This document shows positions 1-64,000 of a stretch of 64,000 nucleotides of DNA, piece by piece; positions within the stretch are counted from its first letter, which is position 1, and each line of letters opens with the position of its first letter. The DNA is taken from the NCBI RefSeq assembly GCF_000383955.1, contig NZ_KB913013.1:1890277-1954276 (forward strand), given 5' to 3'. The notes beneath the pieces are model-generated. The model had not been told where the DNA came from and did no database searches. It saw only the letters and a program-made list of their open reading frames with translations. The position numbers and the translations under genes were made by a program. The DNA comes from Rudanella lutea DSM 19387 (GTDB lineage: Bacteria; Bacteroidota; Bacteroidia; Cytophagales; Spirosomataceae).

Positions 1-1
1 G

Positions 2-1021
2 TACAAGCGGGTGTACGACTACCAGTCAACGTTGCGGTTTCTGGCAACGGCCCGTCGCTTTGCCGATCAAACCCCCAACCGGGATAAGTATCTGGCCACC
101 ATCGCAAGCCAGGAAGCCTTTGTCTACTTCGATATTCAGGAGTACGCTAAAGCCGACAGCCTCATGAAACGGCTGGAGACCACGTATTTCCGGCATATCG
201 ATCAGGAGAATAAAGCCAAGCTGGTGATGCAACAGGGTTACCTGTTGTTTTTGAACAAGCAGTATGCCGAGGCCGAAGCCGCTTACGACCGCGCCCTTGG
301 CTGGCTCCGAACGTCGTCGCCCTGTGACCTCCCGATGATTCTGGTCAAAAAAATGCAGCTTTACGCGGCCACTAACCAGATGGATAGGCTTCGGGGTGCG
401 CTGCGCCAGTCATCGGCACAGGCCGACTCGTGCGGTATCATCAAATACCACCTCTATGCCTACGAAGAACTCCTGAATATATACCGCAAACGAAACGATA
501 CCCGGGGCATTACCACGACCACCCAAACCCTCGACTCGCTTCGAAAACTGTACGCTCAGCAGGAAAAGCTCTCAGCCCTGCACAATCAGAAAGAGACCAT
601 TCTGCTGCGCGATAAAGAAGACCAGTTGAATACCGAACGGACCAACCGCCAACTGGTGACGGCATTGGCAATCGGGCTTTTGCTGGCCAGTATTGGGCTA
701 CTTACCTGGCTGGTTACCTACCGACGTAAACAGGCTCGCATTGAGACTGAGCTAAGGCAGATGAAGGCAGAACTGGAGCATTACCTCACACTAAGCAAAA
801 CTGCCCAACACGAAGCGATCCTGACCGAGCAATCGTACCTCAACACTCTGTCGGAACGGCAACGCGAGGTGCTCAACTACATGGCCGAAGGATTATCGAA
901 CCGCGAGATCGCCGATAAACTCTTTATCTCGGAAAATACAGTCAAATACCACATCAAAAACATCTATCAGTTACTCGACATTAAAGACCGAAAAGAGTTT
1001 CTGGTGAATATTAAGAAGTAA
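2..1021 (+). CDS. LuxR-type transcriptional regulator with TPR sensor and membrane segment (5' partial)
   Basis: The reading frame is open to the left edge, so the true start lies outside the window; the GTG at 11 is only the first possible internal start. Counting from that GTG, residues 1-180 are helical and TPR-like, 190-212 look like a coiled coil, 215-237 form one hydrophobic membrane segment, 240-275 are again coiled coil, and 280-335 are a LuxR/GerE helix-turn-helix (SERQREVLNYMAEGLSNREI followed by SENTVKYHIKNIY). This layout is known in Bacteroidota as a periplasmic TPR sensor joined through a membrane helix to a cytoplasmic DNA-binding domain. No histidine kinase or receiver domain is visible. 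Signal and target genes are unknown. A 10-bp-stem hairpin follows the stop. Confidence 0.85.
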   Translation, partial: YKRVYDYQSTLRFLATARRFADQTPNRDKYLATIASQEAFVYFDIQEYAKADSLMKRLETTYFRHIDQENKAKLVMQQGYLLFLNKQYAEAEAAYDRALGWLRTSSPCDLPMILVKKMQLYAATNQMDRLRGALRQSSAQADSCGIIKYHLYAYEELLNIYRKRNDTRGITTTTQTLDSLRKLYAQQEKLSALHNQKETILLRDKEDQLNTERTNRQLVTALAIGLLLASIGLLTWLVTYRRKQARIETELRQMKAELEHYLTLSKTAQHEAILTEQSYLNTLSERQREVLNYMAEGLSNREIADKLFISENTVKYHIKNIYQLLDIKDRKEFLVNIKK

Positions 1022-1046
1022 CCAAATAACCATAGATAACAATTTG

Positions 1047-1070
1047 CAGACTACCCGATGGGGTAGTCTG
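1047..1070 (+). terminator. Hairpin after the LuxR-type gene
   Basis: Perfect 10-bp stem CAGACTACCC/GGGTAGTCTG with loop GATG, 25 bases after the stop codon. No T-run follows, so it may act as an mRNA 3'-end stabiliser rather than a classical intrinsic terminator. Confidence 0.5.
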
Positions 1071-1285
1071 TGTAAAATGGCCGTCAAACTACCCGTTAGG
1101 ACAAGCAAAAGCCTACACAAAATTGATAGGTTTGGATAGTTAATCCGTCGACAGGCAAAACAGGTTTATTCTGTTAATCGAATTATCTAACCCATAAAAA
1201 CGTGAAATCTGTAGTATTGCATTGGTTTGGTTACCGGTAAAAACGGTACCTGTTCCGACTAAATCGAGGCAAACTACACAACCTA

Positions 1286-1317
1286 AAGAAGGCCGGATCG
1301 TATGACCCGGCCTTCTT
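1286..1317 (-). terminator. Intrinsic terminator of the dicarboxylate symporter gene
   Basis: Perfect 11-bp stem AAGAAGGCCGG/CCGGCCTTCTT with a 10-nt loop, followed on the minus strand by TTTAGG. It lies about 30 bases past the symporter stop and could also serve the plus-strand gene. Confidence 0.7.
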
Positions 1318-1346
1318 GGCATAACGTTTTATGTTGAATCGTTTCC

Positions 1347-2603
1347 TTACAGCTCTTCATCCACTGGCACTTCGCGGCCGGGGTGATACTCCCCTTCCCA
1401 CTTCGCAACCACGGCTGTAGCCACCGCATTACCCGCTACACTCGTAGCCGAGCGGCCCATGTCGAGGAAGGGGTCGATGCCGAGAATAAGGGCCAGCCCT
1501 TCGGGGGGCAGGTCGAACATGGCCATGGTGCCGGCAATCACTACGAGCGAGGCCCGGGGAACGCCCGCAATGCCTTTTGACGTCACCATCAGGGTCAGCA
1601 ACATCAGCACCTGTTGCTCAAGCGTGAGGGGCACGCCGTAAGCCTGTGCCAGAAAACCCGTGGCAAAGGTCATGTACATCATGGAACCGTCGAGGTTGAA
1701 CGAGTATCCCAGCGGCAACACAAATCCAATAATCCGCGACGAGATACCGAAGCTCTCAAGAGCTTTGATCTGCTGCGGCAGCGAAGCCTCCGAACTCGCC
1801 GTACTAAACGACAGCAGCAAGGCGTCTTTGACCTGTGCCATCAATTTGAAGAACGGAATACCTACTACCGTACAAACGGCAAACAGCACCACAAAAATGA
1901 AGAACAGCAACCCGCCGAAGAAGCAGATAAGCAGGTACGCGTACGAAACCAGAATACCGAGCCCTTTGGCCGCCACAACGGCGGTCATGGCGCCCAGCAC
2001 CGCAAACGGGGCCATTTGCATCACATAACCCACCATTTTGAACACCACTTCGCTCAGGGCGTCGAGTGCTTTCAGCAGCCCTTTGCCTTTCTCGCCAATA
2101 GCGCCCAGCGCGACCCCAAAAAACAAGGCAAAGACCACAATCTGGAGAATTTCGTTCTCGGCCAGAGCCCGGAACGCACTGTCGGGGAAAATATGCAGGA
2201 TAAAGTCTTCGAGGCTGTTTAGCTTTTTGCCTTCAATGCCGGTGGCAGTTCCGGCCGATGGACGGGGCCAGCTCTGAATTTCGCCGGGGCGCGTCACGTT
2301 AACAACCACCAAACCGATGATCAGCGACAGAATAGTGGCGAAATAAAAATAGCCGAGGGTCTTGATACCAATGCGCCCTACAGCCTTGAAATCGCCCAAT
2401 TTGGCAATGCCTACCACCAGCGTCGAGAACACCAGCGGCCCCACAATCATCTTGATAAGCTTCAGAAAAATGCGGCTAAGCAACTGGAATTTGTCGGAAA
2501 CAGCTTTGGCCGTTTCGGGATCGGTGGTACTGTGCAGTATCTGACCAATCACGACACCCAGCACAAAGCCAATGACGATTTTGGTCGTAATGTTTAGTTT
2601 CAT
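1347..2603 (-). CDS. Dicarboxylate/amino acid:cation symporter (DAACS/SLC1 family)
   Basis: 418 aa, the usual length for GltP/DctA-type symporters, which import C4-dicarboxylates or acidic amino acids with H+ or Na+. The protein shows eight or more hydrophobic segments, the serine-rich re-entrant region (SFSTASSEASLP), the conserved GYSFNLDG segment, and the late GVPRASLVVIAGT and LGIDPFLDMGRSATSVAGNA motifs. The open frame continues upstream to 2750, but those 49 residues are not family-like, so the ATG at 2603 (MKLNITTKIVIGF) is chosen. A TATTTTTG box lies 29-36 bases upstream. Substrate (glutamate or dicarboxylate) cannot be decided from sequence alone. Confidence 0.92.
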   Translation of the reverse strand: MKLNITTKIVIGFVLGVVIGQILHSTTDPETAKAVSDKFQLLSRIFLKLIKMIVGPLVFSTLVVGIAKLGDFKAVGRIGIKTLGYFYFATILSLIIGLVVVNVTRPGEIQSWPRPSAGTATGIEGKKLNSLEDFILHIFPDSAFRALAENEILQIVVFALFFGVALGAIGEKGKGLLKALDALSEVVFKMVGYVMQMAPFAVLGAMTAVVAAKGLGILVSYAYLLICFFGGLLFFIFVVLFAVCTVVGIPFFKLMAQVKDALLLSFSTASSEASLPQQIKALESFGISSRIIGFVLPLGYSFNLDGSMMYMTFATGFLAQAYGVPLTLEQQVLMLLTLMVTSKGIAGVPRASLVVIAGTMAMFDLPPEGLALILGIDPFLDMGRSATSVAGNAVATAVVAKWEGEYHPGREVPVDEEL

Positions 2604-2631
2604 TCGGTTTGTCTGTCGAAAGGGGTATCTG

Positions 2632-2639
2632 CAAAAATA
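2632..2639 (-). promoter_or_regulatory. Candidate -7 box (TATTTTTG) for the symporter gene
   Basis: Exact match to the Bacteroidota -7 consensus TAnnTTTG on the minus strand, about 30 bases before the chosen start. No clear TTTG was seen 19 bases further upstream, so this is a single-box call. Confidence 0.4.
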
Positions 2640-2746
2640 GCAGAATTTTGACAGGAACACGGATTTGACGGGAACGCGGATTGAATGGATAGAACGGATC
2701 GGCACAGATCTTTTCCCTTCGCAATAAAAAATCCGTGTAAATCTGT

Positions 2747-3235
2747 TCACTCCTTTTTATCCGTGTTCCTCTCCCCAAACACCCGCCGGTAAATGGGCTT
2801 GCGGTAGGCAAACTGAAGCCACATGAGGGGATAAAAAAGCAGGTCGGTCAGGCGCGAGGGCGTCCGGAAGGTTATGTCATCGATAATTACGGTGCCGCCC
2901 GTTTGGGAGTCGTGCACGAGCCGGTGCCGGTGTCGCCAGTAACGCAGAAAAAAGGGCAACCGTGTACCCTGATCGACAAAGAAAATCTCATCGGGCCCCT
3001 CCGACATTCCGTGGTTATGCACGGTCTGCTGATCCACAATGTCGCTGATCCAGTCTTGTTTGAACAGAATAAAATTGAGCCGCAGGTGTACCACATCGCC
3101 TTTCAGACAACCATCGAAACGGACCACCTCAACGGGCGGGAAAGGTGGCGCCAGTCGGTTGAACAGTTGTCGGTCGAAACCAGCCCAGACCTGAGTGACT
3201 GATTGACGAACGGGGGTAGAAAGAAGTAGGTGCAT
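2747..3235 (-). CDS. SRPBCC (START-like) family protein
   Basis: 162 aa with no signal peptide or membrane segment. The order of conserved patches (LLLSTPVRQSVTQVWAGFD near the N-terminus, PPVEVVRFDGC, then HRHRLVH and DITFRTP, and a C-terminal LFYPLMWLQFAYRKPIYRRVF) fits the Bacteroidota SRPBCC proteins often labelled ligand-binding or coenzyme Q-binding-like. These fold as a helix-grip around a hydrophobic ligand; the ligand is not known here. The gene lies between the glyS 3' hairpin array and the symporter, all on the minus strand. Confidence 0.7.
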   Translation of the reverse strand: MHLLLSTPVRQSVTQVWAGFDRQLFNRLAPPFPPVEVVRFDGCLKGDVVHLRLNFILFKQDWISDIVDQQTVHNHGMSEGPDEIFFVDQGTRLPFFLRYWRHRHRLVHDSQTGGTVIIDDITFRTPSRLTDLLFYPLMWLQFAYRKPIYRRVFGERNTDKKE

Positions 3236-3299
3236 ACGTCGACAAGTTACCCTCGTTTAACTGGCTAAAAATTGGATTGTTTTCCCCGGGCAATTAGCC

Positions 3300-3340
3300 A
3301 AAAAAAGCGATGCCACCTCGTTCGGAGAGATGGCATCGCT
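3300..3340 (-). terminator. Hairpin 1 of the array, likely glyS terminator
   Basis: 10-bp stem AGCGATGCCA/TGGCATCGCT (3306-3340) followed on the minus strand by seven or more T residues. It is the last of four related hairpins downstream of glyS and the only one with a T-run, so termination probably happens here. Confidence 0.7.
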
Positions 3341-3498
3341 GAGTCGATTGCTGAACCTAAAGATAAGACATGACGTCTCTCCAAACGAGATATCATGTCT
3401 TAATACCCCAAAAACCAGAACTGACATCTCTTTGAACGAGATGTCAGCTCCTAATGCTCGAGAAGCGATGTCATCTCTCCAAACGAAATGACATCGCT
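3306..3498. repeat. Array of four hairpins with a shared apex and differing stems
   Basis: Four inverted repeats at 3306-3340, 3365-3401, 3421-3447 and 3464-3498. Three have apices close to TCTCTCCAAACGAGA (hairpin 1 on the minus strand); hairpin 3 has a pyrimidine/purine variant. The outer stems differ in sequence (AGCGATGCCA, AAGACATGA, CTGACATCTC, AGCGATGTCAT) but each stays fully complementary. This is the pattern expected if structure, not sequence, is kept. The array fills the space between glyS and the SRPBCC gene. Function unknown. Confidence 0.75.
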
Positions 3499-3505
3499 AA
3501 AAAAT

Positions 3506-5014
3506 CTATAACTGCTCCAGAATCCGCTCCATCGAAACCTCGTAGCCGATTTTGGCTTTCAGTTCGCTGATGGGGACACGCTCCTGCTCCATAGTGTCGC
3601 GGTGACGAATCGTAACGGTGTCGTCTTCGAGCGTCTGGTAGTCGACGGCAATACAGAACGGCGTGCCAATCAGGTCCTGACGGGTATAACGCTTGCCGAT
3701 GGCGTCGCGCTCTTCCATGATCACCCGGAACTCCGACCGCAGGGCCTTCACAATCTGCTCCGCTTTTTCGGGCAGGCCATCTTTCCGCACAAGTGGGAAC
3801 ACGGCCGCTTTCACGGGCGCGAGCGCCGGATGCAGTTTCAGGTACGTCCGCTCTTTCTGTTGCTCGCCCTCGCCAACCACTTCTTTGGTGAAGGCGTTGC
3901 AGAACACGGCCAGGAACAGCCGGTCGGCCCCAACGGAGGTTTCCACCACGTACGGAATGTAGTTGCCGTATGGCTTGCCCGTAGCCGGGTCAATGTCGTT
4001 GTCGAAATACTGTTGTTTCTTCTTGCTCAGCTCCTGATGGGCTTTCAGATCGAAGTCGGTGCGGGAGTGGATACCCTCGATTTCGCGGAAGCCAAACGGG
4101 AATTGGTACTCAATATCCACAGCCGCGTTGGCGTAGTGTGCCAGCTTCTCGTGATCGTGGTATTTGAGTTTTTCGGCCGGTAAGCCCACCGCCTTGTGGA
4201 ACGCCAACCGGGTTTGTTTCCAGCTATTGTACCACTCCATTTCGGTGCCAGGGCGCACAAAGTACTGCATCTCCATCTGCTCAAACTCCCGCATCCGGAA
4301 CGTGAACTGACGGGCTACAATCTCATTGCGGAATGCCTTACCTATCTGCGCAATACCAAACGGAACCTTCATCCGGCCGGTTTTCTGCACATTCAGGAAG
4401 TTCACGAAAATACCCTGCGCGGTTTCGGGGCGGAGGTAGATGGTGCTGGCATCTTCGGCCACCGAGCCCACCTGCGTCGAAAACATCAGGTTAAACTGAC
4501 GCACTTCGGTCCAGTTGTCGGTACCCGAAATAGGGCACTTGATCCCCTCGGCAATAATCAGGTTGCGCACCCCATCGAGGTCGTTTTCGCCCAGCAACCG
4601 ACCCATTTCGTTGAGCAGTGCCTGCGCCCGGGCTTCATCGCCCGCGTTGGCATACGCTTCGGCCTTGCCTTCGAGCAGCTGATCGGCGCGGTAGCGTTTC
4701 TTGGAATCGCGGTTGTCGATCATCGGGTCGTTGAACGAGTCAACGTGGCCAGAAGCCTTCCACGTGAGCGGGTGCATGAAAATGGCCGCGTCGATACCTA
4801 CTACTTCATCATGAAGTTGGGTCATGGCCTTCCACCACACCGTTTTAAGGTTGTTTTTCAGTTCGACCCCGTTCTGCCCGTAGTCGTATACCGCCTGAAG
4901 GCCGTCGTAGATTTCGGAAGAGGGGAAAACGAATCCGTATTCTTTCGCATGTGCGATAATATCCTGAAGGGAGGTCGCCGGAGCGCCGGTCGCCGAAGCA
5001 GTCGTTGCATTCAT
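3506..5014 (-). CDS. glyS: Glycyl-tRNA synthetase (single-chain, eukaryote/archaeal-like class II type)
   Basis: 502 aa, the usual length of the homodimeric class II enzyme that charges tRNA-Gly; this type, not the alpha2-beta2 type, is standard in Bacteroidota. Visible family features include PSSEIYDG near the N-terminus, the RPETAQGIFVNF block, motif 2 (FRNEIVARQFTFRMREFEQM), the VVETSVGADRLFLAV block and a C-terminal anticodon-binding domain starting near LHPALAPVKAAVFPL. The start ATG at 5014 precedes a short low-complexity Ala/Thr/Ser leader (MNATTASATGAPATS) before homology begins at LQDIIAHAKEYGF; a later start is not excluded. A TATTTTTG box lies just upstream, and the four-hairpin array follows the stop. 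Confidence 0.97.
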   Translation of the reverse strand: MNATTASATGAPATSLQDIIAHAKEYGFVFPSSEIYDGLQAVYDYGQNGVELKNNLKTVWWKAMTQLHDEVVGIDAAIFMHPLTWKASGHVDSFNDPMIDNRDSKKRYRADQLLEGKAEAYANAGDEARAQALLNEMGRLLGENDLDGVRNLIIAEGIKCPISGTDNWTEVRQFNLMFSTQVGSVAEDASTIYLRPETAQGIFVNFLNVQKTGRMKVPFGIAQIGKAFRNEIVARQFTFRMREFEQMEMQYFVRPGTEMEWYNSWKQTRLAFHKAVGLPAEKLKYHDHEKLAHYANAAVDIEYQFPFGFREIEGIHSRTDFDLKAHQELSKKKQQYFDNDIDPATGKPYGNYIPYVVETSVGADRLFLAVFCNAFTKEVVGEGEQQKERTYLKLHPALAPVKAAVFPLVRKDGLPEKAEQIVKALRSEFRVIMEERDAIGKRYTRQDLIGTPFCIAVDYQTLEDDTVTIRHRDTMEQERVPISELKAKIGYEVSMERILEQL

Positions 5015-5022
5015 AGTGGCCG

Positions 5023-5030
5023 CAAAAATA
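5023..5030 (-). promoter_or_regulatory. Candidate -7 box (TATTTTTG) for glyS
   Basis: Exact TAnnTTTG match on the minus strand only 9 bases before the annotated glyS ATG. If it is used, the transcript would be nearly leaderless or translation would begin at a slightly later codon. Confidence 0.35.
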
Positions 5031-5138
5031 AGTGATTGTCGATAAGCAGCTATTTTACAAGCCGGTTAATTTCAGTTTACCCCTATTCGACGCCCCAAAA
5101 CAGCCTCCTTCCGCTTAAACGGTCGCGGCCGTTTGGTA

Positions 5139-5190
5139 AAACCCTGACAGTGGTCAAAGACCCCACAACGGAGGTTGCTGTCAGTGGTTT
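5139..5190. repeat. Compact three-way-junction inverted repeat
   Basis: Outer stem AAACCCTGACAG (5139-5150) pairs with CTGTCAG-t-GGTTT (5178-5190) with one bulged T. Inside are two hairpins: TGGTC(AAA)GACC-c-CA (5151-5165) and CAAC(GGAG)GTTG (5166-5177), the latter touching the outer stem with no unpaired base. It lies in the divergent region between glyS and the helix-hairpin-helix gene. It may be a small mobile element or a structured leader. Confidence 0.5.
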
Positions 5191-5295
5191 ATCGAAACGA
5201 GTCCAACCTTACGTGTCACCGAACACACACTACCCATTGACTATACCCCGATTATAGCCTAAGTTGCGCGTAAGTAACCGAACCGTAACTAAGCT

Positions 5296-6300
5296 ATGTT
5301 CAAACGCCTTATTGCCCGCGTGCGCGATCATTTTGGTTTCTCACAGCGTGAAGCCAACGGCTTTATGGTTGTGCTGCTCATTGGTTTGCTGGCCTTGCTG
5401 ACGCCGTTTCTGTACCGATGGCTCATACCCGAACCTCAGCGCGACACCTCAGCCGCTGACGCCCGCAAGCTCGACAGTCTGGTTTCGATAATGCGCACCC
5501 AGGAATTGGCCGACGAAGCCGAACGCCGTAGCCGGTACGGAAACCGCTACGGTAAACCCGATAACGAACGAACCACGGCCGAGCAGTTTCATGAGCCCAA
5601 ACTCTTCCGCTTCGACCCCAACACGGTGAGTATTGCGGGCTGGCAACAACTGGGGCTACCCAAATACATGGCCGAGCGCATCGACAAGTACCGGCGCAAA
5701 GGCGGGCAGTTTCGCCGAAAAGAAGACCTCCTTAAAATTTACGATTTCCCGCCCGACCTCTACGAGCAGCTTGAACCCTACGTGCAGTTGCCCGAACGCA
5801 GTGCCCCGGCCGGGCCAAACACCCTACCCGGCAACCTCAACCGGCCCACCGAGGCCATAGCCGCCAACGAGCCGACCCGGCCGCGTTTTGAGAAGCCCGC
5901 CCCCCCGCAGGTGTTCGACATCAATACGGCCGATACCAACGACCTCAAGAAACTGAAAGGAATCGGGTCAGGGCGGGCCCGTCAGATTCTGAAGTTTCGG
6001 GATGCGCTCGGTGGCTTTGCTTCCCCGGAGCAGTTTGCCGAGATTTTCAACATCGACTCACTGGCCCTGAGCGAGTTGCAGAAGTACGCCCGGGTACAGT
6101 CGGCAGTTCGGCGGATTCGGATCAACAGCGCGTCGGCCGAAGACCTGGACCGACTCCCCTACCTGTCGCGTCGGCAATCCGAAATTATCATTGCGTACCG
6201 GCAGCAGCACGGAGCCTTCACCTCGCTCGAATCGCTGCGGCCCATTCGGATTCTCGACGCCCGGCTCCTCGAAAAGCTGGGGCCGTATCTGGAATTTTAG
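5296..6300 (+). CDS. ComEA-like helix-hairpin-helix DNA-binding membrane protein
   Basis: 334 aa. Residues 1-21 are basic, 22-43 form one membrane segment, and about 45-100 are a charged linker. Three helix-hairpin-helix regions follow, near 107-160, 210-265 and 272-334; the second (NTADTNDLKKLKGIGSGRAR) is the clearest. ComEA-type proteins bind double-stranded DNA at the cell surface during natural transformation, but Bacteroidota have many such proteins without proven competence roles. A Pro-rich linker (about 162-205) separates the first two HhH regions. The last 21 bases of the gene plus GCAG are repeated at 10267-10291, marking one edge of a local duplication. Confidence 0.85.
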   Translation: MFKRLIARVRDHFGFSQREANGFMVVLLIGLLALLTPFLYRWLIPEPQRDTSAADARKLDSLVSIMRTQELADEAERRSRYGNRYGKPDNERTTAEQFHEPKLFRFDPNTVSIAGWQQLGLPKYMAERIDKYRRKGGQFRRKEDLLKIYDFPPDLYEQLEPYVQLPERSAPAGPNTLPGNLNRPTEAIAANEPTRPRFEKPAPPQVFDINTADTNDLKKLKGIGSGRARQILKFRDALGGFASPEQFAEIFNIDSLALSELQKYARVQSAVRRIRINSASAEDLDRLPYLSRRQSEIIIAYRQQHGAFTSLESLRPIRILDARLLEKLGPYLEF

Positions 6301-6389
6301 GCAGAAGGCAGAAGGAGCTGGGAGAAAGGGGGGCACGTGCCTTCCGTTTCTCCGCAAGCGCAATACCGGTACTGCTGCCGAAACCAGGG

Positions 6390-6453
6390 TGTACTCAGAA
6401 CGTTAGGGTTACGGGGTAAATCAGACCTCCGCAGGCTGTTGCGACTGCTCGAC
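6390..6453 (+). pseudogene. Remnant of a small LuxR-type regulator (C-terminal fragment)
   Basis: About 20 codons matching the end of the helix-turn-helix protein at 10433-10676 (VLRTLGLRGKSDLRRLLRLL). The rest of the gene is missing, and the stop codon TAA of the other copy is CAA here, so the frame runs on without a family-like end. It is clearly a decayed copy. Confidence 0.75.
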
Positions 6454-6491
6454 CAACCCCAAATTAACCCCAGATTAACCCCAAGGGGTTA

Positions 6492-6522
6492 TTGTTTTGA
6501 ACACGCCCGTCGAGCACCTTTG
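6492..6522 (+). promoter_or_regulatory. Candidate promoter of YD-repeat lipoprotein 1
   Basis: TTG (6492-6494), 20 bases, then CACCTTTG (6515-6522), one mismatch from the Bacteroidota -7 consensus TAnnTTTG. Both boxes and the spacing are kept in the second copy at 10701-10731. The implied leader is about 25 bases. Confidence 0.4.
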
Positions 6523-6552
6523 TAGCGCGCATTCACCCTGAAAAAACCTGCC

Positions 6553-7464
6553 ATGAAACGTACCACACCCCGTCGGGCTTTTGTCGGCATAACCCTCTAT
6601 CTGCTTGCTCTGAGCGGGTTACTCAGCTACTGCCGCCCCCCCCAGATTGAGCAGCCAACCACCATCCCCTTGCCCCCCGAAGGTTGTAAGATTGTGCGTA
6701 CCATTTATAAAACACAAGGAGCCTACAAGTTAAATTTAAAAATAGCTGACCCCGAACAAGTCACGCTCGATGATGGACGACAGGTACGCGTTTCCTTGGA
6801 ATACATAACCACTTATCACTATGATCAACAGGGCCGAATCACAGAGGAGACCGATAAGGGACCTAGCGGCTCCTCTCGAGTCATCAGCTTCATTTACGGA
6901 GATCGTCAGCTTACCATGCTCATAAAGAGCTACGATAGCCAGAAGACACTAGTTCGTCAGGATACAACCTTTTTACCGCTCAACTCAGATGGTTTACTAA
7001 CTTACTATACCCCCGTCGGTCAATCGCAGTACGTCTACAATGCAGAAGGTCAGATGGTGAGCAGCAGCCCGGATCGGCCTGCCATTCTAAATCGATACCT
7101 CAACGGGAACCTCACCGAGCAAACACGCTTTGCCACCTGGGTGCAGCAAAACGGGCAATGGATACCTACCGACTACCAATTAATTCGGTATGAACATGAC
7201 CTTGCCCGGCCCAACCTGCCCGAACCTCGCCAGTTCTTAGGGGCAACCTCCCACAACCTGCCCACAAAAGAAGTGAGGGAGATGCGGCTATCGAGCAGCT
7301 TCGCTGATGGACCGGTTTACCAGCGTACCTTCCAGTATAGCTATGACAAGCGGGGGTTGGTCAAACGGCGTATCGCCAACGGTAAGGCGTTGAACCCGCA
7401 GTGGTTAATGGAAGAGGACTCTTACGGTGTGGGGGTTATTGATTACGAATACGCCTGCCCCTAG
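6553..7464 (+). CDS. YD-repeat-like lipoprotein, copy 1
   Basis: 303 aa. It begins with a basic stretch (MKRTTPRRAF), a hydrophobic segment and SYC at residues 25-27, a probable but non-canonical lipobox (Tyr at -1). The rest carries spaced YxYDxxGRI-type motifs (YHYDQQGRITEE, YVYNAEGQMVSS, YSYDKRGLVKRR) like those of RHS/YD-repeat beta-sheet proteins, but too few for an RHS shell. A run of eight C just after the lipobox cysteine is a possible slippage site. The paralogue at 10762-11673 has the same length; the ends are nearly identical and the middle has diverged, which suggests selection on the central region. Function unknown. Confidence 0.75.
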   Translation: MKRTTPRRAFVGITLYLLALSGLLSYCRPPQIEQPTTIPLPPEGCKIVRTIYKTQGAYKLNLKIADPEQVTLDDGRQVRVSLEYITTYHYDQQGRITEETDKGPSGSSRVISFIYGDRQLTMLIKSYDSQKTLVRQDTTFLPLNSDGLLTYYTPVGQSQYVYNAEGQMVSSSPDRPAILNRYLNGNLTEQTRFATWVQQNGQWIPTDYQLIRYEHDLARPNLPEPRQFLGATSHNLPTKEVREMRLSSSFADGPVYQRTFQYSYDKRGLVKRRIANGKALNPQWLMEEDSYGVGVIDYEYACP

Positions 7465-7557
7465 GCATTACAAAAACATGCGCATTTTTTATTTCTCTTC
7501 CCCTGAAGGCCAGGGTTGGGAATGTATTGTCATTACCGTTAACACAACCATCTTTCC

Positions 7558-10254
7558 ATGAAAAAGCATCTCCTGTACTTTACAGTTTTTTTATTGGCTT
7601 TTGTAGTAAGGCCAGGCAAAGCCCAGCGATTAACCATTAGCCAACCTCTTGATGGAGCGGTCTATCAGCAAAATGCGCAGGGCTCAGGGCGCATCATCAT
7701 ACGCGGAGATTTCAATTCCAGGTCGTTTTTGTTAGGTACCGTTTATATTCTGATCGGAGAGCTTCAAAAACTGGATTTGGTAAACGGACAACCCACTGCA
7801 GATACCCCTATTCGGTTCCCTTTGCGACAACGTCGAACAACCTTTGCTCAGGAAGTAAACGTTCCTAAAGGCTGATATCGGCTCACAATTACAGCCCAAA
7901 GAGTGTCGGGGCTTCCGTTTGGCCCGGGAACCTTTACCAGTTCCTTAAAAGTAGGGATAGGCGAAGTATTTATTATAGCCGGGCAATCAAACGCCGAAGG
8001 CGGGCACCGTGAGTTTGGAGACACAGGGTCTTTTGTGCTACCCCCAAACACCGACCAATGGCGTATGGATGCTGTGCGTGTGATCAATGAAGCAGACCCA
8101 CCACAAGACTGGCGGGATTATCCGAACGATTACAAACGAGTTAAACAACTTACCTCTACCAAACAGGCAACCCAGATTGGGCCACGTGGGCGAAGCTTAT
8201 GGTATTGGGCCTCAGTGGGTGGTCAACTGGCACAGGATTGCGGGGTTCCGGTCGCTTTCTTCAATGCGGCCTTTGGGGACACAACCATTACCCAATGGGC
8301 TACTTCTACCAATCCTGATGCTCTTGCATCGGGTCAATATACTCCTACTAATATTCAATCACCAACTGCCGACCGTTTCATTGCAGGGTCTCCTTATGGT
8401 TTTTTCGGTAATATGCTACGCCTGTACACCAGTACCTACGGTGTTCGGGCAGTCCTATGGATGCAGGGCGAATCGGACACAAAAGCTCTTGTCCAAAAAG
8501 AAGACCCCTTGTATAAAGATGGATGGGCTGACAGACCTCTATTTAACAGACTTCGGAATCAAGTACTTCCTCCGACCAACGCAGCCAATGAACCGAACGA
8601 AAAGTTGTGGGTCAGAAATAGTGCCGAATATGCAGCTAAACTGAGAGCTGTCATTCAAAAATCCCGTACGGAGGTTCCGGGTAAAGAAGTCCCCTGGGTT
8701 ATCTCCCAGACTTCTTACATAGGTGCTAACCCTTCACGCCGTGACTTAGACAACGGTGGAGTATCATCCCAGATAGTGCGTGATGGGCAACTGATTTCTG
8801 CTATTGGCCTACCCGGATTGTATCAAATGACAAATACAGATGATCTGCTTTCAACTTATCGGATTCTGTTCGGTGCGGATTGGCCAGTACATTTTAATTC
8901 AGCCGGTACACAAATTATAGCAGACCGCTGGTCATCTGCCTTAAAAGACATCTGCCGAAACAACCGATTACTCCCTGTCACCCTACAAGATTTGGGCACC
9001 GAACCTCGCGAACTTGAAATCAGCGAGAATGGCGCCGAATTAACAGCACCTTCAGGCTTTGCTGATTATAGGTGGGTATCAGGCCGATACTCCTTCGATC
9101 TGAATACGCCTATTGCCCAAACACAATCGATTGCCACTCCAAGTGAGGTAGCCAGGTATGGTTCAGGAACCAGCAAGACGGAAGTTTTTGCCAAAAGTGC
9201 TGTACAGACTTCTGGAACTTATCAAGTCGTCCTCCAGAATAGCAATGGCCTGCCTATACTCACTCAGGCAGTAGATTTTCCTTATGTCATCGTTGACGAT
9301 ACAGGCTACACTCCGCCCCCTACTACCACCACCAACCAATGCAAAGCAGGTAACGAAAACAGCGGGGGCAACCGCACCCCCAACGGAGCCATTGTGGGCG
9401 GATTCGGCAACAGCAGCGAGTTTATGGAGTACACCTTTACCAACATTCCTTCGGCAGGCAATTATACCTTCACCATACGCTATGCCTCCGGCGATGCCCA
9501 GGCTGGCATCAACCTGCGCGTAAACGGCGGGGCCGTACAGCCCATGCGCCCCGCCGGAACGGCCTCCTGGACGCCCGGCCCCGAAGCGAGCCAAACCCTG
9601 GCTCTAAATGCGGGCACCAATACCATCCGTATTGAGGGTAGTGGGCAGGGGAACTTTACCTTCGACCGCCTGTGTATCAACGCTGGCGGAGCCGGCACCG
9701 GCACAACTACACCCCCACCCCCTCCGCCTACCTCGTTTGCCATCACGGGTGTTCAGCTCAATTGCAGCAACGGCGTGGTTACTATGAGCCTGAGCGGGGC
9801 TAATGCCAACCCCGTTGAGTACAGGGCCATCGGGTTGCAGGACTGGAGCACCAACCCCCTGACCATTCCGAGCTGGCAACGCAACGGAACCACCTTCACC
9901 TTGTGGGCACGGCAGGCGGGCAACCCCGAAGTAAGTACAAACTTTACCAGTGCCTGCAGTAATGGCCGGTTGGCGTTGGCCCACGACGAACCCGAAACTA
10001 CGCAGGGTCTGCTCATTAGCCCTAATCCAACAACGGGCCGGGTGGTGGTACGCTTTACGCTGACCGACAAACAGGCGGGCACCCTGTCGGTAGTAAACCT
10101 GTCGGGTCAGACGCTACAGGCCCAACCCGTATCAGGAACAGGCCGGATGCAGGAAGAGTCCGTAGACCTGAGCCGTCAGCCTGCCGGGGTGTATGTGGTC
10201 CGATTACAGGCGGGCAACCGGGTCAACAGCGGCAAAGTAGTCCTCCAACGCTAA
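7558..10254 (+). pseudogene. T9SS-exported SGNH acetylesterase with carbohydrate-binding module, interrupted by one in-frame TGA
   Basis: One frame of 899 codons broken only by TGA at 7873-7875 (codon 106), where a Trp (TGG) fits well between VPKG and YRLTI. In order: signal peptide (1-22), an N-terminal beta domain, then a sialate O-acetylesterase-like SGNH domain with GQSN (about 142-145), WMQGESD (about 301) and the DWPVHFN His block (about 441). A CBM6/35-like module follows (about 594-705), then a PPPPPP linker, an 80-residue module shared with the pseudogene at 55944-58433, and a T9SS type A sorting domain (SPNPTTGRVVVRF to the end). The predicted role is removal of acetyl groups from extracellular polysaccharide. 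It may be a recent pseudogene, a sequencing error, or two expressed pieces. Confidence 0.75.
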
Positions 10255-10286
10255 CTGCCGTTGCGAGGGCCGTATCTGGAATTTTA

Positions 10287-10352
10287 GGCAGTAGGGAGAA
10301 AGGGGAGAAGGGAAGGCAGGTGCCTTCCCTTCTCCCCTTTCTCCCTACTGCC
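10287..10352 (+). terminator. Perfect 32-bp purine/pyrimidine hairpin after the SGNH gene
   Basis: The arm at 10287-10318 (almost all A and G) is fully complementary to 10321-10352, with a loop of only two bases. It follows the SGNH stop by about 30 bases. No T-run follows. It belongs to the simple-word inverted repeats described in the findings. Confidence 0.7.
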
Positions 10353-10432
10353 CTATTTCGGGCAACCCATACTTGTTTATTTGATGGATGATTAGTATAT
10401 AGCGCAACCATTCCAGACACAATACACACCCC

Positions 10433-10676
10433 ATGCCCAACAAAACCACGCCCCCCCCCCCTCGATACGAGTACCGCTGACCAAATCAGGTCAAAAATCA
10501 CACTTCGCGAACACCGGGTGCTACGGTTAGCCGCCCAGGAAATGACCAACAAAGAGATTGCCCAGGCTCTTGGCATCAAAGAGGAAACAGCCAAGTGTCA
10601 CCGCAAAAATGTACTCAGAAAGTTAGGGTTACGGGGTAAATCAGACCTCCGCAGGCTGTTGCGGCTGCTCGACTAA
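10433..10676 (+). pseudogene. Small LuxR-type helix-turn-helix regulator, out of frame at an 11-C tract
   Basis: ATG at 10433 opens six codons (MPNKTT) and enters a run of eleven C (10451-10461). As given, the frame ends at TGA shortly after. With one C fewer the frame continues to TAA at 10674 and gives an 80-aa protein: a Pro-containing leader and a full LuxR/GerE helix-turn-helix (LREHRVLRLAAQEMTNKEIA, then KEETAKCHRKNVLRKLGLRG). No sensor or receiver domain is present. The homopolymer at the 5' end of an otherwise clean ORF suggests phase variation by slippage, though sequencing error in the run is possible. The YD lipoprotein lies directly downstream. Confidence 0.65.
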
Positions 10677-10700
10677 CCCCAGATTAACCCCAAGGGGTTA

Positions 10701-10731
10701 TTGTTTTGAACACGCCCGTCGAACACCTTTG
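10701..10731 (+). promoter_or_regulatory. Candidate promoter of YD-repeat lipoprotein 2
   Basis: TTG (10701-10703), 20-base spacer, CACCTTTG (10724-10731); same boxes and spacing as at 6492-6522. It lies just after the stop of the small LuxR-type gene. Confidence 0.4.
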
Positions 10732-10761
10732 TGGCGCGCATTCACCCTGAAAGAACCTGCC

Positions 10762-11673
10762 ATGAAACGAACCACACCCCGTCGGGCTTTTGTCCGCATA
10801 ACCCTCTATCTGCTCTATCTGAGTGGGTTACTCAGCTACTGCCGCCCCCCCCAGATTGAGCAGCCAACGACCCTTCCCTTGCCGCCCGAAGGTTGTAAGA
10901 TTGTGCGTACCATTTACAAGAATCGTGTCGCTCCAATATCCAATAGTAAGGAAGTTGATTCCGAGCAGCTCACGCTCGATGATGGCCGACAGGTGAGAGT
11001 TTCTTTGGCGACTACGACTACCTACAGCTATGACCAACAGGGCCGAATCACTGAGGAGAACAATCAGAATCCCAACGGCTCCTATCGCATCATCAACTTT
11101 GCCTATGGTGATCGCCAGCTTATTCAGGTTATGAAAAATTATAACAAGGTCACTAATCAAGTTTTCATTAAGACAGACACCCTTCGGCTTAATAAGGCGG
11201 GATTATTAACTTATTACACCCCAGATGGTCAATCGCAGTATGTCTACAATGAAGCCGGGCAGCTAGTTAGCAGCAGTCTTGAACGGCCTTCTAACTACGC
11301 TAGCTATCTCAACGGTAACCGCACTGAACAAGTGCTGTTTGCTTCCTGGAGTCACCAGGGAGGACAATGGATACCTGTCGACTATCAGTATCATCGCTAC
11401 GAGTATAATCTCACGCGGCACAATATACCCCTCCTTTATCAATACGCAGGAGCAGATAGCCGTAACCTACCTACAAAGGAAGTGTGGGAAATGCGGCTAT
11501 CGAGTGCCTTTGACGACGGACCGGTCTACCAGCGCACCTACCAGTATAGCTATGACAAGCGGGGGTTGGTCAAACGGCGTATCGCCAACGGTAAGGCGTT
11601 GAACCCGCAGTGGCTGGTTGAAAATGACCCTTACGGTGTGGGGGTTATTGATTACGAATACGCCTGCCCCTAG
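10762..11673 (+). CDS. YD-repeat-like lipoprotein, copy 2
   Basis: 303 aa, a paralogue of the protein at 6553-7464. The ATG at 10762 is chosen because it matches the copy 1 start (MKRTTPRRAF); the frame is open a little further upstream. It has the same lipobox-like SYC, the same eight-C run after the cysteine, and the same YD-type motifs (YSYDQQGRITEE, YVYNEAGQLVSS, YSYDKRGLVKRR). The N-terminal 60 and C-terminal 60 residues are nearly identical between copies, while the middle has many substitutions. The upstream helix-turn-helix gene may control it, but that is inference from position. Confidence 0.75.
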   Translation: MKRTTPRRAFVRITLYLLYLSGLLSYCRPPQIEQPTTLPLPPEGCKIVRTIYKNRVAPISNSKEVDSEQLTLDDGRQVRVSLATTTTYSYDQQGRITEENNQNPNGSYRIINFAYGDRQLIQVMKNYNKVTNQVFIKTDTLRLNKAGLLTYYTPDGQSQYVYNEAGQLVSSSLERPSNYASYLNGNRTEQVLFASWSHQGGQWIPVDYQYHRYEYNLTRHNIPLLYQYAGADSRNLPTKEVWEMRLSSAFDDGPVYQRTYQYSYDKRGLVKRRIANGKALNPQWLVENDPYGVGVIDYEYACP

Positions 11674-11683
11674 GCATTACAAA

Positions 11684-11725
11684 AACAGGGAGAAGGGATT
11701 GCACGAGCGCTCCCTTCTCCCTGTT
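11684..11725. terminator. Bidirectional terminator hairpin between convergent genes
   Basis: Perfect 15-bp stem AACAGGGAGAAGGGA/TCCCTTCTCCCTGTT with a 12-nt loop, between the ends of YD lipoprotein 2 (plus) and the LOG gene (minus). A pyrimidine tract follows on the plus strand. Confidence 0.65.
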
Positions 11726-11745
11726 CCTTTCTGCCTTCTGCCCTA

Positions 11746-12549
11746 TTAAAAATTAGGCTTGAGCAGGTATTTCGAGTAAAACTCATCAATCACCTTCACG
11801 GCTTCGGTTGGGGTATCTACCAACCGGATCAGCTTCATGTCTTCGGGGTTGATGTTGTTTTCCTCGCCCAGCATTACGCCCTCAATCCAGTCGATAAGGC
11901 CCTGCCAGTACGTCCGGCCCACCAGCACAATCGGGAAGCGGGCAATCTTCTTGGTCTGAATCAGGGTGATAGCCTCAAACAGTTCGTCGAGCGTACCCAT
12001 ACCACCCGGCATGACAATAAAGCCCTGCGCGTACTTGACAAACATCACTTTCCGAACAAAGAAGAAATCGAAATCGATACTCTTGTCGGCGTCGATATAA
12101 ATATTGCTGTGTTGCTCAAAAGGCAGCTGGATGTTCAAACCCACCGATTTTCCGCCCTGCTCGAAAGCCCCTTTGTTACCGGCTTCCATGATACCGGGGC
12201 CACCGCCCGTAATGACGCCGTAGCCATGCCGTACCAGTTTGGCGGCAATTTCTTCGGCCATTTTGTAGTACGGGTTGTCGGGCTTGGTGCGGGCCGATCC
12301 GAAAATCGAAACGCAGGGGCCAATCTTCGACAGTTTATCGAACCCTTCGACAAACTCGGCCATTACTTTAAAAATTACCCACGAATCGGCCGTTTTGATT
12401 TCATTCCAGTTCCGATCCTGAAACGCTTCTTTGATCCGTTGTTCGTCGGGTGTAAGGAGGAGTTCGTCACGTTTGGGTAAATCTTTCTGAATCTGGGTCG
12501 TGCTCTGTACTTCGGAGCGCTGTACCGTTTCTTTCGTTTCTGTGTTCAT
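11746..12549 (-). CDS. LOG family protein (TIGR00730-type nucleotide phosphoribohydrolase)
   Basis: 267 aa. Carries the family hallmarks GGGPGIMEAGNKGA and PGGMGTLDE, which form the nucleotide-binding and catalytic site of LOG (lysine decarboxylase-like) phosphoribohydrolases that split nucleoside 5'-monophosphates to base and ribose 5-phosphate. About 80 charged N-terminal residues precede the Rossmann core (CVSIFGSARTKPDNPYY). The ATG at 12549 (MNTETKETVQ) is preferred over the open extension to 12588. It sits as a single gene between convergent and divergent neighbours. The natural substrate is not shown by sequence. Confidence 0.88.
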   Translation of the reverse strand: MNTETKETVQRSEVQSTTQIQKDLPKRDELLLTPDEQRIKEAFQDRNWNEIKTADSWVIFKVMAEFVEGFDKLSKIGPCVSIFGSARTKPDNPYYKMAEEIAAKLVRHGYGVITGGGPGIMEAGNKGAFEQGGKSVGLNIQLPFEQHSNIYIDADKSIDFDFFFVRKVMFVKYAQGFIVMPGGMGTLDELFEAITLIQTKKIARFPIVLVGRTYWQGLIDWIEGVMLGEENNINPEDMKLIRLVDTPTEAVKVIDEFYSKYLLKPNF

Positions 12550-12746
12550 ACGCTTGGTTGATGCAGCGGGTGAGCAGTAGCCCACCATGTCGTTAACATG
12601 TATTTTAAGGTTGTGTTTCCCTGCCCTGAACGTACCGGCTTCTTTATCAGGGCTTAAGCGCAGCCGGTGTCCATCAGCTATCCTCTTCCAACGACGAAAT
12701 GCCTTTTTTCGGAAGACATTTTGCTAAAGGCAGGAATGCAATAACG

Positions 12747-12754
12747 TATTTTTG
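12747..12754 (+). promoter_or_regulatory. Candidate -7 box (TATTTTTG) for rpiB
   Basis: Exact TAnnTTTG match, 38 bases upstream of the rpiB ATG. A TTTTG lies 23 bases before it, a longer spacing than the usual 19. Confidence 0.4.
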
Positions 12755-12792
12755 CCTAAAATTTGTTCAATTCCTACCAAACTGTTTAGTCA

Positions 12793-13230
12793 ATGAGCCT
12801 GCGCATTGCCATCGGAGCCGACCATGCTGGTTTCACCTACAAAGAAGCGATTCGTCAACACCTGACCGATGGTGGCTACACCGTGGAAGATTTCGGCACG
12901 TATTCGACCGATTCGGCCGATTACGCCGATTTTGCGCACCCCGTAGCCTCGGCCGTGGAAGAGCACCGTGCCGACTGGGGCATTCTGATTTGTGGCAGTG
13001 GGCAGGGCGTTTCCATGACGGCCAACAAGCATCAGGGTGTCCGGGCGGCTTTGGTCTGGAAACCCGAAATTGCGGCCCTCACCCGGCAGCACAACAACGC
13101 CAACGTACTTTGCCTGCCCGAACGGTTTATCTCGCTCGACGATGCTCTCGAATGCGTTCGGTTGTTTCTCGAAACCGAGTTTGAAGGCGGCCGCCACGAG
13201 CGCCGGGTACAGAAAATGGCCTGCGCGTAA
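12793..13230 (+). CDS. rpiB: Ribose 5-phosphate isomerase B
   Basis: 145 aa, the usual size for RpiB, which interconverts ribose 5-phosphate and ribulose 5-phosphate in the pentose phosphate pathway. Visible features are IGADHAGFTYKE near the N-terminus, the DYADFAHPVA block, the catalytic-cysteine segment ICGSGQGVSMTANKH, and the C-terminal HNNANVLCLPERF. It starts at ATG 12793 with no competing start. It is expressed alone; the downstream gene is convergent, with stops only a few bases apart. Some relatives act on allose 6-phosphate, but this gene has no allose cluster around it. Confidence 0.95.
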   Translation: MSLRIAIGADHAGFTYKEAIRQHLTDGGYTVEDFGTYSTDSADYADFAHPVASAVEEHRADWGILICGSGQGVSMTANKHQGVRAALVWKPEIAALTRQHNNANVLCLPERFISLDDALECVRLFLETEFEGGRHERRVQKMACA

Positions 13231-13236
13231 GTTTGG

Positions 13237-14646
13237 TTACCGACGCTGATACACGCCCGGCGTACCCGTCGGGCGGTACATAGCCCCTAAAGCCGGAGCC
13301 CGTTGAAAGAGTTTTTCGACCACATTTTCGCGGTCGATGATGTACGTAGGCGGGTCTTCGCGGAAATGAGCGTACACATTCACCACAGCCTCGTAGTTGT
13401 CGAGGTTGCGGAGGTCGTACTTGGCCAGGTCCCAGTTGAGGTACGGGGTAGCGGGGCGGTTTTGCCAGTACGCACTCAGATCTTCGCCAATCACCAGCAG
13501 TTTCTGGTTACGAATGTCGCCGGGCAAAGGCGAAGGCTTCACCTGTAGCTTGTCGAGCCGCCCCACATTAATGCCCGGAAGAATACCCAGGGCCCCCTGA
13601 TAAAAGATGCCCAGCATCAGGGCAACCAGGCCGGTAAACGTCAGTTCGGCCAGCCACGCCTTGCGGACGTTCATGAAGTACAGCACGGCGAAGAACGCCA
13701 TGGGCGGCACAAAAATCAGGAAGCCCATAGGCGCAATAAACGGCATGAGCGCAATGGTCAGCACGGCCGCAAACGCCCAGAAAAGCATGATTTGCTGGCA
13801 CCGTTGCTGAAAGTTGACGTACCGGTTGGGCGAGTTGAACAGGCTAAAAAAGCCCAAAACCCCAATTCCGAGCGGCACAATCAGCGACACGATCAAGGCC
13901 CGGTAGTCGGACAGGGCGTATTGCCGAACCCGAAATACCGACGCCAGCAGGTTACGGTTAAAATCGTCGAGACTGTCGTTGAGGTAATAAAAAAGGACCG
14001 TGACGGCCACCGGAAACGCAAACCCAAACAAGGTAAGCGAATGCTGCCGGAAGGTAGCCCCCGTAAAGAGCAGCAGCGAGGCCGACGCCCAGATAATAAA
14101 CACCGCCGAGGGTAGATAACACAAGGCCGCCAAACCCACGTAAATACCTACTTCAAAGACTTCGTCGGTTACGCCCTGACGTTCGAGTTGCTTGATGAGC
14201 GTACCGAAAGCCAGCAACAAAAACGAAGTTGAGAGTAACACGGGCGAGAGCGTCAGGCAGTCGAACGAAAGGTGCAGAAACAGGGCGTAGAGCAGGCCCG
14301 GCCAGAAATTACGGTCGGGGTACACATCGCGGTTGTTCATGACGTAGTTGAAGTACACGATCTGAAACACCGACACCACCGTTGCCATAGCGTGCAAAGC
14401 CCCCTGCGACCGCCCAAACAACGCGTGCAGCACCCGGTACACCAGGGCCGACAGCGGGCTCACACTGTCCCAGATGTCGCGGTACAGCAAATACCCCTGA
14501 CTCATTTGTTCGCCCACGAGCATCCAGTTCAGCTCTGGAATGAGCAAGGGCAGGGGCGAAATCAGAAAAGGAATTCGGATAATAAGCAGCAGCACCATCA
14601 GGCTGATGTACTGATACGGTGCGTACGTTCGGAAAAAACTCAGCAT
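13237..14646 (-). CDS. Polytopic membrane protein of unknown function
   Basis: 469 aa from the ATG at 14646 (MLSFFRTYAPYQYISL); the open frame upstream to 14724 looks non-coding. About 10-12 hydrophobic segments fill residues 10-400, with a soluble C-terminal tail of about 70 residues rich in charged positions (LVIGEDLSAYWQNRPATPYL). The layout, with a loop containing WDSVSPLSALVYRVLH after the first two helices, recalls Bacteroidota DUF6427-type or glycosyltransferase-like membrane proteins, but no catalytic motif is clear. The gene is convergent with rpiB and divergent from rbfA. Confidence 0.7.
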   Translation of the reverse strand: MLSFFRTYAPYQYISLMVLLLIIRIPFLISPLPLLIPELNWMLVGEQMSQGYLLYRDIWDSVSPLSALVYRVLHALFGRSQGALHAMATVVSVFQIVYFNYVMNNRDVYPDRNFWPGLLYALFLHLSFDCLTLSPVLLSTSFLLLAFGTLIKQLERQGVTDEVFEVGIYVGLAALCYLPSAVFIIWASASLLLFTGATFRQHSLTLFGFAFPVAVTVLFYYLNDSLDDFNRNLLASVFRVRQYALSDYRALIVSLIVPLGIGVLGFFSLFNSPNRYVNFQQRCQQIMLFWAFAAVLTIALMPFIAPMGFLIFVPPMAFFAVLYFMNVRKAWLAELTFTGLVALMLGIFYQGALGILPGINVGRLDKLQVKPSPLPGDIRNQKLLVIGEDLSAYWQNRPATPYLNWDLAKYDLRNLDNYEAVVNVYAHFREDPPTYIIDRENVVEKLFQRAPALGAMYRPTGTPGVYQRR

Positions 14647-14791
14647 ATTGGCGAGCAATAATGGGCGATCAGCTAACCCAGAAAACGGCCCCACGTTAAA
14701 CACTGTTGGCGGCTCGCTGTTCACTGTTCACTGATGCGAAGTTACGGCGCATTTCGGCTATCTGAAAAAAGGTACGGATATTTGCATACAC

Positions 14792-15172
14792 ATGGAATCG
14801 AAACGACAACAAAAGGTGGCCCGGCAGTTGCAGAAAGACCTCGGCGAGATTTTTCAGCGCGAACTGCCTCACTTCTTCAACGGGGCCTTTATTACGGTGA
14901 CCAACGTACGGGTCTCGCCCGACCTGAGCGTGGCCCGCGTGTACCTGAGCTTCTTGGGCACTAAAAATAAGGAGATGCTCCTCGACGATATTCGGGAGAA
15001 AAGCCGCGCAATCCGGCAGTCGCTGGGCGAGCGCGTGCGGCATCAGCTCCGCATTGTGCCCGAATTGAATTTCTTCGTGGACGATACGGCCGAGTATGCC
15101 GAAAAAATGGACAAGCTTTTTGCCGGTCTCGACATTCCGCCCGCACCCGAAGACGAGGACGAAGAAAATTAA
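14792..15172 (+). CDS. rbfA: Ribosome-binding factor A
   Basis: 126 aa. RbfA is a KH-fold protein needed for late maturation of the 30S subunit (16S rRNA 5' end). Family features: an N-terminal MESKRQQKVARQLQKDLGEI, the VTNVRVSPDLSVARVYLSF strand-helix block, and RVRHQLRIVPELNFFVDDTAEYAEKMDKL, followed by an acidic tail (PEDEDEEN). The next gene, a LolC-type permease, lies 84 bases downstream on the same strand; the gap is a simple-word imperfect inverted repeat that starts at the stop codon. rbfA next to a LolC/E permease is a common pairing in Bacteroidota. Confidence 0.95.
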   Translation: MESKRQQKVARQLQKDLGEIFQRELPHFFNGAFITVTNVRVSPDLSVARVYLSFLGTKNKEMLLDDIREKSRAIRQSLGERVRHQLRIVPELNFFVDDTAEYAEKMDKLFAGLDIPPAPEDEDEEN

Positions 15173-15256
15173 TGAGTGAGAGAGTGAATGAGCGAAAGAG
15201 TGGTGCTAAGTACCTGTTTCGCTCTTTCACTCTTTCACTCATTCACTCATTCCACA
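15171..15256. repeat. Simple-word imperfect inverted repeat (GAGTGAATGAGCGAAAGAG type)
   Basis: The left arm begins at the rbfA stop codon with AATGAGTGAGAGAGTGAATG; the right arm ends just before the next ATG with TCACTCATTCACTCATTCC. Both arms are built of repeated 4- to 6-base words and pair imperfectly. An ORF start at 15188 falls inside it and is not used. Confidence 0.55.
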
Positions 15257-16489
15257 ATGAATCTGCCCTTCTTTATTGCCCGCCGGTACTTTTTCACACG
15301 TAAAAAACGCGGCTTCATCGGCTGGCTCTCCATCCTGTCTATTATCGGGGTAGGCGTTGGTACGATGGCGCTTGTGGTGGTGCTGTCGGTATTCAACGGC
15401 ATGGAAGAGCTTAACCGAACCTTGTTTCGCTCGGTAGAGGCCGACCTGACCATTTCGCCCCGGCAAGGCAAACGCTTTGAGGCTCCCCCCACCCTACTCA
15501 CGGCCCTCGGTCGCACACCCGGCGCCGACCTGGTTACGCCCGTCATTCAGGACAATGCCCTCGCCCGGTACAACGGCGCGCAAACCGTAGTGACCGTAAA
15601 AGGCGTGGCCAACAACTATTTGCAACGTTCGCAGCTCGACTCGGCCCTCGTCGACGGGCGGTTTCGGCTCCAGACCAACGGCATCAACTACGCCATTGTG
15701 GCCGAAGGCATCCGCAACGACCTGAGCATTGTGACGCAGGACATTCTGACCCCGCTCGAACTGCTGTACCCGCAAAATCAGAGTGGTAGCCGAACGCTCA
15801 ACTTACTGAGCGAAAACGCCTTTTCGACGCAGGCCCTGACGGTGTCGGGGGTGTTTTTTGTAGACGCCCAGCAGTACGGTGATTTTGTGATTGCCCCCCT
15901 GCCCGTTGTGCGCGAACTGGTGGGCTACGGCCCCAACGAGCTGACGAGTATTGAGCTGCAATTGAAACCCGGCACCGATCTGGCAGCGGCCAAGGCTGCC
16001 GTACAAACGCTGGCCGGCGATAAACTCCTGGTACGCGACCGCGACGACCTGAATGTAGACCTGTACCGGGCCATCAACATCGAAAAGCTGACCGTGGGCC
16101 TTACGCTTTCGTTTATTATCCTGATTGCGTCGGTCAATATTTTCTTCTCGCTCTCGATGCTCGTCATCGAAAAGAAAAACGACATCCGTACCCTCCTGGC
16201 ACTCGGTGCTACACCAGGTCTTATTCGGCGGGTATTCCTCACCGAGGGGGCCATCATCTCGCTTTCTGGGGCTGTTACGGGCTTAGTGCTGGGCGTTGGG
16301 CTGTGCTGGTTACAGGAACGGTACGGGCTTGTGGGCGTTGGCACCACCTCGTCTATCATCGACGCTTACCCGGTCCGGGTCGATACAACCGACCTTTGGA
16401 TCACAGCCCTGATTGTACTCGGTATTACGGCCCTTACCTCGTGGTTTCCGGCCCAGCGAGCCGCCAAAATCCGCCAGACAACGAATTAA
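15257..16489 (+). CDS. FtsX-like ABC transporter permease (LolC/LolE type)
   Basis: 410 aa from the ATG at 15257 (MNLPFFIARRYFFTRKKRGF); the open extension to 15188 lies in a repeat. One N-terminal membrane helix (about 20-45), a large periplasmic domain (45-270) and three C-terminal helices make the MacB/LolC topology. LolC-type motifs include RGFIGWLSILSIIGVGVGTMALVVVLSVFNG (given in part) and SLSMLVIEKKNDIRTLLALGA. In a Lol system such a permease, with an ABC ATPase, releases lipoproteins from the inner membrane. No ATPase is adjacent. Its stop codon abuts an E1 element. Confidence 0.9.
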   Translation: MNLPFFIARRYFFTRKKRGFIGWLSILSIIGVGVGTMALVVVLSVFNGMEELNRTLFRSVEADLTISPRQGKRFEAPPTLLTALGRTPGADLVTPVIQDNALARYNGAQTVVTVKGVANNYLQRSQLDSALVDGRFRLQTNGINYAIVAEGIRNDLSIVTQDILTPLELLYPQNQSGSRTLNLLSENAFSTQALTVSGVFFVDAQQYGDFVIAPLPVVRELVGYGPNELTSIELQLKPGTDLAAAKAAVQTLAGDKLLVRDRDDLNVDLYRAINIEKLTVGLTLSFIILIASVNIFFSLSMLVIEKKNDIRTLLALGATPGLIRRVFLTEGAIISLSGAVTGLVLGVGLCWLQERYGLVGVGTTSSIIDAYPVRVDTTDLWITALIVLGITALTSWFPAQRAAKIRQTTN

Positions 16490-16713
16490 GTGAACAATGT
16501 AGAATGTAGAATGCATTTCAGTACTGGACATTCGGACTTCAGACACTGGACGTTAGACTTACTACCATTCTGTAGGTAGGTCTAATGTCCAACATCTAAT
16601 GTCCAGTACTGAAGAATGCATAACAAATAGCTTGATTAGCTACTGGCAATCAGCGATTTCATTATGCATTTTACACTATTCATTATACATTCAGTTCTGC
16701 TTGATTACACCTA
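16487..16713. mobile_element. E1 element copy a, split by an E2 element
   Basis: E1-family sequence between TA dinucleotides at 16487-16488 and 16712-16713, interrupted by E2 at 16517-16613. Without E2 and one 8-bp repeat its length is 122 bp, close to the 117 bp of the other three copies. Left end AAGTGAACAATG, right end GATTACACC. The left TA is part of the LolC-type stop TAA and the right TA part of the nuclease stop TAG. Removing the element leaves the two convergent genes overlapping in TTAA, each with a TAA stop. Confidence 0.7.
16517..16613. mobile_element. E2 element copy a (97 bp, 16-bp perfect terminal inverted repeats, 8-bp direct repeat)
   Basis: TTCAGTACTGGACATT at 16517-16532 is perfectly inverted at 16598-16613. 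GAATGCAT directly flanks it on both sides (16509-16516 and 16614-16621), as expected for a target-site duplication. The intact E1 copy at 54389 has this target only once. A second internal inverted repeat (TGGACGTTAGAC / GTCTAATGTCCA) lies inside. No coding capacity, so a MITE-like passenger that needs a transposase in trans. Confidence 0.75.
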
Positions 16714-17787
16714 ATACCTAAACCATTCGTCCGGTTTGCGGCTGCTTTCCAGTCGGCGTTCCAGATCATCGGGGATAAACGGAAAGAAATCGATGCCGGT
16801 GAGCCGCTCAATCTGGTCCACAGGCACCACAAACGACCGGAGGGGCTCGTTGGAAGGCTCATTGTTCATCAGAAACCCAATCATCCGGATGTCGGGGTTG
16901 TTGCAGTACAAAATCACTTTATAAAACTGCTCAGGCACAGCAACTTCCACCTTTTTCCCGATTGTTTCCAGACCCGGCTTCAGCACGGGCCCGGTCACCA
17001 CGTACACCCCCCGGTCGCGCCGGGCCCAGGTACGCACCTGATCTTCCAGCTCTTTCCAGATACCCCGGTTGAACTGTGGAGCCTGCGGACTCACGTTGCT
17101 CATGTAAAACGACTCGCGGGTGAGCCGTTGCGAAAACTTAAAATCGCCAGCCGGTGCCAGGTGCCCCCGGTCGTAGCCCGAGCGCGTATAGTCGGTGGGG
17201 TATGCCGTGCCGCTTTCCACGAGCGGATCGGGTTGGAATCGCTCGTAATCGCGCTCCGCATCGCCCGTGGTTTCAAACGCCAGCAGCGGATAGGCCACCC
17301 AATCGGCCTGTTCGTACTGATCGCGGTACCGAAGAATGTAGCCATCGTGCCGCACAATCTCGTCGGACGACGTAAAGGCAGGCAGAATAAAATCGGGTTT
17401 CTTCTCAAAATCGAACCGCCGGTTACCCGATTGGCTCGCCTGTTCGTCGGGGGTACTCTCGTCGGCCGTCCGCTCGTCGCTCGCGCTACCCTCATCCGAG
17501 GCACTATTTTCGTCTGAAGCCTCATCGGAAGCGACATCCTCAACCGGCTCGGGCGCTTTGTAGGGGTTGTGTTCTTTCTCCGCCCGGTCCGACGACGGCC
17601 CGATACCGACTATACTTTTGAGATCGTTCCAGAAGGCCACGAGTGGTCTGGTGCGGCCACCGTAGTGCAGAAACAACCCCACCATGAAAAAGAAAAACAG
17701 TAAAACAAGCGAGTTACCACGCAGTCGGAACCCACGCTGATAAACACCGGACCGCCGATAGTGCGATTTGTTAGAACGAAAAAACAT
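16711..17787 (-). CDS. Membrane-anchored DNA/RNA non-specific endonuclease
   Basis: 358 aa. A basic N-terminus (1-25) is followed by one membrane helix (about 26-41), an acidic low-complexity linker rich in Asp, Glu and Ser (about 82-118), and a beta-beta-alpha-metal nuclease domain. The active-site motif is DRGHLAP at 206-212, with the downstream metal-binding Asn region SNVSPQAPQFNRGIWKELE. Such NUC-family nucleases cut DNA and RNA with Mg2+; the anchor predicts that the domain sits outside the inner membrane, in nutrient scavenging or biofilm DNA turnover. Its stop codon TAG takes its first two bases from the TA that bounds the E1 element. Confidence 0.9.
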   Translation of the reverse strand: MFFRSNKSHYRRSGVYQRGFRLRGNSLVLLFFFFMVGLFLHYGGRTRPLVAFWNDLKSIVGIGPSSDRAEKEHNPYKAPEPVEDVASDEASDENSASDEGSASDERTADESTPDEQASQSGNRRFDFEKKPDFILPAFTSSDEIVRHDGYILRYRDQYEQADWVAYPLLAFETTGDAERDYERFQPDPLVESGTAYPTDYTRSGYDRGHLAPAGDFKFSQRLTRESFYMSNVSPQAPQFNRGIWKELEDQVRTWARRDRGVYVVTGPVLKPGLETIGKKVEVAVPEQFYKVILYCNNPDIRMIGFLMNNEPSNEPLRSFVVPVDQIERLTGIDFFPFIPDDLERRLESSRKPDEWFRY

Positions 17788-17868
17788 AGTACAAAGGTAA
17801 GCAGGGTTGTGGTTTTGGGGCTTCGTGTACGAATGAAACCCGGAACCGGGTATGACTGTTAGGCGGGT

Positions 17869-19098
17869 ATGTCTTCATTACGCATTGCCGTGATCGGCGG
17901 GGGCGCGGCCGGGTTCTTCGGGGCCATTACCGCAGCCGAAACCTACCCCGATGCGACGGTCACGATCTACGAGAAAAGCCGGCAGGTATTGGGCAAGGTA
18001 CGGGTTTCGGGCGGGGGGCGCTGCAATGTCACCCACGCCTGTTTCGACAACCGGCAGTTTATAAAGCATTACCCACGGGGCGAACGCTGGTTGCGGCCCT
18101 TGCTCAATCAGTTCGATGCGCAGGCCACCGTGCGTTGGTTCGAGTCGCGGGGGGTAACCCTCAAAACTGAGGCCGACGGGCGCATGTTTCCCACCACCGA
18201 CTCGTCCGAAACGATCATCCACTGCCTGACCCGCACCGCCGACCGGCTGGGCGTTCGGGTACGTACAAGCTGCGGCATTGCGGCCCTCACACCGGCCGAG
18301 GGGCACTGGACGCTGCAACTCCAAACCGGCGAAACCCTCACTGCCGACCGCGTGCTGGTGGCCGTGGGCGGGTATCCGCAAAGCCCGTCGTACGGCTGGC
18401 TACCGCCCGTAACCGAGCCCGACGCGCTGGTGTCGCCGGTACCCTCACTGTTTACCTTCAACACACCCGACAATCCCCTGCTGGCTCTGGCGGGCGTGTC
18501 GGTGCCCAACGCGCTGGTGAGTGTGCAGGGTACGAACCAACGCCAAAGCGGTCCCCTGCTCATTACGCACTGGGGATTTAGTGGCCCGGCTATTCTGCGG
18601 CTCTCGGCCTGGGCTGCCCGCGACCTCGCCGGTGTCGACTACCGGTTTACGCTCCGCATTCAATGGCTTGGCGACCGCACCGAGGCCCAAATCCGCGACG
18701 GCTTTACCCTGTTCCGGCAGCAGCATCCCAAAAAGCTGGTTACCTCCCAAAACCCGTTTGGGTTACCCGGTCGGCTGTGGGATGCTTTTTGTGCCGAAGC
18801 GGGCGTCACGGAGGTTACCCGCTGGAGCGAACTGCCGGGTAAAGCCCAGAACCGGCTCGTCGAAAAACTAACCAACAGTCAGTTTGCCGTCAGCGGCAAA
18901 AGCACGTTTAAGGATGAATTTGTAACCTGCGGGGGCATTGCCACGGGTAGCCTGAATCCGCAAACACTGGAAAGCACCACCCACCCCGGTCTGTTTTTCG
19001 CGGGCGAAGTAATCGACGTAGACGGTATTACGGGCGGTTTCAATTTCCAGAATGCCTGGACCACAGGCTACATTGCCGGGAAGCATTTGGGGCGGTAA
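17869..19098 (+). CDS. BaiN/HI0933-family FAD-dependent oxidoreductase
   Basis: 409 aa. N-terminal dinucleotide-binding motif IGGGAAGFFGAI (about 9-20), the family signature VRVSGGGRCNVTHA, and the C-terminal GEVIDVDGITGGFNFQNAWTTG that closes the FAD site. The family (TIGR00275, HI0933-like) includes BaiN, a flavoprotein reported to act on bile acid intermediates, but most members have no proven substrate. No signal peptide. It is divergent from the nuclease gene and convergent with the phosphorylase-like gene, with a long inverted repeat at the shared 3' end. Confidence 0.88.
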   Translation: MSSLRIAVIGGGAAGFFGAITAAETYPDATVTIYEKSRQVLGKVRVSGGGRCNVTHACFDNRQFIKHYPRGERWLRPLLNQFDAQATVRWFESRGVTLKTEADGRMFPTTDSSETIIHCLTRTADRLGVRVRTSCGIAALTPAEGHWTLQLQTGETLTADRVLVAVGGYPQSPSYGWLPPVTEPDALVSPVPSLFTFNTPDNPLLALAGVSVPNALVSVQGTNQRQSGPLLITHWGFSGPAILRLSAWAARDLAGVDYRFTLRIQWLGDRTEAQIRDGFTLFRQQHPKKLVTSQNPFGLPGRLWDAFCAEAGVTEVTRWSELPGKAQNRLVEKLTNSQFAVSGKSTFKDEFVTCGGIATGSLNPQTLESTTHPGLFFAGEVIDVDGITGGFNFQNAWTTGYIAGKHLGR

Positions 19099-19104
19099 GG
19101 GTTT

Positions 19105-19244
19105 CTGGTTTTTAGTTTGTCGTTTGTGGTTTGTGGTTTGTGGTTGTGCTGATTGATAGCGTGTTTGCCCGGAATCAAGTTACGTGAAAAACGGGAAGCC
19201 AGCCGCCAAAAACGATGAACCAAAAACGATAAACTAAAAACCAG
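19105..19244. terminator. Simple-word inverted repeat between convergent genes
   Basis: CTGGTTTTTAGTTT (19105-19118) pairs perfectly with AAACTAAAAACCAG (19231-19244). Pairing continues imperfectly inward through repeated TCGTTTGTGGTTT-like words. It lies between the ends of the BaiN-type and phosphorylase-like genes and probably acts as a bidirectional 3' end. Confidence 0.55.
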
Positions 19245-19253
19245 CTAACTGAC

Positions 19254-20918
19254 CTAATACACCCGCTCGTAGTACTCCCGTGCCATGCGGGCCGAGGTGA
19301 AATACGCGTTGACATCGGCCATACTCCGAAGCTGAAGTGCGCGCCAGGCTTCGGGTCGGTCGTAATACATCGGCAGAATATCTTCTTCCAGCAGCCGGTA
19401 CAGGTGCTCGCGGTCGTGCGTATCGGGGTTCCGAAAATCCGCATCGCCTGGCGTGGGTACAATAAATGCGTTCTGATCGGGGCCATCCGGTTTGGCAAAC
19501 TCACAGATCCAGCCGTCGTTTGTCGACAGGTTAATAGCACCGTTCATGGCGGCCGTCATTCCGCTCGTACCCGAGGCTTCGCGCGGAACAATGGGCGTAT
19601 TCATCCACACATCGGCTCCGTCTTTCAACGCTTTAGAGAGCGCCAGTTCGTAGCCCGTCAGCACAGCCATACGCGGGTACAGGTGGCTCAGATAATACAG
19701 GTGATTGAATGTCCGCACGGCCCCCTCATCGAACGGGTACGGCTTACCGGCCCAAACCATCTGCACCGGATAATCGCGGTTGTTCATAAGCCGCCGGAAA
19801 CGCTCACCATCCTGCGTGAGCAAGTCTGGGCGCTTATACCCCGCAAACCGACGGGCCCACACAATGGTCAGTATAGCGGGATCGAACAGCTTACCGACCT
19901 GATCGGCAATGATGTTGAACAGGGGCTGCTTCATGGCCTTTTTGCGGGCCGCCAGCGTCCGGCTGTCGGCGGCAGACCGAGCGGCATCCAGCTGGGTATC
20001 GGCCCAGTAGCCATGATTCTGCGCGTTGGTCACGTGTGTAATCTCGCAGATGCCCGCGTACGAACCCCACATCCGGCGCGATACCTCACCGTGCAGTTTC
20101 GAAACCCCGTTGGCTTTGCGGCTCAGGCGAAGGGCCACCAGCGAGTGGTTGAAAATACTATCGTCGACTCCCGCTATTTGCCGTACCCGTTCCAGTGGTA
20201 AGCCACCAAAAAAGCCCAGCCGTTGCAGAAACCCAATATCATGTTTTTCGTTGCCAGCCTCTTCGGGCGTGTGGGTTGTAAACACCATCCGCCCGCGTAC
20301 GGCCTCTACGCTGCCCAACGTCTGATACAGATGAAAAGCCGCCGACAACGCGTGGGCTTCGTTGAGGTGATACACCTCAGGGGCATAATTGATCTGATCC
20401 AGGAATTTGGCTCCGCCTAAGCCCAGCACCATGCACTGCGACACTTTCAGGGCCGAATCGGCATCGTACAATCGGTACGAAATACTCCGGGCGTCGGTAT
20501 CGTTTCCGGCGACGTCGGTCGTCAGAAAAAACATCGGCACCGTGTTGAAATGCTTCGGGTCTAAGTAATAAGCCTCTACCCAAACCGGCCGACCGGCAAT
20601 GTCGATCGTAAACCGAACACCGGTATTTTGCAGAAACCCGTAGATTTTCTCCCGAAACTGAACATCCATGGCATTGTCCGTCCGGCGAATCTGATCGTAA
20701 TACCCATATTTCCACAGCATCCCGATCCCGATCAGATTCTGACGCTCGTCGAAAGCACTTTTCATGTGCGAACCCGCCAGAAAACCAAGCCCGCCTGAGT
20801 ACACTTTCAGGGCCTGATCAACGGCAAATTCCATGGAAAAGTAAGCGACCGATTTACGGTAAGCCGGAGCAAACGAATACGGATGCCGAAAGGCCGGTGG
20901 CAATTGTGATGAAGTCAT
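19254..20918 (-). CDS. Alpha-glucan phosphorylase-like protein (GT35 family, short form) lacking the PLP lysine
   Basis: 554 aa from the ATG at 20918. Clear GT35/TIGR02094-type sequence: VAYFSMEFAVDQALKVYSGGLGFLAGSH at the N-terminus (given in part elsewhere), YHLNEAHALSAAF, TTHTPEEAGNE, ARRFAGYKRPDLL and NTPIVPREASGTSGM. Phosphorylases of this clan degrade alpha-1,4-glucans with phosphate to glucose 1-phosphate using PLP held by a lysine in a GTSGMK or GTGNMK segment. Here the segment reads GTSGMTAAMNGAIN, with Thr where Lys is expected. The protein may be a PLP-independent glucan-binding or transferase relative. No other glycogen gene is adjacent. A TACCTTTG box lies 43-50 bases upstream. 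Confidence 0.8.
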   Translation of the reverse strand: MTSSQLPPAFRHPYSFAPAYRKSVAYFSMEFAVDQALKVYSGGLGFLAGSHMKSAFDERQNLIGIGMLWKYGYYDQIRRTDNAMDVQFREKIYGFLQNTGVRFTIDIAGRPVWVEAYYLDPKHFNTVPMFFLTTDVAGNDTDARSISYRLYDADSALKVSQCMVLGLGGAKFLDQINYAPEVYHLNEAHALSAAFHLYQTLGSVEAVRGRMVFTTHTPEEAGNEKHDIGFLQRLGFFGGLPLERVRQIAGVDDSIFNHSLVALRLSRKANGVSKLHGEVSRRMWGSYAGICEITHVTNAQNHGYWADTQLDAARSAADSRTLAARKKAMKQPLFNIIADQVGKLFDPAILTIVWARRFAGYKRPDLLTQDGERFRRLMNNRDYPVQMVWAGKPYPFDEGAVRTFNHLYYLSHLYPRMAVLTGYELALSKALKDGADVWMNTPIVPREASGTSGMTAAMNGAINLSTNDGWICEFAKPDGPDQNAFIVPTPGDADFRNPDTHDREHLYRLLEEDILPMYYDRPEAWRALQLRSMADVNAYFTSARMAREYYERVY

Positions 20919-20960
20919 GGGGCACAAGTACGAGTAAATGGGATACTAAAAATGAAGGGC

Positions 20961-20968
20961 CAAAGGTA
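20961..20968 (-). promoter_or_regulatory. Candidate -7 box (TACCTTTG) for the phosphorylase-like gene
   Basis: Exact TAnnTTTG match on the minus strand, 43 bases upstream of the start codon. No good -33 TTTG was found at 19-20 bases. Confidence 0.4.
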
Positions 20969-21119
20969 CAACGAAAGCCCCACTCGCATGATAACCGGCT
21001 AATATAGAGACGGCCTGGCAAGCCGATCAACCTCAGGTAACATCCTGTAAATTAAGCTCAAACTCAAAGATCCGCCAGCTAACAAAGCCCATATTTTAAC
21101 CACATTTCAAGGTAGGCCT

Positions 21120-21165
21120 GTATGCAAACGGGCGAGCGGAGAAATCCGCTCGCCCGTTTGCATAC
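21120..21165 (-). terminator. Perfect 21-bp hairpin with GAAA loop
   Basis: Arm 21120-21140 is fully complementary to 21145-21165 around a GAAA tetraloop (GAAA on the plus strand, TTTC on the minus strand). It lies 21 bases after the stop of the ferritin-like gene on the minus strand. No T-run follows. Confidence 0.65.
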
Positions 21166-21186
21166 GCCGATTGATACGATTGTTTA

Positions 21187-21930
21187 TTACAGGTACGGCT
21201 GCGCAATAGCCAGCACGGCCGCGCGGTCGAGAGGCTCGTCGAACGCTTCGCGAACCCGGTCGGCACTCTTGCCCGTCAGGGCTACCAGATCAACACCGGC
21301 CTGGCTTGTTACGGCCTCGCCCGCATACACCGGAGCCGGTGCCTCGTCGGTAGCCGATACCCAGCCCCGCAGGCCCCGCAACCGGCGAACTTCCGATGCG
21401 TGCCGCGCTTCGACCGAGTGAATTTGCAGCGCAGTCGTGAGCACGTCCATACCCAGCAGATTACCCGCCTGACCTTTGTAAGCCCGCACCCCGGTATCTT
21501 CAAAAGCCTGCGCCAGCAACAAAAACGTTTGGTAATCGGTAAACGTGGCCGCCGGGTATTTAAACGCCGGTTTGGCAACGGCCGCCGAGCCCAGGGCCCC
21601 GCGAAGCAGCGCTACGTGGGCTGTTTCGTGCTTACCGATCTGGGTAAAGATGGCTTTGTCGGCCGCCGGAATCAGGTTAGCAGCGGCATTGCCTTTCTGG
21701 TAGTAATCGTCTTCGAGGTACTCCAGCGTGAGGGCGTAGTTGAGCACATCCTGCACCGACGACGACTGTGCGTAGGCCTCGTTGAGTACACTGGCCATAA
21801 CGGCCGGTGCCGACACAGTGAGGGCTTTTGAGCCCAGTCTCAGCAGGCTCCGCCGTGAATAATAACCCAACCGCTCGGTGGCATCGCCATCTACGGCTTC
21901 GATATCCTGAAATAATTTGAATAAGTTCAT
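21187..21930 (-). CDS. Ferritin-like domain protein 2 (Ferritin_2 / PCC13-62-like), Tat-type signal
   Basis: 247 aa. A twin-arginine-like segment YYSRRSLLRLG near residue 25 is followed by a hydrophobic stretch, predicting export. The mature part has the four-helix ferritin-like pattern: NYALTLEYLEDDYYQKG (first Glu pair), IGKHETAHVALLRGALG, FEDTGVRAYKGQ and IHSVEARHASEVRRLRG. The Glu and ExxH residues could bind a metal pair. The family is related to plant desiccation-related PCC13-62 proteins; its role in bacteria is unproven. It lies 14 bases after a paralogous gene on the same strand, so the two are probably cotranscribed. Confidence 0.85.
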   Translation of the reverse strand: MNLFKLFQDIEAVDGDATERLGYYSRRSLLRLGSKALTVSAPAVMASVLNEAYAQSSSVQDVLNYALTLEYLEDDYYQKGNAAANLIPAADKAIFTQIGKHETAHVALLRGALGSAAVAKPAFKYPAATFTDYQTFLLLAQAFEDTGVRAYKGQAGNLLGMDVLTTALQIHSVEARHASEVRRLRGLRGWVSATDEAPAPVYAGEAVTSQAGVDLVALTGKSADRVREAFDEPLDRAAVLAIAQPYL

Positions 21931-21944
21931 GGGGTCAGCCTGGT

Positions 21945-22640
21945 TTACTTGGGCAGATTGTTAGCCGTGATAGTTGTACGAACAAAGGGTTGCGCCAGCG
22001 GCAACACCACCGAGGGTGCACTCGCCGGATCGAGGCCCGTAGCGGGCGTTACCACGTCGTCGCCCGCGAAACTGGTTGTTTTGGGGCTCAACAACGACCG
22101 AATAGCGGCTGCGTGCCGTGCTTCGACCGACACAATCTTGCCCGCCAGCAAGAGGTAGTTCACGTCTTTGATCAGCTTACCCGCGCCGTTGTAAGCCGCC
22201 ACGCCCAGATCTTCGAAGGTCTTGGCCGCATTGAGTACACTGGCCCGATCAGCAAAGTTGATAGCCGAGAAGTTAACTTCGAGGCTGGCGATGGCATTGT
22301 TGCCCAGAGCCGCCTTGAAAAAGTCGCGGTGAATAATTTCGTGGTCCCGGATTTCGGTGAGCAGGCTACGCTCGGCATCGGTAATACCCGAGTACGGCGT
22401 AGCAATTACCTGCGTGTAAAAAGCGGCTTCGAGCTGCTCCAGCGCATACGCATAATTCAGAATCCCGACGTCGCCCGAACCCAGATCAACCGTAGCCGCC
22501 GAAATGGGCGTGGTCATGTAATCCTTGTCAACACACGATTCGAGCAGCACTGCCCCTGTCGCTATGGTCACCCCTGCATACCGCAGAAACAACCGCCGAT
22601 CTACCGCCTGTTCGGGCCGATCTGTTTTTGTCTTTTCCAT
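21945..22640 (-). CDS. Ferritin-like domain protein 1 (Ferritin_2 / PCC13-62-like), probable lipoprotein
   Basis: 231 aa, first gene of a two-gene operon. DRRLFLRYAG at about 14-23 is a Tat-like motif and LLESC (Cys36) a possible lipobox, so a Tat-exported lipoprotein is likely. The ferritin-like pattern is intact: NYAYALEQLEAAFYTQV, IRDHEIIHRDFFKAALG, FEDLGVAAYNGAG and IVSVEARHAAAIRSLL. The downstream paralogue has the same four blocks, which suggests a hetero-oligomer or a duplicated function. A link to oxidative or desiccation stress is inference from the family name only. Confidence 0.85.
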   Translation of the reverse strand: MEKTKTDRPEQAVDRRLFLRYAGVTIATGAVLLESCVDKDYMTTPISAATVDLGSGDVGILNYAYALEQLEAAFYTQVIATPYSGITDAERSLLTEIRDHEIIHRDFFKAALGNNAIASLEVNFSAINFADRASVLNAAKTFEDLGVAAYNGAGKLIKDVNYLLLAGKIVSVEARHAAAIRSLLSPKTTSFAGDDVVTPATGLDPASAPSVVLPLAQPFVRTTITANNLPK

Positions 22641-22817
22641 ACTGTTCTTGCGATTTTAAGCGGCACCGGCGGGCCTGAACGGTTCGGGCGGTACCTGTCA
22701 TAAGTACGCGCCCGGTTTACGTCTGGATTTTTCCGGTTACCATAATTCAGGCTCAACGCCCGACCAACCGCTGAGAATCAACCCCGTACGAACGAATAAA
22801 AAAGACAAAAACGGTCA

Positions 22818-23141
22818 CTACTCTTCGTCGTCCTGAAAGGCACGGTACGCCCGCTGGAGCTCGTCGAAAGTTTTCTGGTTTCCCTGCTGACGCGCCAGTT
22901 GCAACCCAAAATCATAATACATGGCCGCCTTGGTTCGGTCGCCGAGGTCGGCGTAGAGCTGTGCGGCATGGTAATACGTGGGCAAATACTGCGGATGTTC
23001 GTTGAGGAGTTTTTCGAAATAATGCTGGGCCTGACCGGGGTTGGTGCTCAGGTACTCCATAGCCAGCGCGTAAACATTAAAGGGTTCGTGGGGTTCATCC
23101 TGTACGAACTGGAGCAATTGTTGGATTCGTTCGGTATTCAT
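22818..23141 (-). CDS. Small TPR-repeat protein
   Basis: 107 aa from the ATG at 23141 (MNTERIQQLLQFVQDEP), an internal Met two codons after the first possible start. Two or three TPR units are visible: EPFNVYALAMEYLSTNPGQAQHYFEKLLNEHP and LPTYYHAAQLYADLGDRTKAAMYYDFGLQLA, described here in pieces. The C-terminus is acidic (FQDDEE). No signal peptide, so cytoplasmic. It is divergent from etfB; the 170 bases between contain simple-word repeats. A partner cannot be predicted from sequence. Confidence 0.75.
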   Translation of the reverse strand: MNTERIQQLLQFVQDEPHEPFNVYALAMEYLSTNPGQAQHYFEKLLNEHPQYLPTYYHAAQLYADLGDRTKAAMYYDFGLQLARQQGNQKTFDELQRAYRAFQDDEE

Positions 23142-23310
23142 TTGCACAAAAAATTAGTATGCATGCATACTGTTTTTGAAAGAGGTTTGTAAATTAGCCC
23201 CGCGAAATTGACGTTTTCGGTTTACAGTTTGCTGTTTACGGTTCGTTTTTACGACTGCGGGCTCACTGAAAACTGAAAACACTAAACTGTCAACTGTAAA
23301 CTGAATTTTT

Positions 23311-24048
23311 ATGAAAATCTTAGTGTGCGTGACGAGCGTGCCCGACACGACGACCAAGATTACCTTCACTGACAACAACACCAAGCTCAACAAAGCAGGT
23401 GTGCAGTTTATCACCGGCCCCTATGACGACTACGCCCTGGCGCGGGCCGTTGAACTGAAGGAACAAACCGGCGCATCGGTTACGGTGCTCAACGTGGGCG
23501 AAGCCGACGCGGAGCCCGTTATTCGGAAGTGTCTGGCTATCGGTGCCGACGACGCCATCCGGGTCAATGCCGACCCCGTCGACGCGTATTTCGTAGCCGA
23601 GCAGATTGCGGCCATCGCCAAAGAAAACAACTACGACCTGATTCTGATGGGTCGCGAATCGATTGATTACAACGGCGGGCAGGTACACGGTATCGTGGCC
23701 GAAATGCTCGGCATTCCGTCGATTTCGCCGGTGATGAAGCTCGACATCTCGGGAACTACCGCCAAAATGACCCGCGAGATCGAGGGCGGCAAAGAAGACC
23801 TCGAAGCGAGCCTGCCGCTTGTTTTGGGTTGCCAGGAGCCAATTGCCGAGTGGAAAATCCCGAACATGCGCGGCATCATGACCGCCCGTACCAAGCCCCT
23901 GAAGGTGGTAGAACCGAGCAGCCGCGAAACCCTGACCCAGGTGGTTAGCTACGAATTGCCCGCTCCGCGTGGGGCTGTCAAAATGATCCCCGCCGATCAG
24001 GCCGAAACACTCATTCAACTGCTCCGTACCGAAGCGAAAGTCATTTAA
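23311..24048 (+). CDS. etfB: Electron transfer flavoprotein, beta subunit
   Basis: 245 aa, the usual EtfB length. It starts MKILVCVTSVPDTTTKITF and carries the AMP-binding and dimer features of the family (YDDYALARAVELKEQ, LILMGRESIDYNGGQVHGIVAEMLG, and MTREIEGGKEDLEASLPLVLG). With EtfA it forms a heterodimer that shuttles electrons from acyl-CoA and other dehydrogenases to the quinone pool or to bifurcating partners. etfA follows after 70 bases, which hold a simple-word hairpin (24058-24100). Confidence 0.95.
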   Translation: MKILVCVTSVPDTTTKITFTDNNTKLNKAGVQFITGPYDDYALARAVELKEQTGASVTVLNVGEADAEPVIRKCLAIGADDAIRVNADPVDAYFVAEQIAAIAKENNYDLILMGRESIDYNGGQVHGIVAEMLGIPSISPVMKLDISGTTAKMTREIEGGKEDLEASLPLVLGCQEPIAEWKIPNMRGIMTARTKPLKVVEPSSRETLTQVVSYELPAPRGAVKMIPADQAETLIQLLRTEAKVI

Positions 24049-24057
24049 TTCAATGAA

Positions 24058-24100
24058 CAACGAACAACTATCAACGAACAGTTAAAGGAGTTGTTCGTTG
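24058..24100 (+). repeat. Simple-word hairpin between etfB and etfA
   Basis: CAACGAACAAC (24058-24068) pairs perfectly with GTTGTTCGTTG (24090-24100); the flanks continue with AACTGTTAACTG-like words. It might tune the etfB/etfA ratio or stabilise the mRNA. Confidence 0.5.
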
Positions 24101-24118
24101 CTAACTGTTAACTGAACC

Positions 24119-25081
24119 ATGTCAGTCCTCATTTTTGTCGAGTTAGACGAAGGTAAAATCAAGAAGTCCTCACAGGAGGCTATATTCTACGGCGCTAAGG
24201 TGGCCGGTATGATGGGAACAGCGGCTACGGCTGTTGTACTTGGGCAGGCCGACAGTACCGAACTCGCTACGGCGGGTCGGTTTGGGGCTACCAAAGTGCT
24301 GCACGCTGCCGATGGCAAACTGAACGAACCCAACGGTATGGCTTATGCGTCGGTGGTGGCTGCGGCCGCTCAGCAGGAAGGCGCCAAGGTAATCGTGCTG
24401 GCCAAATCGTCGCTGGCCGATGCCATGGCGGCCCGGTTGGCGGGTAAACTCAAAGCAGGTCTGGCGGCTAACGTCATCGACCTGCCTCAGCTCGGCGGTA
24501 GCTTCCGTGTGAAGCGCAGCATCTACACGGGTAAGGCTTTTGCCGAAACCGAGCTGACGGCCGAGACCAAGATTCTGGCCATCAAGAAAAATACCATCAC
24601 GCCCGAAGAGACCGACGCAACGGCTTCGGTCGACGCATTCAGCCCCGCCCTGAACGATGGCGATTTTGGTCTGAAAGTGACGCATACCGAAAAAGCGACG
24701 GGCGATGTTCTCCTGCCCGAAGCCGACCTGGTGGTGTCGGCAGGTCGTGGCTTGAAAGGCCCTGAAAACTGGGCTATTGTAGAAGACCTGGCCAAAGCCC
24801 TGGGTGCAGCGACAGCCTGCTCGAAACCGGTATCGGATCTCGACTGGCGGCCCCACCACGAGCACGTGGGCCAAACGGGTATCAAAGTAAGCCCGAACCT
24901 GTACATTGCCGCCGGTATTTCGGGCGCCATTCAGCACCTGGCGGGGGTCAACTCGTCGAAGGTGATTGTGGTGATTAACAAAGACCCCGAAGCCCCGTTC
25001 TTCAAATCGGCCGATTACGGTATTGTAGGCGATGTGTTTGAGGTACTCCCTCGCCTGACAAAGGCTGTTCAGGCCCTGTAA
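24119..25081 (+). CDS. etfA: Electron transfer flavoprotein, alpha subunit
   Basis: 320 aa, standard EtfA size. The N-terminal Rossmann-like domain (1-190) is followed by the FAD-binding C-terminal domain with the signature VVSAGRGLKGPENW, then VGQTGIKVSPNLYIAAGISGAIQHLAG and INKDPEAPFFKSADYGIVGD (cited in part). It binds FAD and pairs with EtfB. It starts at ATG 24119 and ends in a strong intrinsic terminator, so the unit is etfBA only. Confidence 0.96.
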   Translation: MSVLIFVELDEGKIKKSSQEAIFYGAKVAGMMGTAATAVVLGQADSTELATAGRFGATKVLHAADGKLNEPNGMAYASVVAAAAQQEGAKVIVLAKSSLADAMAARLAGKLKAGLAANVIDLPQLGGSFRVKRSIYTGKAFAETELTAETKILAIKKNTITPEETDATASVDAFSPALNDGDFGLKVTHTEKATGDVLLPEADLVVSAGRGLKGPENWAIVEDLAKALGAATACSKPVSDLDWRPHHEHVGQTGIKVSPNLYIAAGISGAIQHLAGVNSSKVIVVINKDPEAPFFKSADYGIVGDVFEVLPRLTKAVQAL

Positions 25082-25108
25082 AGGCCCGACGAACGAACCG
25101 TTTTACTG

Positions 25109-25146
25109 AAATAGCCAGTGCCCGCAAGGCCACTGGCTATTTTTTT
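25109..25146 (+). terminator. Intrinsic terminator of etfBA
   Basis: Perfect 12-bp stem AAATAGCCAGTG/CACTGGCTATTT, 10-nt loop, T-run to 25146. Confidence 0.9.
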
Positions 25147-25415
25147 GTCTATTTGCCAACCTGGGGCTTGCCTGCTCACGACATTAATCGGTGGTTGGGC
25201 TGGGGCTGAGTAAAGGGGTAACCCACAGGCCATAACCTTACAATACGGGCCAAAAATGAACGAATGGGCGTGAACTCCCCTATGGGTATTGTAGTTATCT
25301 GATAAGCCCCTGCCCGTCCGGTCTTGAGAGCCGTTTTGGTTTGTCAGGTGCGCTTTCACTACAGAAAGAAACCCCCAGACAAACAAGCAAACAGACAAAC
25401 AGGTAAATTCGCGCC
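25147..25415. other. Intergenic region upstream of the bifunctional nuclease gene
   Basis: No coding sequence supported. The last 40 bases before the GTG start repeat ACAAACAAG/ACAAACAG-like words, an A-rich leader. No clear TAnnTTTG promoter was seen. Confidence 0.5.
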
Positions 25416-26012
25416 GTGGAAAAAATTAAGTTAGAAATATTAGGTTTATCGCCCAGCCAGTCGCAGGCGGGTTCGTTTGCCCTGGTACTTGGCGAAGAGT
25501 ACGGAAATCGCCGGCTGCCGATTATCATTGGCATGTTCGAAGCCCAGGCAATAGCTATAGAAATTGAGAAGATTGTGCCCAACCGGCCCATGACCCATGA
25601 CCTCTTCAAGCAGTTTGCGGAGAAGTTTAAGTTTACGGTTCGGGAAATCGTGATCTCCGATTTGCGCGAAGGTATATTCTTCGCCCGGATTGTTTGCTCC
25701 GACGGCGTCCGGGAAACGGTTGTCGACGCGCGCCCGTCCGATGCCATTGCCATCGGTATCCGGTTCGGGGTGCCTATTTTCACCTACGAAGCGGTGCTTT
25801 CGGAAGCCGGTATCACTACCAGCGCGGCCGATGAAGAAGACGAAGAACAACAGGAAGTGGTGCGTTCGTCGAGCCGGCAACCCCGCGCTTTTGGCGAGCA
25901 ACTGAAAGACATGACCGTGGACGAACTCCAGAAGATGCTCGACGAAGCCCTCGGCAGCGAAGAGTACGAACGGGCCGCCAAAATCCGCGATGAAATCAGC
26001 AAACGGAACTAA
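25416..26012 (+). CDS. Bifunctional nuclease (BFN/DUF151) domain protein with UvrB/C motif
   Basis: 198 aa starting at GTG 25416 (read as Met-Glu-Lys-Ile). Residues 1-125 are the DUF151/BFN domain (LEILGLSPSQSQAGSFALVL, then RRLPIIIGMFEAQAIAIE and DARPSDAIAIGIRFGVPIF). A short acidic linker (EEDEEQQE) leads to a UvrB/UvrC motif (VDELQKMLDEALGSEEYERA, then AKIRDEI) at about 165-198. BFN proteins in plants have been reported to have nuclease activity; the bacterial role is unclear, and the UVR motif suggests protein contacts in repair or with Clp-type machinery. It is monocistronic with a strong terminator. Confidence 0.9.
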   Translation: MEKIKLEILGLSPSQSQAGSFALVLGEEYGNRRLPIIIGMFEAQAIAIEIEKIVPNRPMTHDLFKQFAEKFKFTVREIVISDLREGIFFARIVCSDGVRETVVDARPSDAIAIGIRFGVPIFTYEAVLSEAGITTSAADEEDEEQQEVVRSSSRQPRAFGEQLKDMTVDELQKMLDEALGSEEYERAAKIRDEISKRN

Positions 26013-26042
26013 TTTTTATTAGGCATTAACTACCTGACCAGC

Positions 26043-26077
26043 AAGAAGCCCCGCCGAATGGCGGGGCTTCTTTTTTT
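26043..26077 (+). terminator. Intrinsic terminator
   Basis: Perfect 13-bp stem AAGAAGCCCCGCC/GGCGGGGCTTCTT, GAAT loop, T-run 26071-26077. The end of its T-run supplies the -33 TTTG of the next promoter. Confidence 0.92.
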
Positions 26078-26105
26078 GGCATACTTCTTGCGCCACATAC
26101 GTTTG
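26075..26105 (+). promoter_or_regulatory. Promoter of the small lipoprotein gene
   Basis: TTTG (26075-26078), exactly 19 bases, TACGTTTG (26098-26105): a full match to the Bacteroidota housekeeping consensus TTTG-N19-TAnnTTTG. The implied leader is about 60 bases. It overlaps the preceding terminator. Confidence 0.75.
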
Positions 26106-26172
26106 GTTGAATACTAACGTTGTTTAACCGGCTTGACATCCCAAATTCACCAGCATTATTCTTTCGCAAACC

Positions 26173-26658
26173 ATGAAACGTTCGTTCCTGTTTTTCGCCT
26201 TGTTTCTGGGCTTTTTGACTTCCTGCAAGCAGTTAGGTGGCAAAAACGAAGCCGAGGTTGATCCCCGCGATCAGTACGTAGGTGTTTACGACAACGGTGG
26301 CTACACCGGGCAGGTATTTATTGGTTCTATTGTATCGGAGCGGCCTTCGGGTACGGTTACAATCACCGTGGGTAAAGCCGCAGCTCCCAAAGAGCTGACC
26401 ATGACGTTCCTGTACAACAAGGGCAAGCAGTTTGAATACACCGAAAAACTGACCGCCGAACTCGACGGCAGCAAGTTTAAGATTATCGACAAAAAATCGG
26501 AGCAAATCACCGTGGGCGTAACCACCATCGATGCCCCCTATCAGGGCAACGGTGAGTTTGCCGACGGAACCAAATTTGCCCTGACCACCAGCTCGGAGAA
26601 AGATCAGTCGGGCACGATTGTTAAAAAAGTGCTGGGCATCACCGGTTTTAAAAAATAA
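26173..26658 (+). CDS. Small lipoprotein of unknown function
   Basis: 161 aa. Signal peptide MKRSFLFFALFLGFLTSC with a clean lipobox LTSC (Cys18), then a charged spacer (KQLGGKNEAEVDPRDQ) and about 130 residues of predicted beta strands (YVGVYDNGGYTGQVFIG, VTITVGKAA, LTMTFLYNKGKQFEY). It has the look of a lipocalin-like or OB-like outer-membrane lipoprotein, but no family is recognised. It has its own strong promoter and its own terminator, so it is an independent unit. Confidence 0.75.
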   Translation: MKRSFLFFALFLGFLTSCKQLGGKNEAEVDPRDQYVGVYDNGGYTGQVFIGSIVSERPSGTVTITVGKAAAPKELTMTFLYNKGKQFEYTEKLTAELDGSKFKIIDKKSEQITVGVTTIDAPYQGNGEFADGTKFALTTSSEKDQSGTIVKKVLGITGFKK

Positions 26659-26681
26659 GACGTTATTCGTCTCTCGTTCAG

Positions 26682-26711
26682 AAAGCTTCCGGCCTCCCGG
26701 AGGCTTTTTTT
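26682..26711 (+). terminator. Intrinsic terminator of the small lipoprotein gene
   Basis: Stem AAGCTTCCGG/CCGGAGGCTT with one G-T pair, then a run of T to 26711. Confidence 0.85.
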
Positions 26712-26736
26712 GTGGTCGGATCGAGTCGACGATCAC

Positions 26737-26763
26737 AAAAAAAGCCCGGTTAAAAACCGAGCT
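26737..26763 (-). terminator. Intrinsic terminator of the response regulator gene
   Basis: On the minus strand, stem AGCTCGGTT/AACCGGGCT (one G-T pair) followed by seven T. It faces the plus-strand terminator at 26682-26711. Confidence 0.85.
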
Positions 26764-26795
26764 AACCGCATTGACATGAGGTCAATTAGTACGGA

Positions 26796-27194
26796 TTAAT
26801 CGCCACAAATAATCTGCCCCGACTTGATGGTCTGCGCCAACATTTCGTAGGTAGCGGGCTTGGTCAGAAAGGCACAGGCCCCGAGCGCTTTGCTCCGTTC
26901 CTGATCGTGCACATCGCTTGAGGTAGTCAAGATAGCCACGGGCACCTGCTTCCAGGCCGCGTGCTCTTTGAGCGCCTTCAGCGTATCGAAGCCATTCATG
27001 CGCGGCATATTAAGGTCCACTAATACCAATTCGGGCAGGGCGGTATCGGGGTGCTGCTCAATATGCAGCAGAAGTTCTTCTCCGTCTTCGAAACAAACCA
27101 GTTCGGTCTCGGAAAAATGCTGTTGAAACGTCAACTTTGCAAAAAACCGGTCGTCCTCATCGTCGTCGACTAAATAAATTAGGGAAGAAGCCAT
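26796..27194 (-). CDS. Single-domain response regulator (CheY-like)
   Basis: 132 aa from the ATG at 27194 (MASSLIYLVDDDEDDRFFAK); upstream in-frame starts add only unconserved residues. The receiver domain is complete: acidic cluster DDDEDD near residues 10-15, phospho-acceptor Asp in LVLVDLNMPRMNGF, the Thr of AILTTSS, and Lys in FLTKPATYEML. There is no output domain, so it probably passes a signal to another protein by phosphorelay, as the many DDDEDD-type receivers in Bacteroidota do. No kinase gene is adjacent. Confidence 0.92.
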   Translation of the reverse strand: MASSLIYLVDDDEDDRFFAKLTFQQHFSETELVCFEDGEELLLHIEQHPDTALPELVLVDLNMPRMNGFDTLKALKEHAAWKQVPVAILTTSSDVHDQERSKALGACAFLTKPATYEMLAQTIKSGQIICGD

Positions 27195-27315
27195 GCGTTT
27201 AGTTTGGTACATGCATGTAACGAGAAGTACGCCCAAAAAATTCGATGTCAGGGTCCCTGTTTTTAGGTAACGTCCGTAGTTTCACTCCCCTGTTTCTCCT
27301 TAACACAACCCGCTT

Positions 27316-28590
27316 ATGCGCTCTGTTTTTACCCTTCTTTTTCTTTACCTGCAATTAACCGTTTCGGCCCAGAAACCACTTGCTCCGGTGTTGCAGGAGG
27401 CCCGTCCTGAAACCGTCGGCATGAGTGCCGAACGGCTCCAGCGGCTCGACCGAGTGGTACAACAATACATCGACGAAGGCAAACAGGCCGGGGTGGCGGT
27501 GCTGATTGCCCGCCACGGAAAAATCGTGCACCACAAGGCCTACGGCTACGACAATCTGGCCCAGAAAACCCCGCTTCGGCGCGACGCCATCTTCCGAATT
27601 GCCTCTCAAACCAAAGCCATTACGAGCATGGGGGTACTTATTCTGCTGGAAGAAGGTAAGCTCCTGCTCGACGACCCTGTTTCGAAATACATTCCGGCTT
27701 TTAAATCGACGCCGGTGCTGGATAAATTCAACGAGAAAGACACCTCGTTCACCACCGTTCCGGCCCGGCGCGAGATTACCATCCGGCACCTGCTCACGCA
27801 CACTTCGGGCATTGGCTACCCGCAAATTGGCAGCAAAGAGGCCAACGCTATCTACGCTAAATATTCGATTCCGAGCGGTATCGGCACCCCCAACGCTAAC
27901 CTGGCCGAAGCGGTCGATCGGTTGGCGAAGTTGCCCCTGCTGAGTCAGCCCGGCGAGCGTTGGATTTACAGCCTGAGCATCGACGTACTGGGGCGGCTTA
28001 TTGAGGTCGTGTCGGGGCAATCGCTCGATGCCTTTCTGCGTGCCCGGCTGTTTGAGCCCCTTGGCATGAACGACACGTTTTTTTACCTGCCTGCATCCAA
28101 ACACAACCGCCTGACCACCCTCTACACCGAAGATGCCGATAAGAAAACGATTCCGTACCCGGCTCGTAATGGTCAAAGCGCCGACTACCCCAAACAAGCG
28201 GGCGGTTTTTACTCGGGCGGAGCGGGCCTGTCATCAACCCTCCTCGACTATGCTATTTTCCTGCAAATGGTCATGAACGGCGGCACGTACAACGGCAAAC
28301 GGATTCTGAGTCCCACCACCATCCGCATGGCCCTGAGCAACCAAATCGGTGACCTGAACGTGGGCACGGGCAAGTTTGGCCTTGGGTTCGCCCTGACCAC
28401 CGAGAAAGGAGCCGCCCGGATGCCCATTTCGGAAGGGTCGTTCGACTGGGGTGGCTACTTCGGCACTACCTACTGGGGCGACCCCAAAGAAGGGGTAGTT
28501 GCCCTGATATACACCCAAAAAGTACCCAACTCCTTCGGCGACCTCACCGACAAGTTTAAGGTACTGGTGTATCAGGCGATTGGGGAATAA
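27316..28590 (+). CDS. Secreted serine hydrolase (beta-lactamase class C / penicillin-binding family)
   Basis: 424 aa with a signal peptide (MRSVFTLLFLYLQLTVSAQ). The SxxK motif is SQTK at 97-100 within IFRIASQTKAITSMGV; the Tyr motif lies in WIYSLSIDVLG (about 220); HTSGIGYP and PLGMNDTFFY are further family marks. This large group includes esterases, D-amino peptidases and EstB-like enzymes, and most are not beta-lactamases. YSL replaces the YxN of true class C beta-lactamases, which argues for an esterase or peptidase. The substrate is unknown. A pyrimidine-rich inverted repeat follows. Confidence 0.88.
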   Translation: MRSVFTLLFLYLQLTVSAQKPLAPVLQEARPETVGMSAERLQRLDRVVQQYIDEGKQAGVAVLIARHGKIVHHKAYGYDNLAQKTPLRRDAIFRIASQTKAITSMGVLILLEEGKLLLDDPVSKYIPAFKSTPVLDKFNEKDTSFTTVPARREITIRHLLTHTSGIGYPQIGSKEANAIYAKYSIPSGIGTPNANLAEAVDRLAKLPLLSQPGERWIYSLSIDVLGRLIEVVSGQSLDAFLRARLFEPLGMNDTFFYLPASKHNRLTTLYTEDADKKTIPYPARNGQSADYPKQAGGFYSGGAGLSSTLLDYAIFLQMVMNGGTYNGKRILSPTTIRMALSNQIGDLNVGTGKFGLGFALTTEKGAARMPISEGSFDWGGYFGTTYWGDPKEGVVALIYTQKVPNSFGDLTDKFKVLVYQAIGE

Positions 28591-28675
28591 GAAATGAGGA
28601 GGAAGGGACAAGGGACAAAGTATTCCTCCCCTTCCTCCTTTTTCCCTTTCCTCCCTTCCTCACTTTTTTCCGCAA
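28591..28675. repeat. Purine/pyrimidine simple-word inverted repeat
   Basis: Purine arm GAGGAGGAAGGGACAAGGG then a pyrimidine arm of CCTTCCTCC/CCCTTTCCTCCC words ending in TTTTTT. It is probably the 3' end of the serine hydrolase transcript. A frame start at 28594 falls in it and is not used for the Ada-like gene. Confidence 0.5.
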
Positions 28676-28737
28676 GAATCGGGTTGATCGTCGTAGCCAG
28701 GCTGACGACCTTTGAAGTGATTAAACAACACCTCCTG

Positions 28738-29601
28738 ATGAACCCGAACAACGCATATACGTACGAGCAGATTGCCCGCGCCATCGAACACCTGAACCGA
28801 ACGTTTCGGGATCAGCCAACCCTGGGCGAACTGGCCGAGCAGGCCAACGTCAGCGCGTTTCACTTTCAGCGGCTTTTCAGCGAATGGGCGGGTGTGAGCC
28901 CCAAAAAATTCAGCCAGTACCTCACCCTCGAATACGCCAAAGAGCGGCTCCGGCAGGGTGCCCCGCTCACGGCCGCAGCTCAGGACGCGGGCCTGTCGGG
29001 CACGGGGCGCCTGCACGATCTGTTTGTTTCGATTGAAGGCGTCACGCCGGGTCAGTTCAAGCAGGGTGGAGCCGGACTTACCATGCAGTATGGCCTTTTT
29101 GAAAGCCCATTTGGTACGTATGTGCTCGGCGCGTTCGAAGAGAAAATTACCGTTTTACAGTTCCTCGATCCGGCCGACGATCCGCTTCTCCGGCTCCAAA
29201 CTACCTGGCCTGAGGCCACCTGGCAGCACCATCCGGCAGCCGTACAGGCACTGGCCTCGCTTATTTTCCCTGCCCTCAACGCCGGTTATTCAGGGCCTAG
29301 CCGCCCCCTGCCCGTGTTGCTGCGTGGGTCGGTCTTTCAGTTGAAAGTGTGGGAAGCCCTGCTGCGAATACCGGAGGGCCAACTGGCCAGTTACGATCAA
29401 ATTGCCGAGGCCATTGGGCAACCCACTGCCTCGCGGGCCGTGGGTACCGCTATCGGCAGCAACCCCATCGGTTACCTCATTCCCTGCCATCGGGTCATCA
29501 AAAAAACAGGCCTGTTTGGCGGCTACCGCTGGGGTCCCGACCGTAAGCAAGCCATGCTCGGCTGGGAGGCCGCCCGTTGTGAAGTAGGCCTCCGGGTCTG
29601 A
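28738..29601 (+). CDS. Ada-like protein: AraC-type HTH plus methylated-DNA-protein cysteine methyltransferase
   Basis: 287 aa from the ATG at 28738 (MNPNNAYTYEQIARAIEHL). Residues 1-110 are an AraC-type helix-turn-helix pair (LGELAEQANVSAFHFQRLFS, SPKKFSQYLTLEYAKERL). Residues 125-287 are an O6-alkylguanine transferase domain with the acceptor Cys in IPCHRVIKKTG and the Arg/Asn helix QIAEAIGQPTASRAVGTAIG. It lacks the N-terminal Zn/phosphotriester domain of E. coli Ada, like many two-domain Bacteroidota versions. Expected to reverse O6-methylguanine damage by suicidal methyl transfer and perhaps to bind promoters. Confidence 0.92.
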   Translation: MNPNNAYTYEQIARAIEHLNRTFRDQPTLGELAEQANVSAFHFQRLFSEWAGVSPKKFSQYLTLEYAKERLRQGAPLTAAAQDAGLSGTGRLHDLFVSIEGVTPGQFKQGGAGLTMQYGLFESPFGTYVLGAFEEKITVLQFLDPADDPLLRLQTTWPEATWQHHPAAVQALASLIFPALNAGYSGPSRPLPVLLRGSVFQLKVWEALLRIPEGQLASYDQIAEAIGQPTASRAVGTAIGSNPIGYLIPCHRVIKKTGLFGGYRWGPDRKQAMLGWEAARCEVGLRV

Positions 29602-29683
29602 CGGGCCGGGCGGCAAATCCAGTGTACAGCTCATCTCTGTCCGTAATTCCGGTTAACTTGGCCCGACAACCCGACGTCTGGCC

Positions 29684-30538
29684 ATGCCTTACACTCTCGA
29701 ACATCACTACGTCCAAACCAACGGCATCCGACTGCATGTAGTGCAGGCCGGCCCCGCGGCAGGCCCACTCATTGTTCTGTTGCATGGTTTCCCGGAGTTC
29801 TGGTACGGCTGGCAGCACCAGATTCTGCCCCTGGCCGAAGCGGGTTTCCGGGTGTGGGTGCCCGATGGGCGTGGCTACAACCTGAGCGATAAACCAGCGA
29901 ACACAGCCGCCTACAACCTCGACGAACTGGCCGCCGATGTGGTTGGCCTTATTGATGCGGCTGGAAAAGAAAAAGCCATTGTGGTTGGGCACGACTGGGG
30001 CGCAGCCGTGGCCTGGTGGGTGGCTGCTACGTATCCCGAACGGGTCGATCGGCTGGTGACGGTCAATGTACCCCACCCGGCCGTTATGAAACAGTTTACC
30101 CGACGGCAGCCCCGGCAGATGCTCCGAAGCTGGTACATCGGTTTCTTTCAGCTCCCGGTGCTCCCCGAAGTTTTATCGCGGTTGGGAAACTGGTCGGCCC
30201 TGGTGCGAACTCTTCAGTCGAGCAGCCGACCCGGTACGTTCTCGACCGATGACTTAAAGCTTTACCGCGCTGCGTGGTCGCAACCGGGGGCTATTCGGGC
30301 CATGATTAACTGGTACCGGGCGCTGGCACGGCACCCGCCCCGTCGACGGGCGCAACGCCGAATCACTGTACCAACTTTGTTGATATGGGGGGCTCAGGAT
30401 CGGTTTCTGATGCGTGAGATGGCCCAACCCAGCATTGACCTCTGCGAACAGGGACGGGTTGTTTATTTTGAAACAGCCACCCACTGGGTTCAACACGAAG
30501 AAGCCGAGGCCGTTACGAACTTGATTATTAATGGATAG
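29684..30538 (+). CDS. Alpha/beta-fold hydrolase (epoxide hydrolase-like)
   Basis: 284 aa, no signal peptide. Oxyanion segment HGFPEFWYGWQHQI, then the nucleophile elbow VGHDWGAAVAWW with Asp as nucleophile (epoxide hydrolase or dehalogenase type rather than Ser esterase), and the acidic and His residues near WGAQDRFLMREMA and ATHWVQHEEAEAV. The HDWG elbow and the WYR stretch (MINWYRALARHP) in the cap fit soluble epoxide hydrolases. The natural substrate is unknown. It is convergent with the MocR-type gene, with only 49 bases between and no strong terminator seen. Confidence 0.9.
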   Translation: MPYTLEHHYVQTNGIRLHVVQAGPAAGPLIVLLHGFPEFWYGWQHQILPLAEAGFRVWVPDGRGYNLSDKPANTAAYNLDELAADVVGLIDAAGKEKAIVVGHDWGAAVAWWVAATYPERVDRLVTVNVPHPAVMKQFTRRQPRQMLRSWYIGFFQLPVLPEVLSRLGNWSALVRTLQSSSRPGTFSTDDLKLYRAAWSQPGAIRAMINWYRALARHPPRRRAQRRITVPTLLIWGAQDRFLMREMAQPSIDLCEQGRVVYFETATHWVQHEEAEAVTNLIING

Positions 30539-30587
30539 CACTTCGATCACCGCCTGATTGGCAAGATAACAGCAAAGTACCCTGTAG

Positions 30588-32063
30588 CTATTTCCCCATT
30601 TCTAAAACCCGTTTCAGCACGGCCACAGCCTGGGTTAACTCATCCTCAGTACTGGAAGCAAACCCCAGCCGGGTGCTGTTGAGCCATTTGCCAGCCGGGT
30701 TGTGCACCAGCCCCGGCGACAAATAAAGCCCGGCCCGCAAGGCACGCTCCGCCAAACGCGCCAGATCGACGGCCGGATCAAACGTGGCCCAGATAGCCAT
30801 GCCCCCATCGGGTTTCTGAAATTGCACCCAATCGGGCAGTTCGTGGGTAAGCATCGCACACACATGGTCGCGCCGGCTCTGATACGCCCGCAACGACTTT
30901 CGGAAATGCCGCTTCATCTCGCCCGTGTGAAACAACTGACCCACTGCGTATTCGAGCACGATATCGCCCTGTCGGTCAATAATCCGCCGAAACCGGGCCA
31001 ACTCGTCGATCAGGTCGGTTGGCGCAACCACATACCCAACCCGAAACCCCGGCGACACCGATTTGGTGAGTGAGCCCACGTAGATCACCAAACCATGCCG
31101 GTCGGCGCTGGCCAGGGGCAAAATCGGGCGACCCAGGTAATGATAGTCAAAATCGTAGTCGTCTTCGAGCACCGCAAACCGATATTGCTCGGCCAGTTGC
31201 AATAGCCGTACCCGGCGGTCGGCCCGGAGGGTTACGGTGGTGGGGTAGTGGTGGTGGGGCGTCACGTACACCATCCGAACAGACTGCCGCTCGCACAGGT
31301 GCGCCAGCGCGTCTACGTCGAGCCCGTGCTCATCCATCGGCACCGTGTGTACCGTAGCCCCAGCCCGGCGGGCGTTCATGGTAGCCCCAGCCCAGGTGGT
31401 TTCGCCCGTCACGACCACGTCGCCCGGTTGCAGCAACACCTGACAACTCAGGTACAACCCCATGATACTGCCCCGTGTGATCAGAATATTGTCGGGCGTG
31501 GTGCGGAGGCCCCGCGTTGCATTGAGATACTTCGACAGCTCCTCGCGCAGCAGCGGATGGCCTTTCACATCGCCATAGCCTACATGCGCCTGCGGGTTGC
31601 CCCAATGCAGGTACGACCGATACGCCCGGCTCATAGAGTCGAGCGGAGCCAGCCGGGCATCCGGGAAGCCATCGTCGAAGCGTAATCCTACCGGGCTGCT
31701 GAGTACAGGGCGCTCCAACTCAACCCGACGGGCAAAGGCAAAACCCGTTTGGGTGCCCATGCGGGTGGGCGTCCCGGCATCCAACGGTTGCGGCTGTATG
31801 TTGGGCAGGTGCGATGCGACAAACGTGCCGCTTCCGGGTCGGCTTTCGATCCAGCCCTGCGCCAGCAGATCGTCGTAAGCAGCCACCACGGTTTGCCGGT
31901 GCACGCCGAGCCACAGGGCCAGTTGGCGGGTACCGGGCAATCGTTGACGAGCGGGTAAAGTACCCGCCCGGATCAGTTGGCCCAACTGCCCGCTCAACTG
32001 CTCGTACACGGGTTGTGCAGCCGCTTTGTCGAGCTGTATCAGCGTTTTGAAAGGCAATGTCAT
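30588..32063 (-). CDS. MocR/PdxR-type GntR regulator with aminotransferase domain
   Basis: 491 aa. Residues about 12-80 are a GntR winged helix (PVYEQLSGQLGQLIRAGTLP, QRLPGTRQLALWLGVHRQTV). Residues about 110-491 are a fold-type I aminotransferase domain with the PLP lysine in YVGSLTKSVSPGFRVGYVV. MocR proteins use PLP-bound ligands to control genes, often for PLP synthesis (PdxR) or amino acid use. A pdxST pair is not in the window, so PdxR is not claimed. The start at ATG 32063 lies only 38 bases from the stop of the GH97 gene on the same strand. Confidence 0.9.
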   Translation of the reverse strand: MTLPFKTLIQLDKAAAQPVYEQLSGQLGQLIRAGTLPARQRLPGTRQLALWLGVHRQTVVAAYDDLLAQGWIESRPGSGTFVASHLPNIQPQPLDAGTPTRMGTQTGFAFARRVELERPVLSSPVGLRFDDGFPDARLAPLDSMSRAYRSYLHWGNPQAHVGYGDVKGHPLLREELSKYLNATRGLRTTPDNILITRGSIMGLYLSCQVLLQPGDVVVTGETTWAGATMNARRAGATVHTVPMDEHGLDVDALAHLCERQSVRMVYVTPHHHYPTTVTLRADRRVRLLQLAEQYRFAVLEDDYDFDYHYLGRPILPLASADRHGLVIYVGSLTKSVSPGFRVGYVVAPTDLIDELARFRRIIDRQGDIVLEYAVGQLFHTGEMKRHFRKSLRAYQSRRDHVCAMLTHELPDWVQFQKPDGGMAIWATFDPAVDLARLAERALRAGLYLSPGLVHNPAGKWLNSTRLGFASSTEDELTQAVAVLKRVLEMGK

Positions 32064-32100
32064 CGGCTCACGAGGTTGAAAACGTCAAGTGCAGTATTCG

Positions 32101-34182
32101 CTACAACTTACGAAACCGAATGGCGCACCCACCCCCTTTAGCCAGGCGCAAGGTCAGTTTAGATACGCGGGTGACGCGTTGCTTCTCAATCGTGTACGCT
32201 TCCGGGTTGGTGTCCCAATCGGCGTTATCGGCGTCGCGGTAAAGGGTTGCTTCATACGTGGCTCCGGCATCCAGAAAATCGAGCGGCAAGGGCAGCGAGC
32301 GGCTGTTTTCGTCGGTGATTGCCCCCAGAAACCAGTCATTGGAACCCTTCCCTTTCCGGGCCGTCATGACGTATTCGCCCGGTTCGGCCGCCAGAATCCG
32401 GGTATCGTCCCAATCCACGGGCACATCACGTACAAACTGGAAGGCATCCAGATATTTCAGGTAATTTTCGGGCAGATCAGCAGCCATCTGAAGCGGGCTG
32501 TACAGCGTCACGAAGAGAGCCAGTTGCTTGGCCAGCGTGGTACGAACCCGCGTGGTACGGGTGCTCTCAAACTGGTTGAGCCTCATATGGAACAGCCCCG
32601 GTGTGAAGTCCATTGGGCCGCCCAGCATCCGCGTAAACGGCAGTATGGTGGTATGTTCGGGCGTGATGCCGAGCGTGGGCGCATTATTGAACTCACTACC
32701 CCGGGCGGCTTCGCTCGCCAACCAGTTTGGGTACGTACGATGCAGGCCCGTCGGGCGCGACGACTCGTGCGAATCGACCATGACTTTGTACTGAGCCGCC
32801 TTTTCGGCCACCCGTTGGTAGTGGTTGTTCATCCACTGCCCGTCATGATGTTCGCCACGGGGGATAATCCGGCCTACGTAGCCTGTTTTTACCGTATTGA
32901 TCTCTTTAGAGCGCATGTACCCAAAAGCCGCATCCATCCGTCGTTCGTAATTGGTGACCGACCCCGATGTTTCATGATGCATAATGAGCCGGACGCCCTT
33001 TTGCCGGGCGTAGGCCGTAAGGGCGTCGATGTCGTAGTCGGGGTAAGGCGTCACAAAATCAAACACCTCCTCTTTCCAGTTGCCGAACCAGTCTTCCCAA
33101 CCCACGTTCCAACCCTCAACCAGCACGCCATCGAAACCGTACTGAGCCGCAAAGTCAATGTATTTTTTCACATTGGCCGTGTTGGCCCCGTGTTTCCCAC
33201 CCGCCAGGGGCCAGTTGGCTTTCCCAACGTGCATTTCCCACCACATACCCACAAACTTCTGGGGTTTGATCCAGGAGGGGTCGGCAATGCGAGACGGCTC
33301 ATTGAGGTTCAGAATCAGTTTAGACGACAGCAAATCCGTTGCTTTATCACTTACAATCACCGTCCGCCAGGGCGTTTTTGTGGGCGTTTGCAGATACGCT
33401 TTGTTGCCCACAGCATCGGGTACCAGCTGCGCCCTGAACGTAAGCCGGGCCTTATCGAGCCGCACGTGCATCACCGGGTAGTTCAGTACTGCAGCCTCAA
33501 ACAGACTGATATACAAGCCCGAAGCGGTTTTCATCAGCAACGGTGTTTGCACGGCATCCGGCCCGATAATGGCTTGCAGGGCAATGTCTTTCTCTTTGGC
33601 CGCAGCCGCCACCGCGTCTATCTCGCTCAGCTTAGTGGTATTGTAAAGGTACTCGTTGGTGTCGTAATCGCCCGGAATCCAGAACGTCTGATGATCGGCC
33701 GCCATCCGAAACTCCGTGTTCTCGTCGGCAACTACAAAATGCTGAAAATCGGACTGCTGCGGAAACTCGTACCGAAAACCCAGCCCGTCGTTGAACACCC
33801 GGAACCGAACCACCATCTGTACAGCCGGGCTTGTCTGACCTGCCAGCCGAAGGGCCAATTCGTTGTATTGGTTCCGAATTTGAGCCACCTCACCCCATAC
33901 CGGTTTCCAGGTCTCATCGGTCTGCGATGAATCCGTCGATACAAGCCGGAATCGGTTAAGTGTCAACGTGGGTTTACTCAGGGTAAAGCCAAGGGCCGAG
34001 GGCTGCACTACAGGCTGCCCCTGCAACGTAAGGGCATAGGTAAGCTCACCCGTAGCATTGACGCTGACCGTGAGCCGAATGCGCTTATCCGGCGACGACA
34101 TCGTGCGAGTCGTTTGACTATAGCAGACGGCAGAAAACGTACTAAGCCAGCAGAGGGTAACCAGAAAATAGAGAGACTTCAT
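32101..34182 (-). CDS. Glycoside hydrolase family 97 alpha-glucosidase/galactosidase (SusB-like)
   Basis: 693 aa from the ATG at 34182, which starts a signal peptide (MKSLYFLVTLCWLSTFSAVC, then YSQ). It has the three GH97 parts: an N-terminal beta-supersandwich (SSPDKRIRLTVSVNATGELT), the catalytic TIM barrel with PQKFVGMWWEMHVGK, VLVEGWNVGWEDW and LIMHHETSGSVTNYERR, and a C-terminal beta domain. GH97 enzymes of the SusB type are Ca2+-dependent inverting glucosidases, while others are retaining galactosidases; the HHETSG and EGWN segments could place it but need an alignment. No SusC/D genes are adjacent in the window. Confidence 0.93.
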   Translation of the reverse strand: MKSLYFLVTLCWLSTFSAVCYSQTTRTMSSPDKRIRLTVSVNATGELTYALTLQGQPVVQPSALGFTLSKPTLTLNRFRLVSTDSSQTDETWKPVWGEVAQIRNQYNELALRLAGQTSPAVQMVVRFRVFNDGLGFRYEFPQQSDFQHFVVADENTEFRMAADHQTFWIPGDYDTNEYLYNTTKLSEIDAVAAAAKEKDIALQAIIGPDAVQTPLLMKTASGLYISLFEAAVLNYPVMHVRLDKARLTFRAQLVPDAVGNKAYLQTPTKTPWRTVIVSDKATDLLSSKLILNLNEPSRIADPSWIKPQKFVGMWWEMHVGKANWPLAGGKHGANTANVKKYIDFAAQYGFDGVLVEGWNVGWEDWFGNWKEEVFDFVTPYPDYDIDALTAYARQKGVRLIMHHETSGSVTNYERRMDAAFGYMRSKEINTVKTGYVGRIIPRGEHHDGQWMNNHYQRVAEKAAQYKVMVDSHESSRPTGLHRTYPNWLASEAARGSEFNNAPTLGITPEHTTILPFTRMLGGPMDFTPGLFHMRLNQFESTRTTRVRTTLAKQLALFVTLYSPLQMAADLPENYLKYLDAFQFVRDVPVDWDDTRILAAEPGEYVMTARKGKGSNDWFLGAITDENSRSLPLPLDFLDAGATYEATLYRDADNADWDTNPEAYTIEKQRVTRVSKLTLRLAKGGGCAIRFRKL

Positions 34183-34414
34183 ACAAGGCAGATTGGTTAA
34201 ACGGCCTATTTCAGTTGCCCAGACCCGGCACTTGAAACAGTCTGGCAAACTACAAACTTTAGCGCAACAACAGACAAAGACCTCAGCGGTACTGCCGACT
34301 ACAGCCTGTGTCTCTGCGCCCCATTTGGGACGGCAACGGGCGTCGGCTCCTCTTAATTTTTCCTAAATCGCCCGACCAGCCGCTAATAAAAAAGTGGCTT
34401 TCTACAGAAACCGT

Positions 34415-34422
34415 TATTTTTG
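34415..34422 (+). promoter_or_regulatory. Candidate -7 box (TATTTTTG) for the ftsX operon
   Basis: Exact TAnnTTTG match 56 bases upstream of the chosen ftsX ATG. The -33 position shows only TTTC at a short distance, so this is a single-box call. Confidence 0.45.
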
Positions 34423-34478
34423 TACCCATACGGTACGGGATTCAATGATTGGGTCTCGCCGGTCGTTTAACAGTCTAC

Positions 34479-35360
34479 ATGGCGCGTAGAAAGAAAAAAG
34501 TTGGTCGGTACCCCGGAGGTCTCATCTTGTTCAGCATGACGGTGGCCCTGTTTCTGATTGGGTTTTGCGGTTTGCTGGCTCTCCAGTCGAAGCGGCTCGT
34601 GACGTATATCCGCGAAAACTACGAGGTACGGGTGTTTCTGGACCGCGACATCGACTCTGCAAAAGCCGAACCGGTGTACAAAAAGATTGTGGCTCGCCCG
34701 TACGTGCTGACGGCCAACGGACAGCCGCAGGTCAATTTTGTGAGCCGCGATGCCGCAGCCCGCGAGTTTATTGCCGAAACCAAAGAAGATTTCAAGACGT
34801 TTCTGGACGATAACCCCCTGCACGACAGCTACCGAATCCGGCTGGCCGAAGACTACTTCGAAGAGGCTAAACTGCAGGCGGTCAAGAAAGACCTGGAGGC
34901 TATCGACGGTATTTCGGAGGCCGTGTACCAGGAGAACCTGGTCGATACGATCAACCGTAACATCAATAAGATTTACATTGTGATGACGGGCTTTGCGGTG
35001 GTGCTGCTGCTCATCATTGTGTTGCTCATGAACAACACCATTCGGCTGGCGTTGTATTCACAGCGGATGCTCATTCGGAGTATGCAGCTGGTAGGTGCCA
35101 CCAACGGGTTTATTACCCGCCCCTTTCTCTTGCGGGGCTTGTGGCAGGGCCTGCTGGCCGGACTGATTGCCTCGGGTTTGCTGGTGGCTTTACAACAGGC
35201 GGCCGTGTATAACCTGCCCGAATTGGCGGTGTTGCAGGAGCCCGTGAAAATAGCGATGGTGCTGGGGGCGCTGGTGGTACTGGGCATGCTGATTGGTTTT
35301 GTTAGCACCTATCAGGCCGTACACCGTTACTTAGGCGTTTCGCTCGACGAACTGTATTAA
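34479..35360 (+). CDS. ftsX: Cell division protein FtsX-like permease
   Basis: 293 aa from ATG 34479 (MARRKKKVGRYPGG); a TTG at 34449 is possible but less likely. One N-terminal membrane helix (about 18-38), an extracytoplasmic domain (about 40-160) and three C-terminal helices form the FtsX topology. FtsX with the ATPase FtsE controls septal peptidoglycan hydrolases. FtsE is not adjacent. In Bacteroidota the order ftsX - DUF3098 - uppP - truB - ribF is common, which supports the call. An E1 element begins within the stop codon. Confidence 0.9.
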   Translation: MARRKKKVGRYPGGLILFSMTVALFLIGFCGLLALQSKRLVTYIRENYEVRVFLDRDIDSAKAEPVYKKIVARPYVLTANGQPQVNFVSRDAAAREFIAETKEDFKTFLDDNPLHDSYRIRLAEDYFEEAKLQAVKKDLEAIDGISEAVYQENLVDTINRNINKIYIVMTGFAVVLLLIIVLLMNNTIRLALYSQRMLIRSMQLVGATNGFITRPFLLRGLWQGLLAGLIASGLLVALQQAAVYNLPELAVLQEPVKIAMVLGALVVLGMLIGFVSTYQAVHRYLGVSLDELY

Positions 35361-35474
35361 GAGAATGTACAATGAATAGTGTGTACTGAATAATTGGTTT
35401 GTGTGCTGGCTATCAGCCCTTTCATTATACATTTTACACTGTTCATTATACATTCAATTCAACTTCAGTACTTA
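35358..35474. mobile_element. E1 element copy b (117 bp)
   Basis: Between TA (35358-35359, inside the ftsX stop TAA) and TA (35473-35474). Left end AAGAGAATGTACAATG, right end CAACTTCAGTACT. The inner part has the family signature of repeated AATGTAAAATGAATA-like words and GCTGGCTATCAGCC in the middle. It lies inside an operon, between ftsX and the DUF3098 gene. Confidence 0.7.
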
Positions 35475-35532
35475 AAACAGCCTTCGGGCCGGACAACCTG
35501 TTGCCCCCGGAAGCGTAAACCGACATAAAGAC

Positions 35533-35877
35533 ATGGCAAAAGGTAAATCGTTAATGACTCCTGTGCCGAGCCGTACGGACAAGACCGCGGCCCGGCCTGC
35601 CTCGGCGGCAGCCTCACCGGTTGTCGAAGTGGCCCCCGCGGAAGAGCGCGTCGTATCGACAACGCCCAAATCGACGGTAAGCGCGATGCCCTTTGGCGCG
35701 GCCAACTACCGGCTGATGGCCATTGGCCTGGCGGTTATTCTGGCGGGCTTCTTTATTATGACGCTCGACAAAGAAGAATTTGGCTTCGGCTTTCTGGGCC
35801 TGACCCTCGGGCCGCTGGTGGTTCTGAGCGGCTTTATCGTCGAATTCTTCGCGATTCTGAAGAATCCGAAGGCCTGA
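35533..35877 (+). CDS. DUF3098 domain membrane protein
   Basis: 114 aa. A low-complexity Ala/Ser/Pro/Val N-terminus (1-50) precedes two membrane helices (about 57-77 and 87-107) separated by a short acidic loop (TLDKEEFGFGF). This is the DUF3098 pattern, seen next to ftsX and uppP in Bacteroidota. The function is not known; the constant gene order suggests a role in division or envelope synthesis. The N-terminal 50 residues look disordered. A terminator-like hairpin follows. Confidence 0.85.
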   Translation: MAKGKSLMTPVPSRTDKTAARPASAAASPVVEVAPAEERVVSTTPKSTVSAMPFGAANYRLMAIGLAVILAGFFIMTLDKEEFGFGFLGLTLGPLVVLSGFIVEFFAILKNPKA

Positions 35878-35895
35878 TTGGCCCCCTCGGAGCAA

Positions 35896-35945
35896 GTTGA
35901 GGTTTGGGAAATCAATAGGGATTTTCCAAACCTCAACCTATTTTT
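35896..35945 (+). terminator. Terminator-like hairpin between the DUF3098 gene and uppP
   Basis: Perfect 12-bp stem GTTGAGGTTTGG/CCAAACCTCAAC with an 18-nt loop that can pair partly, then CTATTTTT. It may reduce read-through into uppP. Confidence 0.65.
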
Positions 35946-35966
35946 GGGCCTCCAAACTGCTCTTGC

Positions 35967-36746
35967 ATGGATTTACTGCATGCCGTTCTTCTGGCAATAA
36001 TTGAGGGTCTGACGGAATTTCTGCCGGTGTCGTCGACTGGCCACATGATTATCTACTCCTCACTCGCGGGTATCGCCGGCGACGAATTTACCAAGCTCTA
36101 CACGGTCAATATTCAGTTCGGCTGTATTCTGTCGGTACTGGTTCTCTACAGTCGACGGTTTTTGCAGACCACCGATTTCTACGCCAAACTGTTTGTGGCG
36201 TTTCTACCCGCTGCCGTGATCGGCTTTCTGCTCAATGACTTTATCGACTCACTACTCGAAAACGTGACGGTGGTGGCTATTTCGCTCGTTCTGGGCGGCA
36301 TTGTACTCGTGTTTATCGACCGTATCATGCGCGAAGTCCCCCGCGATTACGACGTCACCTTTCCCGAAGCGGTTAAAATCGGATTCTTCCAGTGCATTGC
36401 CATGATTCCGGGGGTGTCGCGGTCGGCAGCTACCATCATTGGCGGTATGTTTCAGGGCCTGACCCGCACACAGGCGGCCGAGTTTTCGTTTTTCCTGGCC
36501 GTACCGACCATGGCCGCGGCTACTGGCTATAAACTGCTCAAAACGTACAAAATGCTCCAACCAGCCGACTACCAGACGCTGCTTATCGGCAACGGCATTG
36601 CCTTTGTGGTTGGGTTGCTGGCCATCCGGGGCTTCGTGGGTTTCCTGACCCGCTACGGCTTCAAGGTGTTTGGGTATTATCGTATTGCGCTCGGGCTGCT
36701 GCTGCTTGGCCTCATGGCGGCAGGGGTGAAACTGGACGTGGTGTAA
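35967..36746 (+). CDS. uppP: Undecaprenyl-diphosphatase
   Basis: 259 aa, eight predicted membrane helices. Family motifs: the Glu-rich first motif IEGLTEFLPVSSTGHMII and the second motif PGVSRSAATIIGGMFQGLTR. UppP (BacA) removes a phosphate from undecaprenyl diphosphate outside the membrane so that the lipid carrier of cell-wall precursors can be reused; extra copies give bacitracin resistance. It starts at ATG 35967. truB follows after 13 bases, so the two are cotranscribed. Confidence 0.96.
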   Translation: MDLLHAVLLAIIEGLTEFLPVSSTGHMIIYSSLAGIAGDEFTKLYTVNIQFGCILSVLVLYSRRFLQTTDFYAKLFVAFLPAAVIGFLLNDFIDSLLENVTVVAISLVLGGIVLVFIDRIMREVPRDYDVTFPEAVKIGFFQCIAMIPGVSRSAATIIGGMFQGLTRTQAAEFSFFLAVPTMAAATGYKLLKTYKMLQPADYQTLLIGNGIAFVVGLLAIRGFVGFLTRYGFKVFGYYRIALGLLLLGLMAAGVKLDVV

Positions 36747-36759
36747 AGACAGCTTAGAC

Positions 36760-37476
36760 TTGGAAAAACCAAACGTACCCATTGACCCCGCGCTGGTCAT
36801 TCTGATTGATAAACCGCTGGAGTGGACATCGTTCGACGTGGTTAACAAGCTGCGCCGGGCCTGTAAATTCAAAAAAATCGGACACGCGGGCACCCTCGAC
36901 CCGCTCGCTACGGGCCTGCTCATTCTGTGTTCGGGCAAGAAAACCAAAGAGATCGACGGGTATCAGGCGCAGGAAAAAGAATACACCGGCACGCTGGTTC
37001 TGGGTCGCACAACGCCCTCGGTTGATCTGGAAACCGAGTTCGATGCGCAGTTCGACACCTCAGCCATTACCCCCCTTCAGGTGCAGCAGGCCGTTGGAGA
37101 GCTAACCGGCGAAATTCAGCAGATTCCGCCTATATACTCGGCCGTGCGCGTCAACGGAGAGCGGCTGTACGAGAAGGCCCGCCGGGGCGAAACCGCCGAC
37201 ATCAAGAGCCGCACCGTTACGGTATCGCGGTTCGAGGTCGACACGAAGCAGGTAGGTCAGGAGCCTTTCCCGGAAATCCCGTTTCGTATTGTCTGCTCCA
37301 AAGGCACGTATATTCGGAGTCTGGTCCGCGATTTGGGCCTTTTGCTGGACAATGGCGCCTACATGAGCAGCCTGCGCCGGACCCGAATCGGTGATTTCAG
37401 CATCGAAGACGCCGACACGGTCGACGCGTTTATTACCCGCTACCGTACCGAAAACGGACTCGACCTACGCCCATGA
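36760..37476 (+). CDS. truB: tRNA pseudouridine(55) synthase
   Basis: 238 aa starting at TTG 36760 (read as Met-Glu-Lys-Pro). Motif I is KKIGHAGTLDPLATGLL with the catalytic Asp; further blocks are IQQIPPIYSAVRVNGERLYE and CSKGTYIRSLVRDLG. TruB converts U55 of the T-arm to pseudouridine in most tRNAs. It overlaps ribF by four bases (ATGA), which indicates translational coupling. It lacks the C-terminal PUA extension of E. coli TruB, as do many Bacteroidota forms. Confidence 0.95.
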   Translation: MEKPNVPIDPALVILIDKPLEWTSFDVVNKLRRACKFKKIGHAGTLDPLATGLLILCSGKKTKEIDGYQAQEKEYTGTLVLGRTTPSVDLETEFDAQFDTSAITPLQVQQAVGELTGEIQQIPPIYSAVRVNGERLYEKARRGETADIKSRTVTVSRFEVDTKQVGQEPFPEIPFRIVCSKGTYIRSLVRDLGLLLDNGAYMSSLRRTRIGDFSIEDADTVDAFITRYRTENGLDLRP

Positions 37477-38423
37477 ACGTACACCACGGTATAGATCAAC
37501 TAACGCCCCTGCGCAATGCCGTTGTCACGAGCGGTACCTTCGATGGTGTACACCGGGGGCACCAGAAAATTCTGACCCGTCTGACCGAAATAGCGGAGAG
37601 TATTGGTGGCGAATCGGTTGTGCTGACGTATTGGCCACACCCCCGCACGGTTGTTTCCAACGACAGTCAGAACCTGCGTCTGCTGTCTACGCTGGAAGAA
37701 AAAATTGAGCTTTTAGCGGCCGCCGGCGTCGGTCATCTGGTAGTCATTCCGTTTACACGCTCGTTTTCGCAACTGACTTCCGAAGAGTTTATCCAGTCAA
37801 TTCTGATACAACGTATCGGCACCCGCAAGCTGGTGATCGGCTACGACCACCGGTTCGGCCGCGACCGCGAAGGTGGATTCGACTACATTCAGCAGCATCA
37901 GGTGCAGTACGGGTTTGAGGTAGAGGAAATTCCCCGTCAGGACATTGAGGATGTCGGCGTTAGTTCGTCTAAAATTCGGGCGGCCCTGGCCGAAGGTCAC
38001 ATTCACGCTGCCAACCTGTTTCTGGGCCGGGCGTATAACCTCACAGGCACCGTGGTAAAAGGGCGGCAGTTGGGCCGGACGCTCGGTTTCCCGACGGCCA
38101 ATTTACAGGTCGACGACCCGATCAAACTGGTGCCGGCCAATGGCGTGTATGCGGTCGATGTCCTGTATAAAGATCAGGTACTGGGTGGGATGACCAACAT
38201 CGGTTTCCGGCCTACGGTAGCTGGCGAAAATCAGACCATCGAAACGTACATTTTCGACCGAGACCCGGCCGTTACGTTTAGCCGCGATATTTACGGCGAA
38301 CATCTGACTCTGCGGTTCCGCGAGTTTATCCGGCCCGAGCAAAAATTCAGCGGTTTACCGGCCCTTGTGGCACAGCTACAAGCCGACGAACAAACCGCCC
38401 GCACGCTGCTGGCTGATAAGTAG
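37473..38423 (+). CDS. ribF: Bifunctional riboflavin kinase / FAD synthetase
   Basis: 316 aa. The N-terminal adenylyltransferase domain shows TSGTFDGVHRGHQKIL (HxGH-type site) and the ISSSxIR-like VSSSKIRAALAEG. The C-terminal riboflavin kinase domain shows GRTLGFPTANLQV and ANGVYAVDV. It makes FMN and then FAD from riboflavin. It is last in the ftsX - DUF3098 - uppP - truB - ribF run, and the order truB-ribF is widely kept across bacteria. An intrinsic terminator lies about 220 bases downstream. Confidence 0.96.
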   Translation: MNVHHGIDQLTPLRNAVVTSGTFDGVHRGHQKILTRLTEIAESIGGESVVLTYWPHPRTVVSNDSQNLRLLSTLEEKIELLAAAGVGHLVVIPFTRSFSQLTSEEFIQSILIQRIGTRKLVIGYDHRFGRDREGGFDYIQQHQVQYGFEVEEIPRQDIEDVGVSSSKIRAALAEGHIHAANLFLGRAYNLTGTVVKGRQLGRTLGFPTANLQVDDPIKLVPANGVYAVDVLYKDQVLGGMTNIGFRPTVAGENQTIETYIFDRDPAVTFSRDIYGEHLTLRFREFIRPEQKFSGLPALVAQLQADEQTARTLLADK

Positions 38424-38640
38424 TTTATGGTTTTTGGTTCATAGTTTTTGGTTGCGGGGGTCGATTCGTTTGAATTGGCCAATGGATACCAATTGAATGC
38501 GGATGACGCGGATCGGGCAGATGTACGCCGATTATCAATCCGCGAGAATTCACTTAATCGGTGTCATCCGCGTGCCAATTCCTCAATACTGCACAAATGT
38601 CCAATACTACGATCGCCAAAACCAATGCGCTAAAAACTAT
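38424..38640. other. Intergenic region with simple-word repeats
   Basis: Holds TTTATGGTTTTTGGTTCATAG and an inverse-like TAAAAACTATAAAC about 190 bases later, and an inner block GCGGATGACGCGGATCGGGC with a matching GTGTCATCCGCGTGCC. These form a loose nested inverted repeat. No gene is supported. Confidence 0.45.
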
Positions 38641-38672
38641 AAACCCCCGGAGCGGCTTCGGGGGTTTTCTTT
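38641..38672 (+). terminator. Intrinsic terminator of the uppP-truB-ribF unit
   Basis: Perfect 9-bp stem AAACCCCCG/CGGGGGTTT followed by TCTTTTG. Confidence 0.85.
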
Positions 38673-38702
38673 TGTTGTTTACTGGATGAGCAGGGTTGTG
38701 GA

Positions 38703-39191
38703 TCAGCCTTCGGCCAAACCCACTTGAATATTGGTGACGCAATTCTCGGGTATTTCGAAATCGGGTATAGTATAGACTTCGCGTAACCGGTTGTCGGGCT
38801 TGTACCCCTCCCGATACAGGGTCGCAAAAAGCACATCGTACATAGGCATCAGCTCGGCCCAGGGACCAACAAACGTGTAGTTCACGTGCCGGAAGGCGTC
38901 AAATGTTTTGAGAACAAACGCCGACGAGCCCGTGGGCTCACCCGAAACCGGCAAAGCAATCTCCAGATCAAACGGAACCGTTTCGTCGCCCGTGACACCT
39001 GTGTAGATGAACTGAATCGGACCGGCCGGCTGTAGCCCCAAACGAGCGGCCTCTTCAAACAACTGCTCCGGCACGGGGTCGTACTGCGTGATGGTCGGCA
39101 AGGTGGCACGTGTCTTAAACGCAAGCGCCGTAAACGGGAGTGTTTCGGCAACGGAGAGGGCGGTGGCCGGGATAGTCAGTTGGGTTGTCAT
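38703..39191 (-). CDS. GyrI-like / effector-binding (SOUL-BacR type) domain protein
   Basis: 162 aa with no signal peptide. Two repeated beta-alpha-beta halves are visible: LPFTALAFKTRATLPTI ... YDPVPEQLFEEAARLG ... FIYTGVTGDETVPFDLEIALPV and FKTFDAFRHVNYTFVGPW ... MPMYDVLFATLYREGY. This fits the GyrI-like small-molecule-binding fold found in BmrR, Rob and DNA gyrase inhibitor proteins. There is no DNA-binding domain here, so it is a stand-alone ligand-binding protein. Ligand unknown. It is convergent with ribF. Confidence 0.75.
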   Translation of the reverse strand: MTTQLTIPATALSVAETLPFTALAFKTRATLPTITQYDPVPEQLFEEAARLGLQPAGPIQFIYTGVTGDETVPFDLEIALPVSGEPTGSSAFVLKTFDAFRHVNYTFVGPWAELMPMYDVLFATLYREGYKPDNRLREVYTIPDFEIPENCVTNIQVGLAEG

Positions 39192-39288
39192 ACGCGGTAT
39201 CGGTTTTGGTGAATGACTATCCCAAAGGTCGGTTGGGTGAGTGACAGCCCTATGTCAGCAGGGTTTGGAGAGGCCCAACTTTTTGTTT

Positions 39289-40629
39289 TTACCGGGTCAG
39301 CCAGGCCACCAGCAACAAGGATAGAAACGCCGATAATCCCATCCAAACGGTCATTACGCTGTAGGTTCGGAGCATGAGCGGAGTGGGTAACTGCCCAAAC
39401 CGGGCCACCACCCAAAAATACGCGTCGTTGGCGTGCGAGAGCGTCATCGACCCAGCCCCCATGGCGGCTAATACCAGCACTTTGTCCCAGTCGGTCACAA
39501 ACCCCAACATGGGCAATAGTGGCTGCAACAGCGACGCTACAGCCAACACAGCCACGGTCGAAGACCCCTGCGCAGTTTTGAGCAGCACCGTCAGTCCAAA
39601 CGGCAATAATAAGCCCAGGCTCACCTGTTGAGCAAAGCCTGTGAGCTGGGTTTCGAGGCCCATATGCTTGATAATTTCGCCAAAGGCCCCACCAGCGGCC
39701 ACAATCACCAGCACAGGCCCCGCTTTAACAATCGACTCCTCCGTCAGCTCGTTGAACAGAGCTTTGGTGAGCTTCGGAAACAGGCTCAGGGCAATGCCGA
39801 TACCCACACCCAGGGCCGCAATCGGGTCGCCCAGAAAACCGACCCCGGTTAGCAGCGTTGCGGGCCAAAGTGCTGGGTTCAGGCCCAGCACCGACTTGAG
39901 CGCAATAAGTCCGATAGGCACAAAAATAGCCGCCAACGCCCCGGCTACCGACGGCAGCAGGGTGGGCGGGCTCGGCTCAGGCCGGAGCGTATCGACTTCT
40001 GCATCGAACTGATCGACAGACGAGCCAAACCGCCGGTCGGCGTACCGCGCCCAAAGGTAGGCCACTACGGTTAGTGGCAGAGCCAGGGCAGTACCGAGAA
40101 GCATCATTTGGCCCGTATCGGCATTGAGCACCCCCACGGCGGCCGTAATACCCGGATGCGGAGGCACCAGACAATGCACCGAATACAAACCTCCCGCCAG
40201 GCACAGCACCAGCCGCAGATGCCCTTGCTGCACCCGTTGGGCCAGGGCCAGCACCAGACCGCTCAGCACAATAAAGCCCGAATCACAAAAAATGGGGAGC
40301 CCCACCAAAAAGGCCATCAGCGTAACAGCCAACGCGGTTTGGCCCGCCCCTACCCGACTGAGCAGAAAATTGGCGATGCTCAGCGTAGCCCCGCTCCGGT
40401 CGAGTAAGCTGCCCAGCAGGGTACCCAACACAATAAGCAACCCCACTTTCTCGATGGTGTGCCCAAACCCCTCACGGGCATACTTAAGCACGTCGGCCGG
40501 TACAAACCCAGCCAGTAGTCCCAGCGTGATGGTCAGGCCGAACAAAACAACAAACGTATGCAGTTTAAACCGGGAACTGAGCAGAATAATGGCCAGAATG
40601 CCAAGAAGCAGCAGGAATAGGGGGTTCAT
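39289..40629 (-). CDS. GntP-family gluconate-type H+ symporter
   Basis: 446 aa with about 12 hydrophobic segments. Family blocks: KVGLLIVLGTLLGSLLDRSG, VAFLVGLPIFCDSGFIVL-like (MAFLVGLPIFCDSGFIVLSG), LVPPHPGITAAVGVLNAD and TAQGSSTVAVLAVASLLQP. GntP members import gluconate and related sugar acids or, in the DsdX branch, D-serine. No gluconate kinase is adjacent, so the substrate is open. It is separated from tsaB upstream by a good terminator and so is transcribed on its own. Confidence 0.92.
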   Translation of the reverse strand: MNPLFLLLLGILAIILLSSRFKLHTFVVLFGLTITLGLLAGFVPADVLKYAREGFGHTIEKVGLLIVLGTLLGSLLDRSGATLSIANFLLSRVGAGQTALAVTLMAFLVGLPIFCDSGFIVLSGLVLALAQRVQQGHLRLVLCLAGGLYSVHCLVPPHPGITAAVGVLNADTGQMMLLGTALALPLTVVAYLWARYADRRFGSSVDQFDAEVDTLRPEPSPPTLLPSVAGALAAIFVPIGLIALKSVLGLNPALWPATLLTGVGFLGDPIAALGVGIGIALSLFPKLTKALFNELTEESIVKAGPVLVIVAAGGAFGEIIKHMGLETQLTGFAQQVSLGLLLPFGLTVLLKTAQGSSTVAVLAVASLLQPLLPMLGFVTDWDKVLVLAAMGAGSMTLSHANDAYFWVVARFGQLPTPLMLRTYSVMTVWMGLSAFLSLLLVAWLTR

Positions 40630-40637
40630 ACCTGCAT

Positions 40638-40692
40638 AAAGAAACCGGGCCCCAAAAGCTACGCAAAGCGCATTTCGGGGGCTGGTTTCTTT
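40638..40692 (-). terminator. Terminator of tsaB
   Basis: On the minus strand, stem AAAGAAACC/GGTTTCTTT extended inward with partial pairing (CCCC/GGGG); the 3' arm ends in TTTCTTT. Confidence 0.7.
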
Positions 40693-40720
40693 AGGGTCGG
40701 GCCAAAGGCGGCCATTCCCC

Positions 40721-41437
40721 TTACACCATCGCCTTTTTGGGCTGGGTGGTCATAAATTCTTTGAGGTAAAACGGCTCAAAGGCCGCTACGTCTTCGAAAT
40801 GGCCCGCTTCAAATTCGTGAAAAGCCAACTGCCCAATGGTACGGGCCGACGGCCGGATTGGCTCATCGGGAAACAGCGCGTTGGCGTGCGTACCCAGCAC
40901 CGGGCGGCACTTGGCGGCTCCATCGCCAAAAAACGCAACCGGCCCCTCGGCCAGCCATGCCCCAAACGATTGCTCATCAATAATTTCGGCAGCCGTAGGT
41001 TTCACTTCACGGCCCGTGTTATCGTACAGGGCACAGTACACCTCCATTCGGCGGGCATCAATCATGGGGCAGAGCAAAGGAGCCTTTTCACCTACGGGCA
41101 TCAACCGCCGAATCTGCTCGGCCATAGCCCGCAGTGTATTGACGGCTAACAAGGGCTTATCGAGCGCAAAACACAAGCCTTTGGCGGTCGAAACGCCAAT
41201 GCGCAGGCCTGTGTACGAACCCGGCCCCTTGGCCACGGCAATGGCACTCAGGTCGCTCAGGTCGAAGCCAGCATGCCGTACCACGTCGCCCATAAGCGTA
41301 GTCAACATAGCCGACGACGTGCGCTCAGTAAAGAGTTCGTAAGCGCCCAGCAACGTAGCGGACATAGCCCCCGCTTCGGCCCGATGCAGTGCTACCGAAC
41401 AAACCGTTGTCGAGGTATCAATAGAGAGAAGGAGCAT
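40721..41437 (-). CDS. tsaB: tRNA threonylcarbamoyladenosine biosynthesis protein TsaB
   Basis: 238 aa from the ATG at 41437 (MLLLSIDTSTTVCSVALHR); the open frame upstream runs into a 35-bp inverted repeat and is rejected. Family marks: IDTSTTVCSVAL, AVAKGPGSYTGLRIGVSTAKGLCFA and PMIDARRMEVYCALY. TsaB is an inactive ASKHA paralogue that pairs with TsaD and TsaE to make t6A37 in ANN-decoding tRNAs. ctpA lies upstream on the same strand, with the perfect inverted repeat between them. Confidence 0.95.
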   Translation of the reverse strand: MLLLSIDTSTTVCSVALHRAEAGAMSATLLGAYELFTERTSSAMLTTLMGDVVRHAGFDLSDLSAIAVAKGPGSYTGLRIGVSTAKGLCFALDKPLLAVNTLRAMAEQIRRLMPVGEKAPLLCPMIDARRMEVYCALYDNTGREVKPTAAEIIDEQSFGAWLAEGPVAFFGDGAAKCRPVLGTHANALFPDEPIRPSARTIGQLAFHEFEAGHFEDVAAFEPFYLKEFMTTQPKKAMV

Positions 41438-41452
41438 AGTGAAAAAGGAGGG

Positions 41453-41545
41453 GTGAGGAGATAGGAGTGAGGAGTGAGGAGTTGCTGACGCGTAAGCAAT
41501 ACTCATGCGCCAGCAACTCCTCACTCCTCACTCCTATCTCCTCAC
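41453..41545. repeat. Perfect 35-bp inverted repeat of GAGTGAGGAGT words
   Basis: Arm 41453-41487 and arm 41511-41545 are perfectly complementary over 35 bases, with a 23-nt middle. The left arm is nearly pure A/G/T (GGAGTGAGGAGTGAGGAG), made of repeated words. The right arm includes the ctpA stop codon (41542-41544), and the left arm lies 16 bases upstream of the tsaB ATG. It may be a terminator or processing site, or the product of template switching. Confidence 0.8.
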
Positions 41546-43200
41546 TTCTTTAATATCCCCCGGTACTTATTCATGTCTTTGAACAGGTCGAGGGCGGCTT
41601 TCATTTCGGGATCGTTATTGAACGACACCTCTTTCATACCTTTTTGCAGGTAATAATGACCCGCAATTTCGTTTTCGAGAAGAGCCTTCAACTCCGGCTT
41701 GAACGTAACCAGATCAGCGTCTTTGCTGTGCCCCACGCGGGTTTTCAGGGCTTTGAGCTGATCCTGAATCTGATCGAAGTACTTTTCCTTTTTAGCCGAA
41801 GCTTCGAGCGTACCGAGGTCTTTTTCGACCTGCGTTGTGTAGTCGTACTCTTTGTCTTTGAGCCAGTTGGCAAACTCGGTGTACTCCGCATCGGTCAGGC
41901 GGAACTCGCGGGCGGGTTTGATAGTCGGGTGCTCGTTGCGATACTTCACGGCATAATCGAAAATCAGCCCCTTGTTGGTCAGGCTCAGCGCAATAGGCGT
42001 TGGGTTTGGCTCTTCCGTCACCAGATCGGGCAACACCCCTCCCCCATCGTACACCACCCGACCGGCCTTGGTTTTGAAAGCCGTGCGGAGCGAGTCGGGA
42101 ATTTTGCCCACGCTGCCATCGGGGTTGCGGTGGCTGTAATCAATAGCCTGAATACAGCGCCCACTCGGAATGTAGTATTTCGCGGTTGTGATTTTCAGCT
42201 TGGTATTGAACGACAGCTCCCGGGTGGTTTGTACCAGCCCTTTGCCGTAGCTCCGCTGCCCAATGAGCACCCCCCGGTCATAATCCTGAATGACACCCGC
42301 CACAATCTCAGCGGCCGATGCGCTCCGGCTGTTGACCAGCACCGCAATTGGAATCTCCAGATCGAGCGGGGGCGCCAGCGCCGTGTAGGTTTTGTTCCAC
42401 TCCTGCACCTTACCCTTGGTGGTCACCACCTCCGAATCTTTCGGGATAAACAGGTTCGAAATATCAATAGCCATGTTGAGCAACCCACCGGGGTTCTCCC
42501 GAACGTCCAGAATGAGCTTTTTCATGCCTTTCCCTTTCAGCTCAATCACCGCCTGACGCACCTCGCGGGCGGCCGTTGCCGTAAAGTCTTTGAGGTCAAT
42601 GTAGCCTACTTCGTCGTTGATCATCCCGTAGTAGGGCACGTTGGTCATTTTCACCACGTCGCGCATCACGGTCAACTCCAGCGGGTCTTTCTGCCCGTAG
42701 CGCTTCACGGTCAACTTCACGGGGGTGTTGGTTTGACCACGCAGCAGCTTACCGGGGTCGGCATCTTTGCGGTCTTTCACGGTTACGCCATCCACCTTCA
42801 GAATCTCATCACCGATACGCAAACCCGACTTTTCGGCGGGAGTGCCCTCGTAAATCATCATCACGATGCTCTTGTTCTGCCGCTGCCCCACCAATGCCCC
42901 AATTCCGTTGTAGCGGCCGGTGGTCATGGTCATGTAGTCTTCAATCTCGTCTTCGGCAAAGAAGTTGGTGTATGGGTCCAGGTTCTTGAGCATCGCGTCG
43001 ATACTCGTTTTCACCATCCGGTTGGGGTTCACCTCGTCTACGTAGTACATGTTCAGTTCCTTGAACATGGTCGCGTAGATGTCGAGGCTACGGGCAATTT
43101 CGAAGAACCGGTCGTCGCGGTTGAAGGCGGTGAGCCCACCTGCAATCATCAGGGCCGAGGTGCCAAGCAGTAGTTTTTTGCGGATAGTCATGTGCTTCAT
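41542..43200 (-). CDS. Carboxyl-terminal processing protease (S41 family)
   Basis: 552 aa with an N-terminal signal or anchor segment (MKHMTIRKKLLLGTSALMIA). A PDZ domain (about 85-170; YNGIGALVGQRQN, AEKSGLRIGDEILKVDGV) is followed by the S41 catalytic domain with ENPGGLLNMAIDISN, the Ser of SRSASAAEIVAGVIQD and the Lys of YGKGLVQT. CtpA-type proteases trim or degrade periplasmic proteins. The C-terminal 130 residues are an extra helical domain typical of Bacteroidota members. rnpA lies upstream on the same strand; the stop is inside the 35-bp inverted repeat. Confidence 0.94.
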   Translation of the reverse strand: MKHMTIRKKLLLGTSALMIAGGLTAFNRDDRFFEIARSLDIYATMFKELNMYYVDEVNPNRMVKTSIDAMLKNLDPYTNFFAEDEIEDYMTMTTGRYNGIGALVGQRQNKSIVMMIYEGTPAEKSGLRIGDEILKVDGVTVKDRKDADPGKLLRGQTNTPVKLTVKRYGQKDPLELTVMRDVVKMTNVPYYGMINDEVGYIDLKDFTATAAREVRQAVIELKGKGMKKLILDVRENPGGLLNMAIDISNLFIPKDSEVVTTKGKVQEWNKTYTALAPPLDLEIPIAVLVNSRSASAAEIVAGVIQDYDRGVLIGQRSYGKGLVQTTRELSFNTKLKITTAKYYIPSGRCIQAIDYSHRNPDGSVGKIPDSLRTAFKTKAGRVVYDGGGVLPDLVTEEPNPTPIALSLTNKGLIFDYAVKYRNEHPTIKPAREFRLTDAEYTEFANWLKDKEYDYTTQVEKDLGTLEASAKKEKYFDQIQDQLKALKTRVGHSKDADLVTFKPELKALLENEIAGHYYLQKGMKEVSFNNDPEMKAALDLFKDMNKYRGILKK

Positions 43201-43265
43201 TGTTCGTCATTTACCATTCATTGCGGCCCGTTGGCTTCGCCGAAGCGGCCGGGTGCAACACGCCA

Positions 43266-43742
43266 TCATCGGGGCGGATCAACGTGCTTCACATCTACTT
43301 TTTGCAGGGCTCGTCGCATACCGCGTTCTATATCCTCAAACGATAATTTTGTTTTGGCAATATACAAAAACGCAAGTTCTGTTGGTGGTGTATTGGCGTG
43401 CCCCAGACGTTGCTTATTTAGCCGGTACGCTTCGCGCACCCGTCGGCGCAACAGATTGCGGTCGACGGCCCGTTTAAACTGCCGCTTGGATACGTTGATG
43501 AGCACCGCCGGGAACGTTTCGGCAGGAGCTACACCGTCCGCAAGTTTCTCACTATCAGTACCTTCAGACAGCGTGTCTGGGGGTGGTGTTGGCGAGGTTT
43601 CTGACCGCGGTGGGCTATATTGATAGATCACCCGAAACGGAAAAAGGTAGAACGAATACAAGTCCGCTCTACCTTTTTGGAATAAACTCTGAATTTTCGT
43701 TTTGCCCGACAGGCGTTCTGCTTTGGGGAACGTGTGGCGCAT
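43266..43742 (-). CDS. rnpA: Ribonuclease P protein component, with a low-complexity insertion
   Basis: 158 aa from the ATG at 43742 (MRHTFPKAERLSGKTKIQSL). The RNP motif is complete (KRQFKRAVDRNLLRRRVREA). RnpA is the protein cofactor of RNase P, which matures tRNA 5' ends. Between the strand FRVIYQY and the strand FPAVLINVSK lies an insertion of about 34 residues rich in Pro, Ser, Thr and Glu (SPPRSETSPTPPPDTLSEGT and so on), which makes the protein longer than the usual 110-130. rpmH is upstream on the same strand, the classic rpmH-rnpA pair. Confidence 0.94.
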   Translation of the reverse strand: MRHTFPKAERLSGKTKIQSLFQKGRADLYSFYLFPFRVIYQYSPPRSETSPTPPPDTLSEGTDSEKLADGVAPAETFPAVLINVSKRQFKRAVDRNLLRRRVREAYRLNKQRLGHANTPPTELAFLYIAKTKLSFEDIERGMRRALQKVDVKHVDPPR

Positions 43743-43823
43743 AAGACGGTGGTTGATGATAGCGGTTGAGGGGTTGGCAGACAATTTGCCAGCAACGGGC
43801 CACTACCGGCTACAAATCAGCCA

Positions 43824-43991
43824 CTACAATTTGAAGCGATTGCCTTTCTTCTCGTCAGAAACAGTCAGTTTGTGACGACCTTTCGCCCGACGACGAGCCA
43901 AAACGTTCCGGCCATTAGGCGTCGACATACGCTCACGGAAACCGTGCTTGTTTCTCCGCTTGCGATTTGAGGGTTGATATGTTCTTTTCAT
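43824..43991 (-). CDS. rpmH: 50S ribosomal protein L34
   Basis: 55 aa: [20 protein letters not shown], then [20 protein letters not shown] and a short tail [15 protein letters not shown]. This is L34, with the N-terminal MKRTYQPS and the RAKGRxKL motif; the tail of about ten residues beyond the E. coli protein is usual in Bacteroidota. The gene starts at ATG 43991. A TTG-N20-TAATTTTG promoter lies about 48-78 bases upstream. rnpA follows on the same strand. Confidence 0.97.
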
Positions 43992-44038
43992 TGCCGTATA
44001 AATTCAATAGCGTAATGCCTGTTTCCAAAATGAGTCCG

Positions 44039-44069
44039 CAAAATTACGCGATACCCGGCTATATTACAA
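44039..44069 (-). promoter_or_regulatory. Promoter of rpmH-rnpA
   Basis: On the minus strand TTG (44067-44069), 20-base spacer, TAATTTTG (44039-44046), matching the Bacteroidota consensus. The implied leader is about 45 bases. Confidence 0.65.
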
Positions 44070-44181
44070 GGAGTGTCTTGAATTTAAGTGGTTTACCGTT
44101 TATTGTTTTTTGTTTTTAACCCCGCAAAACACATATAACTTATGATTATCAACCACTTATACAACATATCTAACCAGAGAC

Positions 44182-44270
44182 TTCAGCACTGGGCATTCGG
44201 ACTTCAGACAATAGACGTTAAACTCACTACTATTCTTTAGAGAAGTATAATATCTTATATCCAGTACTGA
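44182..44270. mobile_element. E2 element copy b (degenerate)
   Basis: Starts TTCAGCACTGGGCATTCGGA and ends CCAGTACTGA, and matches the E2 element at 16517-16613 strongly over its first 50 bases (CGGACTTCAGACA then TAGACGTTA). Its terminal repeats have drifted, and no clean 8-bp direct repeat remains, so it is an older copy. Confidence 0.6.
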
Positions 44271-44408
44271 GACCAGAAACTGTGAACGCTGGCATAGACT
44301 CTAACGGGCTATACCTTAGCCCAGCCTACCTGTTTGCCATAGGCATACACACAAACCGACCCCTCAGCGGCTTTTCGCCCCGCAAACAATCCCGTGCTTT
44401 CGGCGTAT

Positions 44409-44416
44409 TACCTTTG
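44409..44416 (+). promoter_or_regulatory. Candidate -7 box (TACCTTTG) for the M61 peptidase gene
   Basis: Exact TAnnTTTG match, 87 bases upstream of the ATG. No -33 TTTG at the expected distance. Confidence 0.3.
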
Positions 44417-44503
44417 TCTGTTGCTTAGTTGATCGGTTTGGGAAAACGGAGGCCCTGCGTTCCGGTGCCCCCTAAACGAACAACCTAAACCTTACTGAAT
44501 CGT

Positions 44504-45928
44504 ATGCATTACCGTCTCGCTGCCGACCCCTCGCTACCCCATTATATTGCCGTAGAAGCCCGACTTACCCAGGTAACTCAGGCTGAAGTTGAACTACAAT
44601 TACCCGCCTGGCGGCCGGGTCGGTACGAACTCCAGCACTTTGCCAAAAACATTCAGCGGTTTACGGTGACCGACGGCGCGGGCAACCCACTGCCTTTCCG
44701 GAAAATCACGAAAGACCGGTGGCTGGTGCAAACCGGCGGGGCACCGGAAGTGGTAGCGCACTATAACTACTACGCCAACCTGATTAATGCCGGTAGCAGC
44801 TACCTGAGCGACGAGGCCGACGCAAGTCCCATGCTGTACGTGAATCCGGTAAACCTGTGTTTGTACGCGGAGGGACGTATCCACGAACCATGCACCCTCG
44901 AACTGGCCATTCCGGCCGACTGGGTCATTGCCTGCGGCATGGCGCAAACTGCCCCCCAAACCCTGTACGCCCGTGATTTTTACGAACTGGTCGACTGCCC
45001 ACTCATTGCGGCTCCGGCCCTGCATCAGATTCAGTACGAGGCTCGTGGCGTTGATTTTACGGTTTGGGTGGCCGGTCGGATGGCCTTCGACCCCGAGCGG
45101 GTTGTGCGTGATTTCAAACGGTTTTCCGAAACGCAAATTGACCTGTTTGGCGAGTTTCCCGAGGAGAACTACCATTTCCTGACGATTGTGCTGCCCGTAG
45201 CGCATTATCATGGCGTGGAGCACCGCAACAGTACGGTGCTGGTACTGGGGCCCGCCGACGAGGGCGAAGGCCTCTACACCGATCTGCTGGGCGTGGCTTC
45301 GCATGAGTTGTTTCATGCCTGGAATGTAATCCGAATCCGCCCGGCCGAACTCCTGCCTTACAATTTCACCGGCGAAAACTATTTCCCTACCTGCTTCGTG
45401 GCTGAAGGCGTAACTACATACTACGGTGACCTGATGCTGCGCCGGTCGGGGGTATTCAACGATAATGCGTATCTCAAAGAGCTGCACGTAACCCTAAAAC
45501 GGCATTTTGAGGCCAACGGGCGCGCTTTTCAGTCGCTCACCGAATCATCGTGGGATTTGTGGCTCGATGGGTATGACAAGGGTGTCCCCGACCGGAAAGT
45601 ATCGGTGTACCATAAAGGAGCCATTGTGGCGCTTATTCTGGATTTGCACCTCCGGCAGATAAGTGGAGGCACCCGGTCCCTCGACGATGTGATGCGGCTT
45701 ATGTGGCAGCGGTTCGGAAAGCCCTTTGTGGGCTATACCCTGGCCGATTACCGAGCCGTGACCGAAGAAGTCGCGGGCGAGTCGCTGGACTGGTATTACG
45801 ACACCTGCATCTTCGGCAATGAATCGCTGCTGCCTCTGCTAAATAGCTATCTGAACCCGCTTGGGCTCACCGTCTCGACCGACGAAAACGGGAGTATTCA
45901 ATTGACCCCCTTTAGCCAGGCTGCTTAA
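44504..45928 (+). CDS. M61-family metallopeptidase (glycyl aminopeptidase-like), short form
   Basis: 474 aa. An N-terminal beta domain (1-170: LPAWRPGRYELQHFAKNIQR is the family signature) leads to a thermolysin-like domain with the zinc motif HELFH at 267-271, within SHELFHAWNVIRIRP, and a downstream Glu in VAEGVTTYYGDL. Typical M61 proteins are about 580-620 aa with a C-terminal PDZ domain; this one ends after the catalytic helices, so the PDZ domain is absent. No signal peptide is visible. M61 enzymes cleave N-terminal Gly or Ala; the target is unknown. Its stop codon lies in a terminator loop. Confidence 0.9.
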   Translation: MHYRLAADPSLPHYIAVEARLTQVTQAEVELQLPAWRPGRYELQHFAKNIQRFTVTDGAGNPLPFRKITKDRWLVQTGGAPEVVAHYNYYANLINAGSSYLSDEADASPMLYVNPVNLCLYAEGRIHEPCTLELAIPADWVIACGMAQTAPQTLYARDFYELVDCPLIAAPALHQIQYEARGVDFTVWVAGRMAFDPERVVRDFKRFSETQIDLFGEFPEENYHFLTIVLPVAHYHGVEHRNSTVLVLGPADEGEGLYTDLLGVASHELFHAWNVIRIRPAELLPYNFTGENYFPTCFVAEGVTTYYGDLMLRRSGVFNDNAYLKELHVTLKRHFEANGRAFQSLTESSWDLWLDGYDKGVPDRKVSVYHKGAIVALILDLHLRQISGGTRSLDDVMRLMWQRFGKPFVGYTLADYRAVTEEVAGESLDWYYDTCIFGNESLLPLLNSYLNPLGLTVSTDENGSIQLTPFSQAA

Positions 45929-45947
45929 CTCAGGCCTGGCTCTTTTT
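45914..45947 (+). terminator. Intrinsic terminator of the M61 peptidase gene
   Basis: Stem AGCCAGGC/GCCTGGCT, 12-nt loop holding the stop codon, followed by CTTTTT. The last codons of the gene therefore form the left arm. Confidence 0.75.
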
Positions 45948-46139
45948 GGCAACTGACGCAACGCGCACCAGATCTAGTACACAAATCCTATCATACATAT
46001 ATTGTTAATGCGGTAACTATCAATTGATTAAATATTCAATGTAACCGATGCTTTAATTTATTTTTCATGGCTTACTGAGCATATTTGCCTGTATATTTAC
46101 CGCCGGCAGTCTCAGCCCAATTCAACCCATTAAAATCGT

Positions 46140-47501
46140 ATGATTACCTCTTTACTAAGGATCAGTTTACTCGTAGCCCTACTGGCACCCGCTGTAGGCT
46201 TCTCTCAATCAGCCCCTTCGGCTTCAGACTATTTCAACGAAGGTATCCAGAAAAGTAACGCCAAAGATTACCCCGGCGCGTTGCAGGCCTTTACTACGGC
46301 CATCATTATGAATCCGGAAAACGCGCCGAGTTATTACAACCGGGCGTTGGCCAAAATCAGCCTGAACGACATTCAGGGGGCTATTTTGGACCTGGATCAG
46401 GCCATCGAATTAAACCCACAGGATGCCAACGCATTTCTGTACCGGGGAATTAACCGGACAAAGATCGACGATTTCCGGGGGGCTGTGCAGGACTTCAACC
46501 GCGCCATCGAGATCAACCCCAACGACGCCCTGCTGTACTATCATCGCGGGCTTAGCCGGGCGCAGGTCAACTACCTGGCATCGGCATTGGCCGACTTCAA
46601 CAAGGCGGCTACGCTGGCTCCTAACGACGTAAATATACTTACGGCGCGGGGCAACTGTAAGACACAGATGAACGACTTCAAAGGGGCCCTCGCCGACTTC
46701 AGTCTCGCCCTCGAAAAGTCGCCGAACAAATCGCAGGCTCTGGCCGGCCGGGGCTACGCCCGCTTACGGCTCGAAGACGCCAAAGGGGCCCTCGCCGATT
46801 TTGTGCGGGCTATCGAAATCAGCCCCAATGACCCCGATCTGTTTTACAAGCGTGGGCTCGTGAAATCGCGCATTGGTGATTTTGAAGGCGCAACGGCCGA
46901 CTTTGATAAGACCCTCCAACTGGAGCCGAGCCACTTCCGGGCGCATTTTAGCCGGGGGTACTGCCGCAGCCGTCTGGGTAGCCAGAAACAGGCCATCAGC
47001 GACATCGACAAGTCGATTGAGATGGGCAACACCAACCTCCAGACCAAGGCGTACTACAGCGAATTTATCACGCAAAACCTGTTGCCGCTGCTGGGCACGG
47101 TGGTTCAGGACCGGTACAAGATCAACGAACTCCCCGACGACCGGTCGGACGCGTTTTTGCTCCGGGGGCTGCTCAAAAACGCGTCGGGTGAAGGTAAATC
47201 CGCTTTGGTCGACCTAAACCGGGCCATCGAGCTTAACCCGACTAATGCCGAGTCGTATTTTATCCGAAGCATCATCCGCTCGTCGCTCGGCGATCAGCGC
47301 GGAGCTGTCATCGACTGCAATAGCGCTGTAAAACTGAACCCCCGTCATGGTGAAGCGTATTACCTACGCGGGGTGGTTCGCTATGATACCGGCGACGAAC
47401 AGGCGGGCTGCATTGACCTCAGCCGCGCGGGCGAACTGGGTTATACGCCCGCTTACAAGATCATTGGTGAGAAGTGCAACCGCGTAACCGCTCAGCGGTA
47501 A
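46140..47501 (+). CDS. Exported TPR-repeat protein
   Basis: 453 aa with a signal peptide (MITSLLRISLLVALLAPAVG, then FSQSAPS). The rest is about ten TPR units of 34 residues, regular through residues 25-440, with units ending in variants of ALADFNKAAxLxPNDxxxL. The repeats are very alike (IQGAILDLDQAIELNPQDAN, FRGAVQDFNRAIEINPNDAL), pointing to expansion by internal duplication. There is no catalytic domain. TPR arrays bind proteins; a periplasmic scaffold role is likely. It stands alone, with a long nested palindrome after it and VanZ convergent. Confidence 0.85.
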   Translation: MITSLLRISLLVALLAPAVGFSQSAPSASDYFNEGIQKSNAKDYPGALQAFTTAIIMNPENAPSYYNRALAKISLNDIQGAILDLDQAIELNPQDANAFLYRGINRTKIDDFRGAVQDFNRAIEINPNDALLYYHRGLSRAQVNYLASALADFNKAATLAPNDVNILTARGNCKTQMNDFKGALADFSLALEKSPNKSQALAGRGYARLRLEDAKGALADFVRAIEISPNDPDLFYKRGLVKSRIGDFEGATADFDKTLQLEPSHFRAHFSRGYCRSRLGSQKQAISDIDKSIEMGNTNLQTKAYYSEFITQNLLPLLGTVVQDRYKINELPDDRSDAFLLRGLLKNASGEGKSALVDLNRAIELNPTNAESYFIRSIIRSSLGDQRGAVIDCNSAVKLNPRHGEAYYLRGVVRYDTGDEQAGCIDLSRAGELGYTPAYKIIGEKCNRVTAQR

Positions 47502-47594
47502 ACTTAGCTGGCTTGTCGTTTTGGGTTGGAGTTCCCTGGGTAAAGCCAGGTGCTTCAGCTATTTTCACAAAGCCCTCGAACGGACTCAATAGGG

Positions 47595-47864
47595 ACAAAC
47601 ATGAGTCATCCCGAATTTTCAACATCTTGATGGTTCAGGCCCAAGTTCCCCAGGATGCCCCGTTAGGGGCCTAATGTCTATAGCTAACGGGAAAATGATC
47701 CAAATAACCGAGCCCCGAAGGGGCGTAACTTGATTCGAGTTACGCCCCTTCGGGGCTCGGGTTCTCGTGGGAGACGACTTTTCTACCAACATTGAGCCCC
47801 TAACGGGGCATTGGGTTGGGTCGAGGCCTAGACTACCCTAAAATTCGGGATGACTCATGTTTGT
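47595..47864. repeat. Nested palindromic element, about 270 bp
   Basis: Three concentric inverted repeats: an outer 25-bp perfect pair (47595-47619 / 47840-47864), a middle 16-bp pair ATGCCCCGTTAGGGGC / GCCCCTAACGGGGCAT (47655-47670 / 47796-47811), and an inner 23-bp pair around CCGAAGGGGCGTAACT (47708-47730 / 47738-47760). It lies between the convergent TPR and VanZ genes. The GCCCC-A/T-GGGGC cores look like REP/BIME elements linked to Y1 transposases, but no transposase is near. Confidence 0.7.
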
Positions 47865-47887
47865 GTAAGAAGCCAGATACGGACAAA

Positions 47888-48241
47888 TCAGGAACGCCGG
47901 TTACGAAACCGTTCGGCAAGCAGGGCTACCACTACGCCCACCACTACGCCTACGGCATCGGCCAGCCCATCGTACCAGTCGAAGGTGCGGCCGATGGGCA
48001 TGATTCCCTGCCAGACTTCGATCAGCATACCGTAGGCGATGCCAGCCAGTACCACCATCCACGGTCGGCGGCCCAGATTTACCCACAGGATACCGAAAAT
48101 AAAGAAAACGCCCGCATGGTTCCACTTGTCGGAGTTGGTCAGGTTCACCTTGCCGTTGCCCGGTAGCGAGCAGGCCACGAAAATGGCGATGGTCCAGCCT
48201 ACTGCCAACCAGTATTGTAAAGATCGACCGGCAATTGTCAT
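47888..48241 (-). CDS. VanZ-like membrane protein
   Basis: 117 aa with three or four membrane helices: WLAVGWTIAIFVACSLPG (about 10-28), KWNHAGVFFIFGILWVNL with the VanZ-type KxxHxxxF pattern, VVLAGIAYGMLIEVWQGIM, and a last helix. The Glu of GMLIEVWQ is conserved in the family. VanZ of Tn1546 gives low-level teicoplanin resistance; most relatives have unknown roles. It overlaps the upstream gldF stop by four bases (ATGA), so the two are translationally coupled. Confidence 0.88.
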   Translation of the reverse strand: MTIAGRSLQYWLAVGWTIAIFVACSLPGNGKVNLTNSDKWNHAGVFFIFGILWVNLGRRPWMVVLAGIAYGMLIEVWQGIMPIGRTFDWYDGLADAVGVVVGVVVALLAERFRNRRS

Positions 48242-48954
48242 CGGAGTCGGCGCGTAGTCAGAAAGAGAAAAAAGGCCGTAAGGCTCACAAAATACACCAC
48301 ATTGCGGGAGTCGATAAGTCCCCGGCCCAGGGCGCGGTACTGTTCATCGAAAGCTACGTAAGCAAAATAATAGCCCAGATTACCAAGAGCGCCCAGGCCC
48401 GCCAGCGAGCTCAGGCCCACGTAAAACAGAAAAGACACAAACACACCGAGCACAAACGCCACCACCTGATTGTCGTTGAGCGACGAGGCCCACAACCCAA
48501 TAGCCACAAACACAGCTCCGAGCAGCAGTAACCCTACATACGAGCCCAGCACTGCCGCCGAATCGATATTGCCGGGCGGGTTGCCCAATTGATACAGCGT
48601 GAGGTAGTACAAGGCTGTAGGCAATAGCGTGAGGGCTACCAGCAGCCAGCAAGCCAGAAACTTGCCGCCCACAATGGCCCGGCGACTCACGGGTTGGGTC
48701 AGCAGCCATTCGAGCGTGCCGGTACGTACCTCGTCGGCAATGGAGCGCATGGTAATAGCCGGTACCAGAAACAGCATCACATACGGCACCAGGTTGAAAA
48801 ACGCGGCCATATCGGCATAGCCGTATTCCAGCAGACTGGTATCCGGAAACACCCACAACATCAGGCCCGTGGCGGTCAGAAATACCGCCATGATGATGTA
48901 CGCGATGGGCGAACTGAAAAATTGGTTAATCTCTTTCCGAAAAATGGCCAGCAT
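48238..48954 (-). CDS. gldF: Gliding motility ABC transporter permease GldF
   Basis: 238 aa from the ATG at 48954. Six membrane helices and the ABC-2 permease pattern: MLAIFRKEINQFFSSPIAYI at the N-terminus, FLVPAITMRSIADEVRTGTL and EWLLTQPVSRRAIVGGKFLA. GldF with GldG and the ATPase GldA is one of the proteins needed for gliding in Flavobacterium johnsoniae, though its role in the motor is debated. No gldG or gldA gene is adjacent here; VanZ follows instead. The start overlaps the stop of the upstream DUF4199 gene by one base (TGATG). Confidence 0.85.
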   Translation of the reverse strand: MLAIFRKEINQFFSSPIAYIIMAVFLTATGLMLWVFPDTSLLEYGYADMAAFFNLVPYVMLFLVPAITMRSIADEVRTGTLEWLLTQPVSRRAIVGGKFLACWLLVALTLLPTALYYLTLYQLGNPPGNIDSAAVLGSYVGLLLLGAVFVAIGLWASSLNDNQVVAFVLGVFVSFLFYVGLSSLAGLGALGNLGYYFAYVAFDEQYRALGRGLIDSRNVVYFVSLTAFFLFLTTRRLR

Positions 48955-49484
48955 CAATCAAAGGGGTTCGTTTTTTTGCGGCTTACGAACGCGCTCACCA
49001 ATAACGACAAAAGGAAGCCCCAAAATATCCAGCCGAGAATTCCGGTGATGAAACTGATGCCGCTCACCCCTTTTTTCTGCTGATCGGCGAGGGCGTCCAT
49101 CTGCTCATCGTATTTCTCCAGTTGCTCATCGGGCACGTTGAAGCCTTCCATAAAATCGCGGGTTTGCGCCAGCGTTTTTACCACCACATCGGGGTCAATA
49201 AACGCCGTGTACACCATGGTATAGGTAGTGTCGAGCAGGCCAATAATAGCAAACATCTGTACGCCAAGGCTCAGGCCTTCGGTGTAGGTCATGTAGCCGC
49301 CGTTCTGCTCCCGAAGCTCCCGCATGGTCAGTATCAGGCCAACCAGCAGGATAACCAGGGTGAGAGCCGGAAACGCAAAACTAAAGTAATAACCCAGTGC
49401 GTACCGGATCGACGTCATCAAGATTTCGACTAAGGCCGTCATCAGGCCCCATTTAAGCGCAACACGTGCGGGAGATGGTTCCAT
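48954..49484 (-). CDS. DUF4199 domain membrane protein, copy B
   Basis: 176 aa, four membrane helices. Typical DUF4199 pattern: N-terminal PARVALKWGLMTALVEILMT, a second helix pair around LTLVILLVGLILTMRELREQ, GYMTYTEGLSLGVQMFAIIG, and a last helix before the basic tail SRKKTNPFD. The region between helices 3 and 4 is a charged extracytoplasmic or cytoplasmic loop (DFMEGFNVPDEQLEKYDEQM). Function unknown. It follows a paralogue with 39 bases between, and is coupled to gldF. Confidence 0.85.
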   Translation of the reverse strand: MEPSPARVALKWGLMTALVEILMTSIRYALGYYFSFAFPALTLVILLVGLILTMRELREQNGGYMTYTEGLSLGVQMFAIIGLLDTTYTMVYTAFIDPDVVVKTLAQTRDFMEGFNVPDEQLEKYDEQMDALADQQKKGVSGISFITGILGWIFWGFLLSLLVSAFVSRKKTNPFD

Positions 49485-49523
49485 CGTTTGTTTGAAGGTG
49501 GTTAAGGGGTGTACGGTTCAGGC

Positions 49524-50090
49524 TCAGCCTGGATTCATAATGCTGTAGTCCTGCTTGCGGAAGATAAGCGACAAAATGAGTGCCGGGAATACCGTCATGA
49601 GCGACTTTTTGAGGAGTTCGTCCCAAATCAGCTCGGCGGGTTGGGTGGCTTTGGTTTTGGCGATCTGAGCCGCAAACGCTTCTTCGCTGAACTGCTTCAC
49701 AAAAGCAGCCTTGTCGCTCGTCTGAAACGTCAGCAGATCGGCAATATAACGGGTAAACAGGTCGGCATCGACAAAGCTGATGAAGAGGTAAATAAACCAG
49801 CCTGTCAGCAGGGCCGCCACCACATTGATCACGTAGCAGATGGTGAGCCCCTCCCACAGGTGCAACATACCCCGGTTGATGTACTTGCGGTAGTACCAGA
49901 GCGTAGTACCCATGGCGATAAGGTAAAACCCAAAGTCGAGCGGACGCATGGAACGCACGTACAACACCGACTGGACATCCATCCCGTACAGCACCAGCAA
50001 ATACGTAATCGCCAAAGCGCCCGTGATGGCCCCGGCAATGAGCGGAACGCGGAGTAGTGGGTGCGAAAAAAAAGAAGTTTCAGCAGACAT
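49524..50090 (-). CDS. DUF4199 domain membrane protein, copy A
   Basis: 188 aa, four membrane helices with the same order as its downstream neighbour: VPLIAGAITGALAITYLLVL, FGFYLIAMGTTLWYYRKYIN, LHLWEGLTICYVINVVAALL and a C-terminal helix ending FRKQDYSIMNPG. Identity with copy B is low by eye, so this is an old duplication. It is the first gene of a likely four-gene unit DUF4199 - DUF4199 - gldF - vanZ. A simple-word inverted repeat separates it from the dihydroorotase-like gene upstream. Confidence 0.85.
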   Translation of the reverse strand: MSAETSFFSHPLLRVPLIAGAITGALAITYLLVLYGMDVQSVLYVRSMRPLDFGFYLIAMGTTLWYYRKYINRGMLHLWEGLTICYVINVVAALLTGWFIYLFISFVDADLFTRYIADLLTFQTSDKAAFVKQFSEEAFAAQIAKTKATQPAELIWDELLKKSLMTVFPALILSLIFRKQDYSIMNPG

Positions 50091-50141
50091 AGTTCAACAA
50101 GTAATGGCCAAAGGGCTGGGAATTAAGAGTTAAGAGTTGGG

Positions 50142-50183
50142 AGTTAAGAGTTGACCGAAGCACCCAACTGTTAACTCTTAACT
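50142..50183. repeat. Simple-word hairpin overlapping the end of the dihydroorotase-like gene
   Basis: AGTTAAGAGTT (50142-50152) pairs perfectly with AACTCTTAACT (50173-50183). The right arm includes the stop codon (50178-50180), and its words run on into the last codons of the gene. Confidence 0.6.
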
Positions 50184-51485
50184 GTAACTTCTCCCCCAAA
50201 GCTTCCCTCCCCGAATGGTGCCGAGCACCCGCCCGGTGAGCGTTTGGCCCAGAAACGGTGAATTTTTTGATTTGGAAACCGAACGATCGAACGTCCAGGT
50301 TCCCGACGGATCGAACAAGGTGAACGTAGCCGGCTCGCCCTCGGCAAGAGTACTCGTGGGTAGCCGCAACACGCGCCGGGGGCCGGTGGTCAGGGCCGCA
50401 ATCAACTGCCCCAACGGCAGACCGGGGTTGTGCGACATAAGGGCCCCAAAAACGGTCTCCAGGCCGGTCATGCCAAACTCAGCGTGATCAAACTCAACCT
50501 GCTTGCTTTCGTCGTCCTGCGGGCTGTGATCCGACACAATGGCGTCGATGGTACCATCCGCCAGGCCGGCCCACAGTGCCTCCACATCGGCCCGCGACCG
50601 GAAAGGCGGGTTTACTTTCAAAAACGTATCGAAACCGGCGAGGGCCGTATCATCGAACACCAGCTGATGGGCAGCTACATCGCAACTCACGGGGAGGCCC
50701 TGCTCTTTGGCTTGCCGAATCAGTTCCACCGATTTGGCAGTTGAGAGGCAGGAGAAATGCAACATGGGCACGGTGTTGGGTTTTTTTTGGATCGCTTCGG
50801 TGTCGCCCAGCACGTAGGCCAGCAGGCGCAGGTCGCGGGCTACCATCAGCTCCTCAGCCATGGCGGGCATTCCTTTCAAACCCAGCAGGGTACTCTGCAC
50901 GCCCTCGTGCATCTGCCCGAAGCGGGTCAGGCCGGTTTCTTCGGGGCGGTTCATGAGCAAACCGCCCAACGGCCGAAGATATTGTAGCGTTTTGAGCAAC
51001 AGATCGGCGTTTTGCAGGGGGTGATCCCCATCCGAAAACGCAACGGCTCCTGCATGGTGCAGGTCGATCATGTCGGTGAAATCTTCGCCCTTAGCCCCCT
51101 TCGTGATAGCCGCAATAGGGTGCACCGCTACGGGTTGGCCCTCAGCCATGCGCCGGACGTAGCCGAGCGTGTCTTTTGAATCCACCACAGGGCGCGTATT
51201 GGGCAGTATGGCAATATCGGTAAACCCACCGGCTACGGCGGCCCGGCAGGCACTGGTAAGATCTTCTTTTTGCTCAAAACCGGGGTCTCCTGTCGACACC
51301 CGCATATCGACCCAACCGGCCGACAGGTGCAGGTTAGGTAACTCAATCACCTGCGTGTGTTCGGGCGCATCGATCCGGTCGGCAATCTGACGAATCAATC
51401 CGTTTTCGATGAGCACGTCGCGCGTCAGGCCGTTAAAAGCCGACTCAGCATGGATAATGTGCGCGGAACGAAGAAGAATGGACAT
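50178..51485 (-). CDS. Dihydroorotase-like amidohydrolase lacking the HxH metal motif
   Basis: 435 aa. The overall sequence is that of type I dihydroorotases: LPNTRPVVDSKDTLGYV, LHFSCLSTAKSVELIRQAKE, DVAAHQLVFDD and the DGTIDAIVSDHSPQDDESK block with the catalytic Asp. But the N-terminal metal motif, normally HxHLREPG, reads DMRVSTGDPGFEQKEDL, and the HCED-type block reads MNRPEETG. An active binuclear zinc site therefore looks unlikely. Such HxH-less relatives can act as non-catalytic partners of aspartate transcarbamoylase (PyrX-like). The gene starts at ATG 51485 and follows gcvH on the minus strand. Confidence 0.85.
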   Translation of the reverse strand: MSILLRSAHIIHAESAFNGLTRDVLIENGLIRQIADRIDAPEHTQVIELPNLHLSAGWVDMRVSTGDPGFEQKEDLTSACRAAVAGGFTDIAILPNTRPVVDSKDTLGYVRRMAEGQPVAVHPIAAITKGAKGEDFTDMIDLHHAGAVAFSDGDHPLQNADLLLKTLQYLRPLGGLLMNRPEETGLTRFGQMHEGVQSTLLGLKGMPAMAEELMVARDLRLLAYVLGDTEAIQKKPNTVPMLHFSCLSTAKSVELIRQAKEQGLPVSCDVAAHQLVFDDTALAGFDTFLKVNPPFRSRADVEALWAGLADGTIDAIVSDHSPQDDESKQVEFDHAEFGMTGLETVFGALMSHNPGLPLGQLIAALTTGPRRVLRLPTSTLAEGEPATFTLFDPSGTWTFDRSVSKSKNSPFLGQTLTGRVLGTIRGGKLWGRSYS

Positions 51486-51505
51486 AATGTTGGAGGTAAC
51501 ACCCT

Positions 51506-51533
51506 AAAAAAAAGGCCCCTGATGGAGCCTTTC
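51506..51533 (-). terminator. Intrinsic terminator of gcvH
   Basis: On the minus strand, stem AAAGGCTCC/GGGGCCTTT with one G-T pair, followed by eight T. It lies 20 bases past the gcvH stop and just before the dihydroorotase-like start. Confidence 0.85.
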
Positions 51534-51552
51534 CTCTATTCAAACGGTAAAC

Positions 51553-51936
51553 TTACTGACCGATTAATTCCTTGTACGCGTCGACACTCAGCAGGTCGTC
51601 GGGTTGGGCCGCATCGGCGGGTTTCACCTTCACAATCCAACCGGCTCCGTACGGGTCGGTGTTGACCAGTTCGGGCGATTTTTCGATCTCGGTGTTTACT
51701 TCCAGAATTTCGCCTTCGATGGGCAAAAACAGATCTGAAACTGTTTTTACGGCTTCGACCGAGCCAAACACGTCACCTTTGCTCAACGACTGACCAACGG
51801 TGTTGATGTCTACGTAAACAATATCGCCGAGTTCGTGCTGAGCGAAATCGGTAATCCCAACGACAGCCGATCCGTCGGCTTCAAATTTGATCCACTCGTG
51901 ATCCTGGGTGTACTTCAGTTCCTGGGGAAAGTTCAT
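51553..51936 (-). CDS. gcvH: Glycine cleavage system H protein
   Basis: 127 aa from the ATG at 51936 ([20 protein letters not shown]). The lipoyl-lysine lies in [20 protein letters not shown]; the rest, with IGDIVYVD-like [19 protein letters not shown] and a C-terminal [15 protein letters not shown], matches GcvH. The lipoylated arm carries the aminomethyl group between the P, T and L proteins. No gcvP or gcvT is in the window, so the system is dispersed, as usual in Bacteroidota. A strong terminator follows, so it is monocistronic. Confidence 0.96.
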
Positions 51937-52061
51937 TGATCGCGCGATGTTTGCCCCGCAAAATACGGCAGTCCGGGCGGGATTTGCAAACACGAATCGG
52001 GGTTGGCCTATTCCAATTTATGGCCGTACATTCGTCCTTGTCAAAACCGAAACCCAACCTC

Positions 52062-52937
52062 ATGCTTCAGTGTCTGCTATCTATCGCGCTGCTTTTTCTC
52101 AGCTGCGCGTTCGCCAAAGCCCAGCTCATCAGCGACTCGCTTCAGATTGAAGGCCGTTATCGTTCGTTTCATTTCAACACCCCCACGCAGCCCCTCCGCC
52201 AACCGGCCCTTGTGTTTGTGATGCACGGGTCGGGCGGTAATGGCCGGGGCATGATGAAAGCCGCCCAGAAAATGGAACAAATAGCCGCTACGAGCAACAC
52301 GCTGGTGGTTTACCCCGATGGCTACAAACGGTACTGGAACGAGTGCCGCAAGGCGTCGCCCGCGCAGGCCAACCTCGACGATGTAAACGAGCAGGCTTTT
52401 TTCTCGGCCATGATCGGGTATTTCGTCCAGAAATACGGCGTCGATACGGAGCAGGTGTTTGCGGTAGGCACCTCGGGCGGGGGGCACATGGCCTACAAAC
52501 TGGCCCTGACCATGCCGCAGCAGTTCCGGGCCGTTACGGCCCTCATTGCCAACCTGCCCGACACCCCGAATCTGGATTGCGTTCCCTCGGGTAAGCCGGT
52601 GGCGGTGATGATCGTCAACGGGACCGACGACCCCATTAACCCCTATCAGGGCGGCCCGGTAGTACTGGGCAAAAACATGAACATGGGCGAGGTGCGCTCC
52701 ACCGACCGCACGGTTGCGTACTGGGCCGAACTGGCAGGCCATACCGGCACCCCCACGCACGAAACCCTGCCCGATACCGACCCCGCCGATGGCAAAACGG
52801 TCGAGCGGTTTGCCTACCACGCCCCCGGCAAGCCCGATGTGGTGCTGCTGAAAGTTAACGGCGGCAAACACGACTACCCCAACGATCTGGACGTACACGT
52901 TGAAGCCCTGAATTTTTTCCGGAAGCAGGTTCGATAA
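52062..52937 (+). CDS. Secreted esterase of the PHB depolymerase / LpqC type
   Basis: 291 aa from the ATG at 52062, which opens a signal peptide (MLQCLLSIALLFLSCAFAKA); the open frame to 51936 is upstream of it. The alpha/beta hydrolase core shows the oxyanion stretch VMHGSGGNGRGMM, VVYPDGYKRYWNECR, the nucleophile elbow VGTSGGGHMAYKLAL, an Asp near NGTDDPINPYQGG and a His in NGGKHDYPN. LpqC/Esterase_phd enzymes include polyhydroxybutyrate depolymerases and feruloyl or acetylxylan esterases. The substrate is not known. The Tat-exported aminotransferase-like gene follows after 13 bases. Confidence 0.88.
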   Translation: MLQCLLSIALLFLSCAFAKAQLISDSLQIEGRYRSFHFNTPTQPLRQPALVFVMHGSGGNGRGMMKAAQKMEQIAATSNTLVVYPDGYKRYWNECRKASPAQANLDDVNEQAFFSAMIGYFVQKYGVDTEQVFAVGTSGGGHMAYKLALTMPQQFRAVTALIANLPDTPNLDCVPSGKPVAVMIVNGTDDPINPYQGGPVVLGKNMNMGEVRSTDRTVAYWAELAGHTGTPTHETLPDTDPADGKTVERFAYHAPGKPDVVLLKVNGGKHDYPNDLDVHVEALNFFRKQVR

Positions 52938-52950
52938 ATTCCTAAGCCCC

Positions 52951-54258
52951 ATGTCAACCCCAACCAACCGCCGTTCTTTCTTAGGTAAACTGGCCCTCGC
53001 CGGGGGCGCCTTCTCCGCCAACAGCCTGTTTGCGCAGGCCCACGCAGCCGACTGGGCCGATGCCACCGCCCGCGTTGAGCGGCTCACCCCCCAACAGGCC
53101 GCGACCGACGAAGATTACTGGCACCGGATTCAGCAGGCGTACCCGGCCTCGTCGTCAAACATCCTGATTCTGAACAACGGGGGCGTATCGCCGGCTCCGC
53201 TCATTGTACAGCACGCCCTCGAACGGTACAACGCGCTCATCAATCAGGGGCCATCGTACTACATGTGGCGGATTCTGGATCAGGGTCGCGAGGCCGTGCG
53301 CGACAAACTGGCCCTGCTGGCAGGCACCCCGGCCGACGAAATCGCCATTAACCGAAACGCTACCGAAGCCCTGCTGACCGTGATTTACGGCCTTCCGCTC
53401 CAACGGGGCGACGAGGTGGTGGGCACCTTGCAGGATTACCCCAACGTGGTGCAGGCCTGGCGGCAACGGGCAAGCCGCGAGGGGGTGGTGTACAAACAGC
53501 TCAATTTTAACTTCCCCATCGAAGACGACGACGCCATTGTGCGCGCCTACGAGAAAGCCATTACGCCCCGCACTAAAATTCTGCACGTGACGCACGTGAT
53601 CAACTGGATGGGGCAGATTCTGCCGGTACAGAAAATCTGCCGGATGGCTAAACAGCGCGGGGTGGAAGTACTCGTAGACGGAGCGCACTCGTTTGGTCTG
53701 CTCGACTTTACCATTGGCGACCTCGGCTGCGACTATTTCGGCACGAGCCTGCACAAGTTTTTGTCGGCCCCGGTGGGTACGGGTATGCTCTGGATCAGGC
53801 GGGAGAAGATTGCCGGTGTCTGGCCGTTACTCTGCAACCCCAGCCCTAACAGTGCCGATATCCGCAAATTTGAAACGCTGGGCACCCGCAGTTTTGCAAT
53901 TGAGCAGGGCATTGGCGAAGCCCTCAATTTTCATAATGCCATTGGCACCAAACGCAAGGAAGAGCGCATCCGCTACCTCAAAAACTACTGGGCCGAGCGG
54001 GTGGTTAACCTCCCCGGTGTGCGCCTGCATACCTCGCTCAAGGCACCGTATTCGTGCGGTATCTGCGGGGTCAGCATCGACGGCATGACCATTGCCGAGC
54101 TGGAAAGCCAATTGTTTGGCAAATACAAGATCAACACCTCGCCCACGGTCTGGGAAAACATCAGTTGTGTGCGCGTAACCCCCCACGTCTACACCTCCCC
54201 CGCCGACCTCGACCGGCTGGTGATGGCCATTACGCAGATCGCCAAAAGCAAATCCTGA
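52951..54258 (+). CDS. Tat-exported aminotransferase class V-fold PLP enzyme
   Basis: 435 aa. N-terminal twin-arginine motif NRRSFLGKLALAGGAFSANS predicts folded export to the periplasm. The class V fold shows NRNATEALLTVIYGLPL, LVDGAHSFGLLDF with the PLP-contact Asp and His, and the PLP lysine in GTSLHKFLSAPVGTGMLW. The family includes cysteine desulfurases and isopenicillin N epimerase-like proteins; periplasmic relatives are common in Bacteroidota but not characterised. It is probably cotranscribed with the esterase 13 bases upstream. A 72-bp repeat (R1) begins seven bases after its stop. Confidence 0.9.
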   Translation: MSTPTNRRSFLGKLALAGGAFSANSLFAQAHAADWADATARVERLTPQQAATDEDYWHRIQQAYPASSSNILILNNGGVSPAPLIVQHALERYNALINQGPSYYMWRILDQGREAVRDKLALLAGTPADEIAINRNATEALLTVIYGLPLQRGDEVVGTLQDYPNVVQAWRQRASREGVVYKQLNFNFPIEDDDAIVRAYEKAITPRTKILHVTHVINWMGQILPVQKICRMAKQRGVEVLVDGAHSFGLLDFTIGDLGCDYFGTSLHKFLSAPVGTGMLWIRREKIAGVWPLLCNPSPNSADIRKFETLGTRSFAIEQGIGEALNFHNAIGTKRKEERIRYLKNYWAERVVNLPGVRLHTSLKAPYSCGICGVSIDGMTIAELESQLFGKYKINTSPTVWENISCVRVTPHVYTSPADLDRLVMAITQIAKSKS

Positions 54259-54264
54259 CCAACG

Positions 54265-54336
54265 CCACCGCCCGCCGTTTCCAACCTTTTCCTCGCTTTC
54301 AGACTCTTAGCTACGCAGACGTCTCGTTCTGTGTAG
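54265..54336 (+). repeat. Direct repeat R, copy 1 (72 bp)
   Basis: 72 bases matching 55408-55479 with two differences. They start CCACCGCCCGCCGTTTCC and end CGTTCTGTGTAG. In copy 2 the sequence forms the end of the split ORF at 55098-55453. The pair flanks the lipoprotein gene at 54623. Confidence 0.75.
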
Positions 54337-54388
54337 TTAACTCTGTAGCTCTGGGCCATCGAACCCGTAGTTCTAAACAAACTTGTCT

Positions 54389-54505
54389 TAAGTGAATGGA
54401 CAATGTAAAATGCATAATGAACAATTGTGTTAAATGCTGATAATCAACCATCTCATTGTCCATTTTACACTATTCATTTTACATTTAATTCTGCTCAACT
54501 ACTTA
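54389..54505 (+). mobile_element. E1 element copy c (117 bp)
   Basis: Bounded by TA at 54389-54390 and 54504-54505. Left end AAGTGAATGGACAATG, right end CTCAACTACT. It is close to the reverse complement of copy d (55201-55317), with the same 117-bp length and about 85-90% identity by eye. It is an intact, uninterrupted reference copy for the family. Confidence 0.75.
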
Positions 54506-54584
54506 TAGCCAGAAACCTTACAAAAAACTGTAAAAAAATTTGTGCCTATTTTACTCAGTCCAAGATATTTAGACTACTGACGTG

Positions 54585-54592
54585 TAAGTTTG
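54585..54592 (+). promoter_or_regulatory. Candidate -7 box (TAAGTTTG)
   Basis: Exact TAnnTTTG match 30 bases upstream of the lipoprotein ATG. No -33 TTTG at 19 bases. Confidence 0.35.
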
Positions 54593-54622
54593 AAGCATGG
54601 TTTAACATAACTGGTTACTATC

Positions 54623-55069
54623 ATGCTCAAACAAATTATCCTGCTCTGGTTCAGCATACTGAGCCTTGTCTTCACGCTGTCCTGCCGCAAAAAACAGCCC
54701 GAAATCATCGAGCCACCCGATCCATCTTGTGAGAATGGGAGCTGTTGCGATATAGGGCATAATGTAGAATTCCTGAAGCACCTTAACGGTGAACTTGCTT
54801 TCTACGATGGACGAACATCCCTACGCTTTAAGGAGGCTCAGTATATTCATAAGCTCTTCGACGGACCTGTTGGTATAAAAGGTTTTGGGGTATGCCCTCA
54901 AACGTATAACAAATTACCACGAATACCATACGATGGTCGAAACGCTGAGGAGGTGACCCAGTACAATTACAAAGTTTGGGGACGGGCCTGGAAGTCAAAA
55001 GAGGTCTTTGATTTTAGCGGTCTTCCACGAATCTTAATTGCAGTCGACCGAATGGAAGTAGTTAAGTAA
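54623..55069 (+). CDS. Small lipoprotein of unknown function
   Basis: 148 aa. Signal peptide MLKQIILLWFSILSLVFTLS followed by Cys21 in TLSCRKKQ, a clear lipobox. The mature part starts with a Pro/Glu linker and a Cys-rich patch (CENGSCCDIG) followed by a compact domain (GELAFYDGRTSLRFKE, GIKGFGVCPQTYNKLP, YNYKVWGRAWKSKEVFDFSG) likely to be beta-rich. The late block (VWGRAWKSKE, LPRILIAVDRMEVVK) resembles small exported Bacteroidota proteins with an OB-like fold, but no family is certain. It is flanked by R and E1 repeats. Base composition is richer in A and T than the neighbours, which hints at acquisition. Confidence 0.75.
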   Translation: MLKQIILLWFSILSLVFTLSCRKKQPEIIEPPDPSCENGSCCDIGHNVEFLKHLNGELAFYDGRTSLRFKEAQYIHKLFDGPVGIKGFGVCPQTYNKLPRIPYDGRNAEEVTQYNYKVWGRAWKSKEVFDFSGLPRILIAVDRMEVVK

Positions 55070-55097
55070 TCATTCTCTACATCAAATCCACATTCAC

Positions 55098-55453
55098 ATG
55101 CGAACATCTCTAATTTCACTTCTGCTTGGCATACTCATTGCTGGGGGGGGGTATCTCTTCACTTTATGCCCAACCGGGGCAATCCAAGTTTAAGCCCAAG
55201 TAAGTACTCGGACAAAATTAAATGTAAAATGAATAGTGTAAAATGTACAATGAGATGGGTGATTATCAGCAGGTAATACAATTGTTCATTATACATTTTA
55301 CATTGTCCATTCACTTACCTGCGCGAAAACAACCGGGCTTTCCAACAGCTAACGGCCTACGCTTCTGACGATGGGTGGCTGGAGTTTCGGGCTTACAGAC
55401 TACAAACCCACCGCCCGCCGTTTCCAACCTTTTCCTCACTTTCAGACTCTTAG
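55098..55453 (+). pseudogene. Small exported-protein ORF broken by a 9-G tract and by E1 copy d
   Basis: ATG 55098 opens a signal peptide (MRTSLISLLLGILIAGGG). At the run of nine G (55143-55151) the given frame shifts to a stop; with eight G it reads on into ISSLYAQPGQSKFKPK, a typical AxA-like cleavage region. There E1 copy d (55201-55317) interrupts. Removing the element with one TA joins KPK to YLRENNRAFQQLTAYASDDG and gives a clean ORF of 79 codons plus stop at 55451-55453; the total is divisible by three only after both repairs. The end overlaps repeat R2. No family recognised. Confidence 0.65.
55201..55317 (-). mobile_element. E1 element copy d (117 bp), inserted in an ORF
   Basis: Bounded by TA at 55201-55202 and 55316-55317, in reverse orientation to copy c. 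The flanks read CCCAAG-TA and TA-CCTGCG; with a single TA they restore an open frame across the site. This is the best evidence that E1 moves and duplicates TA on insertion, as Tc1/mariner (IS630)-type elements do. It has no coding capacity. Confidence 0.75.
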
Positions 55454-55479
55454 CTACGCAGACGTCTCGTTCTGAGTAG
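55408..55479 (+). repeat. Direct repeat R, copy 2 (72 bp)
   Basis: Second copy of the 72-bp repeat at 54265-54336, with two differences. It begins inside the end of the split ORF and ends 31 bases before the next lipoprotein ATG. Confidence 0.75.
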
Positions 55480-55510
55480 CTCGTATATCAACACAAATCT
55501 GTTACGCAAC

Positions 55511-55930
55511 ATGAACACCTTCTTTCACAAAACAGCAGCAACCCGCCGGGTAGGGGCCGTGCGTCTGCACCAGCAGAAGCGAAGAGGTCTGTTACTTCTG
55601 TGCACCTGTACGCTATGGCTACTGGGAGCTTCCTGTGAGCGAAAAGGCTCGGTAAGCCCCCAAAACGACTGTTTGGCGGGTGCCATTAAAGACCGTATTG
55701 TCGACGTGAAAGGAATCATGCGTCTGCAAGGCTCTCCAAGGGCACCCGAAACAACCTGGTACATCGTTCGCGAAAACCCTAATTCACTGCCTTTGGTCAT
55801 TTGCGGAGAAACCCCCAAAACACTTCAGGTGGAAGGCTTGCCCATTACTTTTTCGGGCGAAACGCAAACCCCAGCTTACATAGGCAGAGGGGCATTTGGG
55901 TATGTGAAACTGGAAAAATATTCAAACTAA
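55511..55930 (+). CDS. Small lipoprotein of unknown function
   Basis: 139 aa. The N-terminus is long and basic (MNTFFHKTAATRRVGAVRLH, QQKRRG), then a hydrophobic stretch ending in LGASC with Cys42, a good lipobox. The mature part has two Cys (NDCLAG and LVICGETP) and strands (GIMRLQGSPRAPETTWYIVR; LQVEGLPITFSGETQTPAYI) that suggest one compact beta domain. No family recognised. It lies 13 bases before the decayed protease gene on the same strand, so the two may have been one unit. A start after the basic stretch is not available, so the long n-region stands. Confidence 0.7.
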   Translation: MNTFFHKTAATRRVGAVRLHQQKRRGLLLLCTCTLWLLGASCERKGSVSPQNDCLAGAIKDRIVDVKGIMRLQGSPRAPETTWYIVRENPNSLPLVICGETPKTLQVEGLPITFSGETQTPAYIGRGAFGYVKLEKYSN

Positions 55931-55943
55931 ACTTTACACCTGT

Positions 55944-58433
55944 ATGAAGATCTTTCACAAGACATTTTGCACATGGGTGAAGCTTTCTTACCTTTTGCTC
56001 TGTTTTACACAGTACTCGGTGGCTCAACGAATTTGTGGTAGTACTTTCACTAAGTCAAGCTGAAATTGAAAGGCTTAATAATTTCAATAACTATGTTAAC
56101 TCCTTTCAGCAATCAGCTCCTACACGTGTCATTCCAAATACACCCATTCTTTTAAACCAACAAGTATCCTCAGAACCTGTCATTCTAATTCCTGTAGTAG
56201 TTCATGTTATCCACAATACGGATGCACAGAATATTAGCGATGCGCAAATTCGTTCACAGATAGATGTTTTAAATGAAGATTTTAGAAGAGCGAATTCAGA
56301 CGCATCACAAACACCTGCAAGATTTGGAACTGCGGACACTCGTATTCAATTTTATCTTGCATGTAAAGATCCAGATGGTAACCCAACAAATGGTATAGAA
56401 CGGTTCAGAACCTCAGCTATAGGTTTCACTCTAAATAACTTAGACGCAGTGAAACAGGCCGGAGTTGGTCTTCCAGCATGGGATAGCAATAAGTACCTCA
56501 ATATATGGTCATGCAACTTCATAGATGCTACGTTAGGAGTAGCTACATTTCCAATAAGTTTGGCTAATAGACCTAATTTTGATGGTATTGTGGTAAGATT
56601 TAACGCACTTGGTAAGACAGGGAATCTCTTACCAGCTTTCAATCTTGGGCGTACCGCAACCCATGAGGTAGGTCACTGGCTAAACCTAATTCACATCTGG
56701 GGAGATGATGACTTAGATAACTATGCTCCGAATGGGGCTTACATAGGTGATATATTAGGAAATGATTGTAATGGGACAGATGAAGTAGCCGACACGCCAA
56801 ATCAGGCAATTAGTACAAATGGATGCCCAAATGTTGTTGCCGGGTGTACACCTGGGGAACAAGCCATGTTCATGAACTACATGGACTACACTGACGACCG
56901 ATGCATGAACGCGTTCACATTCGGCCAAAAAATCAGAATGCGAGCCAATTTTGATACTGGTCAGCCCAGAGGTGCCTTTCAAAAACAGGAATATTCTATT
57001 AGCGGGCCTGCCATTCTGGGAAGTTATCAGATAAATGGAAATCAGTTATCCGTTGTTTTCCCTGAACGTACCTATACGCTTAACGGAAACCTGCCAGCCG
57101 GGGCAGTCACAACGTGGTCGGTTGGGCCGGGCGTTACCCACCTCCTGCCCCCACCTGTTCGGTGCCGGCCAACGCCTGTTATACCATTCAGGTCCAAAAA
57201 ACGGGTCAGCGGTTGCAGGCGATGAGTGATGGCCGTATTATCCAACAGGGGGCCAACAACCAGAACAACCAAATCTGGCGGGTTGATGACCGGGGCAACG
57301 GACGAGTCAGTTTTACGGTACAGGACGGCACCAACCGGGCTATCCGCACCAGCAGCGGCAACTTTGGCGAAGCTCTGAGCTTAAGCACGTATGTTGCCAA
57401 CGGCCAACAGGACTGGGCGTTGGCCTGTAACCCCGCCGATAACACCCTGTGGCGGATAACGTACCCCAACAACAACCATAACACCTGGGATGTACAGGAC
57501 TACGGCAATGGGCCCAACCTGCAAATCTGGGGCAACACAACCGAGCCTTTCTATGACTACCGCTCGTTTCGGTTTCAGGCCGTTACCTGCCCTACTACCC
57601 CTACCCCACCACCGCCCCCACCCACCGGCACACTCACCTTTCAGACGGTAAGCTACGACTGCAACACGGGCGTGTGGCAGTGGCAATTTACGGGCGGCAA
57701 TGGTGCCCAAATTGAAACCTGGTGTCCGGGCGCATTTGGCAACCGACTTATTAGTGCCAACAGTTTGCAAACCGTAACGCTGGATGCAAACCTCCGCAAC
57801 GGCACTACGTTTACCATCACGGCCGTTCAGTCGGGCCAAACGTTTACCTACACGTTTGGGGCTTCGTGCAGTGGCGGAACCACACCCCCACCACCACCCC
57901 CATCAGGCGGAGCCTTAACCCTTATTGCGCCCACGTTTAGCTGTTCAACGGGCGACCTCACCATCAACACCTCAGGCGGCAACGGTTCGGCCATCGAATA
58001 CCAGATTCCGGGGCTTCGTGGCTGGGGAAGCAGCCCCACCATGAACGTACCCACCTGGCAACGTAACGGCACTACGTTTACGTTACAGGCCCGTCAGTCG
58101 GGTGTGGAGGCTCCTTCGTATTCGTTTCAAACCAACTGTGGGAGTGCTCGTTTGGCCGCGTCTGTTGCCACCGAACCGGGCGATAGGTTACGCGTTAGCC
58201 CCAACCCAAGTACCGGGCAGGCTCGTGTACGCTATAAACTGGCCAATGGAGAGCAGGCAACGTTCACTGTAGAGTCGGCAGCTGGCAAAACTCTGTTTAG
58301 CCTGCCTGTTACAGGGACCGAATATGACCAGGAAACAGACATTGATCTGGGTCAGCAGGCAGCCGGGATGTATTTTGTCCGGTTACGAAACCCGACCACC
58401 AACGAGGTCGCCAAGCTACTCATTCAGCGTTAG
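55944..58433 (+). pseudogene. T9SS-exported pappalysin-like (M43) metalloprotease with lectin domain, two frame breaks
   Basis: Three pieces in different frames. ATG 55944 gives a signal peptide ending SVAQRICGSTFTK, then TGA; the frame shifts near 56055 into AEIERLNNFNNYVNSF. The middle piece (to 57225) is an M43 protease with the zinc motif HEVGHWLNLIHIWG and the Met-turn YMDYTDDRCMNAFTFGQ. Near 57140-57160 the frame changes again, into a ricin-type lectin domain (QRLQAMSDGRIIQQGANNQN, WDVQDYG), two 80-residue modules, and a T9SS sorting domain (SPNPSTGQARVRY to the end). Predicted secreted protease or lectin; as sequenced it cannot be made as one chain. Confidence 0.75.
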
Positions 58434-58454
58434 TTGCGTTTGCAACACCATACC

Positions 58455-58506
58455 GGCACACAAGGCGTAACAAAGAGCGGCATCGGCTCGTTACGCCTTG
58501 TGTGCC
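58455..58506 (+). terminator. Hairpin terminator after the M43 gene
   Basis: Perfect 17-bp stem GGCACACAAGGCGTAAC/GTTACGCCTTGTGTGCC; the 18-nt loop can fold further (GAGC/GCTC). No long T-run. Confidence 0.7.
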
Positions 58507-58537
58507 ATTCTCGCTTTCCCACCAACCTATCTTTCGT

Positions 58538-58819
58538 ATGCCCATTCAGACCTTCCCGCAGGCTATAGCCCTTATTGAGCGCATCGACCGGCTCATTCGC
58601 CAACGCGCCACCGGCACCCCCGAGCAGATGGCCGAGCGGCTGGGCATTTCGCGCAGCACCTGGTTCAACTACCTCACCGTGCTCAAAAATGACCTCAACT
58701 TTCCGGTCGAATACGACCGCGAGCATCAAACCTATTACTACAGCCTGCCGGGGGCGTTTCGGGTGGGGTATGTGGTGGACGAGGAAAGTGTCATTTCGGT
58801 CAATGACCTGGCCAATTAA
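58538..58819 (+). CDS. Small helix-turn-helix protein (HTH_11/DeoR-like)
   Basis: 93 aa from the ATG at 58538 (MPIQTFPQAIALIERIDRLI); an earlier frame start at 58502 is less likely. Residues 15-55 form a winged-helix type HTH (TPEQMAERLGISRSTWFNYL) like those at the N-terminus of DeoR/YafY regulators, and the rest is a short beta tail (YYSLPGAFRVGYVVDEESVI). There is no ligand domain, so it is a minimal regulator. Next is a Tat-exported oxidoreductase gene on the same strand, 54 bases on; control of it is possible but not shown. Confidence 0.8.
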   Translation: MPIQTFPQAIALIERIDRLIRQRATGTPEQMAERLGISRSTWFNYLTVLKNDLNFPVEYDREHQTYYYSLPGAFRVGYVVDEESVISVNDLAN

Positions 58820-58873
58820 CGGGTACATTGGTAGATGCAGACCACTTACCTGTTTTTAGGGTAGCAGACACGT

Positions 58874-60250
58874 ATGCATTCGAAAACCATGAGCCGACGT
58901 ACTTTCCTGAAAACCACCGCGACCGCAACCCTCGGAGCCGCCCTGATTCCTCAACAACTGTTTGCCGGAATGCCGTACCACCGCCCCGACGACAAACCCG
59001 TGCGGCTGGGCTTTATCGGGGTGGGCCAACGGGGCCGCAACCACCTCCGCAACGCGCTTAACTTCCCCAACGTAACTGTTACCGCACTCTGCGATACCGA
59101 CCCGGCCGCCCTTACCCAAAGCCAGCAGATGCTGACCAAAAACGGTCGCAAAGAAGCCGCCACCTACGGCAAAACCGACCGCGACTTTGAGAACATGGTC
59201 AAGCGCGACGACATCGACGGAGTCATTATCTCAACGCCCTGGGAATGGCACGTACCTATGGCACTGGCCACCATGCGGGCGGGCAAATACGCCGGGGTTG
59301 AGGTGTCGGCAACGGTGACGTTGCAGGAGTCGTGGGATCTGGTGAACACGTTTGAGAAAACGGGTTCCCACTGCATGATTCTCGAAAACGTGTGTTACCG
59401 GCGCGATGTGATGGCCGTGCTCAACATGGTGCGGCAGAATGTGTTTGGAGAGATCAACCACCTGCAATGTGGGTATCAGCACGACCTGCGCGAGGTGAAA
59501 TTCAACGACGGCACCAAGCCCTACGGCGGAGGGGTGGAGTTTGGCCCCAAAGGCTACTCGGAAGCCCGCTGGCGCACACAGCACTCTGTAGACCGCAACG
59601 GCGACCTCTACCCCACGCACGGCCTGGGGCCGGTGGCCGAGATGATCAATATCAACCGGGGCAACCAGTTTTTGTACCTCACCTCGATGGCCTCGCCCGC
59701 GCGCGGGCTGCACAAGTACGTGGTGGATAAAGGTGGCCCCGACCACCCCAACGCGAAGGTGAAGTTCAAACTGGGCGACGTGGTGCAGACCATGATCAAA
59801 TGCGCCAATGGCGAAACCATTCTGATTACACACGATACCAACTCGCCCCGTCCCTACTCACTTGGGTTCCGGGTGCAGGGCACGCAGGGCCTCTGGATGG
59901 ACGATGGCAACCTCATTTACATTGAAGGCCGTAGCCCCAAAGCCCACCAATGGGAGCCCGACGAAGCCTACATGCAGCAGTACGACCACGCTTACTGGAA
60001 AAAAGAAGGCAAACTGGCCGAAGGGGCCGGGCATGGCGGTATGGACCACTTTGTGATGCGCGACTTTATCGATTCGGTTCGGAACCGCACCGCGCCCCCC
60101 ATCGACGTGTACGATGCAGCCGCCTGGAGCGCCATCAGCCCCCTATCGGAAGAGTCGATTCGGAAGGGCTCAACGGCCGTTGCCATTCCCGACTTCACGC
60201 GCGGCAAATGGAAGACACGTAAGCCTGCTTTTGCGTTAGATACCGTATAA
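58874..60250 (+). CDS. Tat-exported Gfo/Idh/MocA family oxidoreductase
   Basis: 458 aa. Twin-arginine signal SRRTFLKTTATATLGAALIP at residues 5-24. The Rossmann motif LGFIGVGQRGRNHLRNAL follows, then the EKxx-like region AGKYAGVEVSATVTLQESWD and a C-terminal alpha/beta domain (MLENVCYRRDVMAVLNMVRQ, WRTQHSVDRNGDLYPTHGLG). Periplasmic members bind NAD(H) before export and include glycosidases of the GH109 type (alpha-N-acetylgalactosaminidase), with HGLGPV as a shared mark. A GH109-like role is possible. A hairpin follows, then the VCBS protein gene. Confidence 0.88.
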   Translation: MHSKTMSRRTFLKTTATATLGAALIPQQLFAGMPYHRPDDKPVRLGFIGVGQRGRNHLRNALNFPNVTVTALCDTDPAALTQSQQMLTKNGRKEAATYGKTDRDFENMVKRDDIDGVIISTPWEWHVPMALATMRAGKYAGVEVSATVTLQESWDLVNTFEKTGSHCMILENVCYRRDVMAVLNMVRQNVFGEINHLQCGYQHDLREVKFNDGTKPYGGGVEFGPKGYSEARWRTQHSVDRNGDLYPTHGLGPVAEMININRGNQFLYLTSMASPARGLHKYVVDKGGPDHPNAKVKFKLGDVVQTMIKCANGETILITHDTNSPRPYSLGFRVQGTQGLWMDDGNLIYIEGRSPKAHQWEPDEAYMQQYDHAYWKKEGKLAEGAGHGGMDHFVMRDFIDSVRNRTAPPIDVYDAAAWSAISPLSEESIRKGSTAVAIPDFTRGKWKTRKPAFALDTV

Positions 60251-60267
60251 ACGTCCGTGTAGCTTCT

Positions 60268-60294
60268 GTAGGCCGGTCAGGGCGACCGGCCTAC
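60268..60294 (+). terminator. Hairpin between the oxidoreductase and VCBS genes
   Basis: Perfect 11-bp stem GTAGGCCGGTC/GACCGGCCTAC, AGGGC loop, then CTAAAAAT; no T-run on the plus strand. Confidence 0.6.
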
Positions 60295-60320
60295 CTAAAA
60301 ATACCACAACCCTCAACCGA

Positions 60321-61481
60321 ATGAACGTGAATCGATTAACCCCAGCCCTCTGCCTTGTGGGGCTTTCGCTCCTGACAGCCTCTACCACCCGGCTCAACCC
60401 CACGCGGGCACCTGGTGAGCTGAAATTTGCCCGGCATTTTGTGGCCGCCGAAAGCTTCGAATCCGTCGGGATTATCGACGTGAACAAAGACGGCAAACCC
60501 GACATTGTTTCGGGCGATTTCTGGTACGAAAACGGCGAAGAACGGAAAAACTCGTTCCGCAAACGGAAGCTCATCGGCGACCAGAAACGCTTTTCGGAGT
60601 ATTACGACGATTTTTCGACCATTCCGCTCGATGTGGATGGCGACGGCGATCAGGACGTCGTGACGGGGGGCTGGTTTAGCGGAACGTTGCGGTGGCTCGA
60701 AAACAATGGTCCCGAGGGCAAGCAGCCCTGGCCCGAACACGAAATTGCGCAGGTCGGCAATGTAGAAACCACCCGCGCCTGGGATGTGGATGGCGACGGT
60801 AAAGTGGAGATTGTACCCAACAACCCCGGCAAGCCGCTCAAATACTTTACCCTGCAAAAGCCCAACACGTTCAGGCAGGTGCCGGTAGCGCCCACGCAGG
60901 GGCACGGCCTTGGCTTCGGCGACATCAACGGCGACGGTAAAGGCGACTTTATTGTGAGCAACGGCTGGCTCGAAAACATGGGCAACGAGCATTGGGAACT
61001 CCGCAAAGAGTTTGACCTCGGTACGGCGAGCGTCCCAATTATCGTAACCGACCTCAACGGCGACAAACTGGCCGACATGATTGTGGGTCAGGGGCATAGC
61101 TACGGCCTGCACTGGTACGAGCAGAAACGCACCGGCGGCACACGCACCTGGGTAAAGCACAGCATCGACGAGAAGAACTCACAGTACCACTGCATGGAAT
61201 GGGCCGACATCGACGGTGATAAACGCCCCGAGCTAATCACGGGCAAGCGGTTCAGGGCCCACAACGATGGCGACCCCGGCTGCTACGACGACGTGGGTCT
61301 GTACTATTTTACCTGGGACGGTAAAACCTTTACCAAACACACGGTAGCCTACGGACCAGCCGGGGTGGGCAAAGGCACCGGTATCTACTTTGCCCTCGCC
61401 GACCTGCGCGGCACCGGCCGCCCCGACATTGTGGTGGCTGGCAAAGACGGCCTGACGGTATTTTTTAACGAAGGAAAATAA
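60321..61481 (+). CDS. Exported FG-GAP/VCBS repeat protein
   Basis: 386 aa. An N-terminal hydrophobic segment (about 8-23: ALCLVGLSLLTAST) suggests export. The rest is a beta-propeller with Ca2+-loop signatures of the form DxDGDGxxD: DVNKDGKPDIVSGDFWYENG, DVDGDGDQDVVTGGWFSG, DVDGDGKVEIV, DINGDGKGDFIVSNGWLENM and DIDGDKRPELITGKRFRAHN. There are six to seven blades. Such proteins bind partners or glycans outside the cell. It probably forms a unit with the oxidoreductase, both being exported, and may serve the same glycan. A simple-word repeat follows. Confidence 0.87.
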   Translation: MNVNRLTPALCLVGLSLLTASTTRLNPTRAPGELKFARHFVAAESFESVGIIDVNKDGKPDIVSGDFWYENGEERKNSFRKRKLIGDQKRFSEYYDDFSTIPLDVDGDGDQDVVTGGWFSGTLRWLENNGPEGKQPWPEHEIAQVGNVETTRAWDVDGDGKVEIVPNNPGKPLKYFTLQKPNTFRQVPVAPTQGHGLGFGDINGDGKGDFIVSNGWLENMGNEHWELRKEFDLGTASVPIIVTDLNGDKLADMIVGQGHSYGLHWYEQKRTGGTRTWVKHSIDEKNSQYHCMEWADIDGDKRPELITGKRFRAHNDGDPGCYDDVGLYYFTWDGKTFTKHTVAYGPAGVGKGTGIYFALADLRGTGRPDIVVAGKDGLTVFFNEGK

Positions 61482-61693
61482 AGAACCGGCTCAGTAAAGA
61501 GTGCGGGCCGTCGCTCCGGCGCACCGGTTCAGCAAAGAGTGAGGGCGGTACTGAGTGAAGTTTCATTCCTCTTTCGCTATTTCGCTCTTTCGCTCTTTCA
61601 TCTTTACCTTTCCCGCCTGCTCAAATTCTGGTGGCTTCGCTAACCCGGAGGGCCGTGCGTGGGTTGATTAATGACGTTTTTAATAATCACCCC
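61482..61693. other. Intergenic region with simple-word repeats
   Basis: A direct repeat ACCGGYTCAGYAAAGAGTG occurs twice (near 61487 and 61542), followed by CTTTCGCTATTTCGCTCTTT-type words that pair loosely with GAGTGA words before them. No gene is supported. Confidence 0.5.
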
Positions 61694-62533
61694 ATGCGCA
61701 GTTATCTCGTTTCCATAGCTTTATCGGGGCTGGCCGTAGCGGCCAATGCCCAAACCAGCACGCCCACCCGCTCGGTGTCGGCAGCGCAGGGTGCCGTAGT
61801 CCGGTGGCCGGGCAACTGCCAGCGGTGTAGCTTCGAAAGTCGGGTCTGGAACCCCGTAAACGGCACCTGTTACTACCCCATCGACATGGAGAAAAAAGCA
61901 GGCACCTATACTATTTCGCGCCGAACCACCGGGGGCAAACTCGAATCGGCCCGGCTCACGGTCACCGAAAAGCCCTGTCAGCAGGAAGACATCAAGAACT
62001 TCAAAAAGATGGAGTACGTGAAGGTCTCGGAGAAAAATCAGGCCCGGCACCGACGCGAAATGGATGAGCTGAACCCTATTTTACTCGCCAAAAACGAAGA
62101 ACGCCCGCCCGTTTTCGACCTTCCGGTGACTAAACCTACGGCCCAATTACCGGCAGGCAAGGGCTTTGGCGACTGCCGGACATTTGCCGGGCAGCCCGCC
62201 GACCGCCATACCGGCACCGACTACGCCGTGAGCGCAGGCACCCCGGTCAGGAGCGTAGGCAACGGCCGGGTTGTACTGGCCGCCAATCACTTTTTCAGCG
62301 GCAACTCGGTGTACATCGACCACGGCAATGGCCTGTTGTCGGAGTATTTCCACCTCAAATCGATTGACGTAAAGCCGAACCAAACGGTAACCAAAGGCCA
62401 GAAAATCGGTGTTGTGGGCGAAACCGGCCGCACTACCGGCCCCCACCTGCACTTTGGCGCGCGCTGGCATGGTGAAAAAATAAACCCCGGCTACCTGCTC
62501 ATGGACCCGTCGGATATGCCGCAGGTGCAATAA
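61694..62533 (+). CDS. Exported M23-family metallopeptidase
   Basis: 279 aa from the ATG at 61694, which opens a signal peptide (MRSYLVSIALSGLAVAANAQ). The N-terminal 110 residues are an Ig-like or unknown domain with Cys pairs (CQRCSFESRVWNPVNGTCYY). The LytM/M23 domain shows DRHTGTDYAVSAGTPVRSVG (HxxxD zinc site), YIDHGNGLLSEYFHLKSI and GRTTGPHLHFGARWH with the HxH motif. M23 enzymes cut peptidoglycan cross-links, usually Gly-Gly or DD bonds. All zinc ligands are present, so it should be active. The antiporter gene follows after 68 bases. Confidence 0.9.
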   Translation: MRSYLVSIALSGLAVAANAQTSTPTRSVSAAQGAVVRWPGNCQRCSFESRVWNPVNGTCYYPIDMEKKAGTYTISRRTTGGKLESARLTVTEKPCQQEDIKNFKKMEYVKVSEKNQARHRREMDELNPILLAKNEERPPVFDLPVTKPTAQLPAGKGFGDCRTFAGQPADRHTGTDYAVSAGTPVRSVGNGRVVLAANHFFSGNSVYIDHGNGLLSEYFHLKSIDVKPNQTVTKGQKIGVVGETGRTTGPHLHFGARWHGEKINPGYLLMDPSDMPQVQ

Positions 62534-62601
62534 CGAACCGGGGACGCGGGCAAACCGTTTGCCGGAGTATCCGCGTCCCTACACCACAACGCCCCCACTG
62601 C

Positions 62602-64000
62602 ATGCAAGAAACGTTACTGCTCTGCCTTTTTTTACTGGTTCTGATTTCGTTGCTGGTTACGCTCGGGCAGCGGCTGCGCATCCCAATGCCCATTTTTCTG
62701 GTGCTGAGCGGCCTGCTCATCGGTTTTATTCCAGGCATGCCCCTCGTTGAGGTCGACCCCGAGCTGATTTTCCTCCTTTTTCTGCCTCCACTCCTGTACG
62801 AAGCCTCCTGGTTTACCTCCTGGCGGGATTTCTGGCGGTGGCGACGCATCATTGTCACGCTGGCGTTTGGGCTGGTAATCATCACCTCATTTGCGGTTGC
62901 CTACGTGTCGAGCATCCTGATTCCGGGCTTTACACTGGCGCTGGGCTTTCTGCTGGGTGGCATTATTTCGCCCCCCGACGCCGTAGCGGCTACTTCGGTG
63001 CTACGGGGTGTCAATGTGTCGCGCCGGGTAACGAGCATTCTGGAAGGCGAAAGTCTCATCAACGACGCATCCAGCCTGATTGTATTTCGGTTTGCACTGG
63101 CGGCCGTCCTGTCGGGCACGTTTGTGATTCAGCAGGCTGTGGGCAGCTTTTTTGTGGTCACCTTCGGCGGAATCGGGGTGGGGCTGGCGGTGGCTGGCGT
63201 GTTGTACCTGATTCACCGGTGGCTCCCGCTGCCGGTACGCATCACCATTTTGCTCACGTTTATGGCCCCGTACATGATGTACCTAAGCGCCGAGCGGTTC
63301 CATATGTCGGGGGTGATGGCCGTGGTGAGCGGGGGGCTGTTTCTGTCTAATCAACGGCACGTTATCATGAACCACAGCGCCCGCTTACAGGGCATGTCTA
63401 TGTGGGCCACCATCGTGTTTGCGCTCAACGGGCTGGTGTTTATCCTGATTGGCCTGCAACTACCCACCATCATCAACGGCCTCGGCCGCGACACCTGGTC
63501 GGAGGCCATTGGGTACGCGGTTTTGATTACGCTGCTGCTCATTGTCACGCGGATTGGATCGGCTTTTTTCTTCTCGTCGTTCACGCAGGTAGTTGGCCGG
63601 ATTCTGCCCCATGCTGTAGCCGACCGGAATCCGGGTTGGCGGGGGCCGGTCATTGTGGGCTGGGCGGGTATGCGCGGAGTGGTATCGCTGGCTTCAGCCT
63701 TGTCGATTCCGCTTACCCTCCAGAATGGCGACCCGTTCCCGTACCGTAACCTGATACTGTTTATCACGTTTATCGTGATTCTGATTACGCTTGTTTTTCA
63801 GGGTCTTACGCTGCCCCTCATTGTACGCTGGGTACGGTACGAAGACCCCGACGGGGAAATGCCCCACCATAAGCAGGAGTACGCCATTCGGCTCAAACTG
63901 CTCGACGCGGCCCTTTGCCGACTTGAAGAACACTACCCACCGGGCGCTACGGGCAACGAACTGCTCGAGAATCTACGCCACCGGATGCAGAACGATCATC
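62602..64000 (+). CDS. Na+/H+ antiporter, CPA1 (NhaP-type), 3' partial
   Basis: Open from ATG 62602 (MQETLLLCLFLLVLISLLVT) to the right edge, 466 codons seen. About 12 membrane helices, with the CPA1 core GGIISPPDAVAATSVLRGVN (the PPDA ion site) and ILEGESLINDASSLIVFRFA (the ND motif). The later GMRGVVSLASALSIPL stretch and the start of a cytoplasmic tail (VRYEDPDGEMPHHKQEYAIR) match bacterial NhaP/YjcE-type proteins. It exchanges Na+ or K+ for H+. It lies 68 bases after the M23 gene on the same strand. The full length cannot be judged. Confidence 0.93.
   Translation, partial: MQETLLLCLFLLVLISLLVTLGQRLRIPMPIFLVLSGLLIGFIPGMPLVEVDPELIFLLFLPPLLYEASWFTSWRDFWRWRRIIVTLAFGLVIITSFAVAYVSSILIPGFTLALGFLLGGIISPPDAVAATSVLRGVNVSRRVTSILEGESLINDASSLIVFRFALAAVLSGTFVIQQAVGSFFVVTFGGIGVGLAVAGVLYLIHRWLPLPVRITILLTFMAPYMMYLSAERFHMSGVMAVVSGGLFLSNQRHVIMNHSARLQGMSMWATIVFALNGLVFILIGLQLPTIINGLGRDTWSEAIGYAVLITLLLIVTRIGSAFFFSSFTQVVGRILPHAVADRNPGWRGPVIVGWAGMRGVVSLASALSIPLTLQNGDPFPYRNLILFITFIVILITLVFQGLTLPLIVRWVRYEDPDGEMPHHKQEYAIRLKLLDAALCRLEEHYPPGATGNELLENLRHRMQNDH

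Follow-up and report, generated by a model that had tools for sequence, protein, structure and literature searches.

The window that we analyzed is a 64,000-nucleotide stretch (G000:C1:1890277-1954276) of the 6.5-Mb Rudanella lutea genome. It contains four copies of a short repeated element, E1, a unit of 117 bp that has the ends TAAGTGAATG...GACTACTTA, a TA on either side and the consensus TAAGTGAATGAACAATGTAAAATGTATAATGAACAATTGTATTACCTGCTGATAATCAGCCATCTCATTGTACATTTTACACTATTCATTTTACATTTAATTCTGTCTGACTACTTA. Three simple copies are each exactly 117 bp when counted from TA to TA, in agreement with the original prediction: one on the plus strand at 54389-54505 (TAAGTGAATGG...CAACTACTTA); one at 55201-55317, which runs on the minus strand, opposite to 54389, is 96% identical to the consensus and lies within the decayed start of an M4-peptidase gene; and an old plus-strand copy at 35358-35474, which is 76% identical to the consensus and whose place is also occupied in R. 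paleaurantiibacter HX-22-17 (G001), the nearest named relative (97% protein identity) and our comparison genome. The fourth copy, on the plus strand at 16487-16713, is split by a nested element, E2; as predicted, it measures 227 bp, or 122 bp without E2 and its 9-bp duplication. Its R. paleaurantiibacter ortholog is 114 bp long and lacks the nested element.

The copy at 55201 had been predicted to split an ORF of 80 codons. Once this copy is removed along with one TA and one G, the frame does run for 79 codons and then a stop, and among the G-run lengths tried (6-10), only the 9-G run at 55143-55151 minus one G restores the frame; what is restored, however, is a remnant and not an original gene. 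The 5′ piece (55098-55200, plus strand) encodes a signal peptide and an M4-type peptidase start, and contains the frame-breaking 9-G run. In the 3′ piece (55318-55453, plus strand), peptidase homology continues to near residue 59 of the restored ORF, and the last ~20 residues derive from a local duplication, a 71-bp direct repeat whose plus-strand copies at 54266-54336 and 55409-55479 are 97% identical and are the only two found in the genome; the second copy is the source of the 3′ end of the ORF. The homologues of the broken ORF are the N-termini of long secreted peptidases that combine FTP and M4 domains and whose open frames reach up to 775-1001 codons; they are unbroken across the restored junction (KPKYLREQ in G002 and QPKYLREN in G008 vs KPK|YLREN in R. 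lutea, with the bar marking the junction). The residue created by the restored TA is conserved in these homologues. Since homology ends near residue 59 and is followed by a duplicated stretch, E1 split a gene remnant rather than an intact 80-codon gene: the restored ORF is the frameshifted, already truncated start of a longer secreted M4-type peptidase gene. Copy 55201 inserted into a peptidase gene in decay, and this insertion accounts for the broken gene that the window contains. In L052, the closest relative with synteny, a remnant of the 54623 gene is retained, without the 80-codon ORF. We also observed that the surrounding stretch, 54259-58755, is accessory and carries a pair of lipoprotein-like ORFs together with a gene for a secreted, metalloprotease-like product.

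A BLAST search of the whole R. lutea genome with the 117-bp sequence, which the original prediction had proposed as a check, returned 44 matches in about 41 places, with E-values down to 1e-55, so E1 recurs well above chance. About 30 places were found in R. paleaurantiibacter, and E1 is absent from the two other genomes of the genus that were searched. The ends of the element are fixed: of the 40 copies fitted to the consensus, 21 have a length of exactly 117 bp, and in many of the rest the difference in length is a multiple of 7 (7, 14, or 21 bp). The core of E1 is a hairpin in which both arms are built from 7-bp repeats, (AATGNAN)n and its complement; across all copies, identity at a lag of 7 is 0.44 vs 0.29 in shuffles (shuffle maximum 0.31). 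Folded as RNA, the consensus is predicted to form a long hairpin at -28 kcal/mol. Further copies, fixed ends and a frame contiguous across the insertion point in relatives, the three points on which the original prediction could have failed, were all found.

Empty sites in a related genome provide a natural record of how the element is inserted. We joined the flanks of 18 E1 copies with one TA and searched for them in R. paleaurantiibacter, where 14 of the sites could be scored, 10 as empty and four as occupied (35358, 16487, L016, and L038). At five or six of the empty sites, TA-E1-TA is replaced exactly by a single TA. The site of L019 fits a join with one TA at 41/42 positions vs 25/40 with none and 28/44 with two; a one-TA join likewise fits better than none or two at L014, L017, L018 and L024, while the site of L009 fits with one extra T, and several of the empty sites have diverged flanks. 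The replacement of TA-E1-TA by one TA at natural empty sites shows that the TA target is duplicated, as had been predicted. The presence of both occupied and empty sites indicates that E1 moved before the two species separated as well as afterwards, and the family provides insertions that can be dated between two sequenced species. For copies 54389 and 55201 there is no empty site to compare, because R. paleaurantiibacter has 26 bp in place of R. lutea 54259-58755.

The window contains no IS630-type (DDE_3) transposase, as the original prediction had noted, and only three matches occur in the genome, all on contig C2. One IS630 element, at C2:24917-26041, has the inverted ends TAAGTAATCAAGCA and a frame in two parts, helix-turn-helix and DDE_3, both of which match IS630 models; the catalytic piece matches PF13358 (DDE_3) with an E-value of 2e-32 and the NCBIfam IS630 transposase model NF033545 at 108.1 bits (cut-off 100). 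The two pieces of the frame lie around an A8 run, and the R. paleaurantiibacter copy has the frame shift too, making programmed frameshifting at this run plausible from the sequence. The expectation that an IS630 transposase with matching ends would be found was borne out for one end of E1. The right end, TAAGTAGTCAGACAGAATTA, which we also compared in the copy at 54389, agrees with the IS630 ends at 15-18 of 20 bases; the left end, TAAGTGAATGAACAATG, agrees at only 10-12 of 20, so that the predicted AAGTGAAT end matches poorly and E1 shares a terminus with the resident IS630 on its right side only. The IS630 end motif TAAGTARTSRRRCAGAATTA has 42 and 53 matches in two Rudanella genomes, compared with 0 and 1 for a reversed control. 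In R. paleaurantiibacter, an IS630 element with the ends TAAGTARTCAAGCAGAATTA directly adjoins an E1, as part of an end-to-end array of another IS630-ended MITE, the IS630 element and E1.

E1 is short, has no transposase gene of its own and is dispersed in about 41 places, and the TA duplication together with the match to IS630 ends identifies it as an IS630-type MITE. The assignment to the IS630/Tc1 group had been an inference in the original prediction and now has direct support from the single-TA empty sites and from end-matched IS630 elements in the same genome. Judged from sequence comparison, E1 is very probably a non-autonomous MITE family whose movement depends on an IS630-type DDE transposase acting in trans. 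This enzyme would recognize the ends of the element, about 20 bp in length, with TAAGTAGTCAGACAGAATTA on the right, and would insert E1 at a TA dinucleotide, leaving a TA on each side. The particular IS630 transposase described above is the candidate mover, and the poorly matching left end presumably retains its function.

E1 is a new IS630-type MITE that is ordinary in kind, with the pneumococcal RUP as its analogue; our literature search found no paper in which Rudanella and a transposase appear together. IS630-Spn1 has been put forward as the mover of RUP, the repeat unit of pneumococcus (Oggioni and Claverys, 1999; see PMC2229807 and PMC3049150 for reviews). Likened by description, as an analogue, RUP resembles E1 in size (107 vs 117 bp), in its terminal TA, in short terminal repeats common with a resident IS630, and in being non-coding, mostly intergenic and an occasional breaker of genes. 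E1 differs in its host phylum, in the 7-bp-repeat hairpin of its interior, and in that its IS630 ends recur around another hairpin, that of E3. The Correia/NEMIS elements of Neisseria are likewise miniature, palindromic, bounded by a terminal TA and often found beside genes (PMC2229807; PMC10969869), but by description they are of another length and have a longer TIR of 24 bp (PMC2229807). Nezha, from cyanobacteria, is also a MITE for which a resident IS, in that case ISNpu3-like, has been proposed as the mover (PMC3049150); compared by description, its host and its partner IS differ from those of E1. The intergenic TAACTGA heptamer repeats of Beggiatoaceae, cyanobacteria and some Bacteroidetes (PMC4679880) share the 7-bp period; however, they are direct repeats of one fixed heptamer, whereas E1 carries the degenerate heptad AATGNAN as a hairpin.

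The origin of bacterial MITE interiors is an open question in the field, and a review poses the question of whether chromosomal sequences that already existed were captured to give the MITE motifs (PMC2229807). In Rudanella, two MITE families have IS630 ends in common and contain different hairpins that are also found without these ends, making capture directly testable. For the heptad hairpin, four out of the five loci inspected in R. lutea have no end-like motif within 100 bp, and these stand-alone hairpins have centres other than that of E1. A sister genus (G010) has 86 pattern matches to heptad hairpins (e.g., L130-L142, L193-L210, and L260-L274), at which no transposon ends were found, and no IS630 DDE domain was detected in its genome. 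A phylum-wide scan recovered the strict heptad hairpin in 3 of 296 genomes, and it is therefore not a general feature of Bacteroidota. The second family, E3 (L225-L231 in R. paleaurantiibacter), is a ~150-bp MITE with IS630 ends on both sides of a GTCATCCCGACG hairpin core, and this core is matched without IS630 ends in G002, G006, G008, G010 and G018. The free heptad hairpins, together with E3 in which the same ends are paired with another free-living hairpin, suggest capture of free-living palindromes by IS630 ends as the simplest reading. With less certainty than for the mode of movement, the E1 interior would most likely be an intergenic palindrome that already existed when IS630 ends came to enclose it. 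The fuller proposition is that IS630 ends repeatedly captured free hairpins (the heptad hairpin in E1, GTCATCCCGACG in E3), that MITE interiors are ready-made palindromes and not IS remnants, and that arm-to-arm copying maintains the match between the arms of the heptad hairpins; we advance this combination tentatively, at somewhat below an even chance.

For the interior alone, it is quite possible, if short of probable, that the heptad core arose within the MITE by slippage and that the hairpins of other genera are alike by convergence. The length differences among E1 copies, which are often multiples of 7, are in keeping with slippage, as is the occurrence of heptamer repeats in some Bacteroidetes and cyanobacteria (PMC4679880). 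The stand-alone heptad hairpins with other centres in R. lutea itself argue against this origin, and so does E3, whose hairpin is a different one and occurs free in the five genomes named above.

The proposal of arm-to-arm copying draws on the equal-armed hairpins of G010. The two arms match perfectly in 17 of 23 copies, compared with 1.8% for arms taken from different copies, and arm complementarity extends at least 4 bases into the unique flanks in 8 of 23 (0.09 expected). From this match within copies and its extension into the flanks, we consider that one arm was probably copied from the other (e.g., by template switching), or that pairing is under selection. A separate observation concerns an E1 copy in R. 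paleaurantiibacter (L255, C32:48600-48980) with near-perfect arm complementarity over about 35 bp, unlike the consensus, which looks like arm-to-arm copying.

The position of E1 relative to genes bears on whether the hairpin has a function of its own. Only 6 of 40 E1 sites are open through 300 bp, compared with 70% of random window segments, indicating that genic sequence is avoided. In the window, two ORFs end in a TAA stop codon formed by the first three bases of an E1 copy: an FtsX-like permease ORF at 34449-35360 (copy 35358) and an ABC permease-like ORF at 15188-16489 (copy 16487). Because both E1 ends begin with TAA, a copy that inserts at a stop codon's TA preserves a stop in either orientation. 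E1 lies at stop codons in 6 of 31 cases compared with 6.4% of TA sites (p = 0.012), an excess that is confounded by the intergenic bias. This bias, the stable predicted fold of the consensus, and the stop codons supplied to two upstream ORFs are all compatible with a non-mobile functional RNA or regulatory hairpin, such as a terminator or an mRNA stability element, that is kept at the 3′ ends of genes. We nevertheless regard such a role as very improbable, given the clean single-TA empty sites and the copy inside a gene remnant. Across 27 E1 copies, compensatory change was seen in 1 of 22 predicted pairs, which gives no sign of selected RNA structure, and an Rfam search with E1 gave one weak match far below the cut-off and none over the cut-off of any family.

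A REP-like identity for E1, in which a single-strand transposase (Y1, of the IS200/IS605 or RAYT type) would move the palindrome, is extremely improbable. The palindromic, intergenic and many-copied character of E1 and the sister genus's bare heptad hairpins, which show no transposon ends, would agree with such an identity, but E1 duplicates its TA target and its right end matches those of a DDE IS630. IS200/IS605-type elements are not known to duplicate their target, and the TA duplication rules out a REP or IS200/IS605-type identity for E1; the bare heptad hairpins may still be of this type.

The element nested in copy 16487 belongs to a family distinct from the IS630-type MITE that it interrupts. 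E2 occupies 16517-16612 (96 bp, TTCAGTACTGGAC...GTCCAGTACTGA) and is flanked by the 9-bp duplication AGAATGCAT at 16508-16516 and 16613-16621. Members of the E2 family are about 96-105 bp long and have the ends TTCAGTACTGGACATT and arms that also show a 7-bp period. Two Rudanella genomes each contain >50 matches, and most of the copies that we read have target duplications of about 9 bp.
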